Assembly (NCBI GenBank): GCA_951828515.1
Contig: OX639992.1
Span: 5,620,217 to 5,684,216, forward strand
Reading direction: 5' to 3'
Length of the DNA: 64,000 nucleotides
Source: an uncultured Poribacteria bacterium
Lineage (GTDB): Bacteria; Poribacteria; WGA-4E; WGA-3G
Shown: piece after piece, positions 1-64,000 of the stretch
Numbering within the stretch: position 1 is the stretch's first letter
Layout: every line of letters begins with the position of its first letter
Position numbers and translations under genes: made by a program
Notes under the pieces: model-generated
What the model was told of the DNA's origin: nothing
The model's input: the letters and a program-made list of their open reading frames with translations, nothing else
Databases searched by the model: none

Positions 1-564
1 TTTTAAGGCAACAATGTCATTACTCATAAACGCCTGCGGCATCATCGCATCCTCATCATCGCTATCCAAATCTGATACTATCCGTGAACCGGAATAGATC
101 CAAGCGACATGTTGCATCGGCTTTTGCGTTTTCACGTTGCGTATTAGTTCTTCGGCACGCACCTTTTTCGCCTTATCGCCATCCTTCCATTCAACAAAGA
201 TAACGACCGTTGTTCCTGTCGGTGGTGTCGGTTCATCCTTCACCTCATCATAACCGGGCGGCGTCCCGACTTGAATATCAAGCTTACTGAGTGCGTCATG
301 AATCTCTTTTGCCGTTGCTTCGACGACAACAATGCTCTCATACTCTTTGCCGTTGTGTCCACAAACGAGATATTCAACGGCTCCTTTTAAATGCGAATCG
401 TATTCACCAAGAGCTTCAGAAATTTTACCCTTCAAGACAAGCTTCTTCTCCTCGATTTGAAGATGCCCATCTGCCCATCCGATATTCGTGCACAACACAA
501 CAAACCACACACCGATACAGACTTTTAGTCCCGCCCGCCAAGCATAAGTTTTCACCTTTTGCAT
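1..564 (-). CDS. YdjY-domain exported protein (partial, 3' end beyond window)
   Basis: Open for 188 codons from an ATG at 564 to the window edge with no stop, so the C-terminus is missing. The start is fixed by a strong AAGGAGG Shine-Dalgarno 6 bases upstream. Residues 1-32 look like a Sec signal peptide (basic start, hydrophobic core VCIGVWFVVLC, then ADG). The following ~100 residues resemble the YdjY domain (EYLVCGHNGKEYESIVVVE, then IHDALSKLDIQVGTPPG), a domain of unknown function seen in exported proteins of Planctomycetes-like bacteria. The end of the visible part is acidic (DLDSDDEDAMMP). The divergent side is an AT-rich ~137-base spacer to the DUF481 gene. The family call is by eye from the KEYES and LGxxxGxPP pattern; no function is claimed. 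Confidence 0.6.
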   Translation of the reverse strand, partial: MQKVKTYAWRAGLKVCIGVWFVVLCTNIGWADGHLQIEEKKLVLKGKISEALGEYDSHLKGAVEYLVCGHNGKEYESIVVVEATAKEIHDALSKLDIQVGTPPGYDEVKDEPTPPTGTTVVIFVEWKDGDKAKKVRAEELIRNVKTQKPMQHVAWIYSGSRIVSDLDSDDEDAMMPQAFMSNDIVALK

Positions 565-701
565 AAGATACCTCCTTTTAATTTTTTTAATGTAAATTCA
601 ATAATGAAAATCCAAGTAGATAAGGAGAAGTTTGCTATTCTCTAAAGTGTCGCTTTGTTTTTCGATTTTACTATAAATTCTTAAGTTGAACCTACATTAC
701 T

Positions 702-1517
702 TTAAAAAGTATACCGTAATCCGTTAAATATTTCCACATCATGTTTTCGGATACTGGTCGGTGGTTCGCTATCGTATCGGAAATTGACTCGGAGTGGAAA
801 GGATAATTTCGTCGTCAGTCGGAATGTGATACTCCCTTCAAAAAGGATGCGGTAATCTTGAAAACGTCGGAGATAGACCTGATAGTAGCCTGTGGCACTC
901 GTCGTGACGCGTTCATCCAGTTGTCCAGTCCAATTGATATAATTTGTCGATCGAACGATACGGGTTGTGATTGCATCGCTCTCTTTATCATGAATGCGTT
1001 CGTGTTCCCACATCGCACCGATGCCGAGATAGAGATTAAATCTGGAATTACGCGGATGCGAAGCGAACCGAACGCCACCGCCTATTAAATTCCGGTCATT
1101 TAACAGAATAGAGTCATTGAATTGCTTCTGCAGAAAGGATTCAAAAAGGATGTGCTGTGTCACACCTCGAATAATTCGCGCATGTGCCATGCCTTTGTTG
1201 ATAAAAAATTCGCCGCTCTTTCTGCCCTGCTGAAGACTTCCGAAAACGAAGCCGTGATATGCTTTCGTGAGATAATCTGAGCGAAACCGAGTCCGAGACG
1301 TAAGGAGATCGGTATTGCCAGTCCGATAGGTTAAATCCAGTGCGATACTGTTATACAAACCCGATTCCAACCGCATCTGTCGCATTGTTTCACCCGTAAA
1401 AATATTCACCTGTGCCATAAGTGGAGGACAGCAAAGAAGAAATAATATGAAACAGATACCGATAATTTGTTCGTAGTGGCTGTCAAGTTTAGGGTTTTGC
1501 GTGTGGGTGTTAGGCAT
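702..1517 (-). CDS. DUF481-family outer-membrane beta-barrel protein
   Basis: 271 residues. A hydrophobic signal segment (IIGICFILFLLCC...AQ, residues ~18-36) is followed by alternating amphipathic strands typical of an outer-membrane barrel, e.g. NSIALDLTYRTGNTD near the start, LLNDRNLIGGGVRF in the middle and a C-terminal aromatic residue (LRYTF). DUF481 proteins are salt- or envelope-stress-associated barrels related to E. coli YdiY; the exact role is unknown. The ATG overlaps the end of the upstream gene by 8 bases (ATGCCTAA), suggesting translational coupling. The 17 residues before the hydrophobic core are unusually long and polar for a signal peptide, but no better start exists in frame. 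A decayed relative lies at about 21744-22137. Confidence 0.6.
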   Translation of the reverse strand: MPNTHTQNPKLDSHYEQIIGICFILFLLCCPPLMAQVNIFTGETMRQMRLESGLYNSIALDLTYRTGNTDLLTSRTRFRSDYLTKAYHGFVFGSLQQGRKSGEFFINKGMAHARIIRGVTQHILFESFLQKQFNDSILLNDRNLIGGGVRFASHPRNSRFNLYLGIGAMWEHERIHDKESDAITTRIVRSTNYINWTGQLDERVTTSATGYYQVYLRRFQDYRILFEGSITFRLTTKLSFPLRVNFRYDSEPPTSIRKHDVEIFNGLRYTF

Positions 1518-2253
1518 CTGTGTTCTCAGTATGTTTTCGTAATTGTTGGGTCTCTTTTTTAAGTTGGCGGGTCAAGGTTTTCTGGGTGTCTTGCAGAGCG
1601 TTAACCTCTTGGGGTGTGATATCAACGGGTTGCTCTTGTTGATTGACGGCGTTGCATGCGGCGATGGTTTTGAGGATCTGGGCGGCTTGGGTGATGTGTT
1701 TGAGGTCGCGTTTTTCAATTACGAGTTCCTTTGTGAGACCGTATAGAAATTCCAATTCGAGGATGAGGTTTTCGGGAACGCTGAGACTGGCAGTGCGGTA
1801 GCTAGCGAGGTATTGTTCGCGGGTTTCGTTGAAGAGGGTTCGATATTTCTGTGGGAATTGAGGGTGTGTGATGTTGAGTCTGCGGAAGTTATTTGCGCAC
1901 TTTCCTCTGAGCATCTTATTGTAGTGATTAATCGGTGCGATGATCATTTCCCAGTTTACAAAGACCCGTCTTCTTTGTTGGATGCCTTTTTTTGTTGTTA
2001 TGGTTTTATACAAATCACGTTGATAGATGTTGGGGGCGTAGTTTTTTACGTAATGCTCTTCTGTAAAGTGCTCCTTTTCCCGTAAGATTTCTTCTACAGC
2101 TTCTTTTTCGAGTTTATCTGCGCGATCTTCGAGGAACGCTTCGGCGATATGGGGTGCGAAAACAATCATGAAGTTTTCGAGGATTTCACTGGGTTTCATA
2201 AAACAGGCGTATCCCTTAACGGCAAATTCTTTGTGTTCTTCTTGGAGTTTCAT
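1510..2253 (-). CDS. hypothetical protein, DUF2280-like N-terminal region
   Basis: 247 residues, start chosen by AAGGAG at the right distance (taaggagaaattaccATG). The N-terminal ~90 residues recall DUF2280, a small HTH-like phage-associated domain (EEHKEFAVKGYACFMKPSEI, then a later YAPN pattern). The rest is helical and charged, with a basic and glutamine-rich C-terminal coiled-coil-like stretch (TLTRQLKKETQQLRKHTEN). No signal peptide or membrane segment, so cytoplasmic and possibly nucleic-acid binding. It overlaps the DUF481 gene by 8 bases, although the two products have no obvious shared function. The family assignment is weak; a hypothetical protein is the safe reading. Confidence 0.5.
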   Translation of the reverse strand: MKLQEEHKEFAVKGYACFMKPSEILENFMIVFAPHIAEAFLEDRADKLEKEAVEEILREKEHFTEEHYVKNYAPNIYQRDLYKTITTKKGIQQRRRVFVNWEMIIAPINHYNKMLRGKCANNFRRLNITHPQFPQKYRTLFNETREQYLASYRTASLSVPENLILELEFLYGLTKELVIEKRDLKHITQAAQILKTIAACNAVNQQEQPVDITPQEVNALQDTQKTLTRQLKKETQQLRKHTENTDA

Positions 2254-2737
2254 GGTAATTTCTCCTTAAAATGTTACGTTTTTATAACATTTTTAAATTG
2301 GTATTTCTGTACGGGTTTCCGGTTGATATCTCAATGGGGACGTGGAGTTCTTGTGTGTTTCTCGATTGCGATTCTGTGTTGGGAAAAAATAATTTGGTGA
2401 AAAGTGTAACATTTTTTGTACCCGAACATGAATCGTTTGAACATTCGTTTGATCCGAGTCTGTAGGGTCCGTTGTTTGAATCAGGATCGACAAAATCAGG
2501 ATTCACACAATTTTTGACGATAGGACACTCTGTAAGAGGAAGCACCGTAAAAAAACACATATCTTCTCGCGGAAACCCAACCTAACAGGTTATACTACAA
2601 AACAACAACATGCGTAAGTCCTAAAAATTAAAGAATGGACAAGACTACAGCATTTTCATTAACTTATATTTACGTTATTTATGATAACACATTTGATTTA
2701 AAAATGCAAATTTATTTTTTCTTTAGGGATGCGTAGA

Positions 2738-2826
2738 TATAATAAAGTCCACAATTAAGTTTACCCCTCTAATATGGCGAGGTTAGGAAACCTCGCCAGC
2801 GAGTAGGGTTTTGTGTTTTCTAAATA
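2738..2826 (+). repeat. partial MITE copy (TATAGTAAAGCCC family)
   Basis: Left end TATAATAAAGTCC matches the terminal repeat of the complete copies with two changes, followed by the same subterminal 'acaattaagttta', the core hairpin (GGCGAGGTT...AACCTCGCC) and 'agggttttgtgttttc'. The right terminal repeat is missing, so this copy is decayed. Confidence 0.65.
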
Positions 2827-3010
2827 GTCTGTGTGAATCGCGGATGAGGCAGATTTCGCGGATTTTAGGGAACACTGCTGCGTATCAGGTAGGTGAAAGA
2901 CTCTACCGGGCATGGAAGACAAAGGGACCGCTTGATGCCAAAATTTTTCACACCCTAAAATCGCAGAGCCATTCAATTGTTGGTTTTTTGAGCATCTACG
3001 CAAAGGCATC

Positions 3011-3032
3011 GCGAACTGGAGTTCGCTCCTAC
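3011..3032 (-). repeat. REP-like palindrome (GTAGGAGCGAACT family)
   Basis: On the minus strand GTAG is followed by GA and the hairpin GCGAACT-CC-AGTTCGC. Related copies with different stem bases are at 17376-17396 and 25961-25982. Confidence 0.6.
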
Positions 3033-3090
3033 AGCGAAGGGTCCCTCAACCAGAAAATCGAAATTATGGGAGAATTGAATGCCTCTGCCT

Positions 3091-3132
3091 AAAATCGTTC
3101 GGTAATTGGACAAAATCGTTTGGTAATGGTAA
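3091..3132 (+). promoter_or_regulatory. tandem 21-base direct repeat upstream of nucleoside hydrolase
   Basis: Two adjacent copies of a unit starting aaaatcgtt[c/t]ggtaat (3091-3111 and 3112-3132), differing at few positions. The 21-base period is two helical turns, which suits a tandem operator. It ends 31 bases before the ATG at 3164. The regulatory role is inferred from position only. Confidence 0.35.
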
Positions 3133-3163
3133 AATCAATAAAACACAAGATAGGAAGATAAAC

Positions 3164-4126
3164 ATGCAACGCATCCTTATAGACACGGATCCGGGTGTAG
3201 ATGATGCCCTTGCAATTCTCCTTGCAATGCTTTCACCCGAATTACACATAGAAGCCATAACAACCGTCTGCGGGAACGTCCCCGTCACGCAAGGGACAGA
3301 GAACCTGTTAAGAATTCTTGGGGTTCTCAATTTGGAGGACTTCCCACTTATTGCGCAAGGGGAAGCGCAACCGCTGGTCAAGCCTCTCGTGACAGCCGCC
3401 CATGTCCACGGTGATGACGGTTTAGGAAATGTTAGCCAACTGCGAAATGCCGACGGTAGTCCGTTATATCCGCCCGCAAACACAAGTATTTCATCCACTT
3501 CAGGGGTCGATATCATCCTTGAGATGGTAACACGCTACGCAGATGAACTCACGCTCGTCGCCCTCGGTCCGTTGACAAACATCGCCAAGGCAATTCGCAA
3601 AGATCCCGCGAAGATGCAAGGGCTGCAGAAGATTGTTGTGATGGGCGGTGCGTTTGAGGAATACGGTAATGTCACAACAACGGCAGAATTCAATATTTTC
3701 GTCGATCCACATGCCGCCCAGGAAGTCTTCCACGCCAATATCCCTATCGACATTGCACCCCTCGATGCAACACATCAAGTTGTCTTAACCGGTGAACGAT
3801 TGCACGCCGAAACCGATAGACGATCAGACAGGGTTTCCCAATTCCTTAAGGACGCTACACAATCCTGCATGGAATTTTACCGCCAACACGTCGGATTCTG
3901 GGGATTTCATATCCATGACGCACTCCCGATTGGCATGCTTACGCGCCCGGACTATTTTGAAAGCGTCGCGGCGGACGTGCAAGTCGAAACCGAAGGCACC
4001 TTGACAAGTGGGATGACAGTCACCGATCTGCGACCTGAACGCCGACATCCGAACCCAAATGCACAGGTCTGCATTAAGGTAGCAGCGGAGGCGTTTCTGG
4101 ATCACTTTTTCGCGCGTCTTCAGTGA
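3164..4126 (+). CDS. inosine-uridine preferring nucleoside hydrolase (IunH/RihA-like)
   Basis: 320 residues, the usual family length. It hydrolyses the N-glycosidic bond of ribonucleosides to base plus ribose in nucleoside salvage; cytoplasmic. The N-terminal calcium-binding signature DTDPGVDDA is present (D9, D13, D14 as expected ligands), followed by the family's TTVCGNVPV segment, LVALGPLTNIA, VVMGGAF and the C-terminal HIHDALP motif that carries the fourth aspartate ligand. All catalytic landmarks look intact, so an active enzyme is likely; base specificity cannot be read. The gene stands alone, convergent with the beta-helix gene downstream, and has a tandem 21-base repeat directly upstream. 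Confidence 0.9.
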   Translation: MQRILIDTDPGVDDALAILLAMLSPELHIEAITTVCGNVPVTQGTENLLRILGVLNLEDFPLIAQGEAQPLVKPLVTAAHVHGDDGLGNVSQLRNADGSPLYPPANTSISSTSGVDIILEMVTRYADELTLVALGPLTNIAKAIRKDPAKMQGLQKIVVMGGAFEEYGNVTTTAEFNIFVDPHAAQEVFHANIPIDIAPLDATHQVVLTGERLHAETDRRSDRVSQFLKDATQSCMEFYRQHVGFWGFHIHDALPIGMLTRPDYFESVAADVQVETEGTLTSGMTVTDLRPERRHPNPNAQVCIKVAAEAFLDHFFARLQ

Positions 4127-4180
4127 AAATACTCTTGTAGAAGCGACCTTCCGGTAGCGACACTTCGGTAGTTCCTCTGG

Positions 4181-5473
4181 CTAACACCGGTGGGAGGGGT
4201 TTCTAACCCCGATATCCAAGGTATTGTTTTCAAAGAAAGCATTCGGATTGGTTTTCCCACGGACTAACGCCGCCATCCCATCGGTTTGAAAGCAGTTGTT
4301 ATAGAAGCGGATGTTACGAATTCCTTCGCTGTCACAGTCAACTGCGGCAGGATTTCCATCAGCGGATTGCGTCGTGAAGATTGTGTTGGCGTAAAAAGTT
4401 GTGTCCGTGATACCACCGCTCGCACCTGTAGACCAGAGGTGAATGCCTCCGTAACGATTCTTCCTACCGTCGTTGACACTCACATTATGGCGAAGGGTGT
4501 TCCTATAAAACGCACGGGCACCGCTGAACTGTGCCAGCAGATACCCGGGTCCATCATTATCATGGGAATAGTTGTGCTGAACAGTCGAATTCCGCACCCC
4601 GCCATCGAGATCGAACCCACCGCCATCTTTACTGCTGCCAGTACGGTTGTGATGAGATTCGTTGAACTGAATGACAACACGGTTCGCGTCCCATACCCAG
4701 ATTCCAACGGGACCCCCGCCGTCGTAATCGTTTAAGCTGCCATTTTCGTAAGCACGACACCGTTCAATTAACGCTCCATCCATCTGTGCGAGGACAATCC
4801 CGTTTCCTGAGTGCCCTCCCTTGCCGGGGATGCCAGCGTTCCTATAAACACTGCAGTTACCGACATAAAAGTCGGCATGCGCATATCCATCCCGTTCCGG
4901 ATTCCAAACCCCGATACAACTGATACCTGCATCACCGTTATCATGACTCACTGCATAGGTAATTTTGACATCACAAAAACCGCTCCAACTCCGATCTGGT
5001 GGTTCCGCCCTGAAACAGATCCCTGAATGTTTGAAACCGCTGACATCAACGCGATGAATCCGAATATCTCCCAACTTAATCCCACCGGATAGCGTATTAA
5101 TGAACACGATGCCAGAATGGGTATTCTCAGACGCACCCGCACCGACAAAGTTGAGTTCTCTTAGATGGACACTCCCCATATTCTTCACGACGAAACCGGT
5201 ACCGTTCCCCGCGTCCATAGTGGCTCTACCGGATCCATAGGAGCTTATTGTTACCGCACACAGCGTGTGTTTATTACTTTCTGTTACGGCACACGGCGTG
5301 TGCCTACTACTTTGCAGACAGAGATTCCCAAGGAAGGTCTGATTGGCTTGAAACAGGACAGTATCCCCCGGCAACAACTGTGCGGCGTTCACTCGTTCAA
5401 TACTTTGCCACGGGCTCGCTTTGGACGTGCCAACGTTTGAATCGTCACCGAGCAAACTCACGTAATAATCCAC
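4181..5473 (-). CDS. right-handed parallel beta-helix protein (pectate-lyase-like fold) with in-frame repeat insertion
   Basis: 430 residues from a GTG start (caaggaaaaattaaaaaGTG; weak AAGGA). Starts with the family's DYYVSLLGDDSNVGT and continues as short beta-helix coils rich in N, G and D (e.g. GNGIVLAQMDGALIERCRAY, HNRTGSSKDGGGFDLDGGV, NYSHDNDGPGYLLAQFSG). Such proteins bind or cleave polysaccharides. No signal peptide is seen, unlike most relatives, so the export signal may have been lost or the start may be further upstream. Two oddities: residues encoded by 5256-5318 are an 11-residue tandem (SSRHTPCAVTE / SNKHTLCAVTI) derived from palindromic repeat DNA, and the last residues (GVRNPSHRC) come from another REP-like palindrome at 4186-4213. 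Function beyond the fold is unknown. Confidence 0.75.
   Translation of the reverse strand: MDYYVSLLGDDSNVGTSKASPWQSIERVNAAQLLPGDTVLFQANQTFLGNLCLQSSRHTPCAVTESNKHTLCAVTISSYGSGRATMDAGNGTGFVVKNMGSVHLRELNFVGAGASENTHSGIVFINTLSGGIKLGDIRIHRVDVSGFKHSGICFRAEPPDRSWSGFCDVKITYAVSHDNGDAGISCIGVWNPERDGYAHADFYVGNCSVYRNAGIPGKGGHSGNGIVLAQMDGALIERCRAYENGSLNDYDGGGPVGIWVWDANRVVIQFNESHHNRTGSSKDGGGFDLDGGVRNSTVQHNYSHDNDGPGYLLAQFSGARAFYRNTLRHNVSVNDGRKNRYGGIHLWSTGASGGITDTTFYANTIFTTQSADGNPAAVDCDSEGIRNIRFYNNCFQTDGMAALVRGKTNPNAFFENNTLDIGVRNPSHRC
4186..4213 (+). repeat. REP-like palindrome forming the 3' end of the beta-helix gene
   Basis: GTGG head followed by GA and the hairpin GGGGTT-TCT-AACCCC (stem 4196-4210). It lies in the last codons of the gene at 4181-5473 and supplies its C-terminal residues. 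The same family occurs in opposite orientation at 14361-14385 inside pstA2. Confidence 0.6.
5256..5318 (-). repeat. tandem palindromic repeat inserted in frame in a coding sequence
   Basis: On the minus strand two ~33-base units follow each other, one with GTAG plus the palindrome GCACACGCCGTGTGC, the second a degenerate copy with ACACACGCTGTGTGC. Both end in GTAAC. They encode RHTPCAVTE and KHTLCAVTI in the host protein. The unit length is a multiple of three, so the frame is kept. Confidence 0.65.
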
Positions 5474-5594
5474 TTTTTAATTTTTCCTTGCGGTTCAGTG
5501 AGGTGGGTTTGATAAATTGCGATCTTTGACGTAGGACCAGTCCTGACCCGTTGGTTGGATTTACGTTTTGGTTAGAGATCCCAAAGGAGACACG

Positions 5595-6152
5595 TTAAAA
5601 CACGTTCATGCCACCGAGCGGGTGATTCGGAAGATAACGAAGGTCGTTGTATGGGTCGCGCTGGAGCATCATTGGCACATCCAACTTGGGCATTTTCATG
5701 TCCGCCAATTTAAGACGTTGCTCAGGGGTAAGTTCTGCCGCGATTTCCCCAACGATTTCTTCAATTTCGTCGAGATAGATGGCGCGTTGTTTCAGAAACT
5801 TCCGTGCCTCGTCTCTGAATGCGTTTAACTCTCGCCGAGAACGCGTATCCCTGAATCCACTTTCGTATTGACCGTATTGCCGTTGCGTTATGCCAGATCG
5901 AAATACTTGATAATCCACCTCCAACTGTTTCTTCTCGAAATCGTAGTCATCAATAATATCACGGATAAGTTTCAGTTTCGGGTGGATTGTCTGCTGCTGT
6001 GCCGTTGTGAGTTGCAATGCCGCCGAACTCTTGGAAATATCAACCAGTTTGAGTCCACCACACGCTTGCAAAAAGCAACAGAGAAGTAAAATGAGGAACG
6101 GGATGGAAGAATGGAAGATAGGAAGGATAGAAGGAGGCGGCACTTCTTCCAT
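5595..6152 (-). CDS. putative lipoprotein with LTxxQ-like motifs
   Basis: 185 residues from the chosen ATG at 6152; the frame is open upstream to an ATG at 6254 overlapping the carboxypeptidase gene. The later start is preferred because it places the signal peptide (IPFLILLLCCFLQAC) near the N-terminus; AAGG lies immediately before it. LQAC is a good lipobox, so the protein should be lipid-anchored. The mature part is helical with two LTxxQ-type motifs (LTTAQQQTI, LTPEQRLKLADM), as in periplasmic Spy/CpxP-like proteins, but similarity is too slight for a family call. The DNA at 6100-6200 is a low-complexity run of 'ggaaga' type that encodes the residues before the signal core. Confidence 0.5.
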   Translation of the reverse strand: MEEVPPPSILPIFHSSIPFLILLLCCFLQACGGLKLVDISKSSAALQLTTAQQQTIHPKLKLIRDIIDDYDFEKKQLEVDYQVFRSGITQRQYGQYESGFRDTRSRRELNAFRDEARKFLKQRAIYLDEIEEIVGEIAAELTPEQRLKLADMKMPKLDVPMMLQRDPYNDLRYLPNHPLGGMNVF

Positions 6153-6231
6153 CCTTCCACGCCAGAATCTTCCACTCCTCCAGTCAAACCCCTCCAATCC
6201 CGCAAGCAAACGAAGGAATCCTGTGTAAGTC

Positions 6232-7737
6232 CTACAAGTCATACAAGTCACCATATTTCGTCCGGAGATAGGCTATATAAGGTTCAATGGACAGCGGACT
6301 TCCAGTTGCGCGTTGGATAATTTCCGGTGCCGTATATTTCGACCCGTGTTGGTAAAGATTCTCTTTCAACCAATTATGGAGTGTAGTGAACTCGCCATTT
6401 TCAATTTCAGACGAAATACCAGCGTACGCTTCGCGTGCGGCTGAGAAGAATTGTGCGCCCAAAATATTGCCCAATGTATAGCCCTGAAATGATCCACCAA
6501 TCAACCCAAAATACCAATGAACATCTTGCAAAACACCGTCTTTATCATCGGGAGGTACGATGCCGAAATCGGCTTCGAACCGCTCACGCCACGCATTTGG
6601 CAAATCACGAATCTCCAAGTTGCCTTCTAAGAGTGCCAGCTCGAAATCAAAACGCAACATGACGTGTAGGTTGTAGGTAACTTCGTCTGCATTTGTGCGA
6701 ATGAGGGAGCGTTCCACTTTATTAATCGCACGATGAAACGTATCTAAAGGGACAGAACCCAGTTGCTCAGGAAAAACGCTTTGAAGTTGCGGATAGTAGT
6801 GTTGCCAAAACCCACGGCTGCGCCCGACAATATTTTCCCAAAGCCTCGACTGACTCTCATGGACCCCCGATGAAGTGCCACCAGCAAGCGGTGTGCCTTC
6901 CAGATCCATGCGAATCCCCTGTTCATACAGTGCGTGTCCAGTCTCGTGTAAGGTGCTGAAGAGCGCGTCGCCAAGGAAATTCTCTTTTGTGCGGGTCGTA
7001 ATCCTCACGTCTCCGAGCGAGAATTTTGTCATAAATGGGTGGTGTGTTTTATCTTGGCGCCCCCGATTCAAGTCGTAACCGAACTTTTGAGCGACCTCTA
7101 AACCAAATGCGAGCTGTTTCTTCTCTGGAAAATATTGGTGTAAACACGAATCATCAGCAAGTGTCTGCGATGTGATCTCGGAAGCGATCGGTACGAGTTC
7201 TTGACGTAATTCTGCAAAGACGCGACTCACATCAGTAGCCTTCATTCCGTAATCACTGGATTCAATAAGCGGATCCGCGATGTGATCATAACCTGGAAAG
7301 AAGTCAGCCGCCTGTCGGCTGTATTCCAATGTTTTTTCGAGATACGGACGGACCCGCTCAAAATCGTTCGCTGGACGTGCTTCAGTCCAGACTTGATAAG
7401 ATTCCGATGTGTGGTTCGTCACCTCAGCCATGAATTCAGCAGGGATCTTTGTAGCCCGTTGGTAGTCTCTACGCGTAACACGGAGAAGACTCGCTTCATC
7501 GGAATCGTAAGCGAGACTTTTTTCATAAGGCTCAAGGGTGTCAAGCAACCTTCCTATTTCCGGATCAGTAACCTTCTCGTGTGCTAATCGTCTAAGTGTC
7601 GCACTTTGACGTGCCCGAGCAGCGGCACCACCGGGTGGCATGTACGTCGATTGATCCCAGTAGAGGAGTCCAGCAGCGGAAGATATATCATTGGCTTCAA
7701 GCAGGCGGGTTTTGAGTTGTTGGAATTTGGACTGCAC
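6232..7737 (-). CDS. M32 metallocarboxypeptidase (carboxypeptidase Taq family)
   Basis: 501 residues, the normal family length. Removes C-terminal amino acids from peptides in the cytoplasm using one metal ion. The zinc motif HETGH is at residues 264-268, followed by HESQSRLWEN (~293-302), whose glutamate is the third ligand. The C-terminal LRFDFELALLEG and the DVHW-FG-GSFQGYTLG regions also match the family. The start is GTG at 7737, supported by AGGAG 7 bases upstream; no signal peptide. It precedes the lipoprotein gene at 5595-6152 on the same strand and may be co-transcribed with it. All catalytic residues appear intact. Confidence 0.93.
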   Translation of the reverse strand: MQSKFQQLKTRLLEANDISSAAGLLYWDQSTYMPPGGAAARARQSATLRRLAHEKVTDPEIGRLLDTLEPYEKSLAYDSDEASLLRVTRRDYQRATKIPAEFMAEVTNHTSESYQVWTEARPANDFERVRPYLEKTLEYSRQAADFFPGYDHIADPLIESSDYGMKATDVSRVFAELRQELVPIASEITSQTLADDSCLHQYFPEKKQLAFGLEVAQKFGYDLNRGRQDKTHHPFMTKFSLGDVRITTRTKENFLGDALFSTLHETGHALYEQGIRMDLEGTPLAGGTSSGVHESQSRLWENIVGRSRGFWQHYYPQLQSVFPEQLGSVPLDTFHRAINKVERSLIRTNADEVTYNLHVMLRFDFELALLEGNLEIRDLPNAWRERFEADFGIVPPDDKDGVLQDVHWYFGLIGGSFQGYTLGNILGAQFFSAAREAYAGISSEIENGEFTTLHNWLKENLYQHGSKYTAPEIIQRATGSPLSIEPYIAYLRTKYGDLYDL

Positions 7738-8081
7738 AACATTCTCCTATTTTATAATTGCGTATTGCTTGGCACGGGAAACTAACATTTCGCATTGCTA
7801 TCATCTATGCCGCAACTGTGTAAAGGTTGTTGCGTTGCGACTATCGCGTCGGCATATTTCCTCGTAAATCTATTTTTTTATTTTATCACAGAGGGGTTCT
7901 AAAATCAATCGATTTCGCAATAATGACCAGATCCATTCAGTTGCAGCCTCAGCAATTAGGATTTAATGGTCATTAAGAGGAAATGCGTAAGTCCTAAAAT
8001 AATAAAATGAGTATCCACTTGCACAAAGAATCGACATCCCTTTTGACCATCTGGACAGTCAATTGATAAAAATTCCGAATT
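7738..8081. other. intergenic stretch between divergent carboxypeptidase and pst genes
   Basis: AT-rich, no protein-like frame. Contains the short motif 'aatgcgtaagtcct' at ~7982, also found near 2609, 28935 and 61186. Nothing else recognisable before the Pho-box-like promoter at 8082. Confidence 0.5.
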
Positions 8082-8115
8082 TTGTCTCATTTTTGTAACA
8101 ATTGCATGTTATAAT
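8082..8115 (+). promoter_or_regulatory. Pho-box-like promoter of the pst operon
   Basis: Two 7-base direct repeats separated by 4 bases (TTGTCTC-ATTT-TTGTAAC, 8082-8099) have the 7-4-7 layout of PhoB boxes. A perfect TATAAT (8110-8115) follows after exactly 10 bases, the spacing known for PhoB-activated promoters, where the box replaces the -35 element. A start near 8122 would give a ~26-base leader before the pstS ATG. Seen in sequence; control by a PhoB-type regulator is inferred. Confidence 0.6.
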
Positions 8116-8147
8116 TTAGGTTAGAATTTCCTGAGAAAGGTAAATTG

Positions 8148-9074
8148 ATGCGAATAAACAGTCGAATCGACGACACGATAAGATATCTTCTTGTCGTCTT
8201 GGCATGCGTTTTCGTCATGAACGGTTGTTCCCCTAAAGACGACACAAGCGTTGCAAAGACAGATACAATACAATTCATCATCAAAAATAAGGGTTCAGAT
8301 ACAATGGTGAATCTGGCACAGGCATGGGCAGAACAGTACACGGATGTCAGCAGCACGGCATCGGTGGAGGTGTCAGGTGGTGGTTCTGGAACGGGTGTCG
8401 CTGCCCTCATCAATGGCACTGTAGATATTGCGAACTGCAGTCGCCAGATCAAACCGAAAGAATTGGAACTTGCGACTCAAAATACTGGTAACGTCCCTCA
8501 GGAATTCATCGTCGGCTACGATGCCCTCGCAGTCTATGTGCATCAGGACACCCCGCTCGATAGGATTACGATTCCCCAACTTGCAGAAATTTATGGCGAG
8601 AACGGCACGCTAACCAAGTGGAGCGACCTCGGTATATCACACAGCGACTGTCCAAGCGACAAGATCATCCGTATCAGTCGTCAGTCTAATTCCGGCACTT
8701 ATTTTTATTTTCGAGAAGCGCTTCTCGGTACAAGCCGTGATTTCCGTATCGGTTCGTTGGATCTACATGGATCCAAAGATGTCGTAGAAGTCGTCGGAAG
8801 GACCCCGTGTGCCATCGGCTACAGCGGAATGGGATACGCTACCTCACATGTAAAAATGTTAGAGGTCGCCACCGATTCCGATTCTCCTTACTACCCCCCG
8901 AACCTTGAAAATGTCCTTGCCAAAACCTATCCGATTGCGCGTCCATTGTACATGTATTCCCTTGGTGAACCTACAGGAGAAGTGAAAATGTATCTCGACT
9001 GGATTTTATCAGCAGAGGGGCAACAGATCATTGAGAAACTCGGCTTCGTGCCGTTAGAAAGCAAACCAGAATAA
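8148..9074 (+). CDS. pstS: phosphate ABC transporter substrate-binding lipoprotein PstS
   Basis: 308 residues from the ATG at 8148 (the preceding TTG at 8145 is in frame, but GAGAAAGG is better placed for the ATG). Signal peptide with lipobox-like VMNGC, so anchored in the periplasm. The mature protein matches the PstS class: VSGGGSGTGVAALINGTVDIANCSR near the N-terminus (phosphate-binding loop, quoted here in part as GGGSGTGVAALINGTVD), VYVHQDTPLDRIT, and SRQSNSGTYFYFREALLG in the second lobe. It captures inorganic phosphate and delivers it to PstC/PstA. First gene of a nine-gene operon behind a Pho-box-like promoter, which implies induction by phosphate starvation. Confidence 0.93.
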   Translation: MRINSRIDDTIRYLLVVLACVFVMNGCSPKDDTSVAKTDTIQFIIKNKGSDTMVNLAQAWAEQYTDVSSTASVEVSGGGSGTGVAALINGTVDIANCSRQIKPKELELATQNTGNVPQEFIVGYDALAVYVHQDTPLDRITIPQLAEIYGENGTLTKWSDLGISHSDCPSDKIIRISRQSNSGTYFYFREALLGTSRDFRIGSLDLHGSKDVVEVVGRTPCAIGYSGMGYATSHVKMLEVATDSDSPYYPPNLENVLAKTYPIARPLYMYSLGEPTGEVKMYLDWILSAEGQQIIEKLGFVPLESKPE

Positions 9075-9076
9075 AT

Positions 9077-9985
9077 ATGAACATCCTCTGGAAAAAAAGC
9101 GCGACGAACCTCCCCTTTTTTGAAACCGCGATTGAACTGTTTATCCGCCTGTGTGGTATTAGTTCTATTATTTTTGTATTCGGTATTTTTTTCTTTGTAT
9201 TTCGAGAGGGAGCAGGCTTCCTTTTCAACGGTTTAGATTTGGGACAATTTCTGACAAGTATAGAGTGGCAGCCAACTTCATTGAACAACAAAAGGTATGG
9301 GGCATTTGCTCTGATCGTCGGTACTTTCAGCGTCACCACCTTAGCCATGTGTCTTGCTGTCCCGTTTGGGCTTGGGGCGGCAATCTTTGTATCGGAGTTC
9401 TGTAGTCCGAAACTGAGAGAAACATTTAAGATCATCATTGAACTACTCGCCGCCATCCCTTCCGTTGTGTGGGGGTTCATCGGATTGACCCTGATGAATC
9501 AAATGATTATCAGGGTTTTCAACGCCCCGATCGGTTTAACGATGTTGAACGGTAGTATCATGCTGGCACTGATGAGTGTACCGATTATCGTCTCGATCGC
9601 GGAAGATGCGCTAAAAGCCGTCCCGGATTCCTACCGTGAAGCGGCGGAGGCACTCGGTGCGACTCGGTGGCAAGTGATTTATCGCGTGCTTTTACCAGCT
9701 GCCAAAAACGGGCTACTGGCAGCGGTTCTTCTCGGTGCTGCCCGTTCTATCGGTGAAACGATGGCTGTCCTCATGGCAACCGGACACTCCGTTAACATTC
9801 CATCAGGTCCCCTCTCTTGGATTCGCACGCTCACAGCAACGATCGCCGCCGAATTGGGTGAAGTTGCCCGGGGAGATGAACACTATCAAGTACTTTTCAT
9901 CATTGGTATTCTGCTTTTCACCATTACATTTGTGGTGAACCTCATCGCCGACTTAGTGATCAAAGGTATCCGGCAAGAGTCATAA
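9077..9985 (+). CDS. pstC: phosphate ABC transporter permease PstC
   Basis: 302 residues, six predicted membrane helices (first ~residues 25-48). Forms one half of the phosphate channel. Family features: FGLGAAIFVSEFCSP, IPSVVWGFIGL, and the cytoplasmic EAA loop EAAEALGATRWQVIYRVLLP that docks with the ATPase, then GETMAVLMATGHS. The start lies only 2 bases after the pstS stop, so the genes are coupled. No anomalies. It is the only PstC-type subunit in the operon even though two PstA-type permeases are present. Confidence 0.93.
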   Translation: MNILWKKSATNLPFFETAIELFIRLCGISSIIFVFGIFFFVFREGAGFLFNGLDLGQFLTSIEWQPTSLNNKRYGAFALIVGTFSVTTLAMCLAVPFGLGAAIFVSEFCSPKLRETFKIIIELLAAIPSVVWGFIGLTLMNQMIIRVFNAPIGLTMLNGSIMLALMSVPIIVSIAEDALKAVPDSYREAAEALGATRWQVIYRVLLPAAKNGLLAAVLLGAARSIGETMAVLMATGHSVNIPSGPLSWIRTLTATIAAELGEVARGDEHYQVLFIIGILLFTITFVVNLIADLVIKGIRQES

Positions 9986-10022
9986 CAAAAACAAAAATCT
10001 TCCTCAAGGACGCCACCGAAAT

Positions 10023-10940
10023 ATGAACACCGATATGCCGGCATCACCGCAAACAATTTTCACAGAAACAGAAATCAGCAAACACAAGCGATGGACAGAA
10101 AATGTGATGCGGATCTTCTTCCTTGTGATGACAAGCCTGATGATTCTTCCCCTGCTTCTCATTGTCGGTTATCTTTTTTACAAGTCACTACCGGTTCTCT
10201 CTTTGGAGTTCCTATTCACGAATCCAAAGGACAACATGCGTGCGGGGGGACTCTGGGCACCCTTCTTGGGTACAATCTATTTGGTGGTTGTTTCTTTATT
10301 AGTGTCTGCCCCGATTGGTGTCTTCGCGGCAGTGTATCTCAACGAGTACGCCCGTGAGAGTTGGTTCACGCGTATCATGAATTTAGCGGTTGTGAATCTT
10401 GCGGGTGTGCCGAGCATCGTCCACGCCCTGTTCGGCGTTGGTGCCTTTGTGCTCTTCGCGGGTTTAGGTGAATCCATTTTAGCGGCTTCGCTCACGTTAG
10501 CAATCATGACGCTCCCGGTCATCATCGCCAGCACGACGGAAGCTCTCAAAGCCGTTCCGATGTCCTTCCGTGAGGCGTGCTGGAACCTTGGTGCGACGCG
10601 CTGGCAAACGATTCGTCGTATTGTTATCCCTAACTCCATCAGCGGCATTTTGACGGGTGTTATATTACAGGTATCGCGAGCGGCAGGTGAAACGGCACCC
10701 ATCATGTTCACAGGTGCGGTTTTTTATAAAAATATTGCAGAAGGAAACCTTTTTGCATATAATATAACAGAACAGTGCATGGCACTATCGCTACACCTCT
10801 TTACGATTTCAACACAGGTTCCGGACGTTAGTGAAGGCGTTCCGTACGGGACTGCGGTTGTCCTTGTAGGCAGTGTCTTACTCGTCAATGCGGCAGCGAT
10901 TGTGTTAAGGGTGTATCTCCGAACTCGGAAGAGATGGTAA
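10023..10940 (+). CDS. pstA: phosphate ABC transporter permease PstA
   Basis: 305 residues with six hydrophobic segments (first ~residues 30-55). PstA motifs are clear: APIGVFAAVYLNEYA, AGVPSIVHALFGVGAF, the EAA loop EACWNLGATRWQTIRRIVIP and SRAAGETAPIMFTGA. Partner of PstC in the inner-membrane phosphate channel. An AAGGAC sits about 12 bases before the ATG. Downstream is a heptamer-repeat element (10944-11045) and then an unexpected ion-channel gene. Confidence 0.93.
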   Translation: MNTDMPASPQTIFTETEISKHKRWTENVMRIFFLVMTSLMILPLLLIVGYLFYKSLPVLSLEFLFTNPKDNMRAGGLWAPFLGTIYLVVVSLLVSAPIGVFAAVYLNEYARESWFTRIMNLAVVNLAGVPSIVHALFGVGAFVLFAGLGESILAASLTLAIMTLPVIIASTTEALKAVPMSFREACWNLGATRWQTIRRIVIPNSISGILTGVILQVSRAAGETAPIMFTGAVFYKNIAEGNLFAYNITEQCMALSLHLFTISTQVPDVSEGVPYGTAVVLVGSVLLVNAAAIVLRVYLRTRKRW

Positions 10941-10943
10941 AAC

Positions 10944-11045
10944 GGCTGTCAGCCGTCAGCCATCAGCCATCAGCCATCAGCCATCAGCAGTCAGTAAAGA
11001 GGATTCTGGGGCACCAGACCCTTCTTGAGGGACTGCTGAAAACCG
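10944..11045 (+). repeat. heptamer intergenic element (TCAGCCA repeats, AAGAGG core)
   Basis: TCAGCCG, four TCAGCCA units and TCAGCAG run head to tail from 10949 to 10990, followed by TCAGTAAAGAGG, a short variable loop, and a complementary-type arm ending ACTGCTGAAAACCGATAG. Similar elements occur between other genes of this operon and in the ffh-trmD block. Confidence 0.65.
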
Positions 11046-11070
11046 ATAGTTTTCGACAACTATATATAAA

Positions 11071-11805
11071 ATGAACAAAGAGAAATTACGAGCGGTCATC
11101 GAAGGAAACATCGTCAGCGGAACAATCCAGTTCCTGATCCTTGCGTCCGCGGTTGTCTTTGTGCTCGAATCTGATAGTGAGGATCCACAGGCACCTCACT
11201 TCATTTTGTTGGACTCGATATTTTTTGGACTCTTTTCGATCGAATATATTCTGCGAGTTTACATCGAACCCAGAAAACGGGATTTCATTTTCAGTTTCTA
11301 CGGCATAATAGACCTGCTCGCTATTCTACCGTCTCTGTTTCTTCTACCCGGGTTCCGCGTTCTTCGGATACTACGATTCCTGCGAATTTTCAGAATTTTC
11401 AAAGCGACCCGATTTATCCTCGCAGTCGATCGGCTCACCGAGGCATTAAATGAGATCCGACGGGAACTCTTGGCACTGGTCATCCTGTCATTGATGTTAG
11501 TCTATCTCGCGGCGTGTGGTATCCACTATTTTGAAAGAGTAGAGCAACCCGAAGAGTTCGGTTCCATTCTCGATTCCATGTGGTGGGCTATTGTGACGCT
11601 CACAACAGTTGGTTACGGCGATGTCTATCCGATAACACCGGGTGGGAAACTTTTCACGGCTCTCGTTACCCTTATCGGGGTAGGGTTGATAGCAATTCCA
11701 TCTGGATTGTTAGCCTCCGTTTTGACGGAAGCGCGGGTGGAACGCAAAAAAGAAGAAAATGAAGAAGACGTGGAAAATGGATCCACAGAAAGCATCAACA
11801 AGTAG
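11071..11805 (+). CDS. voltage-gated potassium channel (six-TM, Kv type)
   Basis: 244 residues with the full layout of a voltage-gated K+ channel subunit: S1 (~14-34), S2 (~48-68), S3 (~74-90), an S4 sensor with arginines every third residue (FRVLRILRFLRIFRIFK), S5 (~132-152), pore helix and selectivity filter TLTTVGYGDVYP, and S6 (LVTLIGVGLIAIPSGLLASV). Residues after S6 are short and charged; no RCK/TrkA-N domain. Four subunits would form an inner-membrane channel opened by depolarisation. It sits between pstA and pstB1, and its stop is 2 bases before the next ATG, so it belongs to the operon. A K+ channel is not a normal pst component; a role in balancing charge during phosphate uptake is speculation. 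Confidence 0.9.
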   Translation: MNKEKLRAVIEGNIVSGTIQFLILASAVVFVLESDSEDPQAPHFILLDSIFFGLFSIEYILRVYIEPRKRDFIFSFYGIIDLLAILPSLFLLPGFRVLRILRFLRIFRIFKATRFILAVDRLTEALNEIRRELLALVILSLMLVYLAACGIHYFERVEQPEEFGSILDSMWWAIVTLTTVGYGDVYPITPGGKLFTALVTLIGVGLIAIPSGLLASVLTEARVERKKEENEEDVENGSTESINK

Positions 11806-11807
11806 GT

Positions 11808-12593
11808 ATGAAATCAAATAACCAGAATGGATCGCAAAACCCCGCCGTAATTGAGGTTGCCGACCTAAAAGTGCGTTATGGTGATAAATCTGCCCTGAAA
11901 GGTGTCTCTTTCGATGTATATCGGAACGAGATTCTCGGTATCATCGGTCCTGCGCAATCTGGTAAAACGACACTCTTGAAAGTTATCAATAGAACACTGG
12001 AATTTACACCGGACACAACCGTGGAAGGTTCCGTGAGACTGGATGGCGAAGACATTAGCACAATTGGCGATGTATACGGCTTACGTCGGCGCATCGGCAT
12101 GGTTCAGCCTTTGCCGGTGGGTCTGCCACTTTCCATATATGATAATGTCGCTTTTGCGCCCCGCACAGCAGGAGTTCGCTCGAAATCGGAATTAGACGAA
12201 ACCGTTGAACGGTGTTTACAACAGGCGGCACTGTGGGAAGAAGTAAAGGATCGGTTGAGTACCTTAGGCACTAAATTATCAGGTGGACAACAACAACGTT
12301 TGACGATTGCTCGTGCCCTTTCGCATCAACCAGACATTCTCTGTCTCGACGAATTCTCAATCGCCGTCGATCCGATTACAACGATGCGTATTGAAGACGT
12401 GCTCAAAACACTACAAACAGAAATGACTATTTTGCTCGTTACGAATTTGGTACAACAAGCGAAGCGGTTGGCAAACCGCACCGCCTTTTTTCTTAATGGT
12501 GATCTCATTGAGATTGATGCAACAGATATAATTTTCTCTGAAAATCCATCAGAGCAAGCCACGTATGATTATGTGAACGGGACCTTTGGTTAA
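11808..12593 (+). CDS. PstB-like phosphate transporter ATPase 1 (intact LSGGQ, H-loop His replaced by Asn)
   Basis: 261 residues, PstB-class ABC ATPase. Walker A GPAQSGKTT (47-55), a Q-loop region shortened and altered relative to PstB (GMVQPLPVGLP, Q100), an intact signature KLSGGQQQRL (LSGGQ 157-161) and Walker B LCLDEF (178-183, Phe where PstB has Pro). The switch histidine normally in VTHNM is Asn213 (LLVTNLVQQA). This suggests that its own ATP site is catalytically weak while its signature can complete a partner's site. Coupled to the K+ channel gene (2-base gap), followed by a heptamer-type spacer and pstB2. Best read as one half of a heterodimeric ATPase. Confidence 0.85.
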   Translation: MKSNNQNGSQNPAVIEVADLKVRYGDKSALKGVSFDVYRNEILGIIGPAQSGKTTLLKVINRTLEFTPDTTVEGSVRLDGEDISTIGDVYGLRRRIGMVQPLPVGLPLSIYDNVAFAPRTAGVRSKSELDETVERCLQQAALWEEVKDRLSTLGTKLSGGQQQRLTIARALSHQPDILCLDEFSIAVDPITTMRIEDVLKTLQTEMTILLVTNLVQQAKRLANRTAFFLNGDLIEIDATDIIFSENPSEQATYDYVNGTFG

Positions 12594-12710
12594 ATTGGCT
12601 ATCAGCAAATTAGCAATCAGCTGTCGGCAGGAAGTTATCAGTCCTCGGCTGTCGGCAGGAAGATGCCTAGGAAACCAACAGTCTATGCTACAAACTGAAA
12701 ACTTTAAAAA
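12594..12710 (+). repeat. heptamer-type intergenic element between pstB1 and pstB2
   Basis: Contains CTATCAGCAAATTAGC, AATCAGCTGTCGGCAGGAAG and a second TCGGCTGTCGGCAGGAAG, degenerate forms of the TCAGC-type heptamers seen after pstA. The AAGAGG core is not clear in this copy. Confidence 0.5.
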
Positions 12711-12712
12711 AC

Positions 12713-13477
12713 ATGAATTATAGCATTGAAACTGAAAATCTCAGTCTCTGGTATGGCGATTTCCAAGCCCTCATTGATGTGAACGTGAAAATAACGGACG
12801 GTCAAATCACCTCGCTGATTGGTCCTTCTGGGTGTGGAAAAACAACGCTACTGCGCTGCTTCAACCGTGTCAATGAACGCTACGGCAACGTTACGACAAA
12901 AGGGAAAATCGAGATTTTAGGAAAGAACATCTACGATGCCGATGTCTCTTTGCCGGAACTCCGAAAAGCAGTCGGTATGGTGTTCCAAAGACCTAACCCG
13001 TTGCCGATTTCAGTTTACGAAAATATATTGTTCGGTTTGCGCATTCACTCTCCCGTGCGGAACATAACGCGGACAGAATCAGATCAGATTGTCGAAGAAG
13101 CACTTACATCCGTCTTCCTTTGGAAAGATCTGAAGGACAAATTGAAGGTGCGAGCAACATCACTTCAACTTGAACAGCAGCAAAAACTGTGTATTGCGCG
13201 TCTGCTGCCACTGAAACCGAAAATCATTCTAATGGATGAACCGTGTTCGGCGTTAGATACGAAAGGTACACTTGCTGTTGAAGAATTAATGGAAGCCCTT
13301 GCGGGAACATATACATTCCTTATTGTAACTCACAACATGGCACAAGCACGACGCGTTAGCAAAGAGTGTATCTATATGTTTCTCGGAGAGCTTATTGAAC
13401 ACAGAGAAACGCAGGCACTCTTTGAAACACCGGAACATCCTAAGACGGCTGATTACGTGCAAATGCGGTACGGATAA
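12713..13477 (+). CDS. PstB-like phosphate transporter ATPase 2 (signature motif lost)
   Basis: 254 residues, the closest of the three to ordinary PstB in its ATP site: Walker A GPSGCGKTT (37-45), Q-loop VGMVFQRPNPLP (Q92), Walker B IILMDEPCSALD (171-182), and the switch histidine present in FLIVTHNMAQA (H207). The ABC signature is destroyed: LSGGQ has become LQLEQ (151-155, SLQLEQQQKLCIARLL). A homodimer would lack the signature needed to close either site, whereas pairing with PstB1 (LSGGQ) or PstB3 (LSIGQ) would restore one complete site. Located between two heptamer-type spacers inside the pst operon. Confidence 0.85.
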   Translation: MNYSIETENLSLWYGDFQALIDVNVKITDGQITSLIGPSGCGKTTLLRCFNRVNERYGNVTTKGKIEILGKNIYDADVSLPELRKAVGMVFQRPNPLPISVYENILFGLRIHSPVRNITRTESDQIVEEALTSVFLWKDLKDKLKVRATSLQLEQQQKLCIARLLPLKPKIILMDEPCSALDTKGTLAVEELMEALAGTYTFLIVTHNMAQARRVSKECIYMFLGELIEHRETQALFETPEHPKTADYVQMRYG

Positions 13478-13482
13478 GAATA

Positions 13483-13556
13483 GCCGTCGGCAATCAGCCG
13501 TCAGTAGGAAATTTGTGGTTGTCCTGCCGACGATTTTCGACAACCGATAGCCAATT
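13483..13556 (+). repeat. heptamer-type intergenic element between pstB2 and pstA2
   Basis: Contains AGCCGTCGGCAATCAGCCGTCAGTAGG and a 3' arm GCCGACGATTTTCGAC...CGATAGCC (partial quotes), of the same type as the other spacers in this operon. Confidence 0.45.
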
Positions 13557-14411
13557 ATGAATGCCTTAATGACCCGTCCAGAATCGAGAAAAAAAATCGC
13601 CTTGCAGGGCATCGCTTTCATTATGGTGGGAGCCGCTTTTATTTTCCTCTGGAATGACCTTAAAAAAACAGCCACGGCTCACATTCAAACGTCGTCAGTA
13701 TCTCGTATATCGGGCACATTGCCCAGTTTACTCAGCGATCTCAATCTGATTCTACCTATCAGCCTGATGGCAGTTCTGTTCGGGGTAGCCTGCGCTTTTT
13801 ACTTAGAGGAATGGCTTCCAGCAACAAGCTGGGTTCGACGTTTCATCGAAAGTCCAGTCGATTTTTTGATTGAAATTCCTTCACTCTTGTACGGGCTCTT
13901 AGCAATCACGATTTTCTTCAACTACGCTGGCATTTTCAAAGAGATTGGAACGCCTCCTCTCCAGAACGTGAATGAATCCGGATTAGACGTAATACCGTTC
14001 CAACGTAATACTACGATATTTTATGCAGAGGCTTTAATCTTCATTCTCATGGTAACGCCAGTAGCACTCAAAACAACCCAAGAGGCACTTCGATCGGTTG
14101 CGACCCCCATCCGTGAATCTGCTTATGTGTTAGGTGCCAATCAATGGCAAGTATTAGCAAAACAGGTTGTGCCACTTGCCTTTCCAAGGATACTTTCGGG
14201 GGCATGCCGAGCAATGTCTCGAGCATTCGCCGCAGCTGCCTTACTTATCGGTATTCATATATCCGACCATACAACAGGTCCGAGAGGAATACCGGATAGG
14301 TTCATGTTATTTTTAGGAGGCGCACTGCTATTGAGTACTATTTCCAGTTTCCTGAAGGAATCGAGGTTAGAAACCTCTCCCACCGTCACGGCACGACACG
14401 ATTCACTATGA
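13557..14411 (+). CDS. second PstA-like permease (PstA2), divergent
   Basis: 284 residues with about six hydrophobic segments. PstA-class features are recognisable but worn: AVLFGVACAFYLEEWLP, EIPSLLYGLLAITIFF, and an EAA loop RESAYVLGANQWQVLAKQVV followed by SGACRAMSRAFAAAALLIGI, where PstA has GETAP. A segment at ~140-155 (VNESGLDVIPFQRN) is longer than usual. No second PstC accompanies it, so it may replace PstA in an alternative complex with PstC. The last ~14 codons (RLETSPTVTARHDSL) contain a REP-like palindrome (14361-14385), which probably rewrote the C-terminus. Downstream is pstB3. Confidence 0.75.
   Translation: MNALMTRPESRKKIALQGIAFIMVGAAFIFLWNDLKKTATAHIQTSSVSRISGTLPSLLSDLNLILPISLMAVLFGVACAFYLEEWLPATSWVRRFIESPVDFLIEIPSLLYGLLAITIFFNYAGIFKEIGTPPLQNVNESGLDVIPFQRNTTIFYAEALIFILMVTPVALKTTQEALRSVATPIRESAYVLGANQWQVLAKQVVPLAFPRILSGACRAMSRAFAAAALLIGIHISDHTTGPRGIPDRFMLFLGGALLLSTISSFLKESRLETSPTVTARHDSL
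14361..14385 (-). repeat. REP-like palindrome inside the 3' end of pstA2
   Basis: On the minus strand GTGG, GA, then hairpin GAGGTT-TCT-AACCTC. Same family as 4186-4213. It encodes the residues LETSP near the PstA2 C-terminus. Confidence 0.55.
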
Positions 14412-14457
14412 CGAGATAAACGGAGGCGCGACCCCTAAATTCCTCACGATACCAGCG

Positions 14458-15228
14458 ATGCAGATTGAAGAAAAAGAGCCCATCCTGAGCATCCATAACC
14501 TAAGTGTATGGTATGGCGATGACCAAATTCTGAATTCCCTCTCATTTGAGGTGCAACCGAAACAGGTAACTGCGCTTATTGGTCCTGCCAATTGCGGTAA
14601 AAGCACACTCGTACGGTGCTTCAATCGTTTAAATGATTTTACGCCGAATTTCAAGTTCAGCGGCGAAATACTTTTTAAAGGCAGTGACATGTATGCTGAA
14701 AAGACAGATGTCACGGCTATTCGGAAGAAGATTGGAATGGTGTTCCGAAAGCCGGAATTATTTCGTTACTCTATCTATGAGAATGTGGCATACGGGGCTC
14801 GGATTTCAGGCATAAATCAATCTTCACAGTTGGATACCATCGTCGAGAGAACCCTCCAAAGATCGGGACTCTGGAACGAAATTGAATCTATTTTGCACGG
14901 AAACCCAGAACAACTCTCTATAGGACAGCGGCAGCGTCTCTGTATCGCACGTGCTTTAGCGGTTGAGCCAGAAATCTTAATATTTGATGAACCGTGTGGA
15001 GAACTTGACCCGATCGAAACCGTTAAAATCGAGAATCTCGTGCGGGATTTAAGGAAGGATTGCACGCTTATTTTCGTCACGAATAAAAGAAGACAAGCGG
15101 CTCGTGTCTCGGATGTCGCGGGGTTCCTCTATTGCGGCGGATTGATCGAATTCGGAACGACAGAGAAAATTTTTACAAATCCACAAGATACCAGAACAGA
15201 ACACTATGTGACAGGAAGATTAGGTTGA
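14458..15228 (+). CDS. PstB-like phosphate transporter ATPase 3 (no Q-loop Gln, no switch His)
   Basis: 256 residues. Walker A GPANCGKST (42-50), the Q-loop glutamine changed to Arg97 (IGMVFRKPELFR), signature QLSIGQRQRL (LSIGQ 153-157: serine and second glycine kept, first glycine changed), Walker B ILIFDEPCGELDP (174-184) and the switch histidine changed to Asn209 (LIFVTNKRRQA). Like PstB1 it keeps a usable signature but a compromised own site, so PstB2 is its logical partner. No good ribosome site is seen before the ATG at 14458 (GGAGG is ~30 bases away). It lies between pstA2 and phoU. Confidence 0.82.
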   Translation: MQIEEKEPILSIHNLSVWYGDDQILNSLSFEVQPKQVTALIGPANCGKSTLVRCFNRLNDFTPNFKFSGEILFKGSDMYAEKTDVTAIRKKIGMVFRKPELFRYSIYENVAYGARISGINQSSQLDTIVERTLQRSGLWNEIESILHGNPEQLSIGQRQRLCIARALAVEPEILIFDEPCGELDPIETVKIENLVRDLRKDCTLIFVTNKRRQAARVSDVAGFLYCGGLIEFGTTEKIFTNPQDTRTEHYVTGRLG

Positions 15229-15231
15229 GGT

Positions 15232-15340
15232 GGAAAAGGCAATCAGCAATTAGCAATCGGCTTTCAGTAAAGAGGCGTATAGTAAACCCAAAGCCCTCTT
15301 TCTGGCGACTTCTTTGCTGACCGCTGACAGCGAAAAGAAA
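15232..15340 (+). repeat. heptamer intergenic element between pstB3 and phoU
   Basis: AATCAGCAATTAGCAATCGGC, then TTTCAGTAAAGAGG, a 19-base loop, CCTCTTTCTGG, and the right arm TTTGCTGACCGCTGACAGCG. AAGAGG and CCTCTT pair in the core. Confidence 0.6.
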
Positions 15341-15344
15341 AGAT

Positions 15345-15986
15345 ATGTTAGAAAACGAAATTAAGGGACTTCAGCACAAAATCTTGGAAATGGCAGGACT
15401 TGCGGAACAGATGCTGCGCCAAGCGATCGAATCTATCTTAACACGAGATAGTGAGTTAGCTGAGATCGTTGTTGCTACAGACGATAGGATTGACCTGTTT
15501 GAAAACGAGATCGAATCATCGTGCATCCAATTGATCGCACTCCACCAGCCGGTAGCAGTAGAACTCCGATTTCTAACAACAGCAATGAAGGTTAACCACA
15601 GCATCGAAAGGATAGCGGATAAAAGCGTTGCCATCGCCAAACGGAGTATTGAGTTATCGGAACTACCGCCGGTCAAACCGTTCGTGGATCTACCGTATGT
15701 TGCGCAAGTGATTCAAGCAATGGTGAAGGACGCTATAGATGCATTTGTCAATCGGAATGCCGAACGTGCCTTAGAAATTCGAGAACGTGACAATGAGGTT
15801 GACGAAATCTACGAAAGAATGCTTCACGAACTTCTGACGATTTTGAGCGAACATCCGAGACTTATCGAGTCTGGTATTAGCCTCCTACTCCTTTTCCGAC
15901 ACATGGAACGGATAGGCGACCTCGCGGCAAATATCGGTGAAGAGGTCTATTACCTCGTCAAAGGCGATGTCATTCGGCATTCCTAA
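15345..15986 (+). CDS. phoU: phosphate signalling/transport regulator PhoU
   Basis: 213 residues, two homologous three-helix bundles as in all PhoU proteins. Recognisable segments: EIKGLQHKILEMAGLAEQML at the start, IDLFENEIESSCIQLIALHQ and AVELRFLTTAMKVNHSIERI, RIADKSVAIAKR, then in the second half FVNRNAERALEIRERDNEVD and LLFRHMERIGDLAANIGEEV. PhoU binds the Pst transporter and the PhoR kinase and represses the Pho response when phosphate is ample. It closes the operon, as is usual; no phoR or phoB is in the window. A heptamer-type element follows. Confidence 0.93.
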   Translation: MLENEIKGLQHKILEMAGLAEQMLRQAIESILTRDSELAEIVVATDDRIDLFENEIESSCIQLIALHQPVAVELRFLTTAMKVNHSIERIADKSVAIAKRSIELSELPPVKPFVDLPYVAQVIQAMVKDAIDAFVNRNAERALEIRERDNEVDEIYERMLHELLTILSEHPRLIESGISLLLLFRHMERIGDLAANIGEEVYYLVKGDVIRHS

Positions 15987-15988
15987 AA

Positions 15989-16110
15989 AATATAGCAGTC
16001 AGCAGGAATGGCAGTCAGCAAAGAAGCCGTCAGCAATCGGCAAAGAGGTTTCCGTCGGAACCCGTCGGTAAAGACACAAGCGTTACAGAACGCCTCTTTT
16101 CTGGTTTCCG
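15989..16110 (+). repeat. heptamer intergenic element after phoU
   Basis: GCAGTCAGCAGGAATGGCAG, then TCAGCAAAGAAGCCGTCAGC, AATCGGCAAAGAGG, a loop and CGCCTCTTTTCTGG. The AAGAGG and CCTCTT arms can pair; it could act as the operon's terminator, but this is not certain. Confidence 0.5.
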
Positions 16111-16146
16111 AAAGTTGACAGCCATTCTGATGATAGTCCTACCTCG

Positions 16147-17322
16147 TCAAGATTTCTGATTGGTCTGAGTTGGATCAAAATGGACATCGAGTTGTGGGAA
16201 TGCGATTGTAATATTATGTTCTTTAAATTTATTCCAGATTATGAAATGGAGATCGCTGGCAACATCGAAACGCTGAAAAGAGTCTGGAATCCACGCCAAT
16301 AATTCAAAATTTAAGGACGAGTCGCCGAAATGAACAAAGCGAACGACGGGAGCAGACACGTTCCTTATTTCAGGCACCGGTTCCTTAATTACCTCAGGAT
16401 GTGCGTCCGCCACCTCAAGCATCACCTTCTTCACGAGTTCTACATCTGACTGGTACGAGACCCCTACCGAAACACGAACGCGAAAGTAACTGTTATAATG
16501 GGTGAGGTTATTTACTGGTTCCGTAATTAATTGGGAATTAGGAACAATAATCTCTTTATCAAGTGCTACGATAACTGTTGAACGGAGATTAATAGCACTC
16601 ACCGTGCCTAATATTTTAGCATCCATAATTTCTACGAGATCTCCAATTTTGATGGGTTTTTCAAAAATTAGAATAATACCAGAAATCAGGTTCGAGGCAA
16701 TATTCTGTAAACCGAAACCGATACCGATACTCAATCCACCAAAAATTATCGCTAAATTCGTAAGATTCAAACCGATCGTATTGAGACTAATCAAAATGCC
16801 GAGGATAATAAAACTAATGTGAAAAAAACGGAGTAAGAGAAATTGAGTATGCTCCGCAACTTGAAAAGCCTGTAGTACCTGCCGCCGCAGCACCCATTGC
16901 GCATATTTAGATAGGATAAACATCCCGAAAACGATAACGAATGCATAAAAAAGTGCTGTCAAAGTCAATTTGCTTTCATGCGTGCTGTCTTCCTGGGGTG
17001 GATGTAGTAAGTCTGTGAGCGGATAACGGAAGAGTTTATTCAAGAGGGTGATATTAATTCGAGCAAGATCAAACGCGAAATTGACTCCTAAAATCACAAC
17101 AATCAGGAACAAAAGAGCGAGCAAACGGTCTTGGACGTTTTCAGATATTTTCAGCCGATTGAAAAAACGGATGAACCACCGACGTGCGAATGCGGCAACC
17201 CCTAAAGAAACCGCGACAGTCCCACCAAATACGGCAATTTGGAGAATGTTTATTGGCTCTCCACTTAAAGTGAGAATAGTGGTGTCAAGAACATTTCTGA
17301 GTTGTTGGATCCATTCAGACAT
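16147..17322 (-). CDS. MscS-family mechanosensitive channel 1
   Basis: 391 residues: about five hydrophobic segments before the MscS core. The pore helix TM3 is clear (IIFGGLSIGIGFGLQNIASN and LISGIILIFEKPIKIGDLVE), followed by the beta domain (DAKILGTVSAINLRSTVIV..., IIVPNSQLI) and the cytoplasmic alpha/beta vestibule. It opens under membrane tension to release solutes during hypo-osmotic shock. The N-terminal extension is larger than in E. coli MscS (286 residues). First of three MscS-type genes in a row, but separated from the other two by a 171-base spacer with a REP-like palindrome, so perhaps a separate transcript. Confidence 0.9.
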   Translation of the reverse strand: MSEWIQQLRNVLDTTILTLSGEPINILQIAVFGGTVAVSLGVAAFARRWFIRFFNRLKISENVQDRLLALLFLIVVILGVNFAFDLARINITLLNKLFRYPLTDLLHPPQEDSTHESKLTLTALFYAFVIVFGMFILSKYAQWVLRRQVLQAFQVAEHTQFLLLRFFHISFIILGILISLNTIGLNLTNLAIIFGGLSIGIGFGLQNIASNLISGIILIFEKPIKIGDLVEIMDAKILGTVSAINLRSTVIVALDKEIIVPNSQLITEPVNNLTHYNSYFRVRVSVGVSYQSDVELVKKVMLEVADAHPEVIKEPVPEIRNVSAPVVRFVHFGDSSLNFELLAWIPDSFQRFDVASDLHFIIWNKFKEHNITIAFPQLDVHFDPTQTNQKS

Positions 17323-17375
17323 CTTGTTATATTATCCTAGTGCTGTGTCACGCCAAAGTTGACAGTATAAAGATC

Positions 17376-17396
17376 GCGAGTACAACTCGCTCCTAC
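17376..17396 (-). repeat. REP-like palindrome (GTAGGAGCGAGT type)
   Basis: Minus strand: GTAG, GA, hairpin GCGAGT-TGT-ACTCGC, between two MscS genes. Confidence 0.55.
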
Positions 17397-17493
17397 AGCA
17401 AGAACGTCGTCAAGAGAGCTACAATCTAAACTTTTATACCCATCATTTGGAACTTGACAAAGCACTAGTCGCTGTCGGTTATTCACGAAACGC

Positions 17494-18369
17494 TCAACTT
17501 GTAAATATTTGTGGCGGCTGTAATTGTTCACCTTTCGGTACTAACGACGATTCCATTTTCATGTAAGCGAAATGAATCCGGCTTTCACTTCCAAACCGTG
17601 TGAAAATTCGTTCTATAAGTTGGGTTGATACTCTCTGACGGTCTACTGCACGCACTCGGTACCGTAACTTCGCTACTACGCCTGACGAGATGAATTCAAA
17701 CCGCACATAAGGTAATTCTCCAGTATCTTCGATTGCTTCTGCGGTAATTTGTGTAGCTTGTTCATACATAATGCCCTCGGCGCGGGTAATGTCTGAATTA
17801 TATGTTAACTGAATTAACACTTCGTCAAGGAGGTACTTTTCGTCATGTGTGTAGTTAATGACGGTCCATCTAAAGAGATGTTGATTTGGAATCATAATAC
17901 TTTGTCCAGATTTATCTTCTCCGTCAACCGATCCACCAACTTGCTCCATCAGCGTATGCATAATTGAGATATGTTCCACATCTCCGACAATTCCATTTAA
18001 ACTAACCCGATCGCCAACACGATAGGGTCTCTTGAGAATAATGAGAAGCCATGCTGCTAAATTCAAGACCGGGCCTCGGATGCCCCACCCCATAAATGTA
18101 ACGATGATTCCCAACGACACCCCGAGTAACTCCCAGGTATCTGAAAATAAGAAACCGATACCCCCTGCTACCGTCAACATAAACACATAACGCCAAATGA
18201 AGAAAAAAAGGTCCACGTTTGCAACCTTATATTCGTCTCCTTGTATGAACTTACGGAGTTGTGCTGTCAGTTGAAAATAAACAATAACAACACCGATTAC
18301 AACCAAACCCATCCAGGTCACAGAGATATACCTGAAATTCAAGATAGCGTCCAAAGCTTCAAAAAACAT
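17494..18369 (-). CDS. MscS-family mechanosensitive channel 2
   Basis: 291 residues, close to E. coli MscS in size. Membrane helices at ~17-37, ~57-77 and a pore segment around 85-115 (LLGVSLGIIVTFMGWGIRGP, LNLAAWLLIILKRPYRVGDR). The beta domain follows with NGIVGDVEHISIMHTLMEQ, IMIPNQHLF and a vestibule-like C-terminus. The pore helix is bulkier than in classical MscS (FMGWGIRGPV instead of small Gly/Ala repeats), so conductance or selectivity may differ. It starts 2 bases after the stop of MscS 3, so the pair is translationally coupled. Sequence resembles MscS 3 more than MscS 1 and is probably a tandem duplicate of it. Confidence 0.87.
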   Translation of the reverse strand: MFFEALDAILNFRYISVTWMGLVVIGVVIVYFQLTAQLRKFIQGDEYKVANVDLFFFIWRYVFMLTVAGGIGFLFSDTWELLGVSLGIIVTFMGWGIRGPVLNLAAWLLIILKRPYRVGDRVSLNGIVGDVEHISIMHTLMEQVGGSVDGEDKSGQSIMIPNQHLFRWTVINYTHDEKYLLDEVLIQLTYNSDITRAEGIMYEQATQITAEAIEDTGELPYVRFEFISSGVVAKLRYRVRAVDRQRVSTQLIERIFTRFGSESRIHFAYMKMESSLVPKGEQLQPPQIFTS

Positions 18370-18371
18370 AA

Positions 18372-19268
18372 TTAGTCCTCACGATGTCCCGCTGGCAATG
18401 TGGTCTGGTCTTTCCATGAGTAGATAACTTCCGTATGGGCATAGCAGAATTCAACGGTGTCATTCTTAGCAAATTCGTGGAAAATAATTTTAACAATATC
18501 GCTCAAACTTTTTGCCCTGTTTGTCGGGCGTGTTTTATAGCGCAGTCGCATCATTACACCTGCATCAAAGAGTTCCGCCCGGATAAACGGTTCTTCTCCT
18601 ATATCTTTGATGACCTCCTCCGTAACGTGATGCGCTGCGCCGAGTAGGATGTGTTCTGCTTCCTGCCAATTCGATTCAAAAGTAATCCGAACAGGTACTT
18701 CAACTAAAATATATTCCTCCTCCAAGGTATAGTTCGTGATAGTTTGTGCAAACAGAATCGCATTTGGAATGAGGATACCGCGACCGGAACGTTCTTCGCT
18801 GGAGATTGTACCTCCCACCTGATTTAGGATAACATGGGTTAGAGTGATGTCCATTACATCGCCGGTAATACCAGCAATAATCACGCGGTCCCCGATCTTA
18901 AAGGGACGTTTCAGGATTAGCATCAACCACGCGGCAATACCTGTCACGGGTGCTTGCAAGGACCAGCCCAAGATCATACTGAGAAACCCCGCGGAGATAC
19001 CGAGCGTTTTGAAAGAACCACTCAAACCAATAATTCCCAAAATGATAATAATAGCCGTCCAGACATAACCCCACACCGCCATGAAATTTTTCGCGTTATC
19101 TTCCAGTTGAGCGTTCTTGTACACATACGCCCTGACGAAACGCCCCAGAATCGCCTTGAGAATGAGCAAAATGACAATGGTAGCGATACTTAAAAGGATA
19201 CCTCGAAACGGTGAATTGATAACAGTCGTTATGAGGGCGCCTATGCGCTGCATAAATTCCAGAAACAT
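18372..19268 (-). CDS. MscS-family mechanosensitive channel 3
   Basis: 298 residues, start supported by GAGGAC four bases before ATG. Membrane helices at ~20-42, ~64-84 and the pore region LGISAGFLSMILGWSLQAPV, VTGIAAWLMLILKRPFKIGD. Beta domain GITGDVMDITLTHVILNQVG and ILIPNAILF. Shares the GWxxxxPV pore signature with MscS 2 (GWGIRGPV vs GWSLQAPV), indicating a shared subfamily. Lies 50 bases downstream of the cation-chloride cotransporter gene on the same strand, so the likely operon is cotransporter - mscS3 - mscS2, a unit that both moves K+/Cl- and protects against osmotic swelling. Confidence 0.88.
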   Translation of the reverse strand: MFLEFMQRIGALITTVINSPFRGILLSIATIVILLILKAILGRFVRAYVYKNAQLEDNAKNFMAVWGYVWTAIIIILGIIGLSGSFKTLGISAGFLSMILGWSLQAPVTGIAAWLMLILKRPFKIGDRVIIAGITGDVMDITLTHVILNQVGGTISSEERSGRGILIPNAILFAQTITNYTLEEEYILVEVPVRITFESNWQEAEHILLGAAHHVTEEVIKDIGEEPFIRAELFDAGVMMRLRYKTRPTNRAKSLSDIVKIIFHEFAKNDTVEFCYAHTEVIYSWKDQTTLPAGHRED

Positions 19269-19318
19269 TTTGTCCTCTTAATCTATTGCTACATGGCAAA
19301 ATCAAGACGCTTGCATTA

Positions 19319-21592
19319 TCAATCGATTGAAATCTGTTCAATTGCATGAACAAACAGGACGTCATTGGCTGCAGCATAGGACCGTAGTGTTTGTGCTAAT
19401 TTTTCAGAGTAGAGTTCTTCGCCTGTTAAGCCTGCGATAACCAAATCGGTTTGCGCGGATCGGTGCTCTATCTCCTCCTCTAAAGCTTTCTGACTGCTGT
19501 AAGACACGGAAGCCACGTTATGCGTTGAAATTGGGAGTCGCCCTTCCTTCATTAGCGTCGAAAGTCTGTTTGCTTCACGCTCAGCATCGGTAGCCTCGGA
19601 ACAAGCGAAGAGCCGAATTTCAGCACGCCTCCAATCCGAATGTCCTACGATGATATACGCGAGCAACAGCATCATTGGCGCGTTTTTTAGGTTGTCCTCG
19701 GTCACCCATACATCAATCGAGGAACGATATCCAAAACGGTACCCCGTCGTTCGCAGGACCAAGACATTGAACAACGACTTCGCGGCAAGGCGTATTCCCT
19801 CCTGAACTTCTTCAATTTCGTCAGGATAGTCTCGATCGAACTCGAGGAGAACACAGTTATTTGGCAAACCGGAAATTCCGGGCATTTGCAATATCTGTGC
19901 GAGCGCGAGTTTAAACGTCGGGCAAATTATAGAATCAACGAAAATACCGGCTCTACTGACCTCCGTCTTTCTAATTAACTCATCAACATGGACACGTGCT
20001 TGGAGTTCGCTGGAAAACGAGTAATCACCGTGGAACAACCGGATGAAGTGCCCGAATCCATGTCTATGGCAAATCCAGCGGAGTAAATCGAAATGTCCGA
20101 GTCGTCGTTCACCGAACCGTGTCACGGCGACAATCGAGGGACGCCATCCGCCTTCAGACGAAATGACCCGACTTTTCTGTAAAGTAATTTGCAGCCACCG
20201 TGTTAACTGAAACATTGTTCCTTGGAAGATTGCTGTCAAGTCGCGTTGTCCCTTATGACTTCTACGGAGACCGAGGTAGGTCACCGCCATGAGTCCGATT
20301 GAGATAAACGCATATAGCACGCTTATTTGGAACATCATCAAACCACACATGACAGTGCCTAATAGTGACAGGTACCACCGAGAATGGAAGGTAGGACGAT
20401 AGGACGGGTTGCTTGCGAAATGCTCAAGGAATGACACCGCACACAAAGCACCATAGGTTACCATGAAGAACATCGTTAAGATCTGCGCGATAAAGTCCAA
20501 TTCGCCGATCGCCACGAAAACAATAGCAATTATGCCTGATACAGCTGTAGCATATACCGGTTCCTGCGACTCGCCTATGCCCTTTTCCATAAGCCAGTTC
20601 AGCCTCGGAATAGGTAGTACTTTGTCTCGGGCAAGCATTTGCAATGTTCTGGGTGCCACCATAATTGACCCGAGCGCGGAGGAAAGGGCAGCTGCCCCCA
20701 ATCCGATGTAGATTGCAGGTCCCCACATAGAGACCTTTGCCATGATAAATTGATCTGCATCGAGTGCTTCAGGCGTGGCACTTTGCCCTAACTTGATAGC
20801 AACCAGTACATATATGATCATGCCAGCGAATGTTGCGGTGATGGTACCGAGCGGTATACTTCTTTGAGGGTTTCTCAGGTCCCCAGATAACCCGAGTCCT
20901 GCGATCATACCGGTGAAAGCGGGAAAGCATGTAGCGAAAACCTTACCAAAACTATCAGGAGTTTCAATACGTGCTGTCAGATTCAGTCCCTCGGGACGAA
21001 TTGATTCAGGTCCTTGTCCCAAAAGGAATGAAATGATTGACGCGGCAAGCATTACACATACCACCCATAGCACTCGAACCCCGATATCAGCACCCTTCGT
21101 TAGCATAAGTATAAGCAGGAGTACAGTGGCAGGCACACTTATCCAACGCGGGTCGGGAATCAACCCATACGTGGTTGCGACCCAGTCATAAACCGGTTGA
21201 AAAGATTCTGCGAATGCCACGATATAAAAGGCAACTGAGATCGCTTGGGAGATATACAGCGCAATTCCGATAGAACCTCCAATACTTTCACCGAACGAGC
21301 GACTCACAATATAATATGCACCACCACCCGCCACGCGACGGTTCGTCGCAATCTCAGACACCGCCAGAACTGTTGGAACAGTTACAAGATGCCCAAGCGC
21401 GATAACCATGAGGCTGCCCCAGAGTCCGGCGTGTGAAACGGCGTAACCGAACCGCAAGAAAAGAATTGCCCCGAGGATCGTACTCACCGAAGCGAGAAAT
21501 ACCGGAGCAGTCCCAAAACCATGCCCCTGTTGGGAACTTGTAGCAGCATCGCCGAGTTGAGATTCAGATTGCTGTGCTGGGTCTGAAAACAT
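19319..21592 (-). CDS. cation-chloride cotransporter-like permease (SLC12/APC superfamily)
   Basis: 757 residues from the ATG at 21592 (in-frame TTG and GTG lie 6 and 3 bases earlier; AAAGGA is 9 bases before the ATG). About 12 membrane helices occupy residues ~30-450. The start of the transporter domain carries the SLC12 hallmarks TILGAILFLRFGYAVSHAG, AVSEIATNRRVAGGGAYYIV and SRSFGESIGGSIGIALY. The C-terminal ~290 residues are soluble, with a universal-stress-like alternation (IFVDSIICPTFKLALAQ, FNVLVLRTTGYRFGYRSSID), as in eukaryotic and bacterial CCC proteins. It probably couples K+ or Na+ to Cl- (or amino-acid) transport across the inner membrane; substrate is not decidable. Head of the mscS3-mscS2 unit. 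Confidence 0.82.
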   Translation of the reverse strand: MFSDPAQQSESQLGDAATSSQQGHGFGTAPVFLASVSTILGAILFLRFGYAVSHAGLWGSLMVIALGHLVTVPTVLAVSEIATNRRVAGGGAYYIVSRSFGESIGGSIGIALYISQAISVAFYIVAFAESFQPVYDWVATTYGLIPDPRWISVPATVLLLILMLTKGADIGVRVLWVVCVMLAASIISFLLGQGPESIRPEGLNLTARIETPDSFGKVFATCFPAFTGMIAGLGLSGDLRNPQRSIPLGTITATFAGMIIYVLVAIKLGQSATPEALDADQFIMAKVSMWGPAIYIGLGAAALSSALGSIMVAPRTLQMLARDKVLPIPRLNWLMEKGIGESQEPVYATAVSGIIAIVFVAIGELDFIAQILTMFFMVTYGALCAVSFLEHFASNPSYRPTFHSRWYLSLLGTVMCGLMMFQISVLYAFISIGLMAVTYLGLRRSHKGQRDLTAIFQGTMFQLTRWLQITLQKSRVISSEGGWRPSIVAVTRFGERRLGHFDLLRWICHRHGFGHFIRLFHGDYSFSSELQARVHVDELIRKTEVSRAGIFVDSIICPTFKLALAQILQMPGISGLPNNCVLLEFDRDYPDEIEEVQEGIRLAAKSLFNVLVLRTTGYRFGYRSSIDVWVTEDNLKNAPMMLLLAYIIVGHSDWRRAEIRLFACSEATDAEREANRLSTLMKEGRLPISTHNVASVSYSSQKALEEEIEHRSAQTDLVIAGLTGEELYSEKLAQTLRSYAAANDVLFVHAIEQISID

Positions 21593-21743
21593 CACCAATT
21601 TTCCTTTCGTTTAAAAGAATTTAAACAATACGGAGGCCCATAGAGCGTTGGCATTTCGAGCAAGGATAGGACGTATTAATTTTAATCCCGACTACATTTT
21701 CGACAATACCTAAAGATTAACGCTCAAGCAAGGTACTACATTA

Positions 21744-22137
21744 CTACAATGTAACGCGCACTACTGACAAATATTTGTAGTGCCATTTCTTTGTTAACGG
21801 TTCACTATTATAAGTCATAGAGCCACTTAAGCGCAACCTTAATCGATGAGATAAACTAAAGGTAATAGCAGGCTCATCTGAAAATTTGAAGTTCTTAAAA
21901 CCGACCTCTGGCGCGAACTTTAACACCGTATTGAGTTGCCGCCACCCCATAGACGAAAACACCAACCATCGGAACGTCGTAGGATCAAATTTTCTTAATA
22001 CAAGGTTTTCGTGCGGTTGGATATTCTCAAGGAAAGCACCGATACCACCAGAGACACGAAGTGTGCCTTTTTGATAAATTGCGGGACGAATATAACTGCC
22101 AATTTGGGATGTTAGGGCACTGCCTATAGTAATTATT
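21744..22137 (-). pseudogene. 5'-truncated outer-membrane barrel fragment (DUF481-like)
   Basis: An open minus-strand frame of about 130 codons with no plausible start: it begins right after an in-frame TGA near 22138 and no ribosome site is seen. The translation has alternating beta-strand texture (GTLRVSGGIGAFLENIQPHE, RWLVFSSMGWRQLNTVLKF, LRLRLSGSMTYNSEPL) and ends RVTL, like the C-terminal part of the DUF481 barrel at 702-1517. Read as a gene remnant whose N-terminal half and signal peptide are gone; a short functional product starting at an internal ATG (73 residues) is possible but unlikely. Confidence 0.45.
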
Positions 22138-22181
22138 AATCATATCCACTAAGAGAGTGTTTGTCAAACGAAACTTGGATT

Positions 22182-22206
22182 CTACAGAGATGTTCCCCCT
22201 ACGGGG
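22182..22206 (-). repeat. intergenic repeat CTACAGAGATG...CCCCTACGGGG
   Basis: Same unit, slightly varied, at 24905-24927 and 48035-48059. On the minus strand it contains GTAGGGG followed by a G-rich arm and ends CTGTAG. Confidence 0.5.
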
Positions 22207-22407
22207 ATGAAGAGGAAACGGGTCAAAGATGGAGGATAATCCCCTTTTACAAGGATAAGGGATGCCTTAGAGCGTTGAATGCCAGAAACTTTACATCCCA
22301 TGAATACAACTGAATAGGCATGGAAATAAATGGCTTTCAATTTGCCAAAAAAACGAATCCATGATATTGTAATACATCAGATATTTAAGTCAAAAAAGGG
22401 GAAAATT

Positions 22408-23595
22408 ATGGCGGTCCAAATTGCGATTATCGGATGCGGTGGGATGGCAAACGGGCATCTCAATGCGTATCTCACAATACACCAAACGGATCCGAATAAA
22501 GTAGAACTCGTTGCGATGTGCGATGAAGTCAAAGAACGAGCAGAGGGGTTCGCGAACCGAGTTAAAGAAGTAACAGGTAAAAAGCCAGCGGTATTTGATG
22601 ACACCGATACGATGCTTGCAACAGCGGATTTAGACGGTGCAGACATCTGCACGTCGCATGCCCATCACCATACCAACGCGATAAAGTGCCTCAATAGCGG
22701 GGTCAACGTCATGGTGGAAAAACCGATGGGTGTCACCGTCAAGGCAAGCCACGCGATTATTGCGGCAGCGAAAGCGAACAACAAAATCGCGGCAACAGCT
22801 GAGAATATCCGTCGAATGCCGAGCCGACGCACTGCAGAATGGTTAATGAATGAGAAACAGATGCTGGGAGATTTGCGGATGTTTTCCGCGCAAGACGCCT
22901 CCTATCGGGAACCAAATCCGGAAAGTGATTGGCACTGGCGACTCGATCTAACACTCGGCGGCGGTGGCATGGTGATGGATTCTGGCGCGCACTATTGTGA
23001 TACACTCCGCTTCCTTTTTGGTGATCCGAGTACCGTGTACGGGCGCGTTTGTCAATTTGAGGATTTGCGAGTTACCAAAGCTGGGGAACTCGTCAAGAAC
23101 GAACAGGAGGATACCTGGGTCGCAACCATTAACTTCAAAAATGGGGTCATCGGACTCTGGACGTGTACATGGGCGGCGGTCGGACACGACTACCATCATG
23201 TTGTCTACTATGGCAGCGAGGGCTGTCTGCTCGATGACGGTGACATCTTCCACGGTCCGTTCGATGGTGCGGAAGTGATTCTTAAAGACGGCACTCGCCA
23301 TAGCATGGAAAACCTTATCACCGAATATAGGTCAAGCCTTTCGGATGAAGAAGAAGCCCGACTCTTTCCACACAATTTCACCGATGGCGTCGTCCTTGAA
23401 TGCTACGATTTTGCGGATGCGATAGAGAACAACCGTCCACCTGAACTTGACGCAGAGGTCGGACTACGGGCGAAATCGATCTGCGAAGCGATCTATGAGT
23501 CTAATGCCTGTGGACAGGCAGTTGACTATGAACAGGTGGTCGCAGGCAATATAGAGGTTTATCAGAAACCGATTAACGAGCGGTGGAATCTCTAA
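22408..23595 (+). CDS. Gfo/Idh/MocA-family NAD(P)-dependent oxidoreductase
   Basis: 395 residues from the ATG at 22408, chosen because AAAGGGG precedes it and the Rossmann fold begins at once; the frame is open 26 codons further upstream. N-terminal NAD(P)-binding motif VQIAIIGCGGMANGH, then the EKP motif (VMVEKPMGV) and the catalytic HxxD region DSGAHYCDTLRFLFG. These enzymes oxidise or reduce sugars, inositols and their derivatives in the cytoplasm. The middle and C-terminal parts match the sheet domain that gives substrate specificity, which cannot be read here. It is directly followed by an MFS gene whose start abuts its stop, suggesting that the two act on the same compound. Confidence 0.88.
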   Translation: MAVQIAIIGCGGMANGHLNAYLTIHQTDPNKVELVAMCDEVKERAEGFANRVKEVTGKKPAVFDDTDTMLATADLDGADICTSHAHHHTNAIKCLNSGVNVMVEKPMGVTVKASHAIIAAAKANNKIAATAENIRRMPSRRTAEWLMNEKQMLGDLRMFSAQDASYREPNPESDWHWRLDLTLGGGGMVMDSGAHYCDTLRFLFGDPSTVYGRVCQFEDLRVTKAGELVKNEQEDTWVATINFKNGVIGLWTCTWAAVGHDYHHVVYYGSEGCLLDDGDIFHGPFDGAEVILKDGTRHSMENLITEYRSSLSDEEEARLFPHNFTDGVVLECYDFADAIENNRPPELDAEVGLRAKSICEAIYESNACGQAVDYEQVVAGNIEVYQKPINERWNL

Positions 23596-24882
23596 TTGTC
23601 TAAACAGGAACGCTCCCCAACAAAGGCCGCGGACAAACAACAGCACATCGGAAAACCGATTGGCTATTTTGAACTGCTTCGACAGAATGCTAACTTTCGC
23701 TGGCTATGGGGTGGACAGATCGTCAGTCTACTCGGGGATTGGTTTAACCTCATCGCGTCTGCCATACTCATTGCTGAACTCACTGACTCTGGACTCGCGT
23801 TAGGGATCCTGTTTACGATCCGAATGTTGGCACCATTTGCCGTTGCCCCAATTGCGGGGATATTCGCTGACAGGTACAACCGGAAGCATCTCCTAATTAT
23901 CACGGACCTTGTGCGTGCCGTCGTCGTTCTCGGATTTCTCTTCGTCCGAGATGCAAATGATATCTGGTTGCTTTATGTCCTGACGACCCTTCTGTTCGGT
24001 GTCAGCGGTTTCTTCAGTCCTGCACGGAGTGCTATCCTACCAGATGTCACCTCTTCACAAGAACTCGGCACTGCGAATACACTCGGGGCAGCCACATGGT
24101 CGGTGATGCTTGCCGTCGGTGCCGCCATCGGTGGTTTAACAACAGGACTCTTTGGCAGCCAGACGGCTTTCGTTATCGACGGATTCACTTTTGCTATTTC
24201 AGCAGGACTCTTGCTTAAGATTAGACTACCGAGTTCGTCATCCACTGGTGGAGAAGCCCCAACACGTGCCCGGTTCACAGCACTCCGCTATATGTTTCAA
24301 CACCCCGACATCCTTATCATCGCACTGCATAAGGCAGCGATATCCCTTTTAATGTCTACCGGCCTTCAGGTCGTGTTGGTTGAAATCTCCAATAGTTATT
24401 TCGTTATTGGGGTCGGGGGTGCATTGAGTTTAGGGATAATATACTGTATGAACGGTATTGGAAGTGGTATTGGTCCGATTCTGGCGCGGCGTTGGACCGG
24501 TGATCGGGACAAACCGCTCCGAATCAGCATCACGCTCGGCTACTTAATTGCGGTGATCGGAATCGCTATCATGGCACCTCTATTTGATTTTGGAACTGTG
24601 CTTTTCGGTGGGCTTGTCCGAAGCATCGGGGGCGGAATTGTATGGGTATTTTCAACGCAATTGCTGCTACAAAGTGCCCCAAACGAAATTCGAGGACGTA
24701 TCTTCGGTACTGAGTTCGCCCTTTTTACACTCATGGGTGGTGCCAGCTCACTGATCATTGGGGTGCTGTTAGATCGGTTTCAGATAGAGATGATCTTGTG
24801 GGGGATGGCAGCACTCAACCTGATTCCAGCACTGCTATGGGGGTTATGGCATAGACATTACAGCCGGGCGGGACAAAAATAG
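23596..24882 (+). CDS. MFS transporter (MFS_3 / EntS-like)
   Basis: 428 residues from a TTG start abutting the stop of the oxidoreductase gene (TAATTG); GGTGGAA about 10 bases upstream may serve both. Twelve hydrophobic segments between residues ~30 and ~420. The first loop reads GQIVSLLGDWFNLIASAIL, and the MFS motif between helices 2 and 3 appears as GIFADRYNRKHLLI. The second half has RIFGTEFALFTLMGGASSL, typical of the MFS_3 group that includes enterobactin exporter EntS and macrolide efflux proteins. Proton-driven export of a small molecule across the inner membrane is likely; the substrate is unknown. Translational coupling to the Gfo/Idh/MocA gene is the only functional hint. Confidence 0.85.
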   Translation: MSKQERSPTKAADKQQHIGKPIGYFELLRQNANFRWLWGGQIVSLLGDWFNLIASAILIAELTDSGLALGILFTIRMLAPFAVAPIAGIFADRYNRKHLLIITDLVRAVVVLGFLFVRDANDIWLLYVLTTLLFGVSGFFSPARSAILPDVTSSQELGTANTLGAATWSVMLAVGAAIGGLTTGLFGSQTAFVIDGFTFAISAGLLLKIRLPSSSSTGGEAPTRARFTALRYMFQHPDILIIALHKAAISLLMSTGLQVVLVEISNSYFVIGVGGALSLGIIYCMNGIGSGIGPILARRWTGDRDKPLRISITLGYLIAVIGIAIMAPLFDFGTVLFGGLVRSIGGGIVWVFSTQLLLQSAPNEIRGRIFGTEFALFTLMGGASSLIIGVLLDRFQIEMILWGMAALNLIPALLWGLWHRHYSRAGQK

Positions 24883-25249
24883 ATGTTTACAATTATAACC
24901 CAAGCTACAGAGATGTCGCCCCTAATGAAGATTAGGAATTTAATCGGGTAACGTGTGATGCTAATTGTCTGAATCAGGATTCACAGGATTAAAGGATTTT
25001 CAGGATTAGAGAACCCTTTTAAGTGAAACTGTCCTTTATAGAATTACCCCAATATTTTTAAACTTCATACGGGGCTAAGGAGCAGCGCGTTAAATTTTTT
25101 TATAGTAAAACCCATAATTAAGTTTACACTCTGTAATGCGGCGAGGTTAGGGGGAAACGCCCTATCAAAAACACCTCGCCAGCAATGTGGGGTTTTGTGT
25201 TTTCGAGAGTGTGCAAGTATTTTCGGGCTTTACTATAAAGGACGAACGT
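24883..25249. other. intergenic stretch with MITE copy and short repeats
   Basis: Between convergent MFS and ubiX genes. Holds a CTACAGAGATG repeat (24905-24927), an 'aatcaggattcacaggatt' type repeat run (24969-25010) and a full MITE (25101-25237). No coding signal. Confidence 0.6.
25101..25237 (+). repeat. complete MITE, 137 bases (copy identical to 33114-33250)
   Basis: Ends TATAGTAAAACCC and GGGCTTTACTATA form 13-base terminal inverted repeats with one mismatch, extendable imperfectly to ~31 bases (inner ends share ACACTCT). The core is a hairpin GGCGAGGT...ACCTCGCC whose loop holds a second hairpin (TAGGG...CCCTA). No coding capacity. Confidence 0.8.
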
Positions 25250-25840
25250 TCATTCCTTCCATCGTTGAATCAACCCCGTATCTATCCCAAACTGATCCAA
25301 GATTTTTGTGACAACGAAGTTGAGCAGATCGTCCACGTTTTTTGGGAAGTGATAGAACCCTGGCATCGCGGGTAATACACAGACTCCCACGCGCGACAAT
25401 TTCAGCATGTTTTCCAAATGGATGGGACTTAAGGGGGTTTCGCGCGGGACAACCACAAGTTTGCGATTCTCTTTGATACACACATCCGCTGCGCGTTGGA
25501 TCAGGTTGCGCGACATCCCTCCGGCGATAGAGGCAATACTCCCCATACTACACGGCACAACGACCATCCCCTCCGTACGGAAAGAGCCGCTGGCAATCGG
25601 TGCCGCGATGTCCGATTCATGATGGTATATAACTTGCGGGGCGGAAATACCAATGAGCGATTCCAACTCGAAATTGTCAAGGTCAATTTCAAGCTGAAGT
25701 TCTTCAAACAAGGCGCGCGCCCCAGATGAAGAAATTGTTAGATGTACCTCTATATCCTCCTGCTTCGTTAGCACTTGGAGCAGACGGACCCCATATATCC
25801 CTGCGCTCGCACCGGTTATTCCGACAATTAATCGTTTCAA
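25250..25840 (-). CDS. ubiX: UbiX-family flavin prenyltransferase
   Basis: 196 residues, the usual length. It joins a dimethylallyl group to FMN to make prenyl-FMN, the cofactor of UbiD-type decarboxylases. The N-terminal FMN-binding motif VGITGASAGIYGVRLL is clear, followed by SSGARALFEEL, the conserved VVPCSMGSIASIAGGMSRNL with RAADVCIKENRKLVVVPRET (both quoted within limits), and PLSPIHLENMLKLSRVG. Start is TTG at 25840 with AAAGGAG 10 bases upstream; no ATG is better placed. No ubiD partner is in the window. A UbiA-type prenyltransferase lies 14 kb away but need not be connected. Confidence 0.92.
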   Translation of the reverse strand: MKRLIVGITGASAGIYGVRLLQVLTKQEDIEVHLTISSSGARALFEELQLEIDLDNFELESLIGISAPQVIYHHESDIAAPIASGSFRTEGMVVVPCSMGSIASIAGGMSRNLIQRAADVCIKENRKLVVVPRETPLSPIHLENMLKLSRVGVCVLPAMPGFYHFPKNVDDLLNFVVTKILDQFGIDTGLIQRWKE

Positions 25841-25960
25841 TGACTACGTTCTCCTTTGCGTGAATTGTGCACAACCTTCAACAATATCCGCGCCTGTAAA
25901 CACCGACATTATATCTGGTTATGGGAAATTTGCAAGGGAAAATCACTAAAAGAGGAAGTC

Positions 25961-25982
25961 GGGAATCGGAATTCCCTCCTAC
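25961..25982 (-). repeat. REP-like palindrome (GTAGGAGGGAAT type)
   Basis: Minus strand: GTAG, GA, hairpin GGGAAT-TCCG-ATTCCC. Confidence 0.55.
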
Positions 25983-26067
25983 AGGAGAATTGAATGTCTC
26001 TGTCGATCGTAACAGAGCCATTCAGTTTTAAGAAATTATCAGATTTCACGTCTTTTGGGAACGATCC

Positions 26068-26092
26068 GGTGCGGTTGGGAAACCGCACCTAC
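26068..26092 (-). repeat. REP-like palindrome (GTAGGTGCGGTTT type)
   Basis: Minus strand: GTAG directly followed by hairpin GTGCGGTTT...AACCGCAC. A long-loop relative is at 48243-48299. Confidence 0.6.
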
Positions 26093-26250
26093 CGGGCCGA
26101 GGGATCAAAAGACAGGAAAAAAGCGGAAAACTAAATAGCCCTACGATCGTAACTTGACCACTTGACAGAAAAATGTATAACGGATAAACTAAGCGCACAC
26201 ACCTATTTGACGTAAGGCGTTGCTTGTCAGCCCGCACCACGAGGAACATT

Positions 26251-27294
26251 ATGAACATCGCTGCTTTAGACACACCCGCACTTGCCGCAGATTTAGACGT
26301 GCTTGAACGGAATATCGACGGTATGGCAACACACTGCGACCGACTCGGTATTCCCCTACGCGTTCATACCAAAACGCATAAGGTGCCAGAAATCGCAAAA
26401 TTGCAGATCGCCGCCGGTTCTCAAGGCATTACTTGCCAGAAATTAGGCGAAGCCGAGGTCATGGTGGATGCTGGCATCGACAATATCCTTATCCCCTATA
26501 ATATCGTCGGAAAACCGAAACTCAAGCGGTTGACGGCACTTGTGAAACGTGCCAAGATTATCGTCGCACTCGATTCAGTGGAAACAGCAAAGGGGATTTC
26601 CGAACAGGCACACGCCGATACCTGTACTGTTCCGGTTGTTGTGGAACTCGATACCGGAAGTGGACGTTGCGGTGTACAGTCACCTCAAAAAGCACAACAC
26701 CTCGCACGACAGATCGTGAAAATGCCCGGCATCGACTTCCAAGGTGTGATGACGTATCCGAGCAACGTCCGAGCAAAACCATTTATCGAAGAAACGCTTG
26801 ACCTGCTCTCAAGCGACGGGATCCCTGTGAACATCATCAGCGGCGGTGGCACAGGATCGGAAGCGGCATCGAAAGAACTCGGTTGCACGGAGACACGAAG
26901 TGGTTCTTATGTCTACGAGGGTTTGACTCGGCTCGGTAATTCGGAGATGCTCGCGCCTGATAGGTGTGTCCTGCGGGTTATCGTAACGGTTGTCAGCACG
27001 CCAACACCGGAACGGATTATTATTGATGGTGGGATGAAGACTTTTACGAGTTATCCACCAACGCCTTATGGACACATTATTGAACATCCTGACGCGAAGA
27101 TTTACGGTATGTCCGTCGAGCATGGGCATGTTGATGTCAGTGAGTGTTCCCACCGCTTTAAGGTCGGCGAACAACTCTCCGTCATACCGCTACACCAAGG
27201 GATGACGAGCAACCTACACGATGAACTTGTTGGTATCAGAGGTAACACCGTCGAAACCATCTGGCAAATCGCAGGCAGGGGCCGCGTAAAATAA
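26251..27294 (+). CDS. D-threonine aldolase / D-serine dehydratase-like PLP enzyme (fold type III)
   Basis: 347 residues from the ATG at 26251, set by GAGGAA 5 bases upstream; the frame is open 9 codons earlier. The N-terminal alanine-racemase-like barrel has the PLP lysine in VHTKTHKVPEIAK and the family segments QKLGEAEVMVDAGI and GRCGV. The C-terminal metal-binding domain has SVEHGHV and PLHQGMTSNLHDE. In D-threonine aldolase and D-serine dehydratase the motif around the last histidine is HxD or HxC, whereas here it is H-Q-G, so one metal ligand is missing or replaced. Family membership is firm; aldolase versus dehydratase or another activity is open. Followed 13 bases later by the PhyH gene, likely one operon. 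Confidence 0.82.
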   Translation: MNIAALDTPALAADLDVLERNIDGMATHCDRLGIPLRVHTKTHKVPEIAKLQIAAGSQGITCQKLGEAEVMVDAGIDNILIPYNIVGKPKLKRLTALVKRAKIIVALDSVETAKGISEQAHADTCTVPVVVELDTGSGRCGVQSPQKAQHLARQIVKMPGIDFQGVMTYPSNVRAKPFIEETLDLLSSDGIPVNIISGGGTGSEAASKELGCTETRSGSYVYEGLTRLGNSEMLAPDRCVLRVIVTVVSTPTPERIIIDGGMKTFTSYPPTPYGHIIEHPDAKIYGMSVEHGHVDVSECSHRFKVGEQLSVIPLHQGMTSNLHDELVGIRGNTVETIWQIAGRGRVK

Positions 27295-27307
27295 TGGGAG
27301 GGAAATC

Positions 27308-28024
27308 ATGATTCTACCGACATCCGAACAGAAAGAACAGTGGGAAGAAGAAGGGTATCTCGTTTTTGAAAACGCAATTCAAGGGGAGGACCTCAAGCGA
27401 CTCCAAAACGCTTTCGACTACTGGGCAGATGACTGCAAGGCAGATTGGTTGGACAGCGTCGAAGCAGGGGACACCGTCGCAACCTTCTATGACATCCCAA
27501 ACCCACTTGAAAAAGATCCGATTTTCATTGATATTATTGACTATCCAAGCTACTACGGCGCGTTGATGGAGTTTACTGACCATGACCTAATCCTATTGGG
27601 TCCACAGGTTCGGACGGTAGCTCCGTGGCCCGTGAGTTATACAGGATGGCACCCCGACGTGTCCCAGAGCAATCCGCTCCATATTAAGGTGCAAATCTAC
27701 GTCAACGATGTCGAACGGGGAGGCGGGGAATTCGGCTTTGTACCAGGCAGTCATAAACCGGATGCTGGTCCCTACACGCGTCCGATGCGGCAAGAGAGTA
27801 TGCCCGGACACAAAACCTTCCCCGGTAAAGCCGGCACAGCGATTATGTTCAATTCGTGCGGATGGCACGTTTCAATGGACAATCACTCCGACGGACCGCG
27901 TAAATCAATTATCCTAATCTACGAAAAGCGAACACCGGGACGCATTGGACCCGAACAGTATGCCTCCATCTCAGGATACTGTCAGACCCCGGAACGTCGC
28001 AAATTGTTTAGTTTGGACGGCTAA
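27308..28024 (+). CDS. phytanoyl-CoA dioxygenase (PhyH) family Fe(II)/2-oxoglutarate oxygenase
   Basis: 238 residues, start supported by GGGAGG. The iron-binding H-x-D is in TGWHPDVSQSN and the distal histidine in NSCGWHVSMDNHSD, followed by the 2-oxoglutarate-binding arginine (GPRKSIILIYEK). GGGEFGFVPGSHKPD is the conserved jelly-roll strand before it. Oxidises an unknown small substrate; bacteria of this type often carry many PhyH paralogues, so the substrate cannot be inferred from family. Sits between the D-threonine-aldolase-like gene and an amidohydrolase with gaps of 13 and 17 bases, so the three probably act in one degradation route. Confidence 0.87.
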   Translation: MILPTSEQKEQWEEEGYLVFENAIQGEDLKRLQNAFDYWADDCKADWLDSVEAGDTVATFYDIPNPLEKDPIFIDIIDYPSYYGALMEFTDHDLILLGPQVRTVAPWPVSYTGWHPDVSQSNPLHIKVQIYVNDVERGGGEFGFVPGSHKPDAGPYTRPMRQESMPGHKTFPGKAGTAIMFNSCGWHVSMDNHSDGPRKSIILIYEKRTPGRIGPEQYASISGYCQTPERRKLFSLDG

Positions 28025-28041
28025 TTAAAGGAGGGTATCGT

Positions 28042-28935
28042 ATGCCACGAATTGATGCGCATCTGCACGTATTCACAAAAGCCTCCGCCGAGTTTCCGAG
28101 GGAGACCTCAGACGTTTGGCCCGCAGAACGGGAAGAATCTGTCGAAAAGCTGTTAGTCGAAATGGAAAAGCACCAGATCGATCAAGCAGTCCTGGTCCAG
28201 ATGGCTGGCGCGAGCATAGAACAGCATCGTTATCTACTACAATGCCTCAAAGAGCACTCGAATCGGTTTTTAGGAATCGGACTGGTTCCAGAGGGGCATC
28301 CGAACCCCACTGACCACATGGTGGAACTCACAGATAACACAGGAATTATTGGGTTCCGATTCTCTGATTTCGGGGGACCGCGTGATATTTTTGCGAAGAT
28401 GGATGTCCGCGAGTTTGCGGCGTATCCGATATGGAAGTGTGCTGCAGAACGTGATTATGTCTTGTGGCTCTATCCGAACGCGATCAACGCACATCTCCTG
28501 CCATACCTGATTCAAGAATTCCCACAGGTTCGGGTTGTGCTAAATCATCTTGCTGTATGCCCGGGAAAAGGCAAATTCAGCTGGGATGAATTCGGGAGAC
28601 CTCAGATACAGGTGACAGGCTACAACCTCACTATGCACACTACCTACCGACTCGCGCGCTATGAAAATGTTAATGTGCATCTTTCCGGTCAGTACGCCTT
28701 CAGCAGGGAAGAATTTCCGTATAAAGATTTGGCAGGATGGCACCGGGGTCTTTTGACCGCTTTTGGGGCAAAACGATTGATGTGGGCAACCGATTTTCCA
28801 TGGATATTGGAAGAACCGGGGTATGGCAAACTTACCACAGTGATAGAAGAATTACTACCAGATTTATCTGAAGCGGAACTGGCGGATATTATGGGCGGGA
28901 ATGCGAAACGGATTTTACGGTTTCCTGACTTATAA
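28042..28935 (+). CDS. amidohydrolase-family (Amidohydro_2) metal-dependent hydrolase
   Basis: 297 residues, TIM-barrel hydrolase of the Amidohydro_2 group (lactonases and decarboxylases such as 2-pyrone-4,6-dicarboxylate lactonase). The N-terminal HxH is in RIDAHLHVF, a barrel histidine in RVVLNHLAVCPG and the catalytic aspartate in LMWATDFPWI. Start supported by AAGGAGGG seven bases upstream. Third gene of the aldolase-like/PhyH/amidohydrolase set. It may hydrolyse a lactone or amide formed by the dioxygenase, but that is inference. Two REP-like units follow its stop. Confidence 0.85.
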   Translation: MPRIDAHLHVFTKASAEFPRETSDVWPAEREESVEKLLVEMEKHQIDQAVLVQMAGASIEQHRYLLQCLKEHSNRFLGIGLVPEGHPNPTDHMVELTDNTGIIGFRFSDFGGPRDIFAKMDVREFAAYPIWKCAAERDYVLWLYPNAINAHLLPYLIQEFPQVRVVLNHLAVCPGKGKFSWDEFGRPQIQVTGYNLTMHTTYRLARYENVNVHLSGQYAFSREEFPYKDLAGWHRGLLTAFGAKRLMWATDFPWILEEPGYGKLTTVIEELLPDLSEAELADIMGGNAKRILRFPDL

Positions 28936-28950
28936 CAGGACTTACGCATG

Positions 28951-28972
28951 GCGCAATGAATTGCGCTACTAC
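28951..28972 (-). repeat. REP-like palindrome (GTAGCGCAATTC family)
   Basis: Minus strand: GTAG immediately before the stem; palindrome GCGCAATGAATTGCGC on the plus strand (28951-28966) followed by TACTACGAACC. Preceded by 'aggacttacgcatg', the motif also near 2609 and 61186. Confidence 0.65.
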
Positions 28973-29012
28973 GAACCTGGCTCCTTTTGAGAAACGGACA
29001 TCCCTCAAAAAA

Positions 29013-29098
29013 AATAAATTCGCATTTCAGTTTACGGTTTACGCATGTAAGAGGCGCAATGAATTGCGCTACTACGAACCTGACTCCTTTTGAGAAAC
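29013..29098 (-). repeat. longer repeat carrying the GCGCAATGAATTGCGC palindrome
   Basis: Shares 'aaataaattcgcatttcag', 'cgcatgtaagaggcgcaat' and the palindrome (29054-29069) with 46145-46235. The two copies differ mainly in the segment between these blocks. It is ~90 bases long and non-coding. Confidence 0.6.
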
Positions 29099-29104
29099 AT
29101 TGGT

Positions 29105-29479
29105 TTAGGCTTGAAAATCAAACGCGCTCTCAATCTGTTCGAGACGTAACAATTCCAACTGCGGGGACAAGTGAATTGCGATAACATCAAAGCGGCAGGG
29201 CGCGTCTAAGAGGTTGTGGGCTTGCAGGTATGCTAAAGCGACCTTGGAGATTTGCCGTTGTTTCTGCCAAGTTACAGCCGCTTGTGGTAAGCCAAATTTG
29301 AGGCTCCGTCGTGTTTTTACTTCCACAAAAACGGTGAATTCGCCATCCCGGACGACAATATCTATCTCGCCGCGTCTTGCTCTATAATTCTGTGCAAGGA
29401 TTTTACACCCGCGCGCCTTAAGATGCTTCGCCGCCAATGATTCACCTATTTTTGCGATGTTCAAGCGTGAATGATCCAT
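29105..29479 (-). CDS. YraN family (UPF0102) endonuclease-like protein
   Basis: 124 residues, typical length. The restriction-endonuclease-like core is intact: IGESLAAKHLKARGCKILAQ, NYRARRGEIDIVVRDG and VFVEVKTRRSLKFG, giving the E...D...ExK catalytic pattern of the Holliday-junction-resolvase-like fold. The family is near-universal and of uncertain role in DNA processing; cytoplasmic. In many bacteria yraN lies directly after rnhB. Here rnhB is more than 4 kb upstream, separated by three PD40 genes, a frameshifted lipoprotein and three MITE copies, so the neighbourhood has been invaded. Confidence 0.88.
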   Translation of the reverse strand: MDHSRLNIAKIGESLAAKHLKARGCKILAQNYRARRGEIDIVVRDGEFTVFVEVKTRRSLKFGLPQAAVTWQKQRQISKVALAYLQAHNLLDAPCRFDVIAIHLSPQLELLRLEQIESAFDFQA

Positions 29480-29514
29480 TTTTTAATTTTACCTTGCGGA
29501 GATCTGAAAAATCC

Positions 29515-30495
29515 CTACTTTTTCCTTTTGAGAGTTCCCCATAGGGTTGACACTTTTCCTTTGGGAGAAACAGCCAACGGCGAGGGGGACCAATCAGGGT
29601 CTATAGCGAATTCTAAGTCATCAATAAGAGCAATACTCCTCCTGCGACCATCAGCGTTCATCACGTAGATACCAAAACGATTTTTACGTTCCGATGAATA
29701 GGCAATCTGTGTCCCATCCGGCGACCACGTTGGGTAGTTATCCTGAAATTCGCTATTCGTCAGGTTCGTCTCTCCTTCACCATCCACACCTATGATGTAG
29801 ATGTCAAAAATGCGGTTGCGCCAACGCGCGAAAGCGATCTGTGTGCCATCGGGCGACCATGCCGGACGTGTGTCCCACTGTGGATGGTCAGTGACCCGTG
29901 TTACATTTGTACCGTCGGCGTTCATTATAAAAATGTCTGACCCGAAAATGCGGGTAGATTCAAATGCGATCTGTGTGCCATCGGGCGACCATGAGGGATA
30001 GATATCTGCACGTGGATGGTCGGTGAGTCGTGTCGGGTTTGTGCCATCGGCGTTCATCACATAAACTTCTGGATTTCCATCCCGTAGTGATGAAAACGCA
30101 ATCTGCTGTCCATTGGGAGACCAAGCAGGGCTACCGTCTCTCGTCGGAAGTTTTGTCAGGTTAATCGGTCTTCTCTTGTCTACACGCATCACATAGATGT
30201 CATAGTTGTTAAGCCCAACTCGCTCTCCTTCTGATACGAAAGCAATCCGCTGCCCATCCGGTGCCCAGGCTGGATGCCCGTCGTCTAATTTATTGTCAGT
30301 GAGCTGTTTGATATCCTTACCGTCAATAGTTATCATATAGATATCTGGGGTCCAATGATCACCCGACGTAAAAGCGATTTGCGCCTCAGCACACCGGATC
30401 ATACCTACCAACACCCAGGCACCCAAAAGCATCAAAATAATGAAATCTTTTTTCAGATGGTTCGACAAAGTCAATAGTCTCAATCGAAGTTTCAT
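29515..30495 (-). CDS. exported PD40/TolB-like beta-propeller protein A
   Basis: 326 residues from the ATG at 30495, chosen because GGAGAG lies just upstream; an in-frame ATG four codons earlier overlaps that ribosome site. A signal peptide (ILMLLGAWVLVGM...CAEA) is followed by about six PD40 blades of ~42 residues, each with PAWSPDGTQIAF, DIYVMNADGTN and LTDHP-type elements. A TolB-like six-bladed propeller in the periplasm is expected, probably for protein or ligand binding. The C-terminus ends in a conserved block (AVSPKGKVSTLWGTLKRKK) shared with the two neighbours. Last of three tandem paralogues with blades similar enough to suggest recent duplication. Confidence 0.85.
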   Translation of the reverse strand: MKLRLRLLTLSNHLKKDFIILMLLGAWVLVGMIRCAEAQIAFTSGDHWTPDIYMITIDGKDIKQLTDNKLDDGHPAWAPDGQRIAFVSEGERVGLNNYDIYVMRVDKRRPINLTKLPTRDGSPAWSPNGQQIAFSSLRDGNPEVYVMNADGTNPTRLTDHPRADIYPSWSPDGTQIAFESTRIFGSDIFIMNADGTNVTRVTDHPQWDTRPAWSPDGTQIAFARWRNRIFDIYIIGVDGEGETNLTNSEFQDNYPTWSPDGTQIAYSSERKNRFGIYVMNADGRRRSIALIDDLEFAIDPDWSPSPLAVSPKGKVSTLWGTLKRKK

Positions 30496-30544
30496 TTTTC
30501 TCTCCATCCAGTATGGGCAAAAGCAATCTGCCTTTTTGGAAATT

Positions 30545-31519
30545 TCATCGGACTTTATTCTGTTTGATTCGACCCCACATCACCACCAATTTTTCTTGTG
30601 GAGCAACAGCAAACGACTTCGGTGCCCATGCAGGCTCTATCGCCACTTTTAAGTCCTCAACAAGCGCAACACTGTCACTCCCATCGGCATTCATCACGTA
30701 GATGCCATAGAAACCTGCCCGTTGTGATGAATAGGCAATCTGTGTCCCGTCTGGAGACCAAGTCGGGTGCTTGTCATTGGATTTGCTGTTCGTCAGATTC
30801 GTCTCGCCTTTGCCATCCGGGTTTATGATATAGATGTCCCAGATAGCACCGCGCCAAGATGCAAAGGCAATCTGTTTTCCATTGGGAGACCATGCCGGTT
30901 CTGAGTCCCACTGTCGAGCATCAGTGACCCTTTTGAGATTCGTACCATCAGCGTTTACCACAAAGATGTCTGAACCAAAAATACGAGGGGATTCAAAAGC
31001 AATTTGTGTGCTATCCGGAGACCATGTCGGATAAACATCCGGACGCGGATGGTCGGTGACCTGTGTCGGGTTCATGCCGTCGGCATTCATCACATAAATA
31101 TCAAAACTTCCATCTCGCACGGATGTAAAGGCAATCCGCTGACCATCCGGGGACCACGCGGGACTACGATCAGGCGCAGGATGCTGGGTTAAGTTAATCG
31201 GGTTACGTCCGTTTGCTCCCATTACATAGATTTCTGGATGTCCAACCCGTTCTGATTCAAAAGCGATTCGACTCCCATCTGGAGACCAACTCGGTGAGGA
31301 GTCCCATCGTTCGTGGTCAGTGAGTTGTAGGACCTTCTTACCTTCAGAATCCACCATATAAATATTTGGTCCGGGCACCCAATTCCCCGATGTAAAAGCG
31401 ATTTGTGCCTCAGCATACCATGTCATGCTTACGAGCACCAATACCGCTAACAGGAAATAGAAAAGTAGGTTTTCTCGCAGATTGTTTGACGGTATCAATA
31501 GTCTCAATTGGATTTGCAT
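30545..31519 (-). CDS. exported PD40/TolB-like beta-propeller protein B
   Basis: 324 residues from the ATG at 31519 (GGAGGG upstream; the in-frame ATG at 31531 overlaps it). Signal peptide YFLLAVLVLVSMTWYAEA, then six or so PD40 repeats (PSWSPDGSRIAFESERVGHP, EIYVMGANGRNPINLTQHP and so on). Closest to protein A: both signal peptides end EAQIAFTSG, and each has a blade starting RIFGSDIF. C-terminus AVAPQEKLVVMWGRIKQNK. No catalytic residues are seen; a binding or scaffold role is inferred from the fold. Confidence 0.85.
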   Translation of the reverse strand: MQIQLRLLIPSNNLRENLLFYFLLAVLVLVSMTWYAEAQIAFTSGNWVPGPNIYMVDSEGKKVLQLTDHERWDSSPSWSPDGSRIAFESERVGHPEIYVMGANGRNPINLTQHPAPDRSPAWSPDGQRIAFTSVRDGSFDIYVMNADGMNPTQVTDHPRPDVYPTWSPDSTQIAFESPRIFGSDIFVVNADGTNLKRVTDARQWDSEPAWSPNGKQIAFASWRGAIWDIYIINPDGKGETNLTNSKSNDKHPTWSPDGTQIAYSSQRAGFYGIYVMNADGSDSVALVEDLKVAIEPAWAPKSFAVAPQEKLVVMWGRIKQNKVR

Positions 31520-31569
31520 TTTTCCCTCCATTAGACATGTGCAGAAACAACTTTTTTAATACTGGAAAT

Positions 31570-32556
31570 TCATTTAACCTTATTCTGTTTGATTCGCCCC
31601 CACAAGGTTCCTAACTTTTCCTCTGGGAAAACTGCCAACGGCGTTGGATGCCAAGACGCTATAAAATCGTCCGCGTTTTGATTTTGAGTGAGATTGACAA
31701 GGTTGGAACCGTCAGCGTTCATCACATAAACATCGGCGCGAAGCACATGGTTGAATGAACTAAAGGCAATTTTCCGCCCACCTGAAGACCAATCCGGGGC
31801 AAAGTCTATCTCCCATAAGTTATGGGTCAGCTGAATAGGGTTGGTGCCATCGGCATTCATCACATAGATCTCATTATCACCATCGCGGTCTGAAGAAAAA
31901 GCGATTTTCGTCCCGTCCGGAGACCAAGAAGGTCCTTCGTCTGATGCCCATGGATCCTGGGTGAGTTGGGTTGGATTGGTGCCATCGGCATTCATCACAT
32001 AGATCTCATAGTCGCCATCCCGATCTGAGTGAAAAGCGATTTGACTCCCGTTCGGAGACCAGTCAGGGGATCGGTCTGATTTTAAATGTTGTGTAAGATT
32101 GATAAGATTGGCACCATTCGCATTCATCACATAGATTTCCTCGTTCCCATCCCGCTTTGAGTTAAAAACGATTCGACTCCCGTCCGGAGACCAAGCAGGA
32201 GACCAGTCGCCTCCGTTTGGACTTTGCGTGATATTGATCGGGTTGCCACCATCGGCATCCATGACATAGATACCCAAATTACCCTTACGGCTTGATACAA
32301 AAGCAATCTGCGTACCATCTGGGGACCACGCTGGATTTATGTCTGATGCAGGACCCTGTGTGAGTCTGACAAGGTTTCTCCCACTCGTATCCATCAGATA
32401 GATATTATATTTGAACGCAAATTCACCAAAATCCCGACTTGATTGGAAGGCAATCTTTACAGCATCGACGGGTAAGTGGCTTGCTAATATTACAAGAAAA
32501 CCTATAAGTACGATGAGAAACCACCTCATGATTCGTTTAGGTAATACTAACTTCAT
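31570..32556 (-). CDS. exported PD40/TolB-like beta-propeller protein C
   Basis: 328 residues, ATG at 32556 with GGAGCAGG upstream. Signal peptide (FLIVLIGFLVILASHLPVDA) then PD40 blades, several nearly identical to each other (IAFSSDRDGDNEIYVMNADG, IAFHSDRDGDYEIYVMNADG), indicating internal duplication. C-terminus AVFPEEKLGTLWGRIKQNK closely matches protein B. The most upstream of the three, probably the first gene of a shared transcript. A frameshifted lipoprotein gene precedes it. Confidence 0.85.
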   Translation of the reverse strand: MKLVLPKRIMRWFLIVLIGFLVILASHLPVDAVKIAFQSSRDFGEFAFKYNIYLMDTSGRNLVRLTQGPASDINPAWSPDGTQIAFVSSRKGNLGIYVMDADGGNPINITQSPNGGDWSPAWSPDGSRIVFNSKRDGNEEIYVMNANGANLINLTQHLKSDRSPDWSPNGSQIAFHSDRDGDYEIYVMNADGTNPTQLTQDPWASDEGPSWSPDGTKIAFSSDRDGDNEIYVMNADGTNPIQLTHNLWEIDFAPDWSSGGRKIAFSSFNHVLRADVYVMNADGSNLVNLTQNQNADDFIASWHPTPLAVFPEEKLGTLWGRIKQNKVK

Positions 32557-32632
32557 CGTCCTGCTCCTTTTTCACCAATACAGTGCGAATCTATTCCTCT
32601 TCAAGCGAGATCTGAAAGATTCCGAGTTGGAA

Positions 32633-33048
32633 TCAGCGGCTTCTCACACGAACCTGCTGGAATGCTCCTGCGGGTAAATAACTTCCCAGTACTCCCCAAA
32701 CGTTTGCTTCCGTGAGGAACTGTGGTGTGATTAAGACACATTTGTTCCGAGAACTCGCTGTGCCATACATCTCAAAATCCGTGTAACTCACGCGACGCTC
32801 CCCAAGATTAACTGGATTGCGGATTCGGGTAAGTTCTCAGCAGTCTGCATTGACCGCTCTGGCGTTGTTTTCGCAGCGGCAGCAATCGCAGTTTCAGGAA
32901 CGTGATACTGTCCTTTCGGGGCTGGACCGCAACTTATCGCCAAAACCACGCAGACAAGTAGCATAACACTCACAGACAGCGTTGAATATGACGAACTGAC
33001 AAATAATGCCCGATGGACTTTTCGTAGAGAAAACGGATGGCGTTTCAT
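32633..33048 (-). pseudogene. small lipoprotein gene with a frameshift
   Basis: From the ATG at 33048 (GAGGAATGCATC upstream) an 86-codon frame encodes a lipoprotein signal peptide (VMLLVCVVLAISC, good lipobox) and a short linker, stopping at 32788. A second minus-strand frame, overlapping it near 32790-32835, continues to a stop at 32633-32635 with protein-like sequence: RRVSYTDFEMYGTASSRNKC, VLITPQFLTEANVWGVLGSY and AGAFQQVRVRSR. Joined, they would give a ~138-residue lipoprotein. One indel, real or a sequencing error, separates them. The 86-residue product alone could still be made. No known family recognised. Confidence 0.5.
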
Positions 33049-33113
33049 GATGCATTCCTCCTCGCATACGGCAGTAAAAACAGTTATGTATTAGGACTCA
33101 TCAATTGCAAATA

Positions 33114-33250
33114 TATAGTAAAACCCATAATTAAGTTTACACTCTGTAATGCGGCGAGGTTAGGGGGAAACGCCCTATCAAAAACACCTCGCCAGCAATG
33201 TGGGGTTTTGTGTTTTCGAGAGTGTGCAAGTATTTTCGGGCTTTACTATA
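33114..33250 (+). repeat. complete MITE, 137 bases (identical to 25101-25237)
   Basis: Base-for-base the same as the copy 8 kb away by direct reading, including the nested hairpin loop, so one has moved or converted recently. Terminal repeats TATAGTAAAACCC / GGGCTTTACTATA. Confidence 0.8.
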
Positions 33251-33391
33251 ATACACGACAGTAGATGAACTGAAATCGTTAAATTTAATACGTTCCCTAC
33301 TATTGAATTATAATGATACTTTTTTAAGGCGAAAAGGGTGCATAATCTGAAAAAAAAAATCGTAGAAATCTGATTTTTTATAGAATTATTA

Positions 33392-33507
33392 TATAGTAGA
33401 ACCCGTAATTACTTATACACCGACAGAGAGGCGAGGTTAGAAACCTCGCCAGCGAAACGGTGGGACCTGTTTATCAAAATGTAAACTTATTTTCAGAAAC
33501 TACTATA
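33392..33507 (+). repeat. MITE copy, 116 bases, diverged
   Basis: Ends TATAGTAGAACCC and a right end of ...ACTACTATA with a weaker right repeat; core hairpin GGCGAGGTT-AGA-AACCTCGCC (minor form). Confidence 0.7.
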
Positions 33508-33511
33508 AAAT

Positions 33512-33629
33512 TATAGTAAAGCCCATAATCAACTATACATATTAGAGGTAGGACGAGGTTAGGAAACCTCGCCAGCGATGGAGCGGTTGTTGTTTTCTAA
33601 AGTGTCAACACATCTTGGGCTTCACTATA
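33512..33629 (+). repeat. MITE copy, 118 bases
   Basis: Ends TATAGTAAAGCCC and GGGCTTCACTATA, core hairpin flanked by 'cgaggttaggaaacctcg'. Begins 4 bases after the previous copy. Confidence 0.75.
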
Positions 33630-33716
33630 AAAGAAACACTTTGGTGTGATAGATGGGGAAGGTCTTATATCTCTAACTGAAAATCGAGGGTTCTATATTG
33701 GAGTTCGGTGAGTGGT

Positions 33717-34316
33717 TCAAGGATCAGGAAGGAGTTTAAAAGTGCGACGATGAATATCCGATGCGCCAAACCGGGCAATCGCCTGCCGATGTTGAGAGGT
33801 AGGATACCCTTTATGCCGCGAGAATCCGTAATTGGGATAGATTGGATCCAATTCAACCATGAGCCGGTCACGTGTGATTTTGGCGATAATTGAGGCTGCC
33901 GCAATAGAATAACTTTTGTTATCACCTTTCGGAATAGCTTCACCCACAATACCTATCTCAGGTAAATGCAAGCCATCAACGAGTAAATAATCAGGGGGCG
34001 GTGTTAGTTTTTCAACCGCTTCCCGCATCGCTAAAAGCGTCGCCTGAAGAATATTCAGACGGTCAATACCGAGATGATCAACGGAACCGATACCTACGGA
34101 CACGGCGACATCATGGATTTCGTCAAACAGGTGCGCACGTTGCTTCGGAGACAACTGCTTTGAATCTCGCAACCCCTCAATGCGGCACTGCGTCGGTAAA
34201 ATGACCGCCGCGGCAATGACGGGACCTGCCAATGCACCACGGCCAGCCTCGTCAATGCCAGCAATCTGTTTGTAGCCGTTTTGTTGGCATGCAAGCTCAA
34301 ATACGTTCATCTCCAT
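33717..34316 (-). CDS. rnhB: ribonuclease HII
   Basis: 199 residues from the ATG at 34316, 4 bases after the rplS stop; the frame is open further upstream inside rplS, but this start fits the family N-terminus. Cleaves the RNA strand of RNA-DNA hybrids and single ribonucleotides in DNA. The first catalytic Asp-Glu pair is in IAGIDEAGRGALAGPV, with the later aspartates in YLLVDGLHLPE and ELDPIYPNYGFSRHKGYPT. Length and motifs normal. It follows rplS as in many bacteria; the usual downstream partner yraN has been displaced by >4 kb of repeats and PD40 genes. Confidence 0.93.
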   Translation of the reverse strand: MEMNVFELACQQNGYKQIAGIDEAGRGALAGPVIAAAVILPTQCRIEGLRDSKQLSPKQRAHLFDEIHDVAVSVGIGSVDHLGIDRLNILQATLLAMREAVEKLTPPPDYLLVDGLHLPEIGIVGEAIPKGDNKSYSIAAASIIAKITRDRLMVELDPIYPNYGFSRHKGYPTSQHRQAIARFGASDIHRRTFKLLPDP

Positions 34317-34320
34317 CAGG

Positions 34321-34665
34321 TTATCTTCTACGTTCTTTGACCCGGGCAGATCTTCCCGTTCGCTCGCGTAAGTAATATAACTTCGCACGGCGAACCGCAC
34401 CGTATCGAATCACCTGAATACTCTCAACATTGGGTGAATGGAGCGGGAAGGTTCTCTCACTTCCAGCACCGAATGCGACACGTCGAACCGTAAATGTCTC
34501 TTTTAATCCACCATGAGCACGACGGATAACGGTTCCTTCATACGCCTGAATGCGTTCCTTCTGACCTTCACGGATACGAATGTTCACTTTGACTACATCC
34601 CCAGGACCAAAGTCAGGAATATCGCTTTTCACATATTGATTTTCAACAGATTCAATTAAATTCAT
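34321..34665 (-). CDS. rplS: ribosomal protein L19
   Basis: 114 residues, normal length. L19 lies at the 30S-50S interface. All landmarks are present: NQYVKSDIPDFGPGDVVKVN, RIREGQKERIQAYEGTVIRR, GLKETFTVRRVAFGAGSERT, FPLHSPNVESIQVIRYGAVR and RRAKLYYLRERTGRSARVKE. An AGGAGGAATAGGAG stretch precedes the ATG. Between trmD and rnhB, its classical position. Nothing unusual. Confidence 0.96.
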   Translation of the reverse strand: MNLIESVENQYVKSDIPDFGPGDVVKVNIRIREGQKERIQAYEGTVIRRAHGGLKETFTVRRVAFGAGSERTFPLHSPNVESIQVIRYGAVRRAKLYYLRERTGRSARVKERRR

Positions 34666-34754
34666 CTCCTATTCCTCCTTATGTAATATAAGTGCCGATA
34701 TATTTTTTTTCAGATTTACAGGTCACATAAAGACCCAATAACCACTTCTTTGGC

Positions 34755-35483
34755 TTACTCCATCAATCCTGCTGCTTTGAGAATTTGGATATCTTCCTCG
34801 CTCAGCTCCAGTTTCTGAAGTAGATCCGGACGGCACGCTGCTGTCCGTTTGAGTGCCTCCGCATACCGCCATTTCTCAATATTCTCGTGATGACCACTCA
34901 AAAGCACCTCAGGGACAGTGCTACCCCCGAATTCAGCAGGTCGCGTATAGTGCGGATGATCCAGTAACTCATGACTGAACGAATCGACATGTGCTGATTC
35001 GTAATCGCCGAGGGCTCCGGGAAGGACACGACCCATCGCATCAATTAAAACGAGCGCAGCGATTTCTCCACCGCTCAATACATAATCCCCAATAGAAACC
35101 TCGGTTGTCACCAATCGGTCGCGCACCCGTTCATCAACGCCTTTGTAGCGTCCACACAAAAGAATGAGGTGTGTTTCCAAGGAGAGGGACTCCACAACCG
35201 CTTGCGTTAAGGGATTCCCTTGTGGTGTCAAATAGACAACGTGTGCATTAGTTTCTGGGTTCAACGCCTCGATTGCTGCGAAAATAGGTTCCGGCTTAAG
35301 AATCATTCCCGCGCCACCGCCATAGGGATAATCATCAACCGACTTATGTCTATCGGTTGCCCAATCTCGTAGGTTATGGAGATTGACAATGAGTTTATCC
35401 GCGTCTTGGACCCGCTTGAGGATGCCCGTCTGCAAGGCTGGCGCGATTATCTCTGGAAACAGGGCAAGAACATCAACTCTCAT
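34755..35483 (-). CDS. trmD: tRNA (guanine-37-N1)-methyltransferase TrmD
   Basis: 242 residues. Methylates G37 of tRNAs reading CNN codons to prevent frameshifting; uses SAM bound in a deep trefoil knot. Motifs: RVDVLALFPEIIAPALQTGI, DYPYGGGAGMILKPEPIFAA, VVYLTPQGNPLTQ, LLCGRYKGVDERVRD, EVSIGDYVLSGGEIAALVLI and PEVLLSGHHENIEKWR. Between khpA and rplS, but rimM, which normally lies between khpA and trmD, is absent. The 160-base gap holds a heptamer-type repeat and a strong hairpin instead. Confidence 0.96.
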   Translation of the reverse strand: MRVDVLALFPEIIAPALQTGILKRVQDADKLIVNLHNLRDWATDRHKSVDDYPYGGGAGMILKPEPIFAAIEALNPETNAHVVYLTPQGNPLTQAVVESLSLETHLILLCGRYKGVDERVRDRLVTTEVSIGDYVLSGGEIAALVLIDAMGRVLPGALGDYESAHVDSFSHELLDHPHYTRPAEFGGSTVPEVLLSGHHENIEKWRYAEALKRTAACRPDLLQKLELSEEDIQILKAAGLME

Positions 35484-35485
35484 AT

Positions 35486-35643
35486 TTATTGGTTTTCGGT
35501 TTTCGGTTTTCAGTTATCGGTTAAGACTGAGTGGACGTTACAGTAGATTTTACTGCCACAAGACACCTTATTTAACTGAAAACTTAAAGGATTTTTTACG
35601 GGGTAAAAAATCCGACTGACAACCTTAACCATTCTGTTGGCTG
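35486..35643. repeat. heptamer-type element and hairpin where rimM is expected
   Basis: Contains GGTTTTCGGTTTTCGGTTTT tandem heptamers, CAGTTATCGGTTAAGACTGAG, and a perfect 11-bp stem GGATTTTTTAC-GGG-GTAAAAAATCC at 35589-35613. There is no T-run after the stem on the minus strand, so terminator function is doubtful. Confidence 0.5.
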
Positions 35644-35907
35644 CTATTCTTCAATCGGCGCGTCTGATCTTGGGTGTTCAATTAGCTCAAGAATAACCTT
35701 TTTGTTGGCTTGCAACCCTGCGGTATAAAGAACGCTTCTGATCGCCTTAAGCGTCCGCCCATATCTACCGATGATCTTTCCCAGATCTTCCTCTGTGACA
35801 GTCAACTCAACGATAACGACCGTTTCGCCCGTTACTTCACGAACCACAACTCGGTCGGGATAATCGACGAGAGATTTTACAATGTATTCAATCAAATCTT
35901 TAAACAT
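35644..35907 (-). CDS. khpA: KH-domain RNA-binding protein KhpA (YlqC)
   Basis: 87 residues, a single KH domain. Conserved pattern: DLIEYIVKSLVDYPDRVVVR, VVIVELTVTEEDLGKIIGRY (GKIIGRYG is the GXXG loop) and GRTLKAIRSVLYTAG. KhpA, often with KhpB, is a global RNA chaperone affecting cell size and division in Gram-positives; in this neighbourhood it is part of the ffh-rpsP-khpA-rimM-trmD-rplS block. Flanked by repeat elements on both sides. Confidence 0.92.
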   Translation of the reverse strand: MFKDLIEYIVKSLVDYPDRVVVREVTGETVVIVELTVTEEDLGKIIGRYGRTLKAIRSVLYTAGLQANKKVILELIEHPRSDAPIEE

Positions 35908-35921
35908 AGTTGACTTTCGGA

Positions 35922-36070
35922 TTTCAGAGGAATAGTTTTCAGTCGTCAGTTTTCAGTCGTCAGTTAAGAGGGTTTCTGGGAACACACTCCCCTTGTCTTG
36001 GAATATTCCGAACTTGGGTGAATTATTACCGAAGACCTCTTGTGCCTGCTAACTGAAGATTCTCTTCCCT
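35922..36070. repeat. heptamer-type intergenic element between khpA and rpsP
   Basis: TTTCAGTCGTCAG occurs twice in tandem (~35938-35962), followed by TTAAGAGG, a long loop, CCTCTTGTGCCTGC and TAACTGAAG. Same layout as the pst-operon elements. Confidence 0.55.
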
Positions 36071-36075
36071 GACAA

Positions 36076-36477
36076 CTATTCTTCTTCGGACTCAGGTGTT
36101 GCTTCTTCAGACGCGGTGTCCGTTTCAGACGCGGCGTCCTGTGTCTCGGTAGATTCGACATCTTCCGTCTCTGCGACTTCTTCGACGCCTTCAGCCTCTG
36201 GCATGGGTTTCCCTAATTTTTCGTACTCGAATTTCATCAAAATCCCGTTCTGGTTGAGCAGTCGCTTTGCGGTATCGGAAGGTTGTGCGCCTCGCCTTAA
36301 CCATTTCAAAGCTTTCTCTTCATCAATGAAAACATCTGCCGGGTCCGTCATAGGATTGTAATGACCGAGGCGTTCTAAAAACACCCCATCCCTTTGGGCA
36401 CGTGCATCAGCCGCGACAAGTCGATAAAAAGGACGTTTTTTTCTACCGTGTCGTTGTAATCTAATTCTAACTGCCAA
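36076..36477 (-). CDS. rpsP: ribosomal protein S16 with long acidic tail
   Basis: 133 residues; S16 is usually 80-100. Residues 1-~90 are the canonical protein ([52 protein letters not shown]). From ~95 on, the tail is almost wholly Glu, Ala, Thr, Ser and Asp, with 14 or more acidic residues and no basic ones, ending TPESEEE. Acidic extensions occur on S16 of some lineages; role unknown. Between ffh and khpA as expected. Confidence 0.95.
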
Positions 36478-36484
36478 AAAATAC

Positions 36485-36606
36485 CTCCGTGGATTGGCTA
36501 TCAGCCATCGGGTCGGGTTTTCTCCGAAAACCCTTTCAGCCGTCAGTAAAGAGGTATTCGTTTAAGAAGACCCTCTTGCTGATTGCTGATTGCTGACTAC
36601 TATTTA
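36485..36606. repeat. heptamer intergenic element between rpsP and ffh
   Basis: TATCAGCCATCGGGTCGGG, then TTTCAGCCGTCAGTAAAGAGG (partial), a 17-base loop, CCTCTT and the arm GCTGATTGCTGATTGCTGAC. The two sides can form a hairpin of about 17 base pairs with AAGAGG:CCTCTT at the top. The clearest copy of this family. Confidence 0.65.
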
Positions 36607-36612
36607 ACTGCG

Positions 36613-38010
36613 CTATCGTGATTTGCGGCGTTTCCGTTTTCGAGGCTTTCTCGATGTCTGCCGTTTCAAACCCGGCAGAGCCCCCATTTTCCGCCCCATC
36701 TGTGGCATCGCCATCGCAGTCTGCTGGTTTAACATACGATTCATCATCTGCAACTGCGAAACCAGCATATTTATTTGATTTACAGTTGTTCCACTGCCCT
36801 TGGAAATGCGAAGTTTCCGACTTCTATCCAACAGCCGAGGATTCTTGCGTTCCTCAAGTGTCATTGAATGGATAATCGCTTTCGCCGTTCGCAAATGGCT
36901 CTCATCTGGTGTAAGGTTTTGAACGGGCAACTGATTCTTGAAGGGCATCAGATCCATCAATTGATCCAAGGGTCCCATATTCTTAAGCTGCTCCAATTGC
37001 GTCAGAAAATCGTCAAAATCTAAACCTTTGTTCTCTGTGAGTTTACGTTCAAGTTCCTTTGCCTGATCTTCGCTGAAAACATCTTCCGCTCTTTCAAGCA
37101 AAGTTTGGAAATCGCCTTGTCCGAGGATACGCGAGGACATCCGTTCGGGATGGAATTCCTCTAACGCCGCGGCTTCAATCTTTTCACCGACACCGATGAA
37201 CTTAATCGGTTTCTGTGTGACATGTCGAATAGAGAGGGCGGCACCGCCGCGAGCATCGCCATCCATTTTCGTGAGGATAACGCCATCAATCTTCAAATCA
37301 TTATTGAAATTCTCGGCGACATTCACGGCATCCTGCCCCGTCATCGCATCAACGATCAACAGGATTTCTGTGGGTTCAACCCGTTCTTTGATCTGCCGCA
37401 GTTCACCCATGAGCGTATCATCAATGTGCAAACGTCCAGCAGTGTCAATAATAACGCAGTTATGCCCGTGTGCTAAAGCTTCGTTGACAGATGCCTCAGC
37501 GATGTCAACAGGAGAGACTTCTGTCCCCATTGAGAAGACTGGCGTTTCAGTCTGTTCGCCGAGAACCTGTAACTGCTTAATGGCGGCAGGTCGATATACA
37601 TCAGCGGCAACGAGTAAGGGTTTACGTCCCTCTTTGCGAAACCTTAGTGCTAACTTTGCGGCGACAGTCGTCTTACCTGCGCCTTGCAACCCTGCAAGCA
37701 TCACCACTGTTGGACCGCCCGAGGCTATGCGAATTTTCTCCGCTTTTTCACCCATCAATTGGGTGAGTTCTTCACCAATAATTCGGGCGATTTGTAACTC
37801 TGGTGTAAGACTACCGAGCACTTCTTGACCGAGGGCGCGCACTTTAATCCGTTCTATAAACTCACGTGTGACTTTATAGTTAACATCTGCTTCGAGAAAT
37901 GCGCGACGCACCTCGCGCAGCGTATCAGAGATATTGTTCTCTGTTAACTTCCCTTGCCCTTTGAGTTTTTTGAAAGTGCTTTGTAACCTATCGCCCAAAC
38001 TTTCAAACAT
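36613..38010 (-). CDS. ffh: signal recognition particle protein Ffh
   Basis: 465 residues: N and G GTPase domains and the methionine-rich M domain. P-loop LAGLQGAGKTT, DVYRPAAIKQL, DTAGRLHIDD, TKMDGDARGGAALS and GVGEKIEAAALEEFHPERM are in place. The M domain (from ~300) has the RNA-binding segment and signal-peptide groove (MLVSQLQMMNRMLNQQTAMA). The C-terminus is highly basic (RKPRKRKRRKSR). It targets nascent membrane proteins to FtsY. First gene of the ribosomal/tRNA-modification block; AAAGGA lies upstream of ATG. Confidence 0.97.
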   Translation of the reverse strand: MFESLGDRLQSTFKKLKGQGKLTENNISDTLREVRRAFLEADVNYKVTREFIERIKVRALGQEVLGSLTPELQIARIIGEELTQLMGEKAEKIRIASGGPTVVMLAGLQGAGKTTVAAKLALRFRKEGRKPLLVAADVYRPAAIKQLQVLGEQTETPVFSMGTEVSPVDIAEASVNEALAHGHNCVIIDTAGRLHIDDTLMGELRQIKERVEPTEILLIVDAMTGQDAVNVAENFNNDLKIDGVILTKMDGDARGGAALSIRHVTQKPIKFIGVGEKIEAAALEEFHPERMSSRILGQGDFQTLLERAEDVFSEDQAKELERKLTENKGLDFDDFLTQLEQLKNMGPLDQLMDLMPFKNQLPVQNLTPDESHLRTAKAIIHSMTLEERKNPRLLDRSRKLRISKGSGTTVNQINMLVSQLQMMNRMLNQQTAMAMPQMGRKMGALPGLKRQTSRKPRKRKRRKSR

Positions 38011-38238
38011 TGTTTATGCGTCCTTTTTTTAGAGTGAGATGTGCTTGCGTCCCGTGCTCGATGCTAAATGTGTTATTATCAAAGCAGTTAACCAAAACGG
38101 CCAAAATGTTCTATCACAGCTACATAAGTCCTGGCACATAAGTTCTGATGTGTAAATCCGTGCAACGACAAAACAAAACAATACCTGATTATACAATTAT
38201 AGCAAATTTTATGCCTAAAGTCAAACTTTTTTTCATGC

Positions 38239-38267
38239 TTGACATAAACCCATACGTATGCTAAAAC
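38239..38267 (+). promoter_or_regulatory. sigma-70-type promoter, possibly leaderless
   Basis: Perfect -35 TTGACA (38239-38244), 17-base spacer, -10 TAAAAC (38262-38267). The ATG at 38275 is about where transcription would start, and no ribosome site is visible, so the mRNA may be leaderless. Confidence 0.45.
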
Positions 38268-38274
38268 TATAGTC

Positions 38275-39363
38275 ATGAAAACAGCAACCGCCACACAGAA
38301 ACATCAGAAATTCCCGTTCTGCTACCTCTTGATCCCCTTCATCAGCGTTTTAACGGCTTTTTATTGCGGGTGCCAAGGCGAAACATTCAATCTCGATGTC
38401 GGTGGCACCTCAGAAATTATGGAAAAATCCGGTGAACTGACAGAGAATGAGGTCTGGGACGGACGCATCTATATTACCGATACCGTTGTTGTCCCGGCAG
38501 GCATCACGTTGACCATTCGATCGGGAACCATCGTCGGTTTTGAACCTATCGACACACCGAGTCAGCTCATCGTGCATGGTGAACTCTATGCAGAAGGTTC
38601 GCCAGACAGGATGATTGTCTTCGGTTCTTTGGGAAGGCAGCGCGAACAGGAACCCGCCCCTGAGACAGAAACCCCTTTCACATCAACGGCATCAGACTTT
38701 GGTACGATGGGCATGGAAGAAAACATGGGTACCGAAACGCAGATAACTTTAACCGCCGATCCACCAAAAGCGGGAGATTGGGCAGGCATTCAAATTGAAG
38801 CCGAGAGTCCGAATAGCAGGCTCACGTACTGCCGTATCCAACATGCAACGATCGGTATCACATGCCGGACAGATGCCGTCCAAATCGAGAGATGTCTCCT
38901 CAGTGAAAACAAAACAGGGGTACTCTCTGAGAATACCAGCCCGACTATTACCAGTAACGAATTTAATAGGAACGGTACAGGCACACAATTCCGAGGAAGC
39001 GCGTCATCGGATGTAGAATACAACGAGTTCACGGCTAACAATTACGGAATTATATGCGAAGACGACGCTCGCCCGCGTATTCAGTATAACATTCTCCGCG
39101 CCAATTACGAAAACGCTATTGTTTGCTATTCCACTGCCTCACCAGAGATAGTCTCCAACAATATAACGTTGAACGTCGGTTGGGCGGTTTACGACGGCGG
39201 TAGACTTCGGGACAACTTCATCCAAGGGAATAAACAGGTTGGACCGAATATTACCGAACTCGGTATCGGAACACAAAGCGATCAGTTTTACGGTGTAGAA
39301 GAAGCATACGAACCCAGAAATTCTCCGGTAACAGAAGCAGGTGTGCCACGCGAAAATTTCTAA
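38275..39363 (+). CDS. exported right-handed beta-helix protein (NosD/pectate-lyase-like)
   Basis: 362 residues. An N-terminal signal with a hydrophobic core and a cysteine (LLIPFISVLTAFYCGCQG) suggests a lipoprotein, although the lipobox is imperfect. A first module (WDGRIYITDTVVVPAGITLT, IRSGTIVGF, IVHGELYAEG) resembles the DUF1565/'right-handed helix' start seen on surface proteins; the second half has coils of ~22 residues (GVLSENTSPTITSNEFNRNG, GIICEDDARPRIQYNILRAN). An acidic, Thr-rich linker at ~120-150 separates them. Probably binds or processes surface carbohydrate. Starts close behind a strong -35 element. Followed by ubiA 14 bases downstream. Confidence 0.78.
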   Translation: MKTATATQKHQKFPFCYLLIPFISVLTAFYCGCQGETFNLDVGGTSEIMEKSGELTENEVWDGRIYITDTVVVPAGITLTIRSGTIVGFEPIDTPSQLIVHGELYAEGSPDRMIVFGSLGRQREQEPAPETETPFTSTASDFGTMGMEENMGTETQITLTADPPKAGDWAGIQIEAESPNSRLTYCRIQHATIGITCRTDAVQIERCLLSENKTGVLSENTSPTITSNEFNRNGTGTQFRGSASSDVEYNEFTANNYGIICEDDARPRIQYNILRANYENAIVCYSTASPEIVSNNITLNVGWAVYDGGRLRDNFIQGNKQVGPNITELGIGTQSDQFYGVEEAYEPRNSPVTEAGVPRENF

Positions 39364-39377
39364 TCGGAAGTCGATAC

Positions 39378-40301
39378 ATGAGCCGCTTCAAAGCCTATCT
39401 CGAACTCATCCGCTATCCGCTCTTTGCGATTCCGATTGTCGCAACGCTGCCCGGTGCACTCATCGCCAGTGAGGGACACTTTACGTGGCGCGTCGTGGCG
39501 GCAGTGTTCGTTGCACTCTGTGGCTATTTTGCTGGAATGATAAAGAACGACTACTTTCACCATGAAACAGATATACATACGAACCCAGAGCGCCCGCTTC
39601 CATCACAGCGACTCACACCGCGTCAGGCAATTGTCCCCGCGAGTGTCACCTACGGGTTATGTGTGATTGGTGGTTTCTGGCTGAATATTAAAGCGGGTCT
39701 GCTGGTGATAGGTTTAGTCGCAATCTCACATCTCTACAACGCAATTTTCAAAGCGAAAGGTATTTTAGGAAGCCTCACACTACCTCTGGGAATTGGGCTA
39801 CTGAGCGTCTTCGGAGCATTAGCAGTAAGTGGGACGGTGCCACGGTTGGTATGGTATGCCTTTGCCGCCACAACGCTCTACGATTTAGGCACGCATATTA
39901 CTACCACCTTCAAGGACCTCCCGCGCGACAAAGAACTCGGTATCGTAACGACACCGCTCCAGATTGGCATCCGTCCGGCACTTCTACTCTCGGCGGTTGC
40001 CACGATTCTCGCTTTTGTCATCGCCTTTTTGCCGTATTGGTTGGAACCAGATATCCACAAATCTTATATCGTTTGGGTGATCTTAGGCATCATCGCGACC
40101 GTTGGTACCCGTATCTCACTCTATCTCCAACCGAACGAGAAAAATGGCTATCTGGCGTTGAAGGGGTCGATGGTCGGCTCAATCCTCTTTTTTCCGTGCC
40201 TCATCGGTGCATTGGTTCCGATCGCTGTTTCTGCGGCAGTTATTGTGCCTTTGCTGTTCGTGACACTCCTTTTGTTAAGGACAACGCGCCAAGAAGTTTA
40301 A
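39378..40301 (+). CDS. UbiA-family prenyltransferase
   Basis: 307 residues with about eight to nine membrane helices. Attaches a polyprenyl chain to an aromatic or other acceptor in the inner membrane. The first aspartate-rich motif is KNDYFHHETD (residues ~55-64) followed by NPERPLPSQRLTPRQA; the second is TTFKDLPRDKELGIVTTPLQ. Both diphosphate-binding motifs look usable. Acceptor (4-hydroxybenzoate, naphthoate, tetrahydrofolate-like or sugar) is not decidable. Separated by 14 bases from the beta-helix gene, likely one transcript. A ubiX gene is in the window but 14 kb away. Confidence 0.88.
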   Translation: MSRFKAYLELIRYPLFAIPIVATLPGALIASEGHFTWRVVAAVFVALCGYFAGMIKNDYFHHETDIHTNPERPLPSQRLTPRQAIVPASVTYGLCVIGGFWLNIKAGLLVIGLVAISHLYNAIFKAKGILGSLTLPLGIGLLSVFGALAVSGTVPRLVWYAFAATTLYDLGTHITTTFKDLPRDKELGIVTTPLQIGIRPALLLSAVATILAFVIAFLPYWLEPDIHKSYIVWVILGIIATVGTRISLYLQPNEKNGYLALKGSMVGSILFFPCLIGALVPIAVSAAVIVPLLFVTLLLLRTTRQEV

Positions 40302-40412
40302 GGTGCGATTTTATGTGAGAGCGTTTTACGTAACGTTATTACTAAAAGGTAAACCTAATCACAAACCGATGATTGCGTAATGTGCAATCGCAACGAGGTG
40401 ATCCATTAAAAA

Positions 40413-41861
40413 ATGAAAAATATTGTTCTACTTATTACCGATACCTTCCGGTATGACAATCTCGGTGAACGGGCAAGACGTCCGATTCGTACGCCGATGC
40501 TCGATAAATTTGAGGCAGAACGCGCGACTGCTATCGACAAATTCTATATGAGCAGTTTTCCAACGGTGCCACACCGCACAGATATTATGACAGCGACAGT
40601 CGGTTGGCCTCACTACCCGTGGCAACCGATCGATCTGAGTGGACGGAACATTATCTCGCAACTTCTCAGTGAGCAGGGATACGCAACGCAGCTTATCTGT
40701 GACACGCCACACCTGTTTAACGTGCGGTTCCAGCACTGTTTCGATGCCGCTTTCCAACATCGTGGACAGGAAGGGGACAAACCGCTTCTCCACCATAACG
40801 ACGAGATAAAAATCGTTATGCCGAATGAGAAGACGCGACCACATCCATCATACAAAGGACACACGCTACCGAACACGCACCGTTGGACGAACCGCTACTA
40901 TCAGTATGAGTCGGAGACGTTCTCGGGCAGGACCTCTGAGACCACAATTCGATGGCTGGAAGAGAACCACCGCTCGGGTCCCTTCTTCCTCTGGGTTGAT
41001 TTCTTCGATCCGCACGAACCGTGGGATCCACCCGAATACCTCGTCAAACGATACGATCCGGACTACACCGGTCCGCCGATGCTACACCCGAACTACGGTC
41101 TGTCGTCCCTCTTTACGGATGCCGAACTGCACAACCTCTGGGCACACTATGCCGGTGAGTCCGAACTCATTGATCGACACATCGGACGGGTTCTGCAGAA
41201 AGTGGAAGACTTGGAGCTATTGGATGATACCCTCGTCGTTGTGTTGTCAGACCACGGTATGTCTATCGGTGAACACAGTAGAACCGGGAAATCCAATATC
41301 GATCCGGAAGATTCACGCTATTGGCCGACATACCCGGAAATCAATCATGAGATGTTCTTGATCGCCGGTGGAGATGTACCGAGCGGACAACGCCTCGACC
41401 TCATCGCACAACCGATGGACATCATGCCGACACTCTGTGAATTGGCTGGTGTTAACTTGGATCCACCGAAACCGTTCGAGGGACGTTCCTTCGCCGAGGC
41501 TCTCCGTAATGGCGGGACACAGCATAGAGAATACGCCGTAACAGGTTGCAATATCGGTGCCCCGGACGGAAGTGTACCACGTCGAGCAACAGTGCCCTTC
41601 CTCGTAACTGACCGCTGGGGATACGCACCTGTCGGTGAATACGGTAGACCGGAACTGTTCGACCTGCCCGCAGACCCGATAGCGGAGAACAACATCGCGG
41701 CGGACAACATGGAACTTGTTAAGGCGTTGCATGAGATGTTTATGGCGCACCTCACGGAGCATAACGCTCCTGAGAAGTTCCTGGATCTCTGGAAGGAAGA
41801 ACCCTCTGGCGACGGACGTGGCAAATGGTCGATCGACTATCCTGACGATTCAGACGAATAG
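40413..41861 (+). CDS. sulfatase-fold hydrolase with Thr at the nucleophile position
   Basis: 482 residues, alkaline-phosphatase-superfamily fold. Metal-binding residues: D10 in NIVLLITDTFRYDN, the later VVVLSDHGMSIGEH pair, and WVDFFDPHEPWDPP. In true sulfatases the nucleophile is Cys or Ser in C/S-x-P-x-R, converted to formylglycine. Here the motif is T-V-P-H-R (Thr51), as in phosphatase and phosphodiesterase members that use threonine directly. No signal peptide, so cytoplasmic, also unlike most sulfatases. I therefore expect a phosphate- or phosphonate-ester hydrolase rather than a sulfatase, despite overall sulfatase similarity. Follows ubiA after a 111-base gap; a strong hairpin terminator lies downstream. 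Confidence 0.8.
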   Translation: MKNIVLLITDTFRYDNLGERARRPIRTPMLDKFEAERATAIDKFYMSSFPTVPHRTDIMTATVGWPHYPWQPIDLSGRNIISQLLSEQGYATQLICDTPHLFNVRFQHCFDAAFQHRGQEGDKPLLHHNDEIKIVMPNEKTRPHPSYKGHTLPNTHRWTNRYYQYESETFSGRTSETTIRWLEENHRSGPFFLWVDFFDPHEPWDPPEYLVKRYDPDYTGPPMLHPNYGLSSLFTDAELHNLWAHYAGESELIDRHIGRVLQKVEDLELLDDTLVVVLSDHGMSIGEHSRTGKSNIDPEDSRYWPTYPEINHEMFLIAGGDVPSGQRLDLIAQPMDIMPTLCELAGVNLDPPKPFEGRSFAEALRNGGTQHREYAVTGCNIGAPDGSVPRRATVPFLVTDRWGYAPVGEYGRPELFDLPADPIAENNIAADNMELVKALHEMFMAHLTEHNAPEKFLDLWKEEPSGDGRGKWSIDYPDDSDE

Positions 41862-41885
41862 GAAATTCAGGAACCAGAATTAAAA

Positions 41886-41918
41886 AGAGGCTTTAGGTTA
41901 TTTTTACCTAAAGCCTCT
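41886..41918 (-). terminator. rho-independent terminator between convergent genes
   Basis: A perfect 13-bp stem AGAGGCTTTAGGT / ACCTAAAGCCTCT with a 7-base loop. On the minus strand it is followed by a T-run (CTTTTTAATT), so it mainly ends the LivJ gene; on the plus strand the tail is weaker but it may also stop the sulfatase-fold transcript. Confidence 0.8.
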
Positions 41919-41938
41919 CTGCATATTGAAACGCGTAT

Positions 41939-43132
41939 CTACTCGAAAACCTCAAATCTGCCATCTTTGACAATCAAAACAGTTGGATTGTAGGCTCCGT
42001 CTCCCACAGCGTTAAAAGAGAATTTACCGAGAATCGTGTCGAAACCTCGAATTTCCGCGAGCGCAGCAGCAATTGCCTCTGAATCGGTTGATTGGGCATC
42101 CGCTATGCCTTTGGCGAGGATATAAACAGCGGCATAACACTGCGCTGCCCAGATACTCGGTTTTACTCCATATTTCTCGCTATAGTTGTGAACAAAGGCT
42201 TGATTGCCGGGTGTGTCCGCTGTGCTATCCCAACTCGTAAAAGTGATCGTTCCTTCGGCAGCGTCTCCCACGGTTTCCACCAAATCTCTGGATAGACTGA
42301 GATTGACAATGAACGGAATATCAAAAGGTATCCCAAGTTCGCGACCTTGAATCAGAATGTTAGGAATGTCTGCGACTGTAGATGAGATAAAGATGGCATC
42401 CGGATTCAACGCCTTGATGCGCGTGAATTGGGCAGAAAAGTCACTTGCTTCGGTTTGGAAACTTTCTGTTATCAGAATCTCAACACCGTTATCAGCAAGC
42501 GCGTTCCGCAACTCCTTATCACTCGTCTGAGAAAAGAGATCCATGTCATCAAATAGCGTAGCGACCCGTTGGTATCCGAGTTTCTCTTGGGTCACGCTGA
42601 TCCCATTAGGAATGAGGACATCCGTGGTAAGGTTTGTACGGAAAACAAAATCGCCAACTGCGCTCAAACCAGAAGCAGCTGAGATAGGACTCATCGCTAC
42701 GACCTGATTCCGTTGCGCAATCGCAAAAGTCGCTGGCACTTGACTTGAGGATGCGGGACCGAGGATAACAGGGACTTTGTCTTGATGGATTAGTTTGTTG
42801 AAGGCTCTAACTGCCCCTTCTACGGTGCTCTGACCGTCTTCTATGATAAGCCTGATTTTCACATCGCTGCGTTGTGAGTTGTTGATTTCTTCGACGGCAA
42901 GTTCAATACCGTATTCCAATGGTGAGTGCGCCGAACTGAACCGTCCGGTCATCGGGTAGACTGCACCAATTAAAATCTCCTCACTAACGCCTTCAATCTG
43001 CGGAGTGGTAGGTTGGACGATCTGCTGAACCCGTTCACAGCCGATAAAATCCACAATTAGCGCAGCAATAGCCAACATGAATGTGAATATTTTGATTTTT
43101 TTGATGTTCACGTTAAGTCTTCCCGTTTTCAT
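41939..43132 (-). CDS. LivJ-type ABC transporter substrate-binding lipoprotein
   Basis: 397 residues. Signal peptide with FIGC lipobox (IFTFMLAIAALIVDFIGC), so anchored in the periplasm. The mature part is a Peripla_BP_6 receptor: ILIGAVYPMTGRFSSAHSPL, GIELAVEEINNSQRSDVKIR, DGQSTVEGAVRAFNKLI, GPASSSQVPATFAIAQRNQV and a C-terminal lobe ending GDGAYNPTVLIVKDGRFEVF. Such receptors bind branched-chain amino acids, amides or aromatic acids. No permease or ATPase is next to it. The start is uncertain: the ATG at 43132 overlaps the end of the res fragment by 20 bases, and a GTG at 43111 with GGGAAG upstream would also give a good signal peptide. Confidence 0.85.
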   Translation of the reverse strand: MKTGRLNVNIKKIKIFTFMLAIAALIVDFIGCERVQQIVQPTTPQIEGVSEEILIGAVYPMTGRFSSAHSPLEYGIELAVEEINNSQRSDVKIRLIIEDGQSTVEGAVRAFNKLIHQDKVPVILGPASSSQVPATFAIAQRNQVVAMSPISAASGLSAVGDFVFRTNLTTDVLIPNGISVTQEKLGYQRVATLFDDMDLFSQTSDKELRNALADNGVEILITESFQTEASDFSAQFTRIKALNPDAIFISSTVADIPNILIQGRELGIPFDIPFIVNLSLSRDLVETVGDAAEGTITFTSWDSTADTPGNQAFVHNYSEKYGVKPSIWAAQCYAAVYILAKGIADAQSTDSEAIAAALAEIRGFDTILGKFSFNAVGDGAYNPTVLIVKDGRFEVFE

Positions 43133-43415
43133 ATAACTGGTTTCCCATCAACTCTGATTTGGCGTTTGAAGGGACAAACCAAAGGACAATTGGGCTCTCT
43201 GTCTTTAAGAGTTCAGATGCTGTGATACCAACAATGTAACACGCAATGAGGGTTTTGCCACCTGTAGGAAGTCTGAGGCAGACATAAGGCATACCGGGTA
43301 AGCCTTCGACGGAGGTGTAAGGTCGCTGGGTAAGATCATAGAATGCGGTGTTGGCGTTCTGTAGGCGCAGGACGCGGAATTGCTGAGGGAGCATATCTGT
43401 AATATTTGTTGTCAT
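43113..43415 (-). pseudogene. truncated type III restriction enzyme (res) N-terminal fragment
   Basis: About 100 codons from an ATG at 43415 matching the start of type III restriction (Res) subunits, which are normally ~900-1000 residues: FRVLRLQNANTAFYDLTQRP, YTSVEGLPGMPYVCLRLPTG and PIVLWFVPSN. Similarity ends at about VPSNA and the frame then stops inside the LivJ gene start. The P-loop is also damaged: PTGGKT instead of PTGxGKT, lacking one residue. The helicase and nuclease parts are gone, so no restriction activity is possible from this gene. It marks the old mod-res order. Confidence 0.75.
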
Positions 43416-43518
43416 TATGTTCAGCCTTACGTTAAACTCTGAACTCTTAAGAATCGAATATGTACAATTTCTATACATATTGCCCACGATATGCAGGCTT
43501 TCAATTCATGGTATACCA

Positions 43519-44541
43519 CTATAGGTTCGCGTCCGGTAAATCACGACATTCTCTTAAGTGAGAATTCTCCGCCATATTTAGGGTAAAGAAGTTTCGTCGA
43601 AATCCGTTCTCTTGATTAAAGAGGTCGAAACCACGATCAATTCGGATAATCGCGTGTTGGGTTTCCAAATACCTTGCATGAAAGATATTATCTGGATCGT
43701 CTTTCACGGCTAACTTTATTGGCCAAGGAAAGCCTTTATCTGAATCTAACGGATCTATAAGTTCTCGGATGATTTTTTGGTAATTTTCCTGATTCCGATC
43801 CAACTTACTTTCTCTGGCGTAATCTGTTTCGTCGTCCCGAATTTGCTCAGCACTACAAGTGAATATTTCTACACTTCCAATGTCTGGCTGAGATGCAAAG
43901 AAACCGTATTCGCGCCAAAGAGATAAAATGTATTCAATACCTTTTCGGAAACGGCTTGTATTTTCTCCTGTTCCAATATATGCATCGTAAAACCGCAACC
44001 ATTTTGTGAAACGGATTGAACGGATGATTATCTTATCCACGTCCGATCTGGAGAGCATATCTATTGGTCCGAATCCGTCACAATACCGTTGACGCTCTTT
44101 CTCAAAATCGCTATCGCGGTATTCCGATAAAGGAACAATGCCATCACTGTATTTTGGGTTAAATCTTAGTGCTTCAAAGTTATTGTTTCCTACAATCAAG
44201 CCATCAGCTTCGGTATCTATTTTTAGGTCACATGCTATTCCTAAAAGATTGCCTGATGATGTGGAATTTGGAGCGACAGGGCACTCGACGATTCGCCTTT
44301 TCTTATTCTTGAGCAGTTCTTCGACTAAAATTTGCAACCGCTTCTGATATTTCATCGGGAATGCCTGAGATTTAATCCGGTCCCGAAGAGCATTCTGCAA
44401 TTTTTTACCCGAATCAACGATTAGTACTCCATTTTTCTTGATACCTTTCAACAAATCTTCCGCATTAATCATATAAAGATCATTAAAATAAGCGTCATCA
44501 AAATCAAGCACACACGGATCAAGAACTGCACTCACCAGCAT
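43519..44541 (-). CDS. putative defence effector with PLD-like (MITD1-C-like) C-terminal domain
   Basis: 340 residues. The start at 44541 has GGAG 8 bases upstream and lies 20 bases after the AAA ATPase stop, so the two form one unit. The N-terminal third (VSAVLDPCVLDFDDAYFNDL, then EDLLKGIKKNGVLIVD) could be a PIN-like or other small alpha/beta domain. The C-terminal half (~170-330) reads RFTKWLRFYDAYIGTGENTS, VEIFTCSAEQ and FHARYLETQHAIIRIDRGFD, LFNQ, resembling the phospholipase-D-like fold of MITD1 C-terminal domains in the H...GRGLDIF-type motif. This suggests a nuclease or a lipid- or nucleic-acid-binding effector. No family was confirmed; the pairing with an AAA ATPase in a restriction locus is the main hint of an anti-phage role. 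Confidence 0.6.
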   Translation of the reverse strand: MLVSAVLDPCVLDFDDAYFNDLYMINAEDLLKGIKKNGVLIVDSGKKLQNALRDRIKSQAFPMKYQKRLQILVEELLKNKKRRIVECPVAPNSTSSGNLLGIACDLKIDTEADGLIVGNNNFEALRFNPKYSDGIVPLSEYRDSDFEKERQRYCDGFGPIDMLSRSDVDKIIIRSIRFTKWLRFYDAYIGTGENTSRFRKGIEYILSLWREYGFFASQPDIGSVEIFTCSAEQIRDDETDYARESKLDRNQENYQKIIRELIDPLDSDKGFPWPIKLAVKDDPDNIFHARYLETQHAIIRIDRGFDLFNQENGFRRNFFTLNMAENSHLRECRDLPDANL

Positions 44542-44561
44542 TCATGTTACTCCATCTATTA

Positions 44562-46118
44562 TCAAAGTTCGCGAAGTCGTTCTGCGAAAAAACCGTTGGG
44601 CCACTCATCAATAAAATCGCCCTCCTCATCCAGACGTAAACGTTCTGCTTTTGCTCCATCAGGTCCACGACTTACGTATATTACAGATATATCCTCCGGC
44701 TTGATCTGCTGTTTACGGACTAAGCGTTGCATCCGTAAGATCAGATGCTCACTATGGGTTTCAACAATGAATTGGTTTGGTTGGTCTTTTTTAATCGATG
44801 CAGCTAAGAGGTCCCCGAGATCGGCTTGTAACTTCGGATGCACGTGAACCTCTGGCTGTTCGATAGAAATAATTTGTCCCTCTGAAACCAAACTTTGAAC
44901 GATGAAAGGGAGAAGTTGACTAATACCAAAACCAACATCTGACAGTGCTATATTTACCCTTTCTTTTCGGCGTTTGTCTATGAGTCTTACCTGAAAAAAA
45001 TCGTCTGAATGATCACCAATCGCTCTCACTTCTAACTCATAATCAATCCCAAGTCGTTTTAGCCATTTATTTGTCTCTTCCACCAATTCAGGGTTACGGA
45101 AGAGGATATCCGGAAGCGAGTCTCCACGGTATCCTATATTATCAGGGTCGGTACCACTAAAGATATATGATCTTTCCGGGGGTTTCCGAATAGAATTCAT
45201 TGGAAAAAGTTGTTCTAAAGTACGTCTCAACCCCTTGCCTGCTATTATTGCCAATTGATTCGTATCACTTGTACCAGACTGAACACCAGTGTAATTAGAT
45301 CGAGGCATCATTGGCACAAAAACGAGCATTCCTAATAAAGAATTCATCTCTTCCTTGTGTATTTTGGAAGTGAAGGTTTCCAAATCAAAATCTGAAGAAA
45401 AAAGTTCAATCAAATTGTTTAAGGAATCAAGGGAATCACCTATAAAGGATAGGTCCTTCTCGGAATCATTTTTCAGCAGATTTTGGACTCTGTATTGTAA
45501 CATTTGAAGCATGGATTCCTGGCTCTCTTTGTAGTATTTAAACAAGGGTTTCCAGTACTCTGGTTCCTGTGTCAGCCAAATACACTCTGCTAGAGTGGAG
45601 GGCAGAAAGGTAGAATACGAATCAAAAGACATACTTAAGCTCGTGTCTTTACCCAACGGTTTAAATTTGGCAATACACTTAGAGGATTTTCCATCATAAA
45701 TTCCGATTTGATCTAAACGAACAGATTCCTTAAGGGAAGGTCTTCTAAAACTTAATTCAATACTTATCTGGTCATGCTGGAAAACTGGTGGTAGATCTGA
45801 AACTGGAACCGGTGGAAATCCCATATCTGAGGCCTCTATTACAATCCCAACGCGAATCGAAAGGGTCCGGTCGGGGTCATGATCAAAAATCATTTCCTGA
45901 AAGCTGCCAAGATCGACGATTCCATTTTCGGGTTGTAGCAGCAGCGGAGCCCCAGCAGGATCTCGACTTTCCAGCGTCTGCTTGAGCAGATTGAGTGCTT
46001 GCAAGATCGTACTTTTTCCTGCGCTGTTTTCACCGAAAATGAGTGTTATCGGTGCAAAGGGAATGCGTGAGCGTTCTCCGAACGCTTTGAAATTCTCTAA
46101 TTCTAGTGCGTGAAGCAT
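44562..46118 (-). CDS. AAA-type ATPase with DUF3696-like C-terminus (OLD/SMC-like family)
   Basis: 518 residues, start marked by AGGAGAAG upstream. An SMC/ABC-like ATPase of the AAA_15/AAA_21 group: LENFKAFGERSRIPFAPITL, Walker A GENSAGKST (29-37), signature LSDVGFGISQLLPFIV (~390-405), Walker B IISIEQPEVHVHP and H-switch FIVETHSEHLILR. The end GDFIDEWPNGFFAERLREL matches DUF3696. There is no TOPRIM or nuclease domain, so it probably acts as sensor or motor for the gene downstream. Such ATPases are frequent in defence systems paired with a separate effector. Lies between mod and the res remnant of a type III restriction locus. Confidence 0.8.
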   Translation of the reverse strand: MLHALELENFKAFGERSRIPFAPITLIFGENSAGKSTILQALNLLKQTLESRDPAGAPLLLQPENGIVDLGSFQEMIFDHDPDRTLSIRVGIVIEASDMGFPPVPVSDLPPVFQHDQISIELSFRRPSLKESVRLDQIGIYDGKSSKCIAKFKPLGKDTSLSMSFDSYSTFLPSTLAECIWLTQEPEYWKPLFKYYKESQESMLQMLQYRVQNLLKNDSEKDLSFIGDSLDSLNNLIELFSSDFDLETFTSKIHKEEMNSLLGMLVFVPMMPRSNYTGVQSGTSDTNQLAIIAGKGLRRTLEQLFPMNSIRKPPERSYIFSGTDPDNIGYRGDSLPDILFRNPELVEETNKWLKRLGIDYELEVRAIGDHSDDFFQVRLIDKRRKERVNIALSDVGFGISQLLPFIVQSLVSEGQIISIEQPEVHVHPKLQADLGDLLAASIKKDQPNQFIVETHSEHLILRMQRLVRKQQIKPEDISVIYVSRGPDGAKAERLRLDEEGDFIDEWPNGFFAERLREL

Positions 46119-46409
46119 CAGGCTTCTCCTAATACCAAATCTGAAAAATAAATTCGCATTTCAGAGAGTCTGAAACTCGCTATGGGGTTTCCGCATGTAA
46201 GAGGCGCAATGAATTGCGCCACTACGAACCGTTTTTTTGTTAATGAGAAGCGGTTATTCAGAAATGGTATAATTATTTTTGTCCTCAATTCCTCTGATGT
46301 ATCAGTAGTCGTTTGTCTAAGGAAACGCCGACCCAGATCAAGGAATATATTCGAGAATAGTATATGGGATTTAAACGGATTTGTCAAATATTATTAATCA
46401 TCATCCATC
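46119..46409. other. intergenic stretch with a long repeat copy
   Basis: Contains 46145-46235, a copy of the ~90-base repeat also at 29013-29098 with the palindrome GCGCAATGAATTGCGC (46204-46219, head GTGG). A minus-strand frame runs across it but the repeat supplies much of its sequence, so I do not call a gene. Confidence 0.5.
46145..46235 (-). repeat. longer repeat carrying the GCGCAATGAATTGCGC palindrome
   Basis: Second copy of the 29013-29098 element; shared blocks 'aaataaattcgcatttcag' and 'gcatgtaagaggcgcaatg'. On the minus strand GTAGTGG precedes the palindrome. Confidence 0.6.
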
Positions 46410-48014
46410 TTACACAAGGTTGTAAGGCATTTGGCGAAAGGTGATGCCGAGCTGCTTTAAGGTGGCTTCGGTGAGTTGGGTACCACCGCAATGGATAATC
46501 TTGTTGCCATCATGCCGTGGTAGGCGATTTATGAGTCCCTCAGTGAGAATATCGTCACTGTTAAGTAGGTAAACACCCACACCGTCCGCGCTGCCTAAAA
46601 AGGCGTGTTGATGTCTTTCATCAGCATTACAAGCACTATACGACGGTCTATCGCCTTCCACAAGAGATAAGGCGATATCCACTGCCATTGGGGTTCCTGT
46701 TTCCTTGAAAAAGAGTAACTGTGCCATCTCACTAAACGAAATTTCCTCTTTCTCCAAAAAGGTTTCGCCAACATGATAATAAGAGAAAGTACCACCGGTG
46801 CCGAATACATGTTGTAGCTCCCCCTTCTGTTCATAGGTGTAGCCTTCACTGGCACGTTCAAGACGGACAGATGTAACCTCGCGAGCTATCTTAGATTCCA
46901 GTTCAACTAAGATAAATTGGCGGTTGCCACCCTCTTCTTGATTCAGTTCTAATACTGCGTGCCCCGTTGTACCACTGCCAGCGAAGGAATCTAAAATGAT
47001 GTCATTTGAATTACTTGACAATTTAAGTAGATATGAAACCAATTCAATAGGCTTAGAAGTTTCAAACCCATTATCGCCTAATATATTAGTAAGGTCTTTT
47101 TCTCCACTCTCACTACTACCACAACTTTCAGGTAAATAAGTCGGATGAGCAGAAGTAGTATCCTTGTCCTCAAAATCGTAAATTTTTTTCTTAACAAGTC
47201 CATTGTGAATAATAAAGCGATTATTTGCCTCTAATTTTCGTGCTGTGTCCTCACCAATTTGCCATCTTTTCCCTTCACGAGGGTACTGTCCCAAAATTTG
47301 GAAGCGCATGGTCTTTCTTTCAGAACTTCCGGTATTTTTCTTTTCAATTATCTCCATTCTGTAATTCCCTTGTTCATCCTCATGTGGATATTTCCTGGTT
47401 TCTTTCAAGGTAACTCTTGGCGTAATTGATCCTAAAGAGGATTTTCGGTAACATACTTGGTAATCAGCAATAGGGCTTACGGTAGCACCTTCAGTATTAG
47501 TCGATGTGCCTTTTTTTTTCCAGAGGAACGTCCCTATGAAATTGTTCTCTCCAAAAATTTCGTCCATCAGCATTCGCAAGTGATGTTGTTCGTTATCATC
47601 AATTGAGATAAAAATTACACCGTCCTCTCGAAGGAGTTGATGGAGGAGGCAGAGGCGGGGGTACATCATACAGAGCCATTTATCATGTCGGGAGAGATCT
47701 TCAGAGAGTTTGCCGACAGTTTTTCCGAGCCATTTCTGGATGGTTGGGTTGTTGACATCGTCGTTATACATCCAATCCTTGTTGCCTGTATTATAGGGCG
47801 GATCAATAAAGATGCATTTGACTTTACCCGCGTAATAAGGTAGGAGTGCTTTGAGTGCAATGAGATTATCGCCTTCGATGAGAAGATTACCCGTACCGAG
47901 CGGTTCATTTTCAGTGCTGAAGGATCGGTCTTGGTCGTGTGTCAAGGTGTGTATCGGGACTTCGTCATGGTGATTGATGACGGCTTCTTTCCCGATCCAG
48001 TTTAGTGTTGGCAT
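46410..48014 (-). CDS. mod: type III restriction-modification DNA methyltransferase (Mod)
   Basis: 534 residues, beta-class N6-adenine methyltransferase: catalytic DPPY (71-74, FIDPPYNTGNKDWMY) comes before the SAM-binding motif (DSFAGSGTTGHAVLELNQ, ~340). Between them lies a target-recognition region (~190-330) that sets specificity. GVIFISIDDNEQHHLRMLMD is also typical of Mod. The C-terminus (GITFRQMPYNL) looks complete, so methylation may still occur. Its normal partner, res, survives only as a short fragment 3 kb downstream; the AAA/PLD-like cassette sits between them. An orphan methyltransferase could protect DNA, regulate genes or serve the new cassette. Confidence 0.88.
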   Translation of the reverse strand: MPTLNWIGKEAVINHHDEVPIHTLTHDQDRSFSTENEPLGTGNLLIEGDNLIALKALLPYYAGKVKCIFIDPPYNTGNKDWMYNDDVNNPTIQKWLGKTVGKLSEDLSRHDKWLCMMYPRLCLLHQLLREDGVIFISIDDNEQHHLRMLMDEIFGENNFIGTFLWKKKGTSTNTEGATVSPIADYQVCYRKSSLGSITPRVTLKETRKYPHEDEQGNYRMEIIEKKNTGSSERKTMRFQILGQYPREGKRWQIGEDTARKLEANNRFIIHNGLVKKKIYDFEDKDTTSAHPTYLPESCGSSESGEKDLTNILGDNGFETSKPIELVSYLLKLSSNSNDIILDSFAGSGTTGHAVLELNQEEGGNRQFILVELESKIAREVTSVRLERASEGYTYEQKGELQHVFGTGGTFSYYHVGETFLEKEEISFSEMAQLLFFKETGTPMAVDIALSLVEGDRPSYSACNADERHQHAFLGSADGVGVYLLNSDDILTEGLINRLPRHDGNKIIHCGGTQLTEATLKQLGITFRQMPYNLV

Positions 48015-48034
48015 ATATGCTTTGTCTCCAAGTT

Positions 48035-48059
48035 CTACAGAGATGCCGCCCCTACGGGG
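48035..48059 (-). repeat. intergenic repeat CTACAGAGATG...CCCCTACGGGG
   Basis: Closest copy to the family consensus; relatives at 22182-22206 and 24905-24927. Confidence 0.5.
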
Positions 48060-48242
48060 CTTGTTCCCTGTTTTACCGACGCTTCTACACAGATGCTGAA
48101 GAAATACCCAAGCAAATAAACCCTACGGGACTAAAGACTGTCCTTTGCCGCACATGCTTTATCCGATACAAGCGGGGATTTGGCTTTAGCACGCCTGTCT
48201 GGCAGTAAGAAATACGCCTATTTTTCTAAAATTGACACCTAT

Positions 48243-48299
48243 GGTGCGGTTAGGAATGCAGATCGCATTTGGGCAAGTACGCCGCAAAACCGCACCTAC
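48243..48299 (-). repeat. REP-like unit with enlarged loop (GTAGGTGCGG family)
   Basis: Arms GGTGCGG (48243-48249) and CCGCACC (48290-48296) plus TAC; the loop is ~40 bases instead of a few, as if something inserted in it. Compare 26068-26092. Confidence 0.5.
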
Positions 48300-48519
48300 C
48301 AGGCCTGCGGAAAAAAATTGTGTTGCGGTTTAAACACTTAATCTTCACCAAACCGCGCCAGCAAGAGGATCGCGACTGCCGGTATGAAGTTGGGTTTCAC
48401 TATTTTTTTCAGAGTATAGAGGTGTCTATCAAATTTTTAGGTGTGTTTGGAACATCCATGTTCACTTGTTAACACCGTTCTACCCAACCTACGGGCGCGC
48501 TGTCTTTGGGGTCACGCCC

Positions 48520-48586
48520 GGTTCGGTTAGGGGATTTAGTCTACGAATAGACTAAATCCGTTCCTTGTATTACATTCCGAACCTAC
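48520..48586 (-). repeat. REP-like unit with nested hairpin
   Basis: Outer arms GGTTCGG (48520-48526) and CCGAACC (48577-48583) followed by TAC; inside is a perfect hairpin GGATTTAGTCTA...TAGACTAAATCC (48532-48559). Confidence 0.5.
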
Positions 48587-48612
48587 CGGCCTGGGAACCG
48601 CTAAATTGACCC

Positions 48613-49893
48613 TTATGGTGCGTCAAGCACGGTATCCAACTGATCCATTACCTTGTGGATCGCTTCGACGTAAAAGGACATCAACTCGAAATCGTTGGGT
48701 GGATTCACATCAAAGATGTAGCAGTGCGAATCAATGAATTCAACGGCTCGAGGATAGTCCTCCGTCTTATATTCAACCGTCGACTGATTACATCGCCACG
48801 GGCACCCTGTTCCGTAACCGATCCGGTTCTGGAAAATCTCTTGAGATGGCACAGGTAGGCGTTGCCACTGTCCCGTTGGTACGCCTTCAGCGCGGAGTGC
48901 TGCTTGCACCTTCTCACGCAGGATTCGTGCAGGAATATCCAATCCCAACGCCTCTGGATCGAAACCGATGACATAGTTGTAATACACCGGTTCACACGCT
49001 TCTGGTGTCACAGGTGTCTCGATGCCGTCAATCTCATCCAAATACTCTGTAAGATAGTGACAATTCCTGATCCGCATCGCGTTGTTTAGGTCAAGCCGTT
49101 TGAGTTGGCTACGGATGAAGGCTTGACTGAACATATCCCCACGATACATCCACCCAAGTCCGTAAGCATTGTACTCCTGCTCCTCGCGTTCACTACCCGG
49201 CACGACGATTTCCCCGAAATACTGTAACAATGCCGCGCGCTCGTAGATTTGTTTGTCATTCGTTGTGAACAAACCGCCTTGACACCCACTACTCAGCGTT
49301 TTCGAGGCTTGCGTGCTGTAACCCGCGGCATCGCCAAAGGAGCCACAAAGCTTGCCGTTATAATAGGCTCCGTGCGCCTGAGCGACATCCTCAATAACTT
49401 TCAGGTCATGCTTCTTCGCAATCTCCAAAATCGGATCCATATCGGCGGGCATGCCGTGGATATGAACCGGCATAATTGCCCGAGTCCGCTCAGTGATTTT
49501 CGCTTCGATTTCGTTTGGGTCAATACAGTAAGTTATGGGATCAATATCAACAAAGACGGGAATAGCGTTGTGCTGGAGAACAGCGGCGGCTGTTGCCCAG
49601 AAAGTAAAGGCGGGAACAAGGACTTCATCGCCCGGCTCGATGCCAACGCCAGCGACACACAGATGCAACGCTGCCGTCCCACTGTTGACAGGGATACAAT
49701 ACTCGACCCCCATGTATTCCGCCCATTCGTTTGCGAGACCTTCGGATTGGATCCGTTGCTGTTCCGTAATTTTTTCGGAGGCGATAACCTCGGCAATCGC
49801 GTCTTTGTCGGATTGCGTAACCTCTGGCCACGGTTGAACTAATCCATCGGGAACAGTCTGTTTGCCACCATATATAGCGAGTTTTGCTGCCAT
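48613..49893 (-). CDS. DegT/DnrJ/EryC1/StrS-family PLP aminotransferase
   Basis: 426 residues from the ATG at 49893, fixed by AAGGAGG. Fold-type I aminotransferase that makes amino sugars or related compounds. Family segments: YCIPVNSGTAALHLCVAGVG, GDEVLVPAFTFWATAAAVLQ, IMPVHIHGMPADMDPI, VIEDVAQAHGA and the PLP lysine region GYSTQASKTLSSGCQGG. The lysine is present, so aminotransfer rather than dehydration is expected. C-terminal ~150 residues match the substrate domain. No sugar-nucleotide genes are adjacent, so the product is unknown. Confidence 0.87.
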   Translation of the reverse strand: MAAKLAIYGGKQTVPDGLVQPWPEVTQSDKDAIAEVIASEKITEQQRIQSEGLANEWAEYMGVEYCIPVNSGTAALHLCVAGVGIEPGDEVLVPAFTFWATAAAVLQHNAIPVFVDIDPITYCIDPNEIEAKITERTRAIMPVHIHGMPADMDPILEIAKKHDLKVIEDVAQAHGAYYNGKLCGSFGDAAGYSTQASKTLSSGCQGGLFTTNDKQIYERAALLQYFGEIVVPGSEREEQEYNAYGLGWMYRGDMFSQAFIRSQLKRLDLNNAMRIRNCHYLTEYLDEIDGIETPVTPEACEPVYYNYVIGFDPEALGLDIPARILREKVQAALRAEGVPTGQWQRLPVPSQEIFQNRIGYGTGCPWRCNQSTVEYKTEDYPRAVEFIDSHCYIFDVNPPNDFELMSFYVEAIHKVMDQLDTVLDAP

Positions 49894-50095
49894 GAGCGAC
49901 CTCCTTCTAAGGTTTTGAAGGCAGTATCTTCTTGTGGAAGGGAATTGCGCGTAATACTCGCTGGGCATCTAAAATCTTTAACGCTTTACTATTTACTTAC
50001 CTCACGAAACCGCTGTAGCGGATACTATCGCTTCCCAAAACAAGAAAGTAGAGAGCGGATTTACCTCTTTGTGAACTACCTATGTTATCCAATAG

Positions 50096-50410
50096 TTAGA
50101 GCTCTGTTAATTTGGGAACGTGTTCATCCTCATAGTTCTTAATAAGCGTGCCAACGAAATGCAGTAAGGGAGCCACAGGGTGATTTTCCTCCCCTACTAT
50201 ATCAAGCAAATCGTCTAGTCGCGCTGCGAGCTGTTGATATTCAATTTCTGTTAATGAAACAAGTAGATGAGTCTCGTTTCGGCTTACGAAGTCAATTAAA
50301 TCACATAACATCGCAACAGTCGGTTGCAATTTGCATTTGCCTCGCGAGTGAAAAGCAACAGGGGTTTCAATTGGAGATACATCTTGCGTGGTTTCTGTTT
50401 TGGGGACCAT
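50096..50410 (-). CDS. putative antitoxin of HigB-like module, without HTH
   Basis: 104 residues, ATG with AAGGAG upstream, starting 3 bases after the toxin stop. The C-terminal part (SLTEIEYQQLAARLDDLLDI, PVAPLLHFVGTLIKNYEDEH) resembles the helical N-terminal region of HigA-type antitoxins (EEY...L..L..LIE.YE..H). The XRE helix-turn-helix that normally follows in HigA is absent, and an unrelated ~45-residue segment comes first. It should neutralise the toxin by binding, but DNA-binding autoregulation is doubtful. Antitoxin role is inferred from position. Confidence 0.55.
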   Translation of the reverse strand: MVPKTETTQDVSPIETPVAFHSRGKCKLQPTVAMLCDLIDFVSRNETHLLVSLTEIEYQQLAARLDDLLDIVGEENHPVAPLLHFVGTLIKNYEDEHVPKLTEL

Positions 50411-50413
50411 AGT

Positions 50414-50701
50414 CTACTCCTTCCACTTTCCTTTATCGTACTCGGCATGTGTTAACACATGCCGAATGTAGATTCTCTCTTCATTATATCTCATAGAAAC
50501 GATGAGGCGTGCGTTGTTACCAGCAATATTGAAAATTGTAAATTTTCCTACCCGAGAGACCTGAGGAAACACAGAACGCAATTCTGCAAACGAACTGAAA
50601 CTTCTTTCCCGCACCAAATGATACCAACGGGTGAGTGAGGGTCGCGTATTTGGATGCCTTTGTGCAAATTCAATAAGGCGATCTTGCCGAACAATTTCCA
50701 T
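50414..50701 (-). CDS. HigB-like type II toxin (mRNA interferase)
   Basis: 95 residues, HigB_toxin/RelE fold. Typical pattern: IVRQDRLIEFAQRHPNTRPS, LTRWYHLVRE, SFAELRSVFPQVSRVGKFTI, FNIAGNNARLIVSMRYNEER and IYIRHVLTHAEYDKGKW. Such toxins cut mRNA at the ribosome when released. Toxin-first gene order is that of hig modules. Residue-level comparison supports an intact toxin. Lies between the aminotransferase and gltX. Confidence 0.82.
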   Translation of the reverse strand: MEIVRQDRLIEFAQRHPNTRPSLTRWYHLVRERSFSSFAELRSVFPQVSRVGKFTIFNIAGNNARLIVSMRYNEERIYIRHVLTHAEYDKGKWKE

Positions 50702-50745
50702 CAGAGTTTCTTAGAACTACCCTGTTTTACACCCCATAGTGCTTC

Positions 50746-52257
50746 CTAAGTGCAGTGTTCTATCGCCTTAGGGATCCGCTTTAAAACCTCGTCCTTACCG
50801 AGCAACACAACAATATCAAAGAGACTCGGACCGAACGATGCCCCTGTCAGTGCGATACGCAATGCCTGCATTGCCGCGACGCGTTTGATGTTGTTCTCAT
50901 CTGTGTATTGCCAAATTGCCGCTTCAATCGTTTCTATATCAAATGTAGGAATTTCTTCTAAAATCTGTAAGATATTCGTCAGAATCTCGCGGGTTTTCTC
51001 TCTCTTTTCTTCTGAGTTTCCCCACCATTTCTTGACCGCTTTCGGTTCATACTCGAATGCATCGGTGAAGAAATAGGAGGTCTGTGGGACAATGTCCTGA
51101 AGTTTTGTCAGACGTTCACCCACCGCTTCCACAATGCCTTCCAGCCAGTCGCGATTTTCAGTTGGGTCCAGCAGCAAGCCCTTTTCCTGCCAAAACGGGA
51201 TGACTGCCTCCGTCCGTGCCGAAACATCGAGTTGATTAATATAGTGGGAGTTGAGCCATTCCAGCTTCTTAATATCAAAGACGCTGCCACTCTTCCCAAC
51301 CCGTGCGAGATCGAATTTCTCGATGAGTTCCTCAACAGAGAAAATCTCCTGCTTGTCATCGTAGGACCAACCGAGCCGGACAACAAAATTCAGCATCGCT
51401 TCTGGGAGATACCCCTGTTCACGGTAGCGGTTAACAGCGACAAGGTCGCCGTGGTGCCGTTTGCTCATCTTCCTTCCACCACTATCCAACACCAGCGGAA
51501 TATGCGCAAACTGTGGAACGTTTAAACCGAGGGCATTCGCGATCGCAATCTGCTTCGGCGTATTGTTGAGATGCTCTGTTCCCCGAATTACGTGCGTTAT
51601 CTGCATCTCTGCATCGTCGATGATCGAGGTGAGATTGTAGTTCGGCATTCCGTTTGAACGCACGATCACCTCATCCTCTAAGGTAGCGGGATCAATGTTC
51701 CGAGAACCGAGGATGATATCGTCAACACGGATCGGCGTGTCAGGCATCTTTATTCGCACGGTTGGCTTTCTACCCTCTGCCACGAAGCGATCTACGGCTT
51801 CTGCAGCTAACTCTCTGCATCTCCCATCGTAGGAACGCGTCTGTTTGTCGGCACGCGCCTGTGTGCGAATTTCCTCTAATTCTTCCGGCGTGCAATAACA
51901 GTGGTATGCGTTGCCATTCTCAAGCAACTGCGCAATATAACCATCGTAGATGGCTTTCCGTTCGGATTGTACATAAGTCCCACACGGACCGCCCTCATCT
52001 CCACCCTCGTCCCATTCGAGTCCCAACCACTTCAGTGCAGTATAGATCTCGTGCATGGATTCGTCAGTGGAACGCGCCGTATCGGTATCGTCAATCCGGA
52101 GGATGAATTTGCCGTTGTGGTGTCTGGCGAACAGATAGTTGAATAGAGCCGTTCGTGCGCCGCCGATGTGTAAGTATCCGGTGGGTGAGGGTGCCATCCT
52201 CACTCGAACTGGGTCTTTCACGACGGAAACCGATATACTATTCGATGTTTCGTTCAT
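50746..52257 (-). CDS. gltX: glutamyl-tRNA synthetase
   Basis: 503 residues. Charges tRNA-Glu (and possibly tRNA-Gln). HIGH-type motif [20 protein letters not shown], then [11 protein letters not shown], and KMSKR in [19 protein letters not shown]. The anticodon-binding C-terminal domain is present. Its ATG overlaps the stop of glnS by 4 bases (ATGA), so the two are coupled. Having a GlnRS next to it suggests that this GluRS is discriminating, i.e. charges only tRNA-Glu. Confidence 0.95.
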
Positions 52258-53978
52258 TTCTGTCCTTTTTGTATCTTCGCCCAGCTATCCCGTAGTGGTA
52301 CCGTGCGATTGAACACTAATTTTTCTGACGTTGTATCTGGATCAAGGCAAAAATAGCCCATCCGGAGGAATTGATACCGATTTTCTGGGGTCGCCTCAAC
52401 CAGGCTCGGTTCAACTTTGCAGTCGCTTAGAATCTCTAAAGAGTTTGGATTGAGGAATTGCATCCAGTCTGCGCCATCTGCTGCGCTCTCCGGCTCACGT
52501 TCCGTAAAGAGCGAATCGTAAAGACGGACTTCGGCATCAACAGCATGCTCAGTAGAAACCCAATGCAGTGTGCCTCTTACCCTACGTCCGTCTTCTGACC
52601 AACCGCCACGCGTCTCTGGATCATAGGTGCAGTGAATCTCAACGATTTCGCCATTTTCGTCTTTAACGACCCGTTCACACTGGATATAATAGGCATGCTT
52701 AAGTCGCACCTCTCGTCCGGGAGCCAATCTGAAGAATTTCCGGGGTGGATCCTCCATAAAATCTTCTCGCTCGATATAGATTTCCCGCGAAAATGGGACC
52801 TGTCGTGTCCCGGCGTTCTCGTCTTCAGGATTATTTTCAGCGTCAAGCATCTCGACCTGTCCGTCTGGGTAATTGTCAATAATAATCTTAACCGGATTGA
52901 GGACTGACATGACGCGCGGTGCGCGGCGGTTTAAATCATCTCGGATAGAGTATTCAAGTTGTCCCATCTCAATGAGATTATCCGCCTTTGAAACGCCGAT
53001 GCGATTACAAAAATCTCGGATAGCTTCAGGCGTATACCCGCGGCGACGCATTCCAGAGAGCGTAGGCAATCTCGGATCGTCCCATCCACTGACATGCCCC
53101 GCCTCAACGAGGACTTTGAGTTTCCGCTTGCCCAACACGGTATAAGTGAGATTCAGTCGTGCGAATTCAATCTGCCGAGGTTGGTAAATCTCCAAGGACT
53201 CTAAAAACCAGTCGTAGAGCGGTCGATGGTCTTCAAACTGGACATCACAGAGTGAGTGTGTTACGCCTTCTATTGAGTCGGATTGTCCGTGTGTGAAATC
53301 GTAGGTGGGGTAGATGCACCAGTCATCACCGTGGCGGTAGTGATGTGCCCGGAGGATACGGTACATCACAGGATCGCGCATATTTAAATTCGGGCTCGAC
53401 ATATCAATTTTTGCGCGGAGCGTCCGAGAACCGTCGAGGAATTCGCCATCACGCATGCCACGGAACAATGTCAGATTTTCCTCAATTTCGCGGTCCCGGT
53501 ATGGACTGTTTTTTCCCGGTTCGACCAAGGTACCACGATAGGTGCGCGTCTCGTCTGGCGTTAAATCACAGACGTAGGCTTTCCCTTTCTCTATCAGTTT
53601 GACGGCATATTCGTAGAGCGTCTCAAAATAGTCCGAAGCGTGATATTCCCGTTCCTTCCAATCAAAACCGAGCCAATGGACATCTCGTTTGATTCCTTCT
53701 ACGTACTCACTCTCTTCGGTGAGAGGATTGCTGTCGTCAAACCGTAAATTGTAAAGTCCGCCGAAATCTTCAGCAATGCCGAAACTGATACAGATAGCTT
53801 TGGCATGTCCGATATGCAGATAGCCACTCGGTTCTGGAGGGAATCGGGTATGGACCCTACCATCATACCTGTTAGTTTTGAGATCTTCTTCAATCGCTTG
53901 ACGAATAAAGTTTGTGTCGGCGGAATTGTTAGCGTCTTCTTTTAAATGGGGATCTGAATGCTTCATATCTGATACCAT
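52254..53978 (-). CDS. glnS: glutaminyl-tRNA synthetase
   Basis: 574 residues from the ATG at 53978; other in-frame starts are TTG 53990 (AGGA 4 bases before) and ATG 53966, so the exact start is uncertain. HIGH motif [33 protein letters not shown], the second class I motif as [20 protein letters not shown] and a C-terminal beta-barrel anticodon domain. GlnRS in bacteria was acquired from eukaryotes and is found in some lineages; here it makes direct Gln-tRNA formation possible. Overlaps gltX by 4 bases. Confidence 0.93.
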
Positions 53979-53990
53979 ATAACCATACAA

Positions 53991-54723
53991 TATATCCTGT
54001 TTGGGCGTATTACAGAGACTGCCGCTCTTAAGAAGAAGCGGTATGTCTGTAGAGGTTGGAACATCTTCTTAAAATAATTATACCCTCAAAACACGATAAA
54101 GTCAAGATTTCCAGATGTTCTTCCCTTAGAAACATCAGTTTATTGGCGAAATTAGAGACCTTCCTCCCTTACCGCAGGATCACCCAAAAAAATATGCAAC
54201 CTTTTTACCCTTAAATTGTATCTAATAGATAGAAGGTGTTCCTTTCTGAGGTCAAATCTACGTTTCTTCCATTGAACTCACGTTTGGAACAGTGTGGTAA
54301 AAATGTGCTAAGCCCGCGTAAAAAACGGGCAGATGCATGCACTATTCAAGGGCTTTCTTCCACATAGTGCGTATAGCGAGCGGACATGTGAATGTGGCAC
54401 CATTCTTGCGGGAGATTATAGTAAAACCCATAATTAAGTTTACACTCTGTAATGCGGCGAGGTTAGGAAACCTCGCCAGCAATGTGGGGTTTTGTGTTTT
54501 CGAGAGTGTGCAAGTATTTTCGGGCTTTACTATAAATGAAGTTAAACAAAAAAGAACCCACAAAAGGTTCTAAAGATGCATCGCTCACGGGAAGAAAATG
54601 AAATTATGCCTTAGTTTCAATAAAAAGTGTAACCTTTTTGGTAGAATACCCGTTTAATGTTGTGTTGGAATATTATTCATTTTTTAATAATCTCAATTAA
54701 CTATTTTAGAAAGGGGTAAAGTT
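53991..54723. other. intergenic stretch with a MITE
   Basis: Divergent glnS and a small plus-strand gene. Holds a MITE at 54417-54534. AT-rich flanks may carry promoters, none clear. No coding signal apart from shadow frames. Confidence 0.55.
54417..54534 (+). repeat. complete MITE, 118 bases
   Basis: Identical to the 137-base copies except that the inner loop lacks 19 bases, leaving the simple hairpin GGCGAGGTT-AGG-AAACCTCGCC. Terminal repeats TATAGTAAAACCC / GGGCTTTACTATA. Confidence 0.8.
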
Positions 54724-54927
54724 ATGAAATCCACTGATGTACGCAAGAAGAATCATCCATCCTTATACGAAACAGCTTTGTGCCTCGCGATAGCGAACGC
54801 ACGTCAAGATGAATTACGCTGGGAACTTTTCATTGATAATTTGTCCCAGATATGTGATACATTTGCCTACCAGATTGCGGCTAAAGGCACTGCCCCTTCT
54901 AAGCAATCTAACCCATCACGGCACTAA
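54724..54927 (+). CDS. small hypothetical protein
   Basis: 67 residues, preceded by AAAGGGG seven bases before the ATG, which is the main reason to accept it. Composition is protein-like (HPSLYETALCLAIANARQDE, LRWELFIDNLSQICDTFAYQ), helical, no signal or membrane segment. Convergent with yvcK. No family recognised. Confidence 0.45.
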   Translation: MKSTDVRKKNHPSLYETALCLAIANARQDELRWELFIDNLSQICDTFAYQIAAKGTAPSKQSNPSRH

Positions 54928-54961
54928 TCTGTTTCACTATAGCGACCGGAACCCTCTTGAA

Positions 54962-56206
54962 TCAAACCGACTCTTGGAGTTTTGGATGGTTCCGAAAGAT
55001 CTTCACAAGCGAGCGGACTAACTTTTCGGGATCGTGGCGAATAACGTTCATCTGAACGCCGCCCAACCATGTGCCAAATTCAGTGACGACCATATCGCGA
55101 ATGAGGTCCGCTTCCACCACCTGTATCCCCTGCGCTTCAAGGTTCTCCTGCTCACGATTATAAGAAACTTGCACCTTTGACGCGTCTGCGACTTGCATTG
55201 TCTCAACAGACAAGGACGAAATATCTTTCGCCAAGTTCAAGACGTCCATGAGGTGCTGCGTATCTTCATAGAGCATCGAAAGCCCTTCCTCGGCAAGTGA
55301 GCGGATCCGAGTCAACTGAGAGACCAATTCCTTACGAACATACTCTTGCATGATTTCCGTTGGAGCGGGTTGGTTATTAACCACGACGTAGTTCAACGGA
55401 ATCTTAGCGTGGTCCAAAATAGCGTTTACATGATCCGTAACCGCATACCCATCGGTTTCACCGGGTTGTGTCATAACGTTACAGACGTAAATTTTAATTG
55501 CGTCTGAACGCTGAATCGTTTCGACAACGCCTTTGATAACCAGATTTGGCATAATACTGGTGTAAAGGCTCCCTGGACCGATGATAATTACGTCAGCGTT
55601 AAACAGTGCTTCCACAGCCCCTTCGTGCGCCTGACACTCATAGATTTTATCGGGAGCATGATGCGTTTTCCCATTCTCACGAGGTTCGAAAAAGACGCGA
55701 TTGATCGGTTCACGATTTTCCCGCACGGGTATCGTGGATTCGCCTCGCACAATCTCTCCATCGGTGAGTTCTGCACACAAAACGGTATAATCCAAGGTAA
55801 CAGGAATAATCTGTCCACGAACCGAGAGTAACCTTGATGCCGCCTGAATTGCTTTTGGGAAGTTCCCCTCAAACTGTTCCGTCAGTGCCGTTAATAAGAG
55901 ATTTCCGACCGTATGTCCACCGAGTTCACCATTGCTCGAAAAACGATACTCAAAGAGTCCTGCGAGTTCATCAGCATCGGATAACGTGAACAGGAGTCTG
56001 CGAATATCACCCGGTGGGAGCATATCAAATTCTTCAACGAGCCGCCCTGAACTTCCACCATCATCAGAAACGGTAACAATTGCCGCCAGGCTATCTAAAT
56101 CAATAAGATGATTTTTGTCTTTCTCCAGATCGGCATAGTGTTTAATACCGCTAAGCAAAGCCGATAAACCACTTCCGCCTCCGATGCAGGCAAGTTTCAA
56201 AGCCAT
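54962..56206 (-). CDS. yvcK: YvcK-family (CofD-like) gluconeogenesis/cell-wall regulator
   Basis: 414 residues from the ATG at 56206 (TTGGAGAAA upstream). The N-terminus carries the family signature LACIGGGSGLSALLSGIKHY and TVSDDGGSSGRLVEEFDMLP with PGDIRRLLF; later GGHTVGNLLLTALTE, VIIGPGSLYTSIMPNLVIKG, YVCNVMTQPGETDGY. YvcK binds UDP-sugars and controls carbon flow into peptidoglycan, commonly by activating GlmS or binding other wall enzymes. It lies just upstream of glmM on the same strand relative order (glmM transcribed first), which supports a wall-precursor role. Confidence 0.9.
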   Translation of the reverse strand: MALKLACIGGGSGLSALLSGIKHYADLEKDKNHLIDLDSLAAIVTVSDDGGSSGRLVEEFDMLPPGDIRRLLFTLSDADELAGLFEYRFSSNGELGGHTVGNLLLTALTEQFEGNFPKAIQAASRLLSVRGQIIPVTLDYTVLCAELTDGEIVRGESTIPVRENREPINRVFFEPRENGKTHHAPDKIYECQAHEGAVEALFNADVIIIGPGSLYTSIMPNLVIKGVVETIQRSDAIKIYVCNVMTQPGETDGYAVTDHVNAILDHAKIPLNYVVVNNQPAPTEIMQEYVRKELVSQLTRIRSLAEEGLSMLYEDTQHLMDVLNLAKDISSLSVETMQVADASKVQVSYNREQENLEAQGIQVVEADLIRDMVVTEFGTWLGGVQMNVIRHDPEKLVRSLVKIFRNHPKLQESV

Positions 56207-56322
56207 AATTTCTCCAAACTGAATCGCGGACATCTTAACAATTAACCGGTAGCACGTCAGGGGTTCCGCGAAAATAAACATTCGCCCCACAATGCTTTAT
56301 AAGCCCATAATAGATAACGCAG

Positions 56323-57723
56323 TTAATGCGGATTATGTTTCATTAACATCTTTAGGGTTTCAATCGTTTCGTCACACAACTGCTCCGCCGCTGTGAACGT
56401 CGGTGCCTCGCTAAAAACCCGAATTACAGGCTCTGTACCGGATGGACGGATGTTCACCCACCGGTCCCTCCAAACCCGTTTAACACCGTCTGTGAGTTCG
56501 AGTTGTGGTTCTGATCCAGCGTCAGACGTTTCTTTATAAGTCTCCAAAGCGAGATCCACAAGCCGTTTCGCAAGTTCTTGTGACGAGATTTCCAATTTCT
56601 TCCGGCACATCTGATACTCAGGCATGTTCTCGACGAGCCGCGTTACCGTACCACCAGATTCAGCGAGATATTGCGCAATTGCCGCAATAGAAGCGATGCC
56701 ATCTGTCGTGTAGTGAATATCAGGATAGATAACGCCCCCGGTGCCTTCACCACCAAGAGCGGCTTCAACTTCGTGCATCTTTTCAACGACCCAACCGACA
56801 CCGACTTTCGTTCGGTGGAGCGCGACCCGGTGATTCGCTGCAATATCATCCAACATTCGACTCGTTGATACCGTGGCAACGACATCGCCTTTCGTCTTAC
56901 CCAGTATGAAATCAGCGATAAAGGCGAGTGTCCATTCACCACTTAATGGAACACCACGCTCTGTAACGACGACAAGCCGGTCGGCATCCCCGTCGTGGGC
57001 AAATCCTATATCAGCATTAGAGGTGAGAACCGTCTTACAAAGCACATCCAACGCCTCAGGTGTAGGTTCCGCGGGACGGCGAAAATGTCCGTCAGCGACA
57101 CAATTAAGTTCAACCACCCGACACCCAAGTTTCCGTAAGAGGGATGGACTTATCACGCTTCCGGCACCGTTGCCACAATCAATTACGACCTTCAACTCAG
57201 CATCTCGGATTAAATCCGGTACCAACCAAGAGGAACCCAGAATCTGATCGAGGTGATAGCCAACTGCCTCTCCATAGGTCTCAAGCGTTCCTTGTTCATT
57301 CCAAGGCGCGAGTGCGAAATCCTCTGTCTCGTAAATCCGCATCAATTCGTCTCGCTCCGCCTGCGTCAGAAGACGTCCCAAAGCAGAGGCAAATTCGATG
57401 CCGTTCCATGCAACAGGATTATGGCTGGCTGTAACGGTAATACTTCCTTGTGCGCCCAGTGCTTTTGCCATGAGAAGTATCGTCGGTGTTGGACAAAGCC
57501 CTACATCAATGACGTGACATCCTGTGGCGAAAAGTCCAGCAAGTACTGCATGTCGGACTGTCGGGCTGGAAGTCCGGGAATCTCTGCCAATAACCACCGT
57601 TCTGCCACCGACAAAGGTGCCGAACGCTATTGCAAATTGCGTAATAATTCGGACATCAAGCGAAACGCCAACCTCGCCCCGCACGCCTGAAACACTCACA
57701 ATCGGTTTTTCCACTTTGTTCAT
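56323..57723 (-). CDS. glmM: phosphoglucosamine mutase / phosphohexomutase
   Basis: 466 residues. Alpha-D-phosphohexomutase superfamily: active-site serine in VTASHNPVAWNGIEF, metal loop FAHDGDADRLVVV, sugar-binding GEGTGGVIYPD and phosphate-binding loop NIRPSGTEPVIRVF. GlmM converts glucosamine-6-P to glucosamine-1-P for UDP-GlcNAc; some members act on mannose or glucose phosphates and sequence alone cannot exclude that. The first motif reads SGVRGEVG where GlmM usually has GTDGVRG. AGAGAGGA precedes the ATG. Followed by yvcK. Confidence 0.85.
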   Translation of the reverse strand: MNKVEKPIVSVSGVRGEVGVSLDVRIITQFAIAFGTFVGGRTVVIGRDSRTSSPTVRHAVLAGLFATGCHVIDVGLCPTPTILLMAKALGAQGSITVTASHNPVAWNGIEFASALGRLLTQAERDELMRIYETEDFALAPWNEQGTLETYGEAVGYHLDQILGSSWLVPDLIRDAELKVVIDCGNGAGSVISPSLLRKLGCRVVELNCVADGHFRRPAEPTPEALDVLCKTVLTSNADIGFAHDGDADRLVVVTERGVPLSGEWTLAFIADFILGKTKGDVVATVSTSRMLDDIAANHRVALHRTKVGVGWVVEKMHEVEAALGGEGTGGVIYPDIHYTTDGIASIAAIAQYLAESGGTVTRLVENMPEYQMCRKKLEISSQELAKRLVDLALETYKETSDAGSEPQLELTDGVKRVWRDRWVNIRPSGTEPVIRVFSEAPTFTAAEQLCDETIETLKMLMKHNPH

Positions 57724-57741
57724 GCCATCCTCTCTGTAACC

Positions 57742-58530
57742 TCAGGTAGCGTACCTACGGGTTCTGCTTATCTGCCATGCTCCTAAAAAACAGCACCCAC
57801 CAATCACCATCTGCCATATTCCCACAAGATACCACGGTTTTGGATAGACGAAAATATATGAAGGCACCGGCGTGAGTTCATAGAGAAGCGGATTTCTAAA
57901 GATGTCCAACCCCTCAAAGATACAACACACAACAATAACTGGGTTCAGGTGTAAGACCGGTGGAATGAAAGGTTGAAGATCGTCCACATACCGTTTTAAT
58001 GGGTTGAGCAGAAACGCGCCACCAATCAAAACGCACCATAACAGCGTGGCAAACTCTGCGCTGAAGAGCGCATCCCGAAAAACCTGTGCCCCCCATACCC
58101 CGACCGCCGCGGCTGACAAACTATAAATCCCGAGTATAACGAACATCTGGAACGCCTTTGTAAAGGGGACTCGGGTAACGAACAGCGCCGCTCCAGTCGA
58201 TAAAAATACCCAGCAGAATATCGGTATCTGACTTATTAGAAGCAGTCTTAACAGCCGTTGTCCAGAAGAGAGCAAACTGAGTGCAGACTGCGCATCAAAA
58301 CTTGTATTCAGGAAATCGTAATGAACAGTACGGGCGGCAAGATAAGGTGCTACCAAAAGTACAACGAACACCTGTGCCATGAAAAAACACTCTATCGGTA
58401 AACCGAGTTTTGCTTGCATCAACATCCGATAGATAAGCCAGAGCAAAAAACTCGCGATAGCAAACCAAGTTATAAGTGTCCTTAGGAAGTGGTTTCGATC
58501 ACCCAAAGTCGTATCCATATACCGATTCAT
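57742..58530 (-). CDS. multi-pass membrane protein (ABC-2-permease-like)
   Basis: 262 residues with six hydrophobic segments (~17-38, 48-70, 88-110, 118-145, 155-175, 232-252). Residues LLSSGQRLLRLLLISQIPIF fit the topology of ABC-2-type permeases, but no ATPase gene is near, and no motif is decisive. Its ATG overlaps the stop of the HEAT/TPR gene by 4 bases, so the products may work together in the membrane. Function unknown. Confidence 0.6.
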   Translation of the reverse strand: MNRYMDTTLGDRNHFLRTLITWFAIASFLLWLIYRMLMQAKLGLPIECFFMAQVFVVLLVAPYLAARTVHYDFLNTSFDAQSALSLLSSGQRLLRLLLISQIPIFCWVFLSTGAALFVTRVPFTKAFQMFVILGIYSLSAAAVGVWGAQVFRDALFSAEFATLLWCVLIGGAFLLNPLKRYVDDLQPFIPPVLHLNPVIVVCCIFEGLDIFRNPLLYELTPVPSYIFVYPKPWYLVGIWQMVIGGCCFLGAWQISRTRRYAT

Positions 58531-59180
58531 TCACGTTGTGTTCGGCTACGAAGCCGTAAAACCGCTTCAGCGATAGAGATTAGGTTCGGGTTAATAACTA
58601 ACGCTTGCTTATATGCCTCAAGTGCCTCGTCAATCCTACCGAGTCTGACATAAACGTGTCCCATCCCAGCAAACGCCCCGAAGTGATTCGGGTTAAGGGA
58701 GATCGTCCGTTTGCAATCACGAATCGCCTTACTCCATTCCTCAATCATGAAATAAGCGATTGCGCGTTGGTTATACCCTTCAGCAAAATTCGGATCCGTC
58801 TTAATTACGGTAGTGAAGCATTCAACGGCTTGCTGGTACGCCTCATTTTTGAGTAAGTCTTTACCGTTCTCAAGCATGGTGTCAACAGCGTCATCGCCAG
58901 AATGCGACCAGATTTCCCACAGGGCGTATTCGGCATTGAAGCGGGTCCCACGGTCACTATTTTTCAGAGCGTCTACCAACGCGGGGATCGCATCTGAACT
59001 GCCAACCAGCCGAAGGGCGAATCCCGCAGCGCGTCCAAGCAATGGCTCTTTGCTGTGAAGATAGGAAGTGAGATCGGTCTCTGAATAGTTAGAAATCAGC
59101 AGCTGTTTGAGTTTCTCCTCGTCCGCCGAATTCTTAAATATCAGCTTCGCTAATTCGGAAGACCCGTTGTTCCTGTGCAT
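58527..59180 (-). CDS. HEAT-repeat plus TPR protein
   Basis: 217 residues. The first ~75 contain a HEAT-like segment (LLGRAAGFALRLVGSSDAIP, ALVDALKNSDRGTRF), and the remaining part holds about three TPR units, e.g. YQQAVECFTTVIKTDPNFAE, GYNQRAIAYFMIEEWSKAIR, AGMGHVYVRLGRIDEALEAY. Both repeat types are protein-binding scaffolds; soluble, no signal. Coupled to the downstream membrane protein by a 4-base overlap (ATGA). Likely an adaptor for it, by inference. Confidence 0.75.
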   Translation of the reverse strand: MHRNNGSSELAKLIFKNSADEEKLKQLLISNYSETDLTSYLHSKEPLLGRAAGFALRLVGSSDAIPALVDALKNSDRGTRFNAEYALWEIWSHSGDDAVDTMLENGKDLLKNEAYQQAVECFTTVIKTDPNFAEGYNQRAIAYFMIEEWSKAIRDCKRTISLNPNHFGAFAGMGHVYVRLGRIDEALEAYKQALVINPNLISIAEAVLRLRSRTQRE

Positions 59181-59361
59181 GATTCAGATCCCTGGATGAT
59201 ACCGATTTAGAACAAATTATATCAGATTTTCCGCGGAATAACAATCTAAAATCCCAGTGGAGGCAAAAAAACTTGCAATGCCCACAGATAACTGTTATAA
59301 TTTTCGGCAGACATGCAAGTGAACCTGACAGAATCCGAGATAGTGGAGCAATACTCAAAGC

Positions 59362-60471
59362 GTGAAAAGACGAAAAACTCTTATCCTCTGTATCGATGCG
59401 GGTAGCCATGATTACCTCACAGCGAGCGATCTTCCCACGATCCGCGAGTTGGCAAAATCTGGATTCTATGTTCATGCCAATGCTGTCATCCCCTCGGTCA
59501 CAAATGTAAACAACGTCAGCATCGCGACGGGTACATTCCCTGAAAAGCACGGTATCACGACGAATTACCACGTAGACAGGGCAACCGGCAAAGGCGAATT
59601 TATCGAGGACAATCGTTTCCTTCTTGAGCCTACGCTCTTTGAAACTGCGAAAGCCTGCAAATTCGCAGACAAAGCAGCACTCTTCGTGACAAAGCAAAAA
59701 TTATTACGGATGCTCGAAGCAGGCACCGATATAGCGATCGCCGCTGAATCGCCGCCCTCTGAATACATTCGCACCGTAGGACCGGTTGAACCGATATATT
59801 CAGCGGAAATCAATTGGTGGTTGCTCCGTGCCGTGCATGCGGTCCTGCGTACAGATGACCCAGACCTCGTCTACTGCTCAACAACGGATTGGGTTCAACA
59901 CAAATACGCACCTGATGACGATGTGTCCCAACAGCATCTTGAGGAATTGGATCGGATTATCGGGAATATCATTGCTGATGACCCGGAACGTGAAATCTAT
60001 ATCACAGCCGATCACGGGATGTTGGAGAAAACCACTGCCATTGATCCGGGACGTGTCCTCATAGAACACGATATTCCTGCGAGTTCTATTCCGATTATTA
60101 AGGATCGGTATGTCGCGCATCACGGCAATTTAGGCGGTGCCGCTTATGTGTTCCTCGAGGACGGTGCCGATATAACACAAGCCATCCAAACTCTTCTGAA
60201 TACGCCCGGTATCGAAGAGGCGTATTCTGCGGAAGATGCGGCACGCACCTTCAGACTCCATCGTGAACGGATCGGGGACATCTTTGTATTAGCAGACAAA
60301 ACGACTGTTTTCGGTGAGTTGGAAACGGTAATAGAACCGACTACAGTGCGTTCACACGGGTCGCGGCACGAAAGTTATGTGCCAATCATCGGTTACAACA
60401 GCCCTTGGACGGCAACAGATTTTGAATATAATGTCGATGTCGGAAGACTATTTTTAGAGAGTTTGCGTTAG
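59362..60471 (+). CDS. alkaline-phosphatase-superfamily hydrolase, phosphonoacetate-hydrolase-like
   Basis: 369 residues from GTG at 59362 (GGAG about 13 bases upstream). Resembles phosphonoacetate hydrolase and nucleotide pyrophosphatase/phosphodiesterases: metal Asp in LILCIDAGSHDYLT, threonine nucleophile in IPSVTNVNNVSIATGTFP (T47) with HGITTNYHVDRATG, then YCSTTDWVQHKYAPDD, the ITADHGM pair and VAHHGNLGG. All metal ligands appear present. It could cleave C-P or P-O-C bonds to release phosphate. No signal peptide. Divergent from the TPR gene; alone on its transcript. Confidence 0.82.
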   Translation: MKRRKTLILCIDAGSHDYLTASDLPTIRELAKSGFYVHANAVIPSVTNVNNVSIATGTFPEKHGITTNYHVDRATGKGEFIEDNRFLLEPTLFETAKACKFADKAALFVTKQKLLRMLEAGTDIAIAAESPPSEYIRTVGPVEPIYSAEINWWLLRAVHAVLRTDDPDLVYCSTTDWVQHKYAPDDDVSQQHLEELDRIIGNIIADDPEREIYITADHGMLEKTTAIDPGRVLIEHDIPASSIPIIKDRYVAHHGNLGGAAYVFLEDGADITQAIQTLLNTPGIEEAYSAEDAARTFRLHRERIGDIFVLADKTTVFGELETVIEPTTVRSHGSRHESYVPIIGYNSPWTATDFEYNVDVGRLFLESLR

Positions 60472-60540
60472 GTAACAGGATTTATCATCTCCGTACCATG
60501 TATTCGGAGATAGCCCTACGCATCTATAAAAGGAGAAAAT

Positions 60541-61149
60541 ATGTTAAGTGAAAAAGAGAAATCTGAAGGATGGGTATCCCTGTTCGACGGGGAGACACTC
60601 AACGGTTGGGGAGCCACCGGAAGTGCCGAAGGTTGGGTCATTGATGATGGCAGTATTCTCTGCACCGTTCAGGGCGGAAAATACCTCTATACCCAACAGC
60701 ATTACGATAACTTCGTATTGGCACTCGACTTCAAAACCGAGTCGAAAGTCAACAGCGGAATTTTTGTCCGATGGGCAGATTTGGAAGACGCCGTTCAGAG
60801 CGGACTTGAAATCCAGATTTTAGACACACACGGCAAGGAACCTACCGACAGCCACGACTGCGGTGCACTCTACGATGCCTTGGGACCGACTCGAAATACG
60901 TGTAAACCCGCGGGTGAGTGGAATCAAATGCGTATCACATGCGATGGAAGTATCACTGCTGTAACACTCAACGGCGAAGAAATTGTCCGCGCAGATTTGG
61001 ACGAGTGGGACACGCCCCACCAAAACCCAGATGGAAGCCGGAACAAATTCGGCATTGCGCTCAAAGATTTCCCCCGGAGTGGACATATCGGCATCCAAGA
61101 TCACGGCGGAAAAATCTGGTGCAGAAACATTAAAGTCAAGCCGCTATAG
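60541..61149 (+). CDS. DUF1080 protein (3-keto-disaccharide hydrolase family)
   Basis: 202 residues, single concanavalin-like DUF1080 domain: GWVSLFDGETLNGWGATGSA, WVIDDGSILC, YLYTQQHYDNFVLALDFKTE, NSGIFVRWADLEDAVQSGLE, IQILDTHGKEPTDSHDCGAL and IGIQDHGGKIWCRNIKVKPL. Members hydrolyse 3-keto-glycosides after oxidation by Gfo/Idh/MocA-type enzymes. Most relatives are exported; this one lacks a signal peptide, so it would act in the cytoplasm. AAAGGAG precedes the ATG. The TnpB element inserted ~60 bases downstream. Confidence 0.88.
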   Translation: MLSEKEKSEGWVSLFDGETLNGWGATGSAEGWVIDDGSILCTVQGGKYLYTQQHYDNFVLALDFKTESKVNSGIFVRWADLEDAVQSGLEIQILDTHGKEPTDSHDCGALYDALGPTRNTCKPAGEWNQMRITCDGSITAVTLNGEEIVRADLDEWDTPHQNPDGSRNKFGIALKDFPRSGHIGIQDHGGKIWCRNIKVKPL

Positions 61150-61405
61150 GCACCCAGTACCCCAAAAAAGGTCGCTACATAGTAGGACTTACGTATGTTT
61201 CTTATCACTCTTCCCGCCAAGCCCCCATGCTTTAGCTTGTGGGATGTAGGCGGGCATTGGGTTTGTGTCAAAAAAGATTTGACATTCGCCTAAAAATGTG
61301 GTATCATTAATAGTATCACACTGGCAGACATTTCAAGCGCAATCGCAAGGTTGTGTGTCTGCCTACCCACTTGAAAGGGGTTAAAGGTGTGATGTGTGAT
61401 AGTCC

Positions 61406-62527
61406 ATGCAAACCTATAAATACCCGCTTGGGAAACAATCGAACGCCATCCGCATTGGTAACTTGCTTGACGATATGTGGCAGGTGCATGAATACTTCCA
61501 TAAGTGGCAACGTCAACGCTATAAGGACGGACTGCCGTATGCGAACTATAACGCCATGTCTGCCCACTTGACGGATTTGAAACGAACGACACATCGGCAT
61601 TGGAACGCCTTGCCAAGTCAAGCGATCCAACAAGAACTGGAAAGGATTGACGCAGCGTATGTCCGATTTTTTAAGAAACTCGGTGGCAGACCAAAAATCA
61701 AAAAGAGACACAAATTCAAGTCTATCACCTTTCCCGGAGAAGCGGGATGGTCTCTGAAAAACAATCGTATCACTTTGACTTTTCGTAAATGGAATCCAAA
61801 GACGCGTAAGTGGCAGTTTGATAAAGTGCCTTATACATTTCATAAACACCGACAATGGAAACCTGGAACTATTAGTCGTATCACACTCAAGCGTGATAAC
61901 TGCGGAAACTACTGGCTCTGCATACTCACAAACTACATAGGTTTTAAACCTCTGCCCGCAACAGGTAAAAGCGTTGGGGCAGACTTCGGCATGAAAGACG
62001 CATACTTGACCCTGAGCACGGGTGAGAAAAAACAACACCCCCAACCTTTGAAACAGTCCTTGAAAAAACTGTGGTCTCTCAACAAAGAACTTTCTCGTAA
62101 AAAGAAAGGTTCTAACGGTTGGTGGCGGTGTGTAAGAGCAATAGCACGTCTGTATCGGAAAATTAGCAACCAACGTAAAGACTTTCATTGGCAACTCGCA
62201 AGTGAACTGTGTAAGAAGTTTGATACGATTTCTATTGAAACGTTGAACCTTGAGGGTATGAAACGCTTGTGGGGACGTAAAGTCTCTGACCTTGCTTTCT
62301 CCCAGTTTGTTGAGATATTGAAGTATAAGTGTCAAAAACATAAGCGTGAGTTGCGTCAAGTGGGTCAATGGACGGCGACAACGAAACCGTGTAGTGATTG
62401 CGGTTTTCATAACGAAACCCTAACTTTGAACGATAGACAGTGGACGTGCCCCCAATGTAGTTCTCACCACGATAGGGACATCAACGCTGCCATAAACATT
62501 TTGCGGGCAGGGATAGCCGTCACTTGA
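61406..62527 (+). CDS. tnpB: RNA-guided endonuclease TnpB
   Basis: 373 residues, normal length for full TnpB. RuvC triad visible: D193 (SVGADFGMKDAY), E278 (TISIETLNLEGM), D358 (HHDRDINAAINIL); zinc ribbon C329/C332 and C348/C351. N-terminal wedge/REC region ~1-180 with GGRPKIKKRHKFKSITFP. Guided by the omega RNA made from the element's right end, TnpB cuts DNA next to a short TAM and helps the element persist. All catalytic residues are intact, so activity is plausible. The frame runs from an ATG at 61406 without a visible strong ribosome site. Confidence 0.92.
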   Translation: MQTYKYPLGKQSNAIRIGNLLDDMWQVHEYFHKWQRQRYKDGLPYANYNAMSAHLTDLKRTTHRHWNALPSQAIQQELERIDAAYVRFFKKLGGRPKIKKRHKFKSITFPGEAGWSLKNNRITLTFRKWNPKTRKWQFDKVPYTFHKHRQWKPGTISRITLKRDNCGNYWLCILTNYIGFKPLPATGKSVGADFGMKDAYLTLSTGEKKQHPQPLKQSLKKLWSLNKELSRKKKGSNGWWRCVRAIARLYRKISNQRKDFHWQLASELCKKFDTISIETLNLEGMKRLWGRKVSDLAFSQFVEILKYKCQKHKRELRQVGQWTATTKPCSDCGFHNETLTLNDRQWTCPQCSSHHDRDINAAINILRAGIAVT

Positions 62528-62655
62528 CGATATGCCTGTAGGATACTACGGGGAAATGCCCGCAGGTGGAGCGACAGTCAGACGGTGGACTTTTTGAGAA
62601 AACCGTAGTCGCTGTGAAACCGAAGCCTCAACCTTTAGGTTGTGGGTGCTATCAC
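62400..62655 (+). ncRNA. predicted omega (right-end) RNA scaffold
   Basis: In IS200/IS605 elements the omega RNA covers the 3' part of tnpB and the right end. Here the terminal hairpin is at 62622-62646 and the end at 62655; the guide would be read from the ~16-20 bases after 62655. The 5' limit is a guess. Confidence 0.5.
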
Positions 62656-62703
62656 TGACATTTTGCTATAAATAGAAGTACAATGTTTATATCGGAGGAA
62701 ATC

Positions 62704-62964
62704 ATGCGAGAGTCTCCTTTTTACGAAGTTGTGATCCAACGCGGTATTGAGCAAGGTATTGAGCAAGGTATTGAGCAAGGCGCGCGCGAGACCACCATCC
62801 GTAACATTCTCGCCGTCCTCACGGCGCGGTTCCCGCAACGCGACTCGCAGCCTGTTCAACACGCCCTTGAAGCGATTCGGGATGAAGACCAACTGATGCA
62901 ATTCCTACAAACCGCAGCACTCACCCCCACTTTTGAAACGTTCTTACAAACACTTGACGCATAG
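62704..62964 (+). CDS. small Rpn/PDDEXK-tail-like protein with GIEQG repeats
   Basis: 86 residues from the ATG at 62704, GGAGGAAA just upstream. After a short start (RESPFYEVVIQR) come three tandem GIEQ units encoded by 12-base direct repeats (62744-62779), then a helical region (ETTIRNILAVLTARFPQRDS). This resembles the C-terminal tail of Rpn-type (PD-(D/E)XK) transposase-nuclease proteins, but the nuclease core is missing. Probably a remnant that has its own ribosome site. The TnpB element lies directly upstream. Confidence 0.5.
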   Translation: MRESPFYEVVIQRGIEQGIEQGIEQGARETTIRNILAVLTARFPQRDSQPVQHALEAIRDEDQLMQFLQTAALTPTFETFLQTLDA

Positions 62965-63188
62965 GAGAGCTAAGTCGGTATAACCATGGTGCAACACCGC
63001 ATCCGTCGGCATTATCCTGCCGATGAACACGTGTTCTTCAATTCTGGATGTGTGGAATGTGGTTCACTTTCAGTTGGGGTCCCTCGCGTCCCAACAGCTA
63101 TTTGGGCACTGTGGGAGGGTTTCAATCCCGATTGGACAGCGAAATTCTATGGACACCCTGACGGAAGTTGTGATATACTATCTACACT

Positions 63189-64000
63189 ATGCCAACGAAT
63201 CTTGAAAACATACGGAATTTCTGCATTTTAGGACACATCGACCACGGAAAAAGCACGCTGAGCGATAGACTCCTTGAGCACACAAACACACTCGCTGAAC
63301 GCGATATGCGCGAACAGGTGCTCGATTTGATGGATTTAGAGCGTGAACGCGGTATTACCATCAAAGCAACGGCTGTCAAACTCCATTACCCCGCCGCTGA
63401 CGGAAATCGCTACGAACTCAATCTGATCGATACACCCGGACATGTCGATTTCACGTACGAAGTCTCGCGTAGCCTCGCGGCGTGCGAAGGCGCGATTTTA
63501 ATTGTCGATGCCGCGCAAGGGGTCGAAGCACAAACCTTAGCAAACGCGTATCTCGCTATTGACAATGACCTTGAGATTATTCCTGTCGTCAATAAAATTG
63601 ATTTACCCACCGCACAACCCGATGAAGCCAGGCGGCAGATAGAAGAAGTCATCGGTATCCCTGCTGACGATGCGCTCCTTGTTAGTGCGAAAATGGGTAT
63701 CGGTATCCCCTCCATGTTAGAAGCAATTATCAACCGGATCCCCGCCCCCGCCGGCGAACCTGAAGCCCCTTTAAAGGCACTCGTGCTCGACTCTGTCTAT
63801 AATAACTATCGCGGTGTCATCATGTACACACGTATCTTTGAGGGGAGTGTGAAGCCAGGCGAAAAGATTCAACTGATGGAAACGAAACGCTCTTATGAGG
63901 TTGAGGAGGTAGGCATCTTCACACCAGAAATGCAACCTGCCTCTGAACTCCACACGGGTGCTGTCGGTTACCTTATCGCGGGCATCCGAGAAATCGACAA
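63189..64000 (+). CDS. lepA: elongation factor 4 (LepA), partial at right edge
   Basis: ATG at 63189; 270 codons visible before the window ends, full length being ~600. GTPase that back-translocates ribosomes or aids 30S assembly. G motifs: [13 protein letters not shown] (G1), LERERGITI (G2), [20 protein letters not shown] (G3), [15 protein letters not shown] (G4) and LVSAKMG (G5), then the start of domain II ([25 protein letters not shown]). All intact. No clear ribosome site upstream. Confidence 0.95.

Follow-up and report, generated by a model that had tools for sequence, protein, structure and literature searches.

GTAG-type REP elements read in frame in a beta-helix protein gene of a Poribacteria bacterium

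Analysis of a 64,000-nucleotide stretch of a Poribacteria genome (the window) revealed two palindromic repeat units that are read in frame on the minus strand as part of a 430-aa beta-helix protein (Table 1), in which the order of segments in the ORF translation is GNLCLQ-SSRHTPCAVTE-SNKHTLCAVTI-SSYGSG. The two middle segments, SSRHTPCAVTE and SNKHTLCAVTI, are encoded by REP DNA, and the insert is very probably a tandem pair of GTAG-type REPs, inserted in frame into a surface loop that tolerates them. The original prediction that in-frame palindromic DNA is the source of these protein segments was supported by the finding of a genome-wide repeat family whose members are read in other frames elsewhere. 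The position proposed for the insert, 5256-5318, identified the right site, but its bounds shift slightly, as REP-derived DNA spans about 5247-5317 (-).

Direct 33-nt copies at 5244-5276 and 5277-5309 are 79% alike and each is palindromic, the core of unit 1 being a perfect 8+1+8 inverted repeat, GGCACACG-N-CGTGTGCC, which has one match in the window versus 0.01 expected from shuffles. Unit 2 lies one 33-nt period from unit 1 and differs from the 29-nt consensus by 5 mismatches, while the second unit of an orthologue (L016/L060) is closer to consensus, with 3 mismatches. A role of the RNA hairpin as a special signal in the mRNA was rejected, the fold z-score of -1.44 being unexceptional.

Table 1. 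Window coordinates of the host gene and of the REP features within it
Feature	Position	Strand	Description and basis
Host gene	4181..5473	-	Right-handed beta-helix protein, 430 aa, GH136 lacto-N-biosidase-like fold; ORF, Pfam, AF2, Foldseek
REP unit 1, pristine	5280..5317	-	CTGCAAAGTAGTAGGCACACGCCGTGTGCCGTAACAGA, encodes LQSSRHTPCAVTE; palindromic core 5288-5304; covariance model 55.8 bits, E 3.7e-9
REP unit 2, degenerate	5247..5284	-	Encodes SNKHTLCAVT; fuzzy match, 33-nt direct repeat
GTAG tag of REP unit 1	5307..5310	-	Two bases ahead of stem 5288-5304; read from sequence

The REP family and its candidate mobiliser

The repeat unit belongs to a family, AAAGTAGTAGGCACACNCCGTGTGCCGTAAC, with 73 covariance-model matches (E<=1e-3) across the 5.85 Mb of its own genome; the core at <=1 mismatch occurs at 24 places genome-wide, versus 0 for the reversed control. 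Aligned copies read AAAGTAGTAGGCACAC[T/G]CCGTGTGCCGTAAC, and the family hairpin is GTAGTAGGCACACTCCGTGTGCC. Among 85 genomes of the phylum, covariance-model matches were present in 65, all restricted to genera of its own order, and none was found in other classes or otherwise outside that order.

Covariation of the 7-bp stem was assessed in 34 distinct ungapped 38-nt copies from the same genome against 5000 shuffles. Pairing was preserved in 235 of 238 cells (shuffle maximum 229), with 10 double changes (shuffle maximum 5), and one stem position uses three Watson-Crick pairs, C-G, T-A and G-C. An unpaired GTAG stands two bases ahead of the stem in nearly all copies: TAG is present in all 34 distinct copies and the full GTAG in 33 of them, and GTAG was found in 64 of 65 copies. 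Tandem clusters are spaced 32, 33, 34, 36, 38 or 45 nt. The family is thus a dispersed, mostly extragenic palindrome with an unpaired GTAG, compensatory stem changes and a flanked RAYT gene, and, judged by the sequence of its tag and the associated transposase, the focal repeat is a GTAG-type REP element.

The candidate mobiliser, L057, encodes a putative RAYT of 213 aa and, among six Y1_Tnp matches in the genome, is the one with the focal REP on both sides, inverted copies adjoining the gene. The protein matches Pfam Y1_Tnp with 27.4 bits (cut-off 23) and the NCBIfam model REP_Tyr_transpos ('REP-associated tyrosine transposase') with 58.7 bits, below its cut-off of 80; its HUH motif (HVH) reads PNHVHLLV. 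Close homologues (76-88% identity, one broken) occur in eight other genomes, each homologue being accompanied by the focal REP family, and all 9 loci with a RAYT at >=76% identity carry the focal REP at the gene. The focal REP was absent from more distant homologues (34-39%) and, in another twelve genomes, from Y1 genes other than this type. Among the matches listed, and with kinship ignored, genus genomes with an L057-type RAYT have a median of 55 REP copies versus 26 in those without (p=0.002), and many genomes carry focal REPs without such a RAYT. A plasmid search for the L057 RAYT gave one distant match only. The L057-type RAYT probably spread the focal REP, as its flanking repeats suggest.

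Four further Y1_Tnp genes of this genome (L053, L054, L055 and L056) are each flanked by arrays of their own distinct palindrome, those at L054-L056 being GTAG-tagged, and several REP/RAYT systems thus appear to coexist in this genome. A palindrome at 33427-33453 of the window, GGCGAGGTTAGAAACCTCGCC, is of the same family as the repeats flanking the L055 Y1_Tnp gene.

The host protein and its loop across orthologues

Both the profile and the predicted fold assign the host protein to the right-handed beta-helices: it matches Pfam Beta_helix (PF13229) with 30.4 bits, above cut-off, its AlphaFold2 model has a mean pLDDT of 92.3, and its top Foldseek matches are GH136 lacto-N-biosidases (E 2.6e-14). 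These enzymes are also right-handed beta-helices and give the best structural and sequence matches; however, the host protein is shorter and only about 17-20% identical to them, the likeness being one of predicted fold. No obvious signal peptide was seen in the 430 residues. A second palindromic repeat, GTGGGAGGGGTTTCTAACCCCGA (window 4190-4212, +), runs over the 3' end of the host gene and supplies the final residues of the protein, IGVRNPSH; a relative with 2 mismatches lies at window 14361-14383.

The insert had been suggested as a possible surface loop, which accords with the AlphaFold2 model, where residues 58-60 and 64-69 of the REP loop have pLDDT <50 between two strands of an otherwise confident beta-helix. 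The loop is probably disordered.

Orthologues of the host protein are present in 47 of 85 Poribacteria genomes, and its nearest annotated orthologues all come from Poribacteria assemblies. Two REP units are found in the window protein, L060 and L061, and one unit in L062 and L066; L069 and L076 have one unit with a broken palindrome and a similar peptide, and the remaining orthologues have loops unrelated to the REP peptide. Measured from GNL to SYG, two-unit loops have 26 residues and one-unit loops 15-19. REP-less loops have 17-20 residues within the genus, and those of other genera have 17-23. In L073 and L075 the loop is 15 residues long and may hold a decayed REP unit. The net gain of the focal protein over REP-less loops is therefore about 6-9 residues. 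The expectation that the flanks GNLCLQ and ISSYGSG would join smoothly without the insert did not hold, since REP-less genus orthologues have 17-20 other residues there, and a clean 22-residue insertion was ruled out by these unrelated loops. The REP therefore either displaced a loop that was already there or was later trimmed, and a second unit makes the loop longer.

In a host-gene tree built without the loop, REP and REP-less alleles are interleaved, with L061 (REP) sister to L064 (REP-less). This tree did not yield one common origin for the REP allele: 5 presence/absence changes are needed, 4 of them forced by well-supported branches. The interleaving of alleles requires loss, recombination or repeated insertion.

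In-frame copies in other genes

Examination of 54 REP sites in the genome for coding signal on both flanks placed 8 inside ORFs, in different frames and on both strands. The genes hit are the focal beta-helix gene, ksgA, bioB, nnr (yjeF), a mobA-like gene, an Eco57I-type methylase, a cytochrome c554/TPR protein and one more. The original prediction had proposed a search for RHTPCAV peptides in other proteins of the genome; in-frame copies of the repeat lie in at least seven further genes, with other peptide sequences. The in-frame peptides (SSRHTPCAVT, GTETVPTTFK, VAGTVPVPSA and VVGRCRSAV) vary by frame and strand, and therefore the repeat is kept as DNA, not as peptide. One Eco57I/BREX PglX-like methylase (L204 1-3039, +) has an in-frame REP, KESSRHNPLCRSI, upstream of the methylase domain.

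The REP site of ksgA is just ahead of the NLPY motif; all outgroup genes have a short connection there (an empty site), and where filled the site has one or two units. Two genus members (L228 and L237) have short APTTFK remnants at this site that are absent from outgroups and look, by their sequence, like partly deleted REPs. Several members of the genus, like most outgroups, lack the bioB insert; bioB L385 of genome G038, from genus g4, has two in-frame units, SFTAQRSVPTTLTSESFTAQPSVPTTL, at the site that is also occupied in the window's genus.

Tandem REPs also make up the N-terminal part of two ORFs, with KATAQRRVSATFK units in L184 (1441-2862, +) and RHNGVCLLLWF units ahead of a cation efflux protein in L208 (531-1685, -). 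The true starts of these ORFs may lie downstream of the arrays, which are uncertain and stand outside the 8 of 54 sites counted within ORFs.

A broader proposal is that the REP/RAYT system in Poribacteria has added peptide again and again to the same loops of conserved enzymes, independently of genus, as the empty, one-unit and two-unit forms of bioB in g1 and g4 would illustrate; this is a speculative extension, with the balance of probability well against it. If true, recurrent insertion would keep generating loop diversity at preferred sites and would not amount to a few rare accidents.

Origin of the insert and relation to known systems

In the proposed mechanism, which draws on TnpAREP work, the RAYT, a predicted HUH/Y1 tyrosine nuclease, would nick single-stranded DNA at REP hairpins and paste copies elsewhere. 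Most insertions in genes, including those that break the frame, would be purged, while insertions within loops that keep the frame open would survive as neutral new peptide. A surviving REP would sometimes be duplicated as a 33-nt unit, and its peptide would later decay as ordinary coding sequence.

Several observations count against this explanation: the focal REP took over a loop instead of merely adding to one, which leaves no clean footprint of transposition; REP and REP-less alleles are interleaved on the host-gene tree; the L057 protein scores below the NCBIfam cut-off; and many genomes have the REPs without this RAYT. Alternatively, the REP could have been copied into the loop by template switching or homologous recombination, as gene conversion at short matches, with the RAYT no more than an associated gene; this is the one alternative with appreciable, if minor, probability. 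Besides the substituted loop, which is of similar length, and the interleaved alleles on the host-gene tree, it would account for a short junction match, the allele ends being CCGATAACC without REP and GCCGTAACA with it (CCGATAAC versus CCGTAAC), and for the 33/33 identity of unit 1 between the window gene and L060, genes that are 84% identical. However, this identity is weak evidence, as 33/33-identity windows also occur elsewhere in host-gene comparisons; every close L057-type RAYT is flanked by the focal REP, and ksgA and bioB acquired REPs where outgroups have a shorter connection, which counts against this alternative.

Selection of the encoded loop for a function, for instance in ligand contact or cysteine chemistry, is improbable. 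L069 and L076 retain part of the peptide despite their broken palindromes, and the loop sits on a carbohydrate-enzyme-like fold according to Foldseek, but many orthologues have unrelated loops and the loop itself is of low confidence in AlphaFold2 and probably disordered. The cysteine noted in both added units is present in the window protein but not conserved: L069 and L076 have Ser or Leu in its place, and L061 has Gly at the cysteine position of the second unit. A cysteine pair or disulphide role was ruled out by these losses, and therefore no cysteine-based role is indicated, nor is any function of the REP-encoded peptide.

An ancestral protein tandem repeat, in which SRHTPCAVT is old and the palindrome a coincidence of codons, as orthologues with the same peptide in unrelated codons might have revealed, has next to no probability: the peptide or a relic of it occurs in the window protein, L060, L061, L062, L066, L069 and L076, but outgroup genera are without it, and the reading is refuted by identical DNA that stands at noncoding, intergenic sites and that other genes read in other frames (GTETVPTT, VAGTVPVP and VVGRCRSAV).

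In-frame insertion of a tandem REP pair, the preferred explanation, has precedents. GTAG REPs are short palindromes that carry an unpaired GTAG on the 5' side and occur both dispersed and in clusters, and in REPtrons the RAYT gene is REP-flanked (PMC3733652, PMC8266576). In-frame GTAG and CGTC REPs, often tandem or dimeric, were described in other bacteria, including O. terrae and Thauera, and loops were suggested as sites that tolerate them (Di Nocera et al. 2013, PMC3733652). That paper has 0 mentions of Poribacteria, and its main text does not name ksgA or bioB as REP-hit genes; the literature searched gave no report of REPs in Poribacteria and no further intragenic REP case. KsgA and BioB are housekeeping enzymes with known structures, which allows REP insertion and the cost of new loop peptides to be tested. 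Empty sites, one unit, two units and decayed units form a natural series of mobile hairpin DNA becoming protein.

The likeness first drawn was to Rickettsia palindromic elements (RPE), in which palindromic, mobile-like DNA is likewise in frame in unrelated protein genes and creates new peptide segments. This part of the resemblance stands, but the intragenic R. conorii RPE-4 and RPE-6 are of the CGTC kind (PMC3733652), whereas the focal tag is GTAG and is linked to a RAYT; the two are set apart by description. The focal family shares with the GTAG REP/RAYT systems its anatomy, the flanking of a RAYT gene and intragenic in-frame tandem copies, while its 7-bp stem sequence and RAYT lineage are particular to this group. 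In-frame REPs are an already described kind, of which the Poribacteria family is a new member, and in-frame GTAG REPs are hereby extended to these sponge-associated bacteria.
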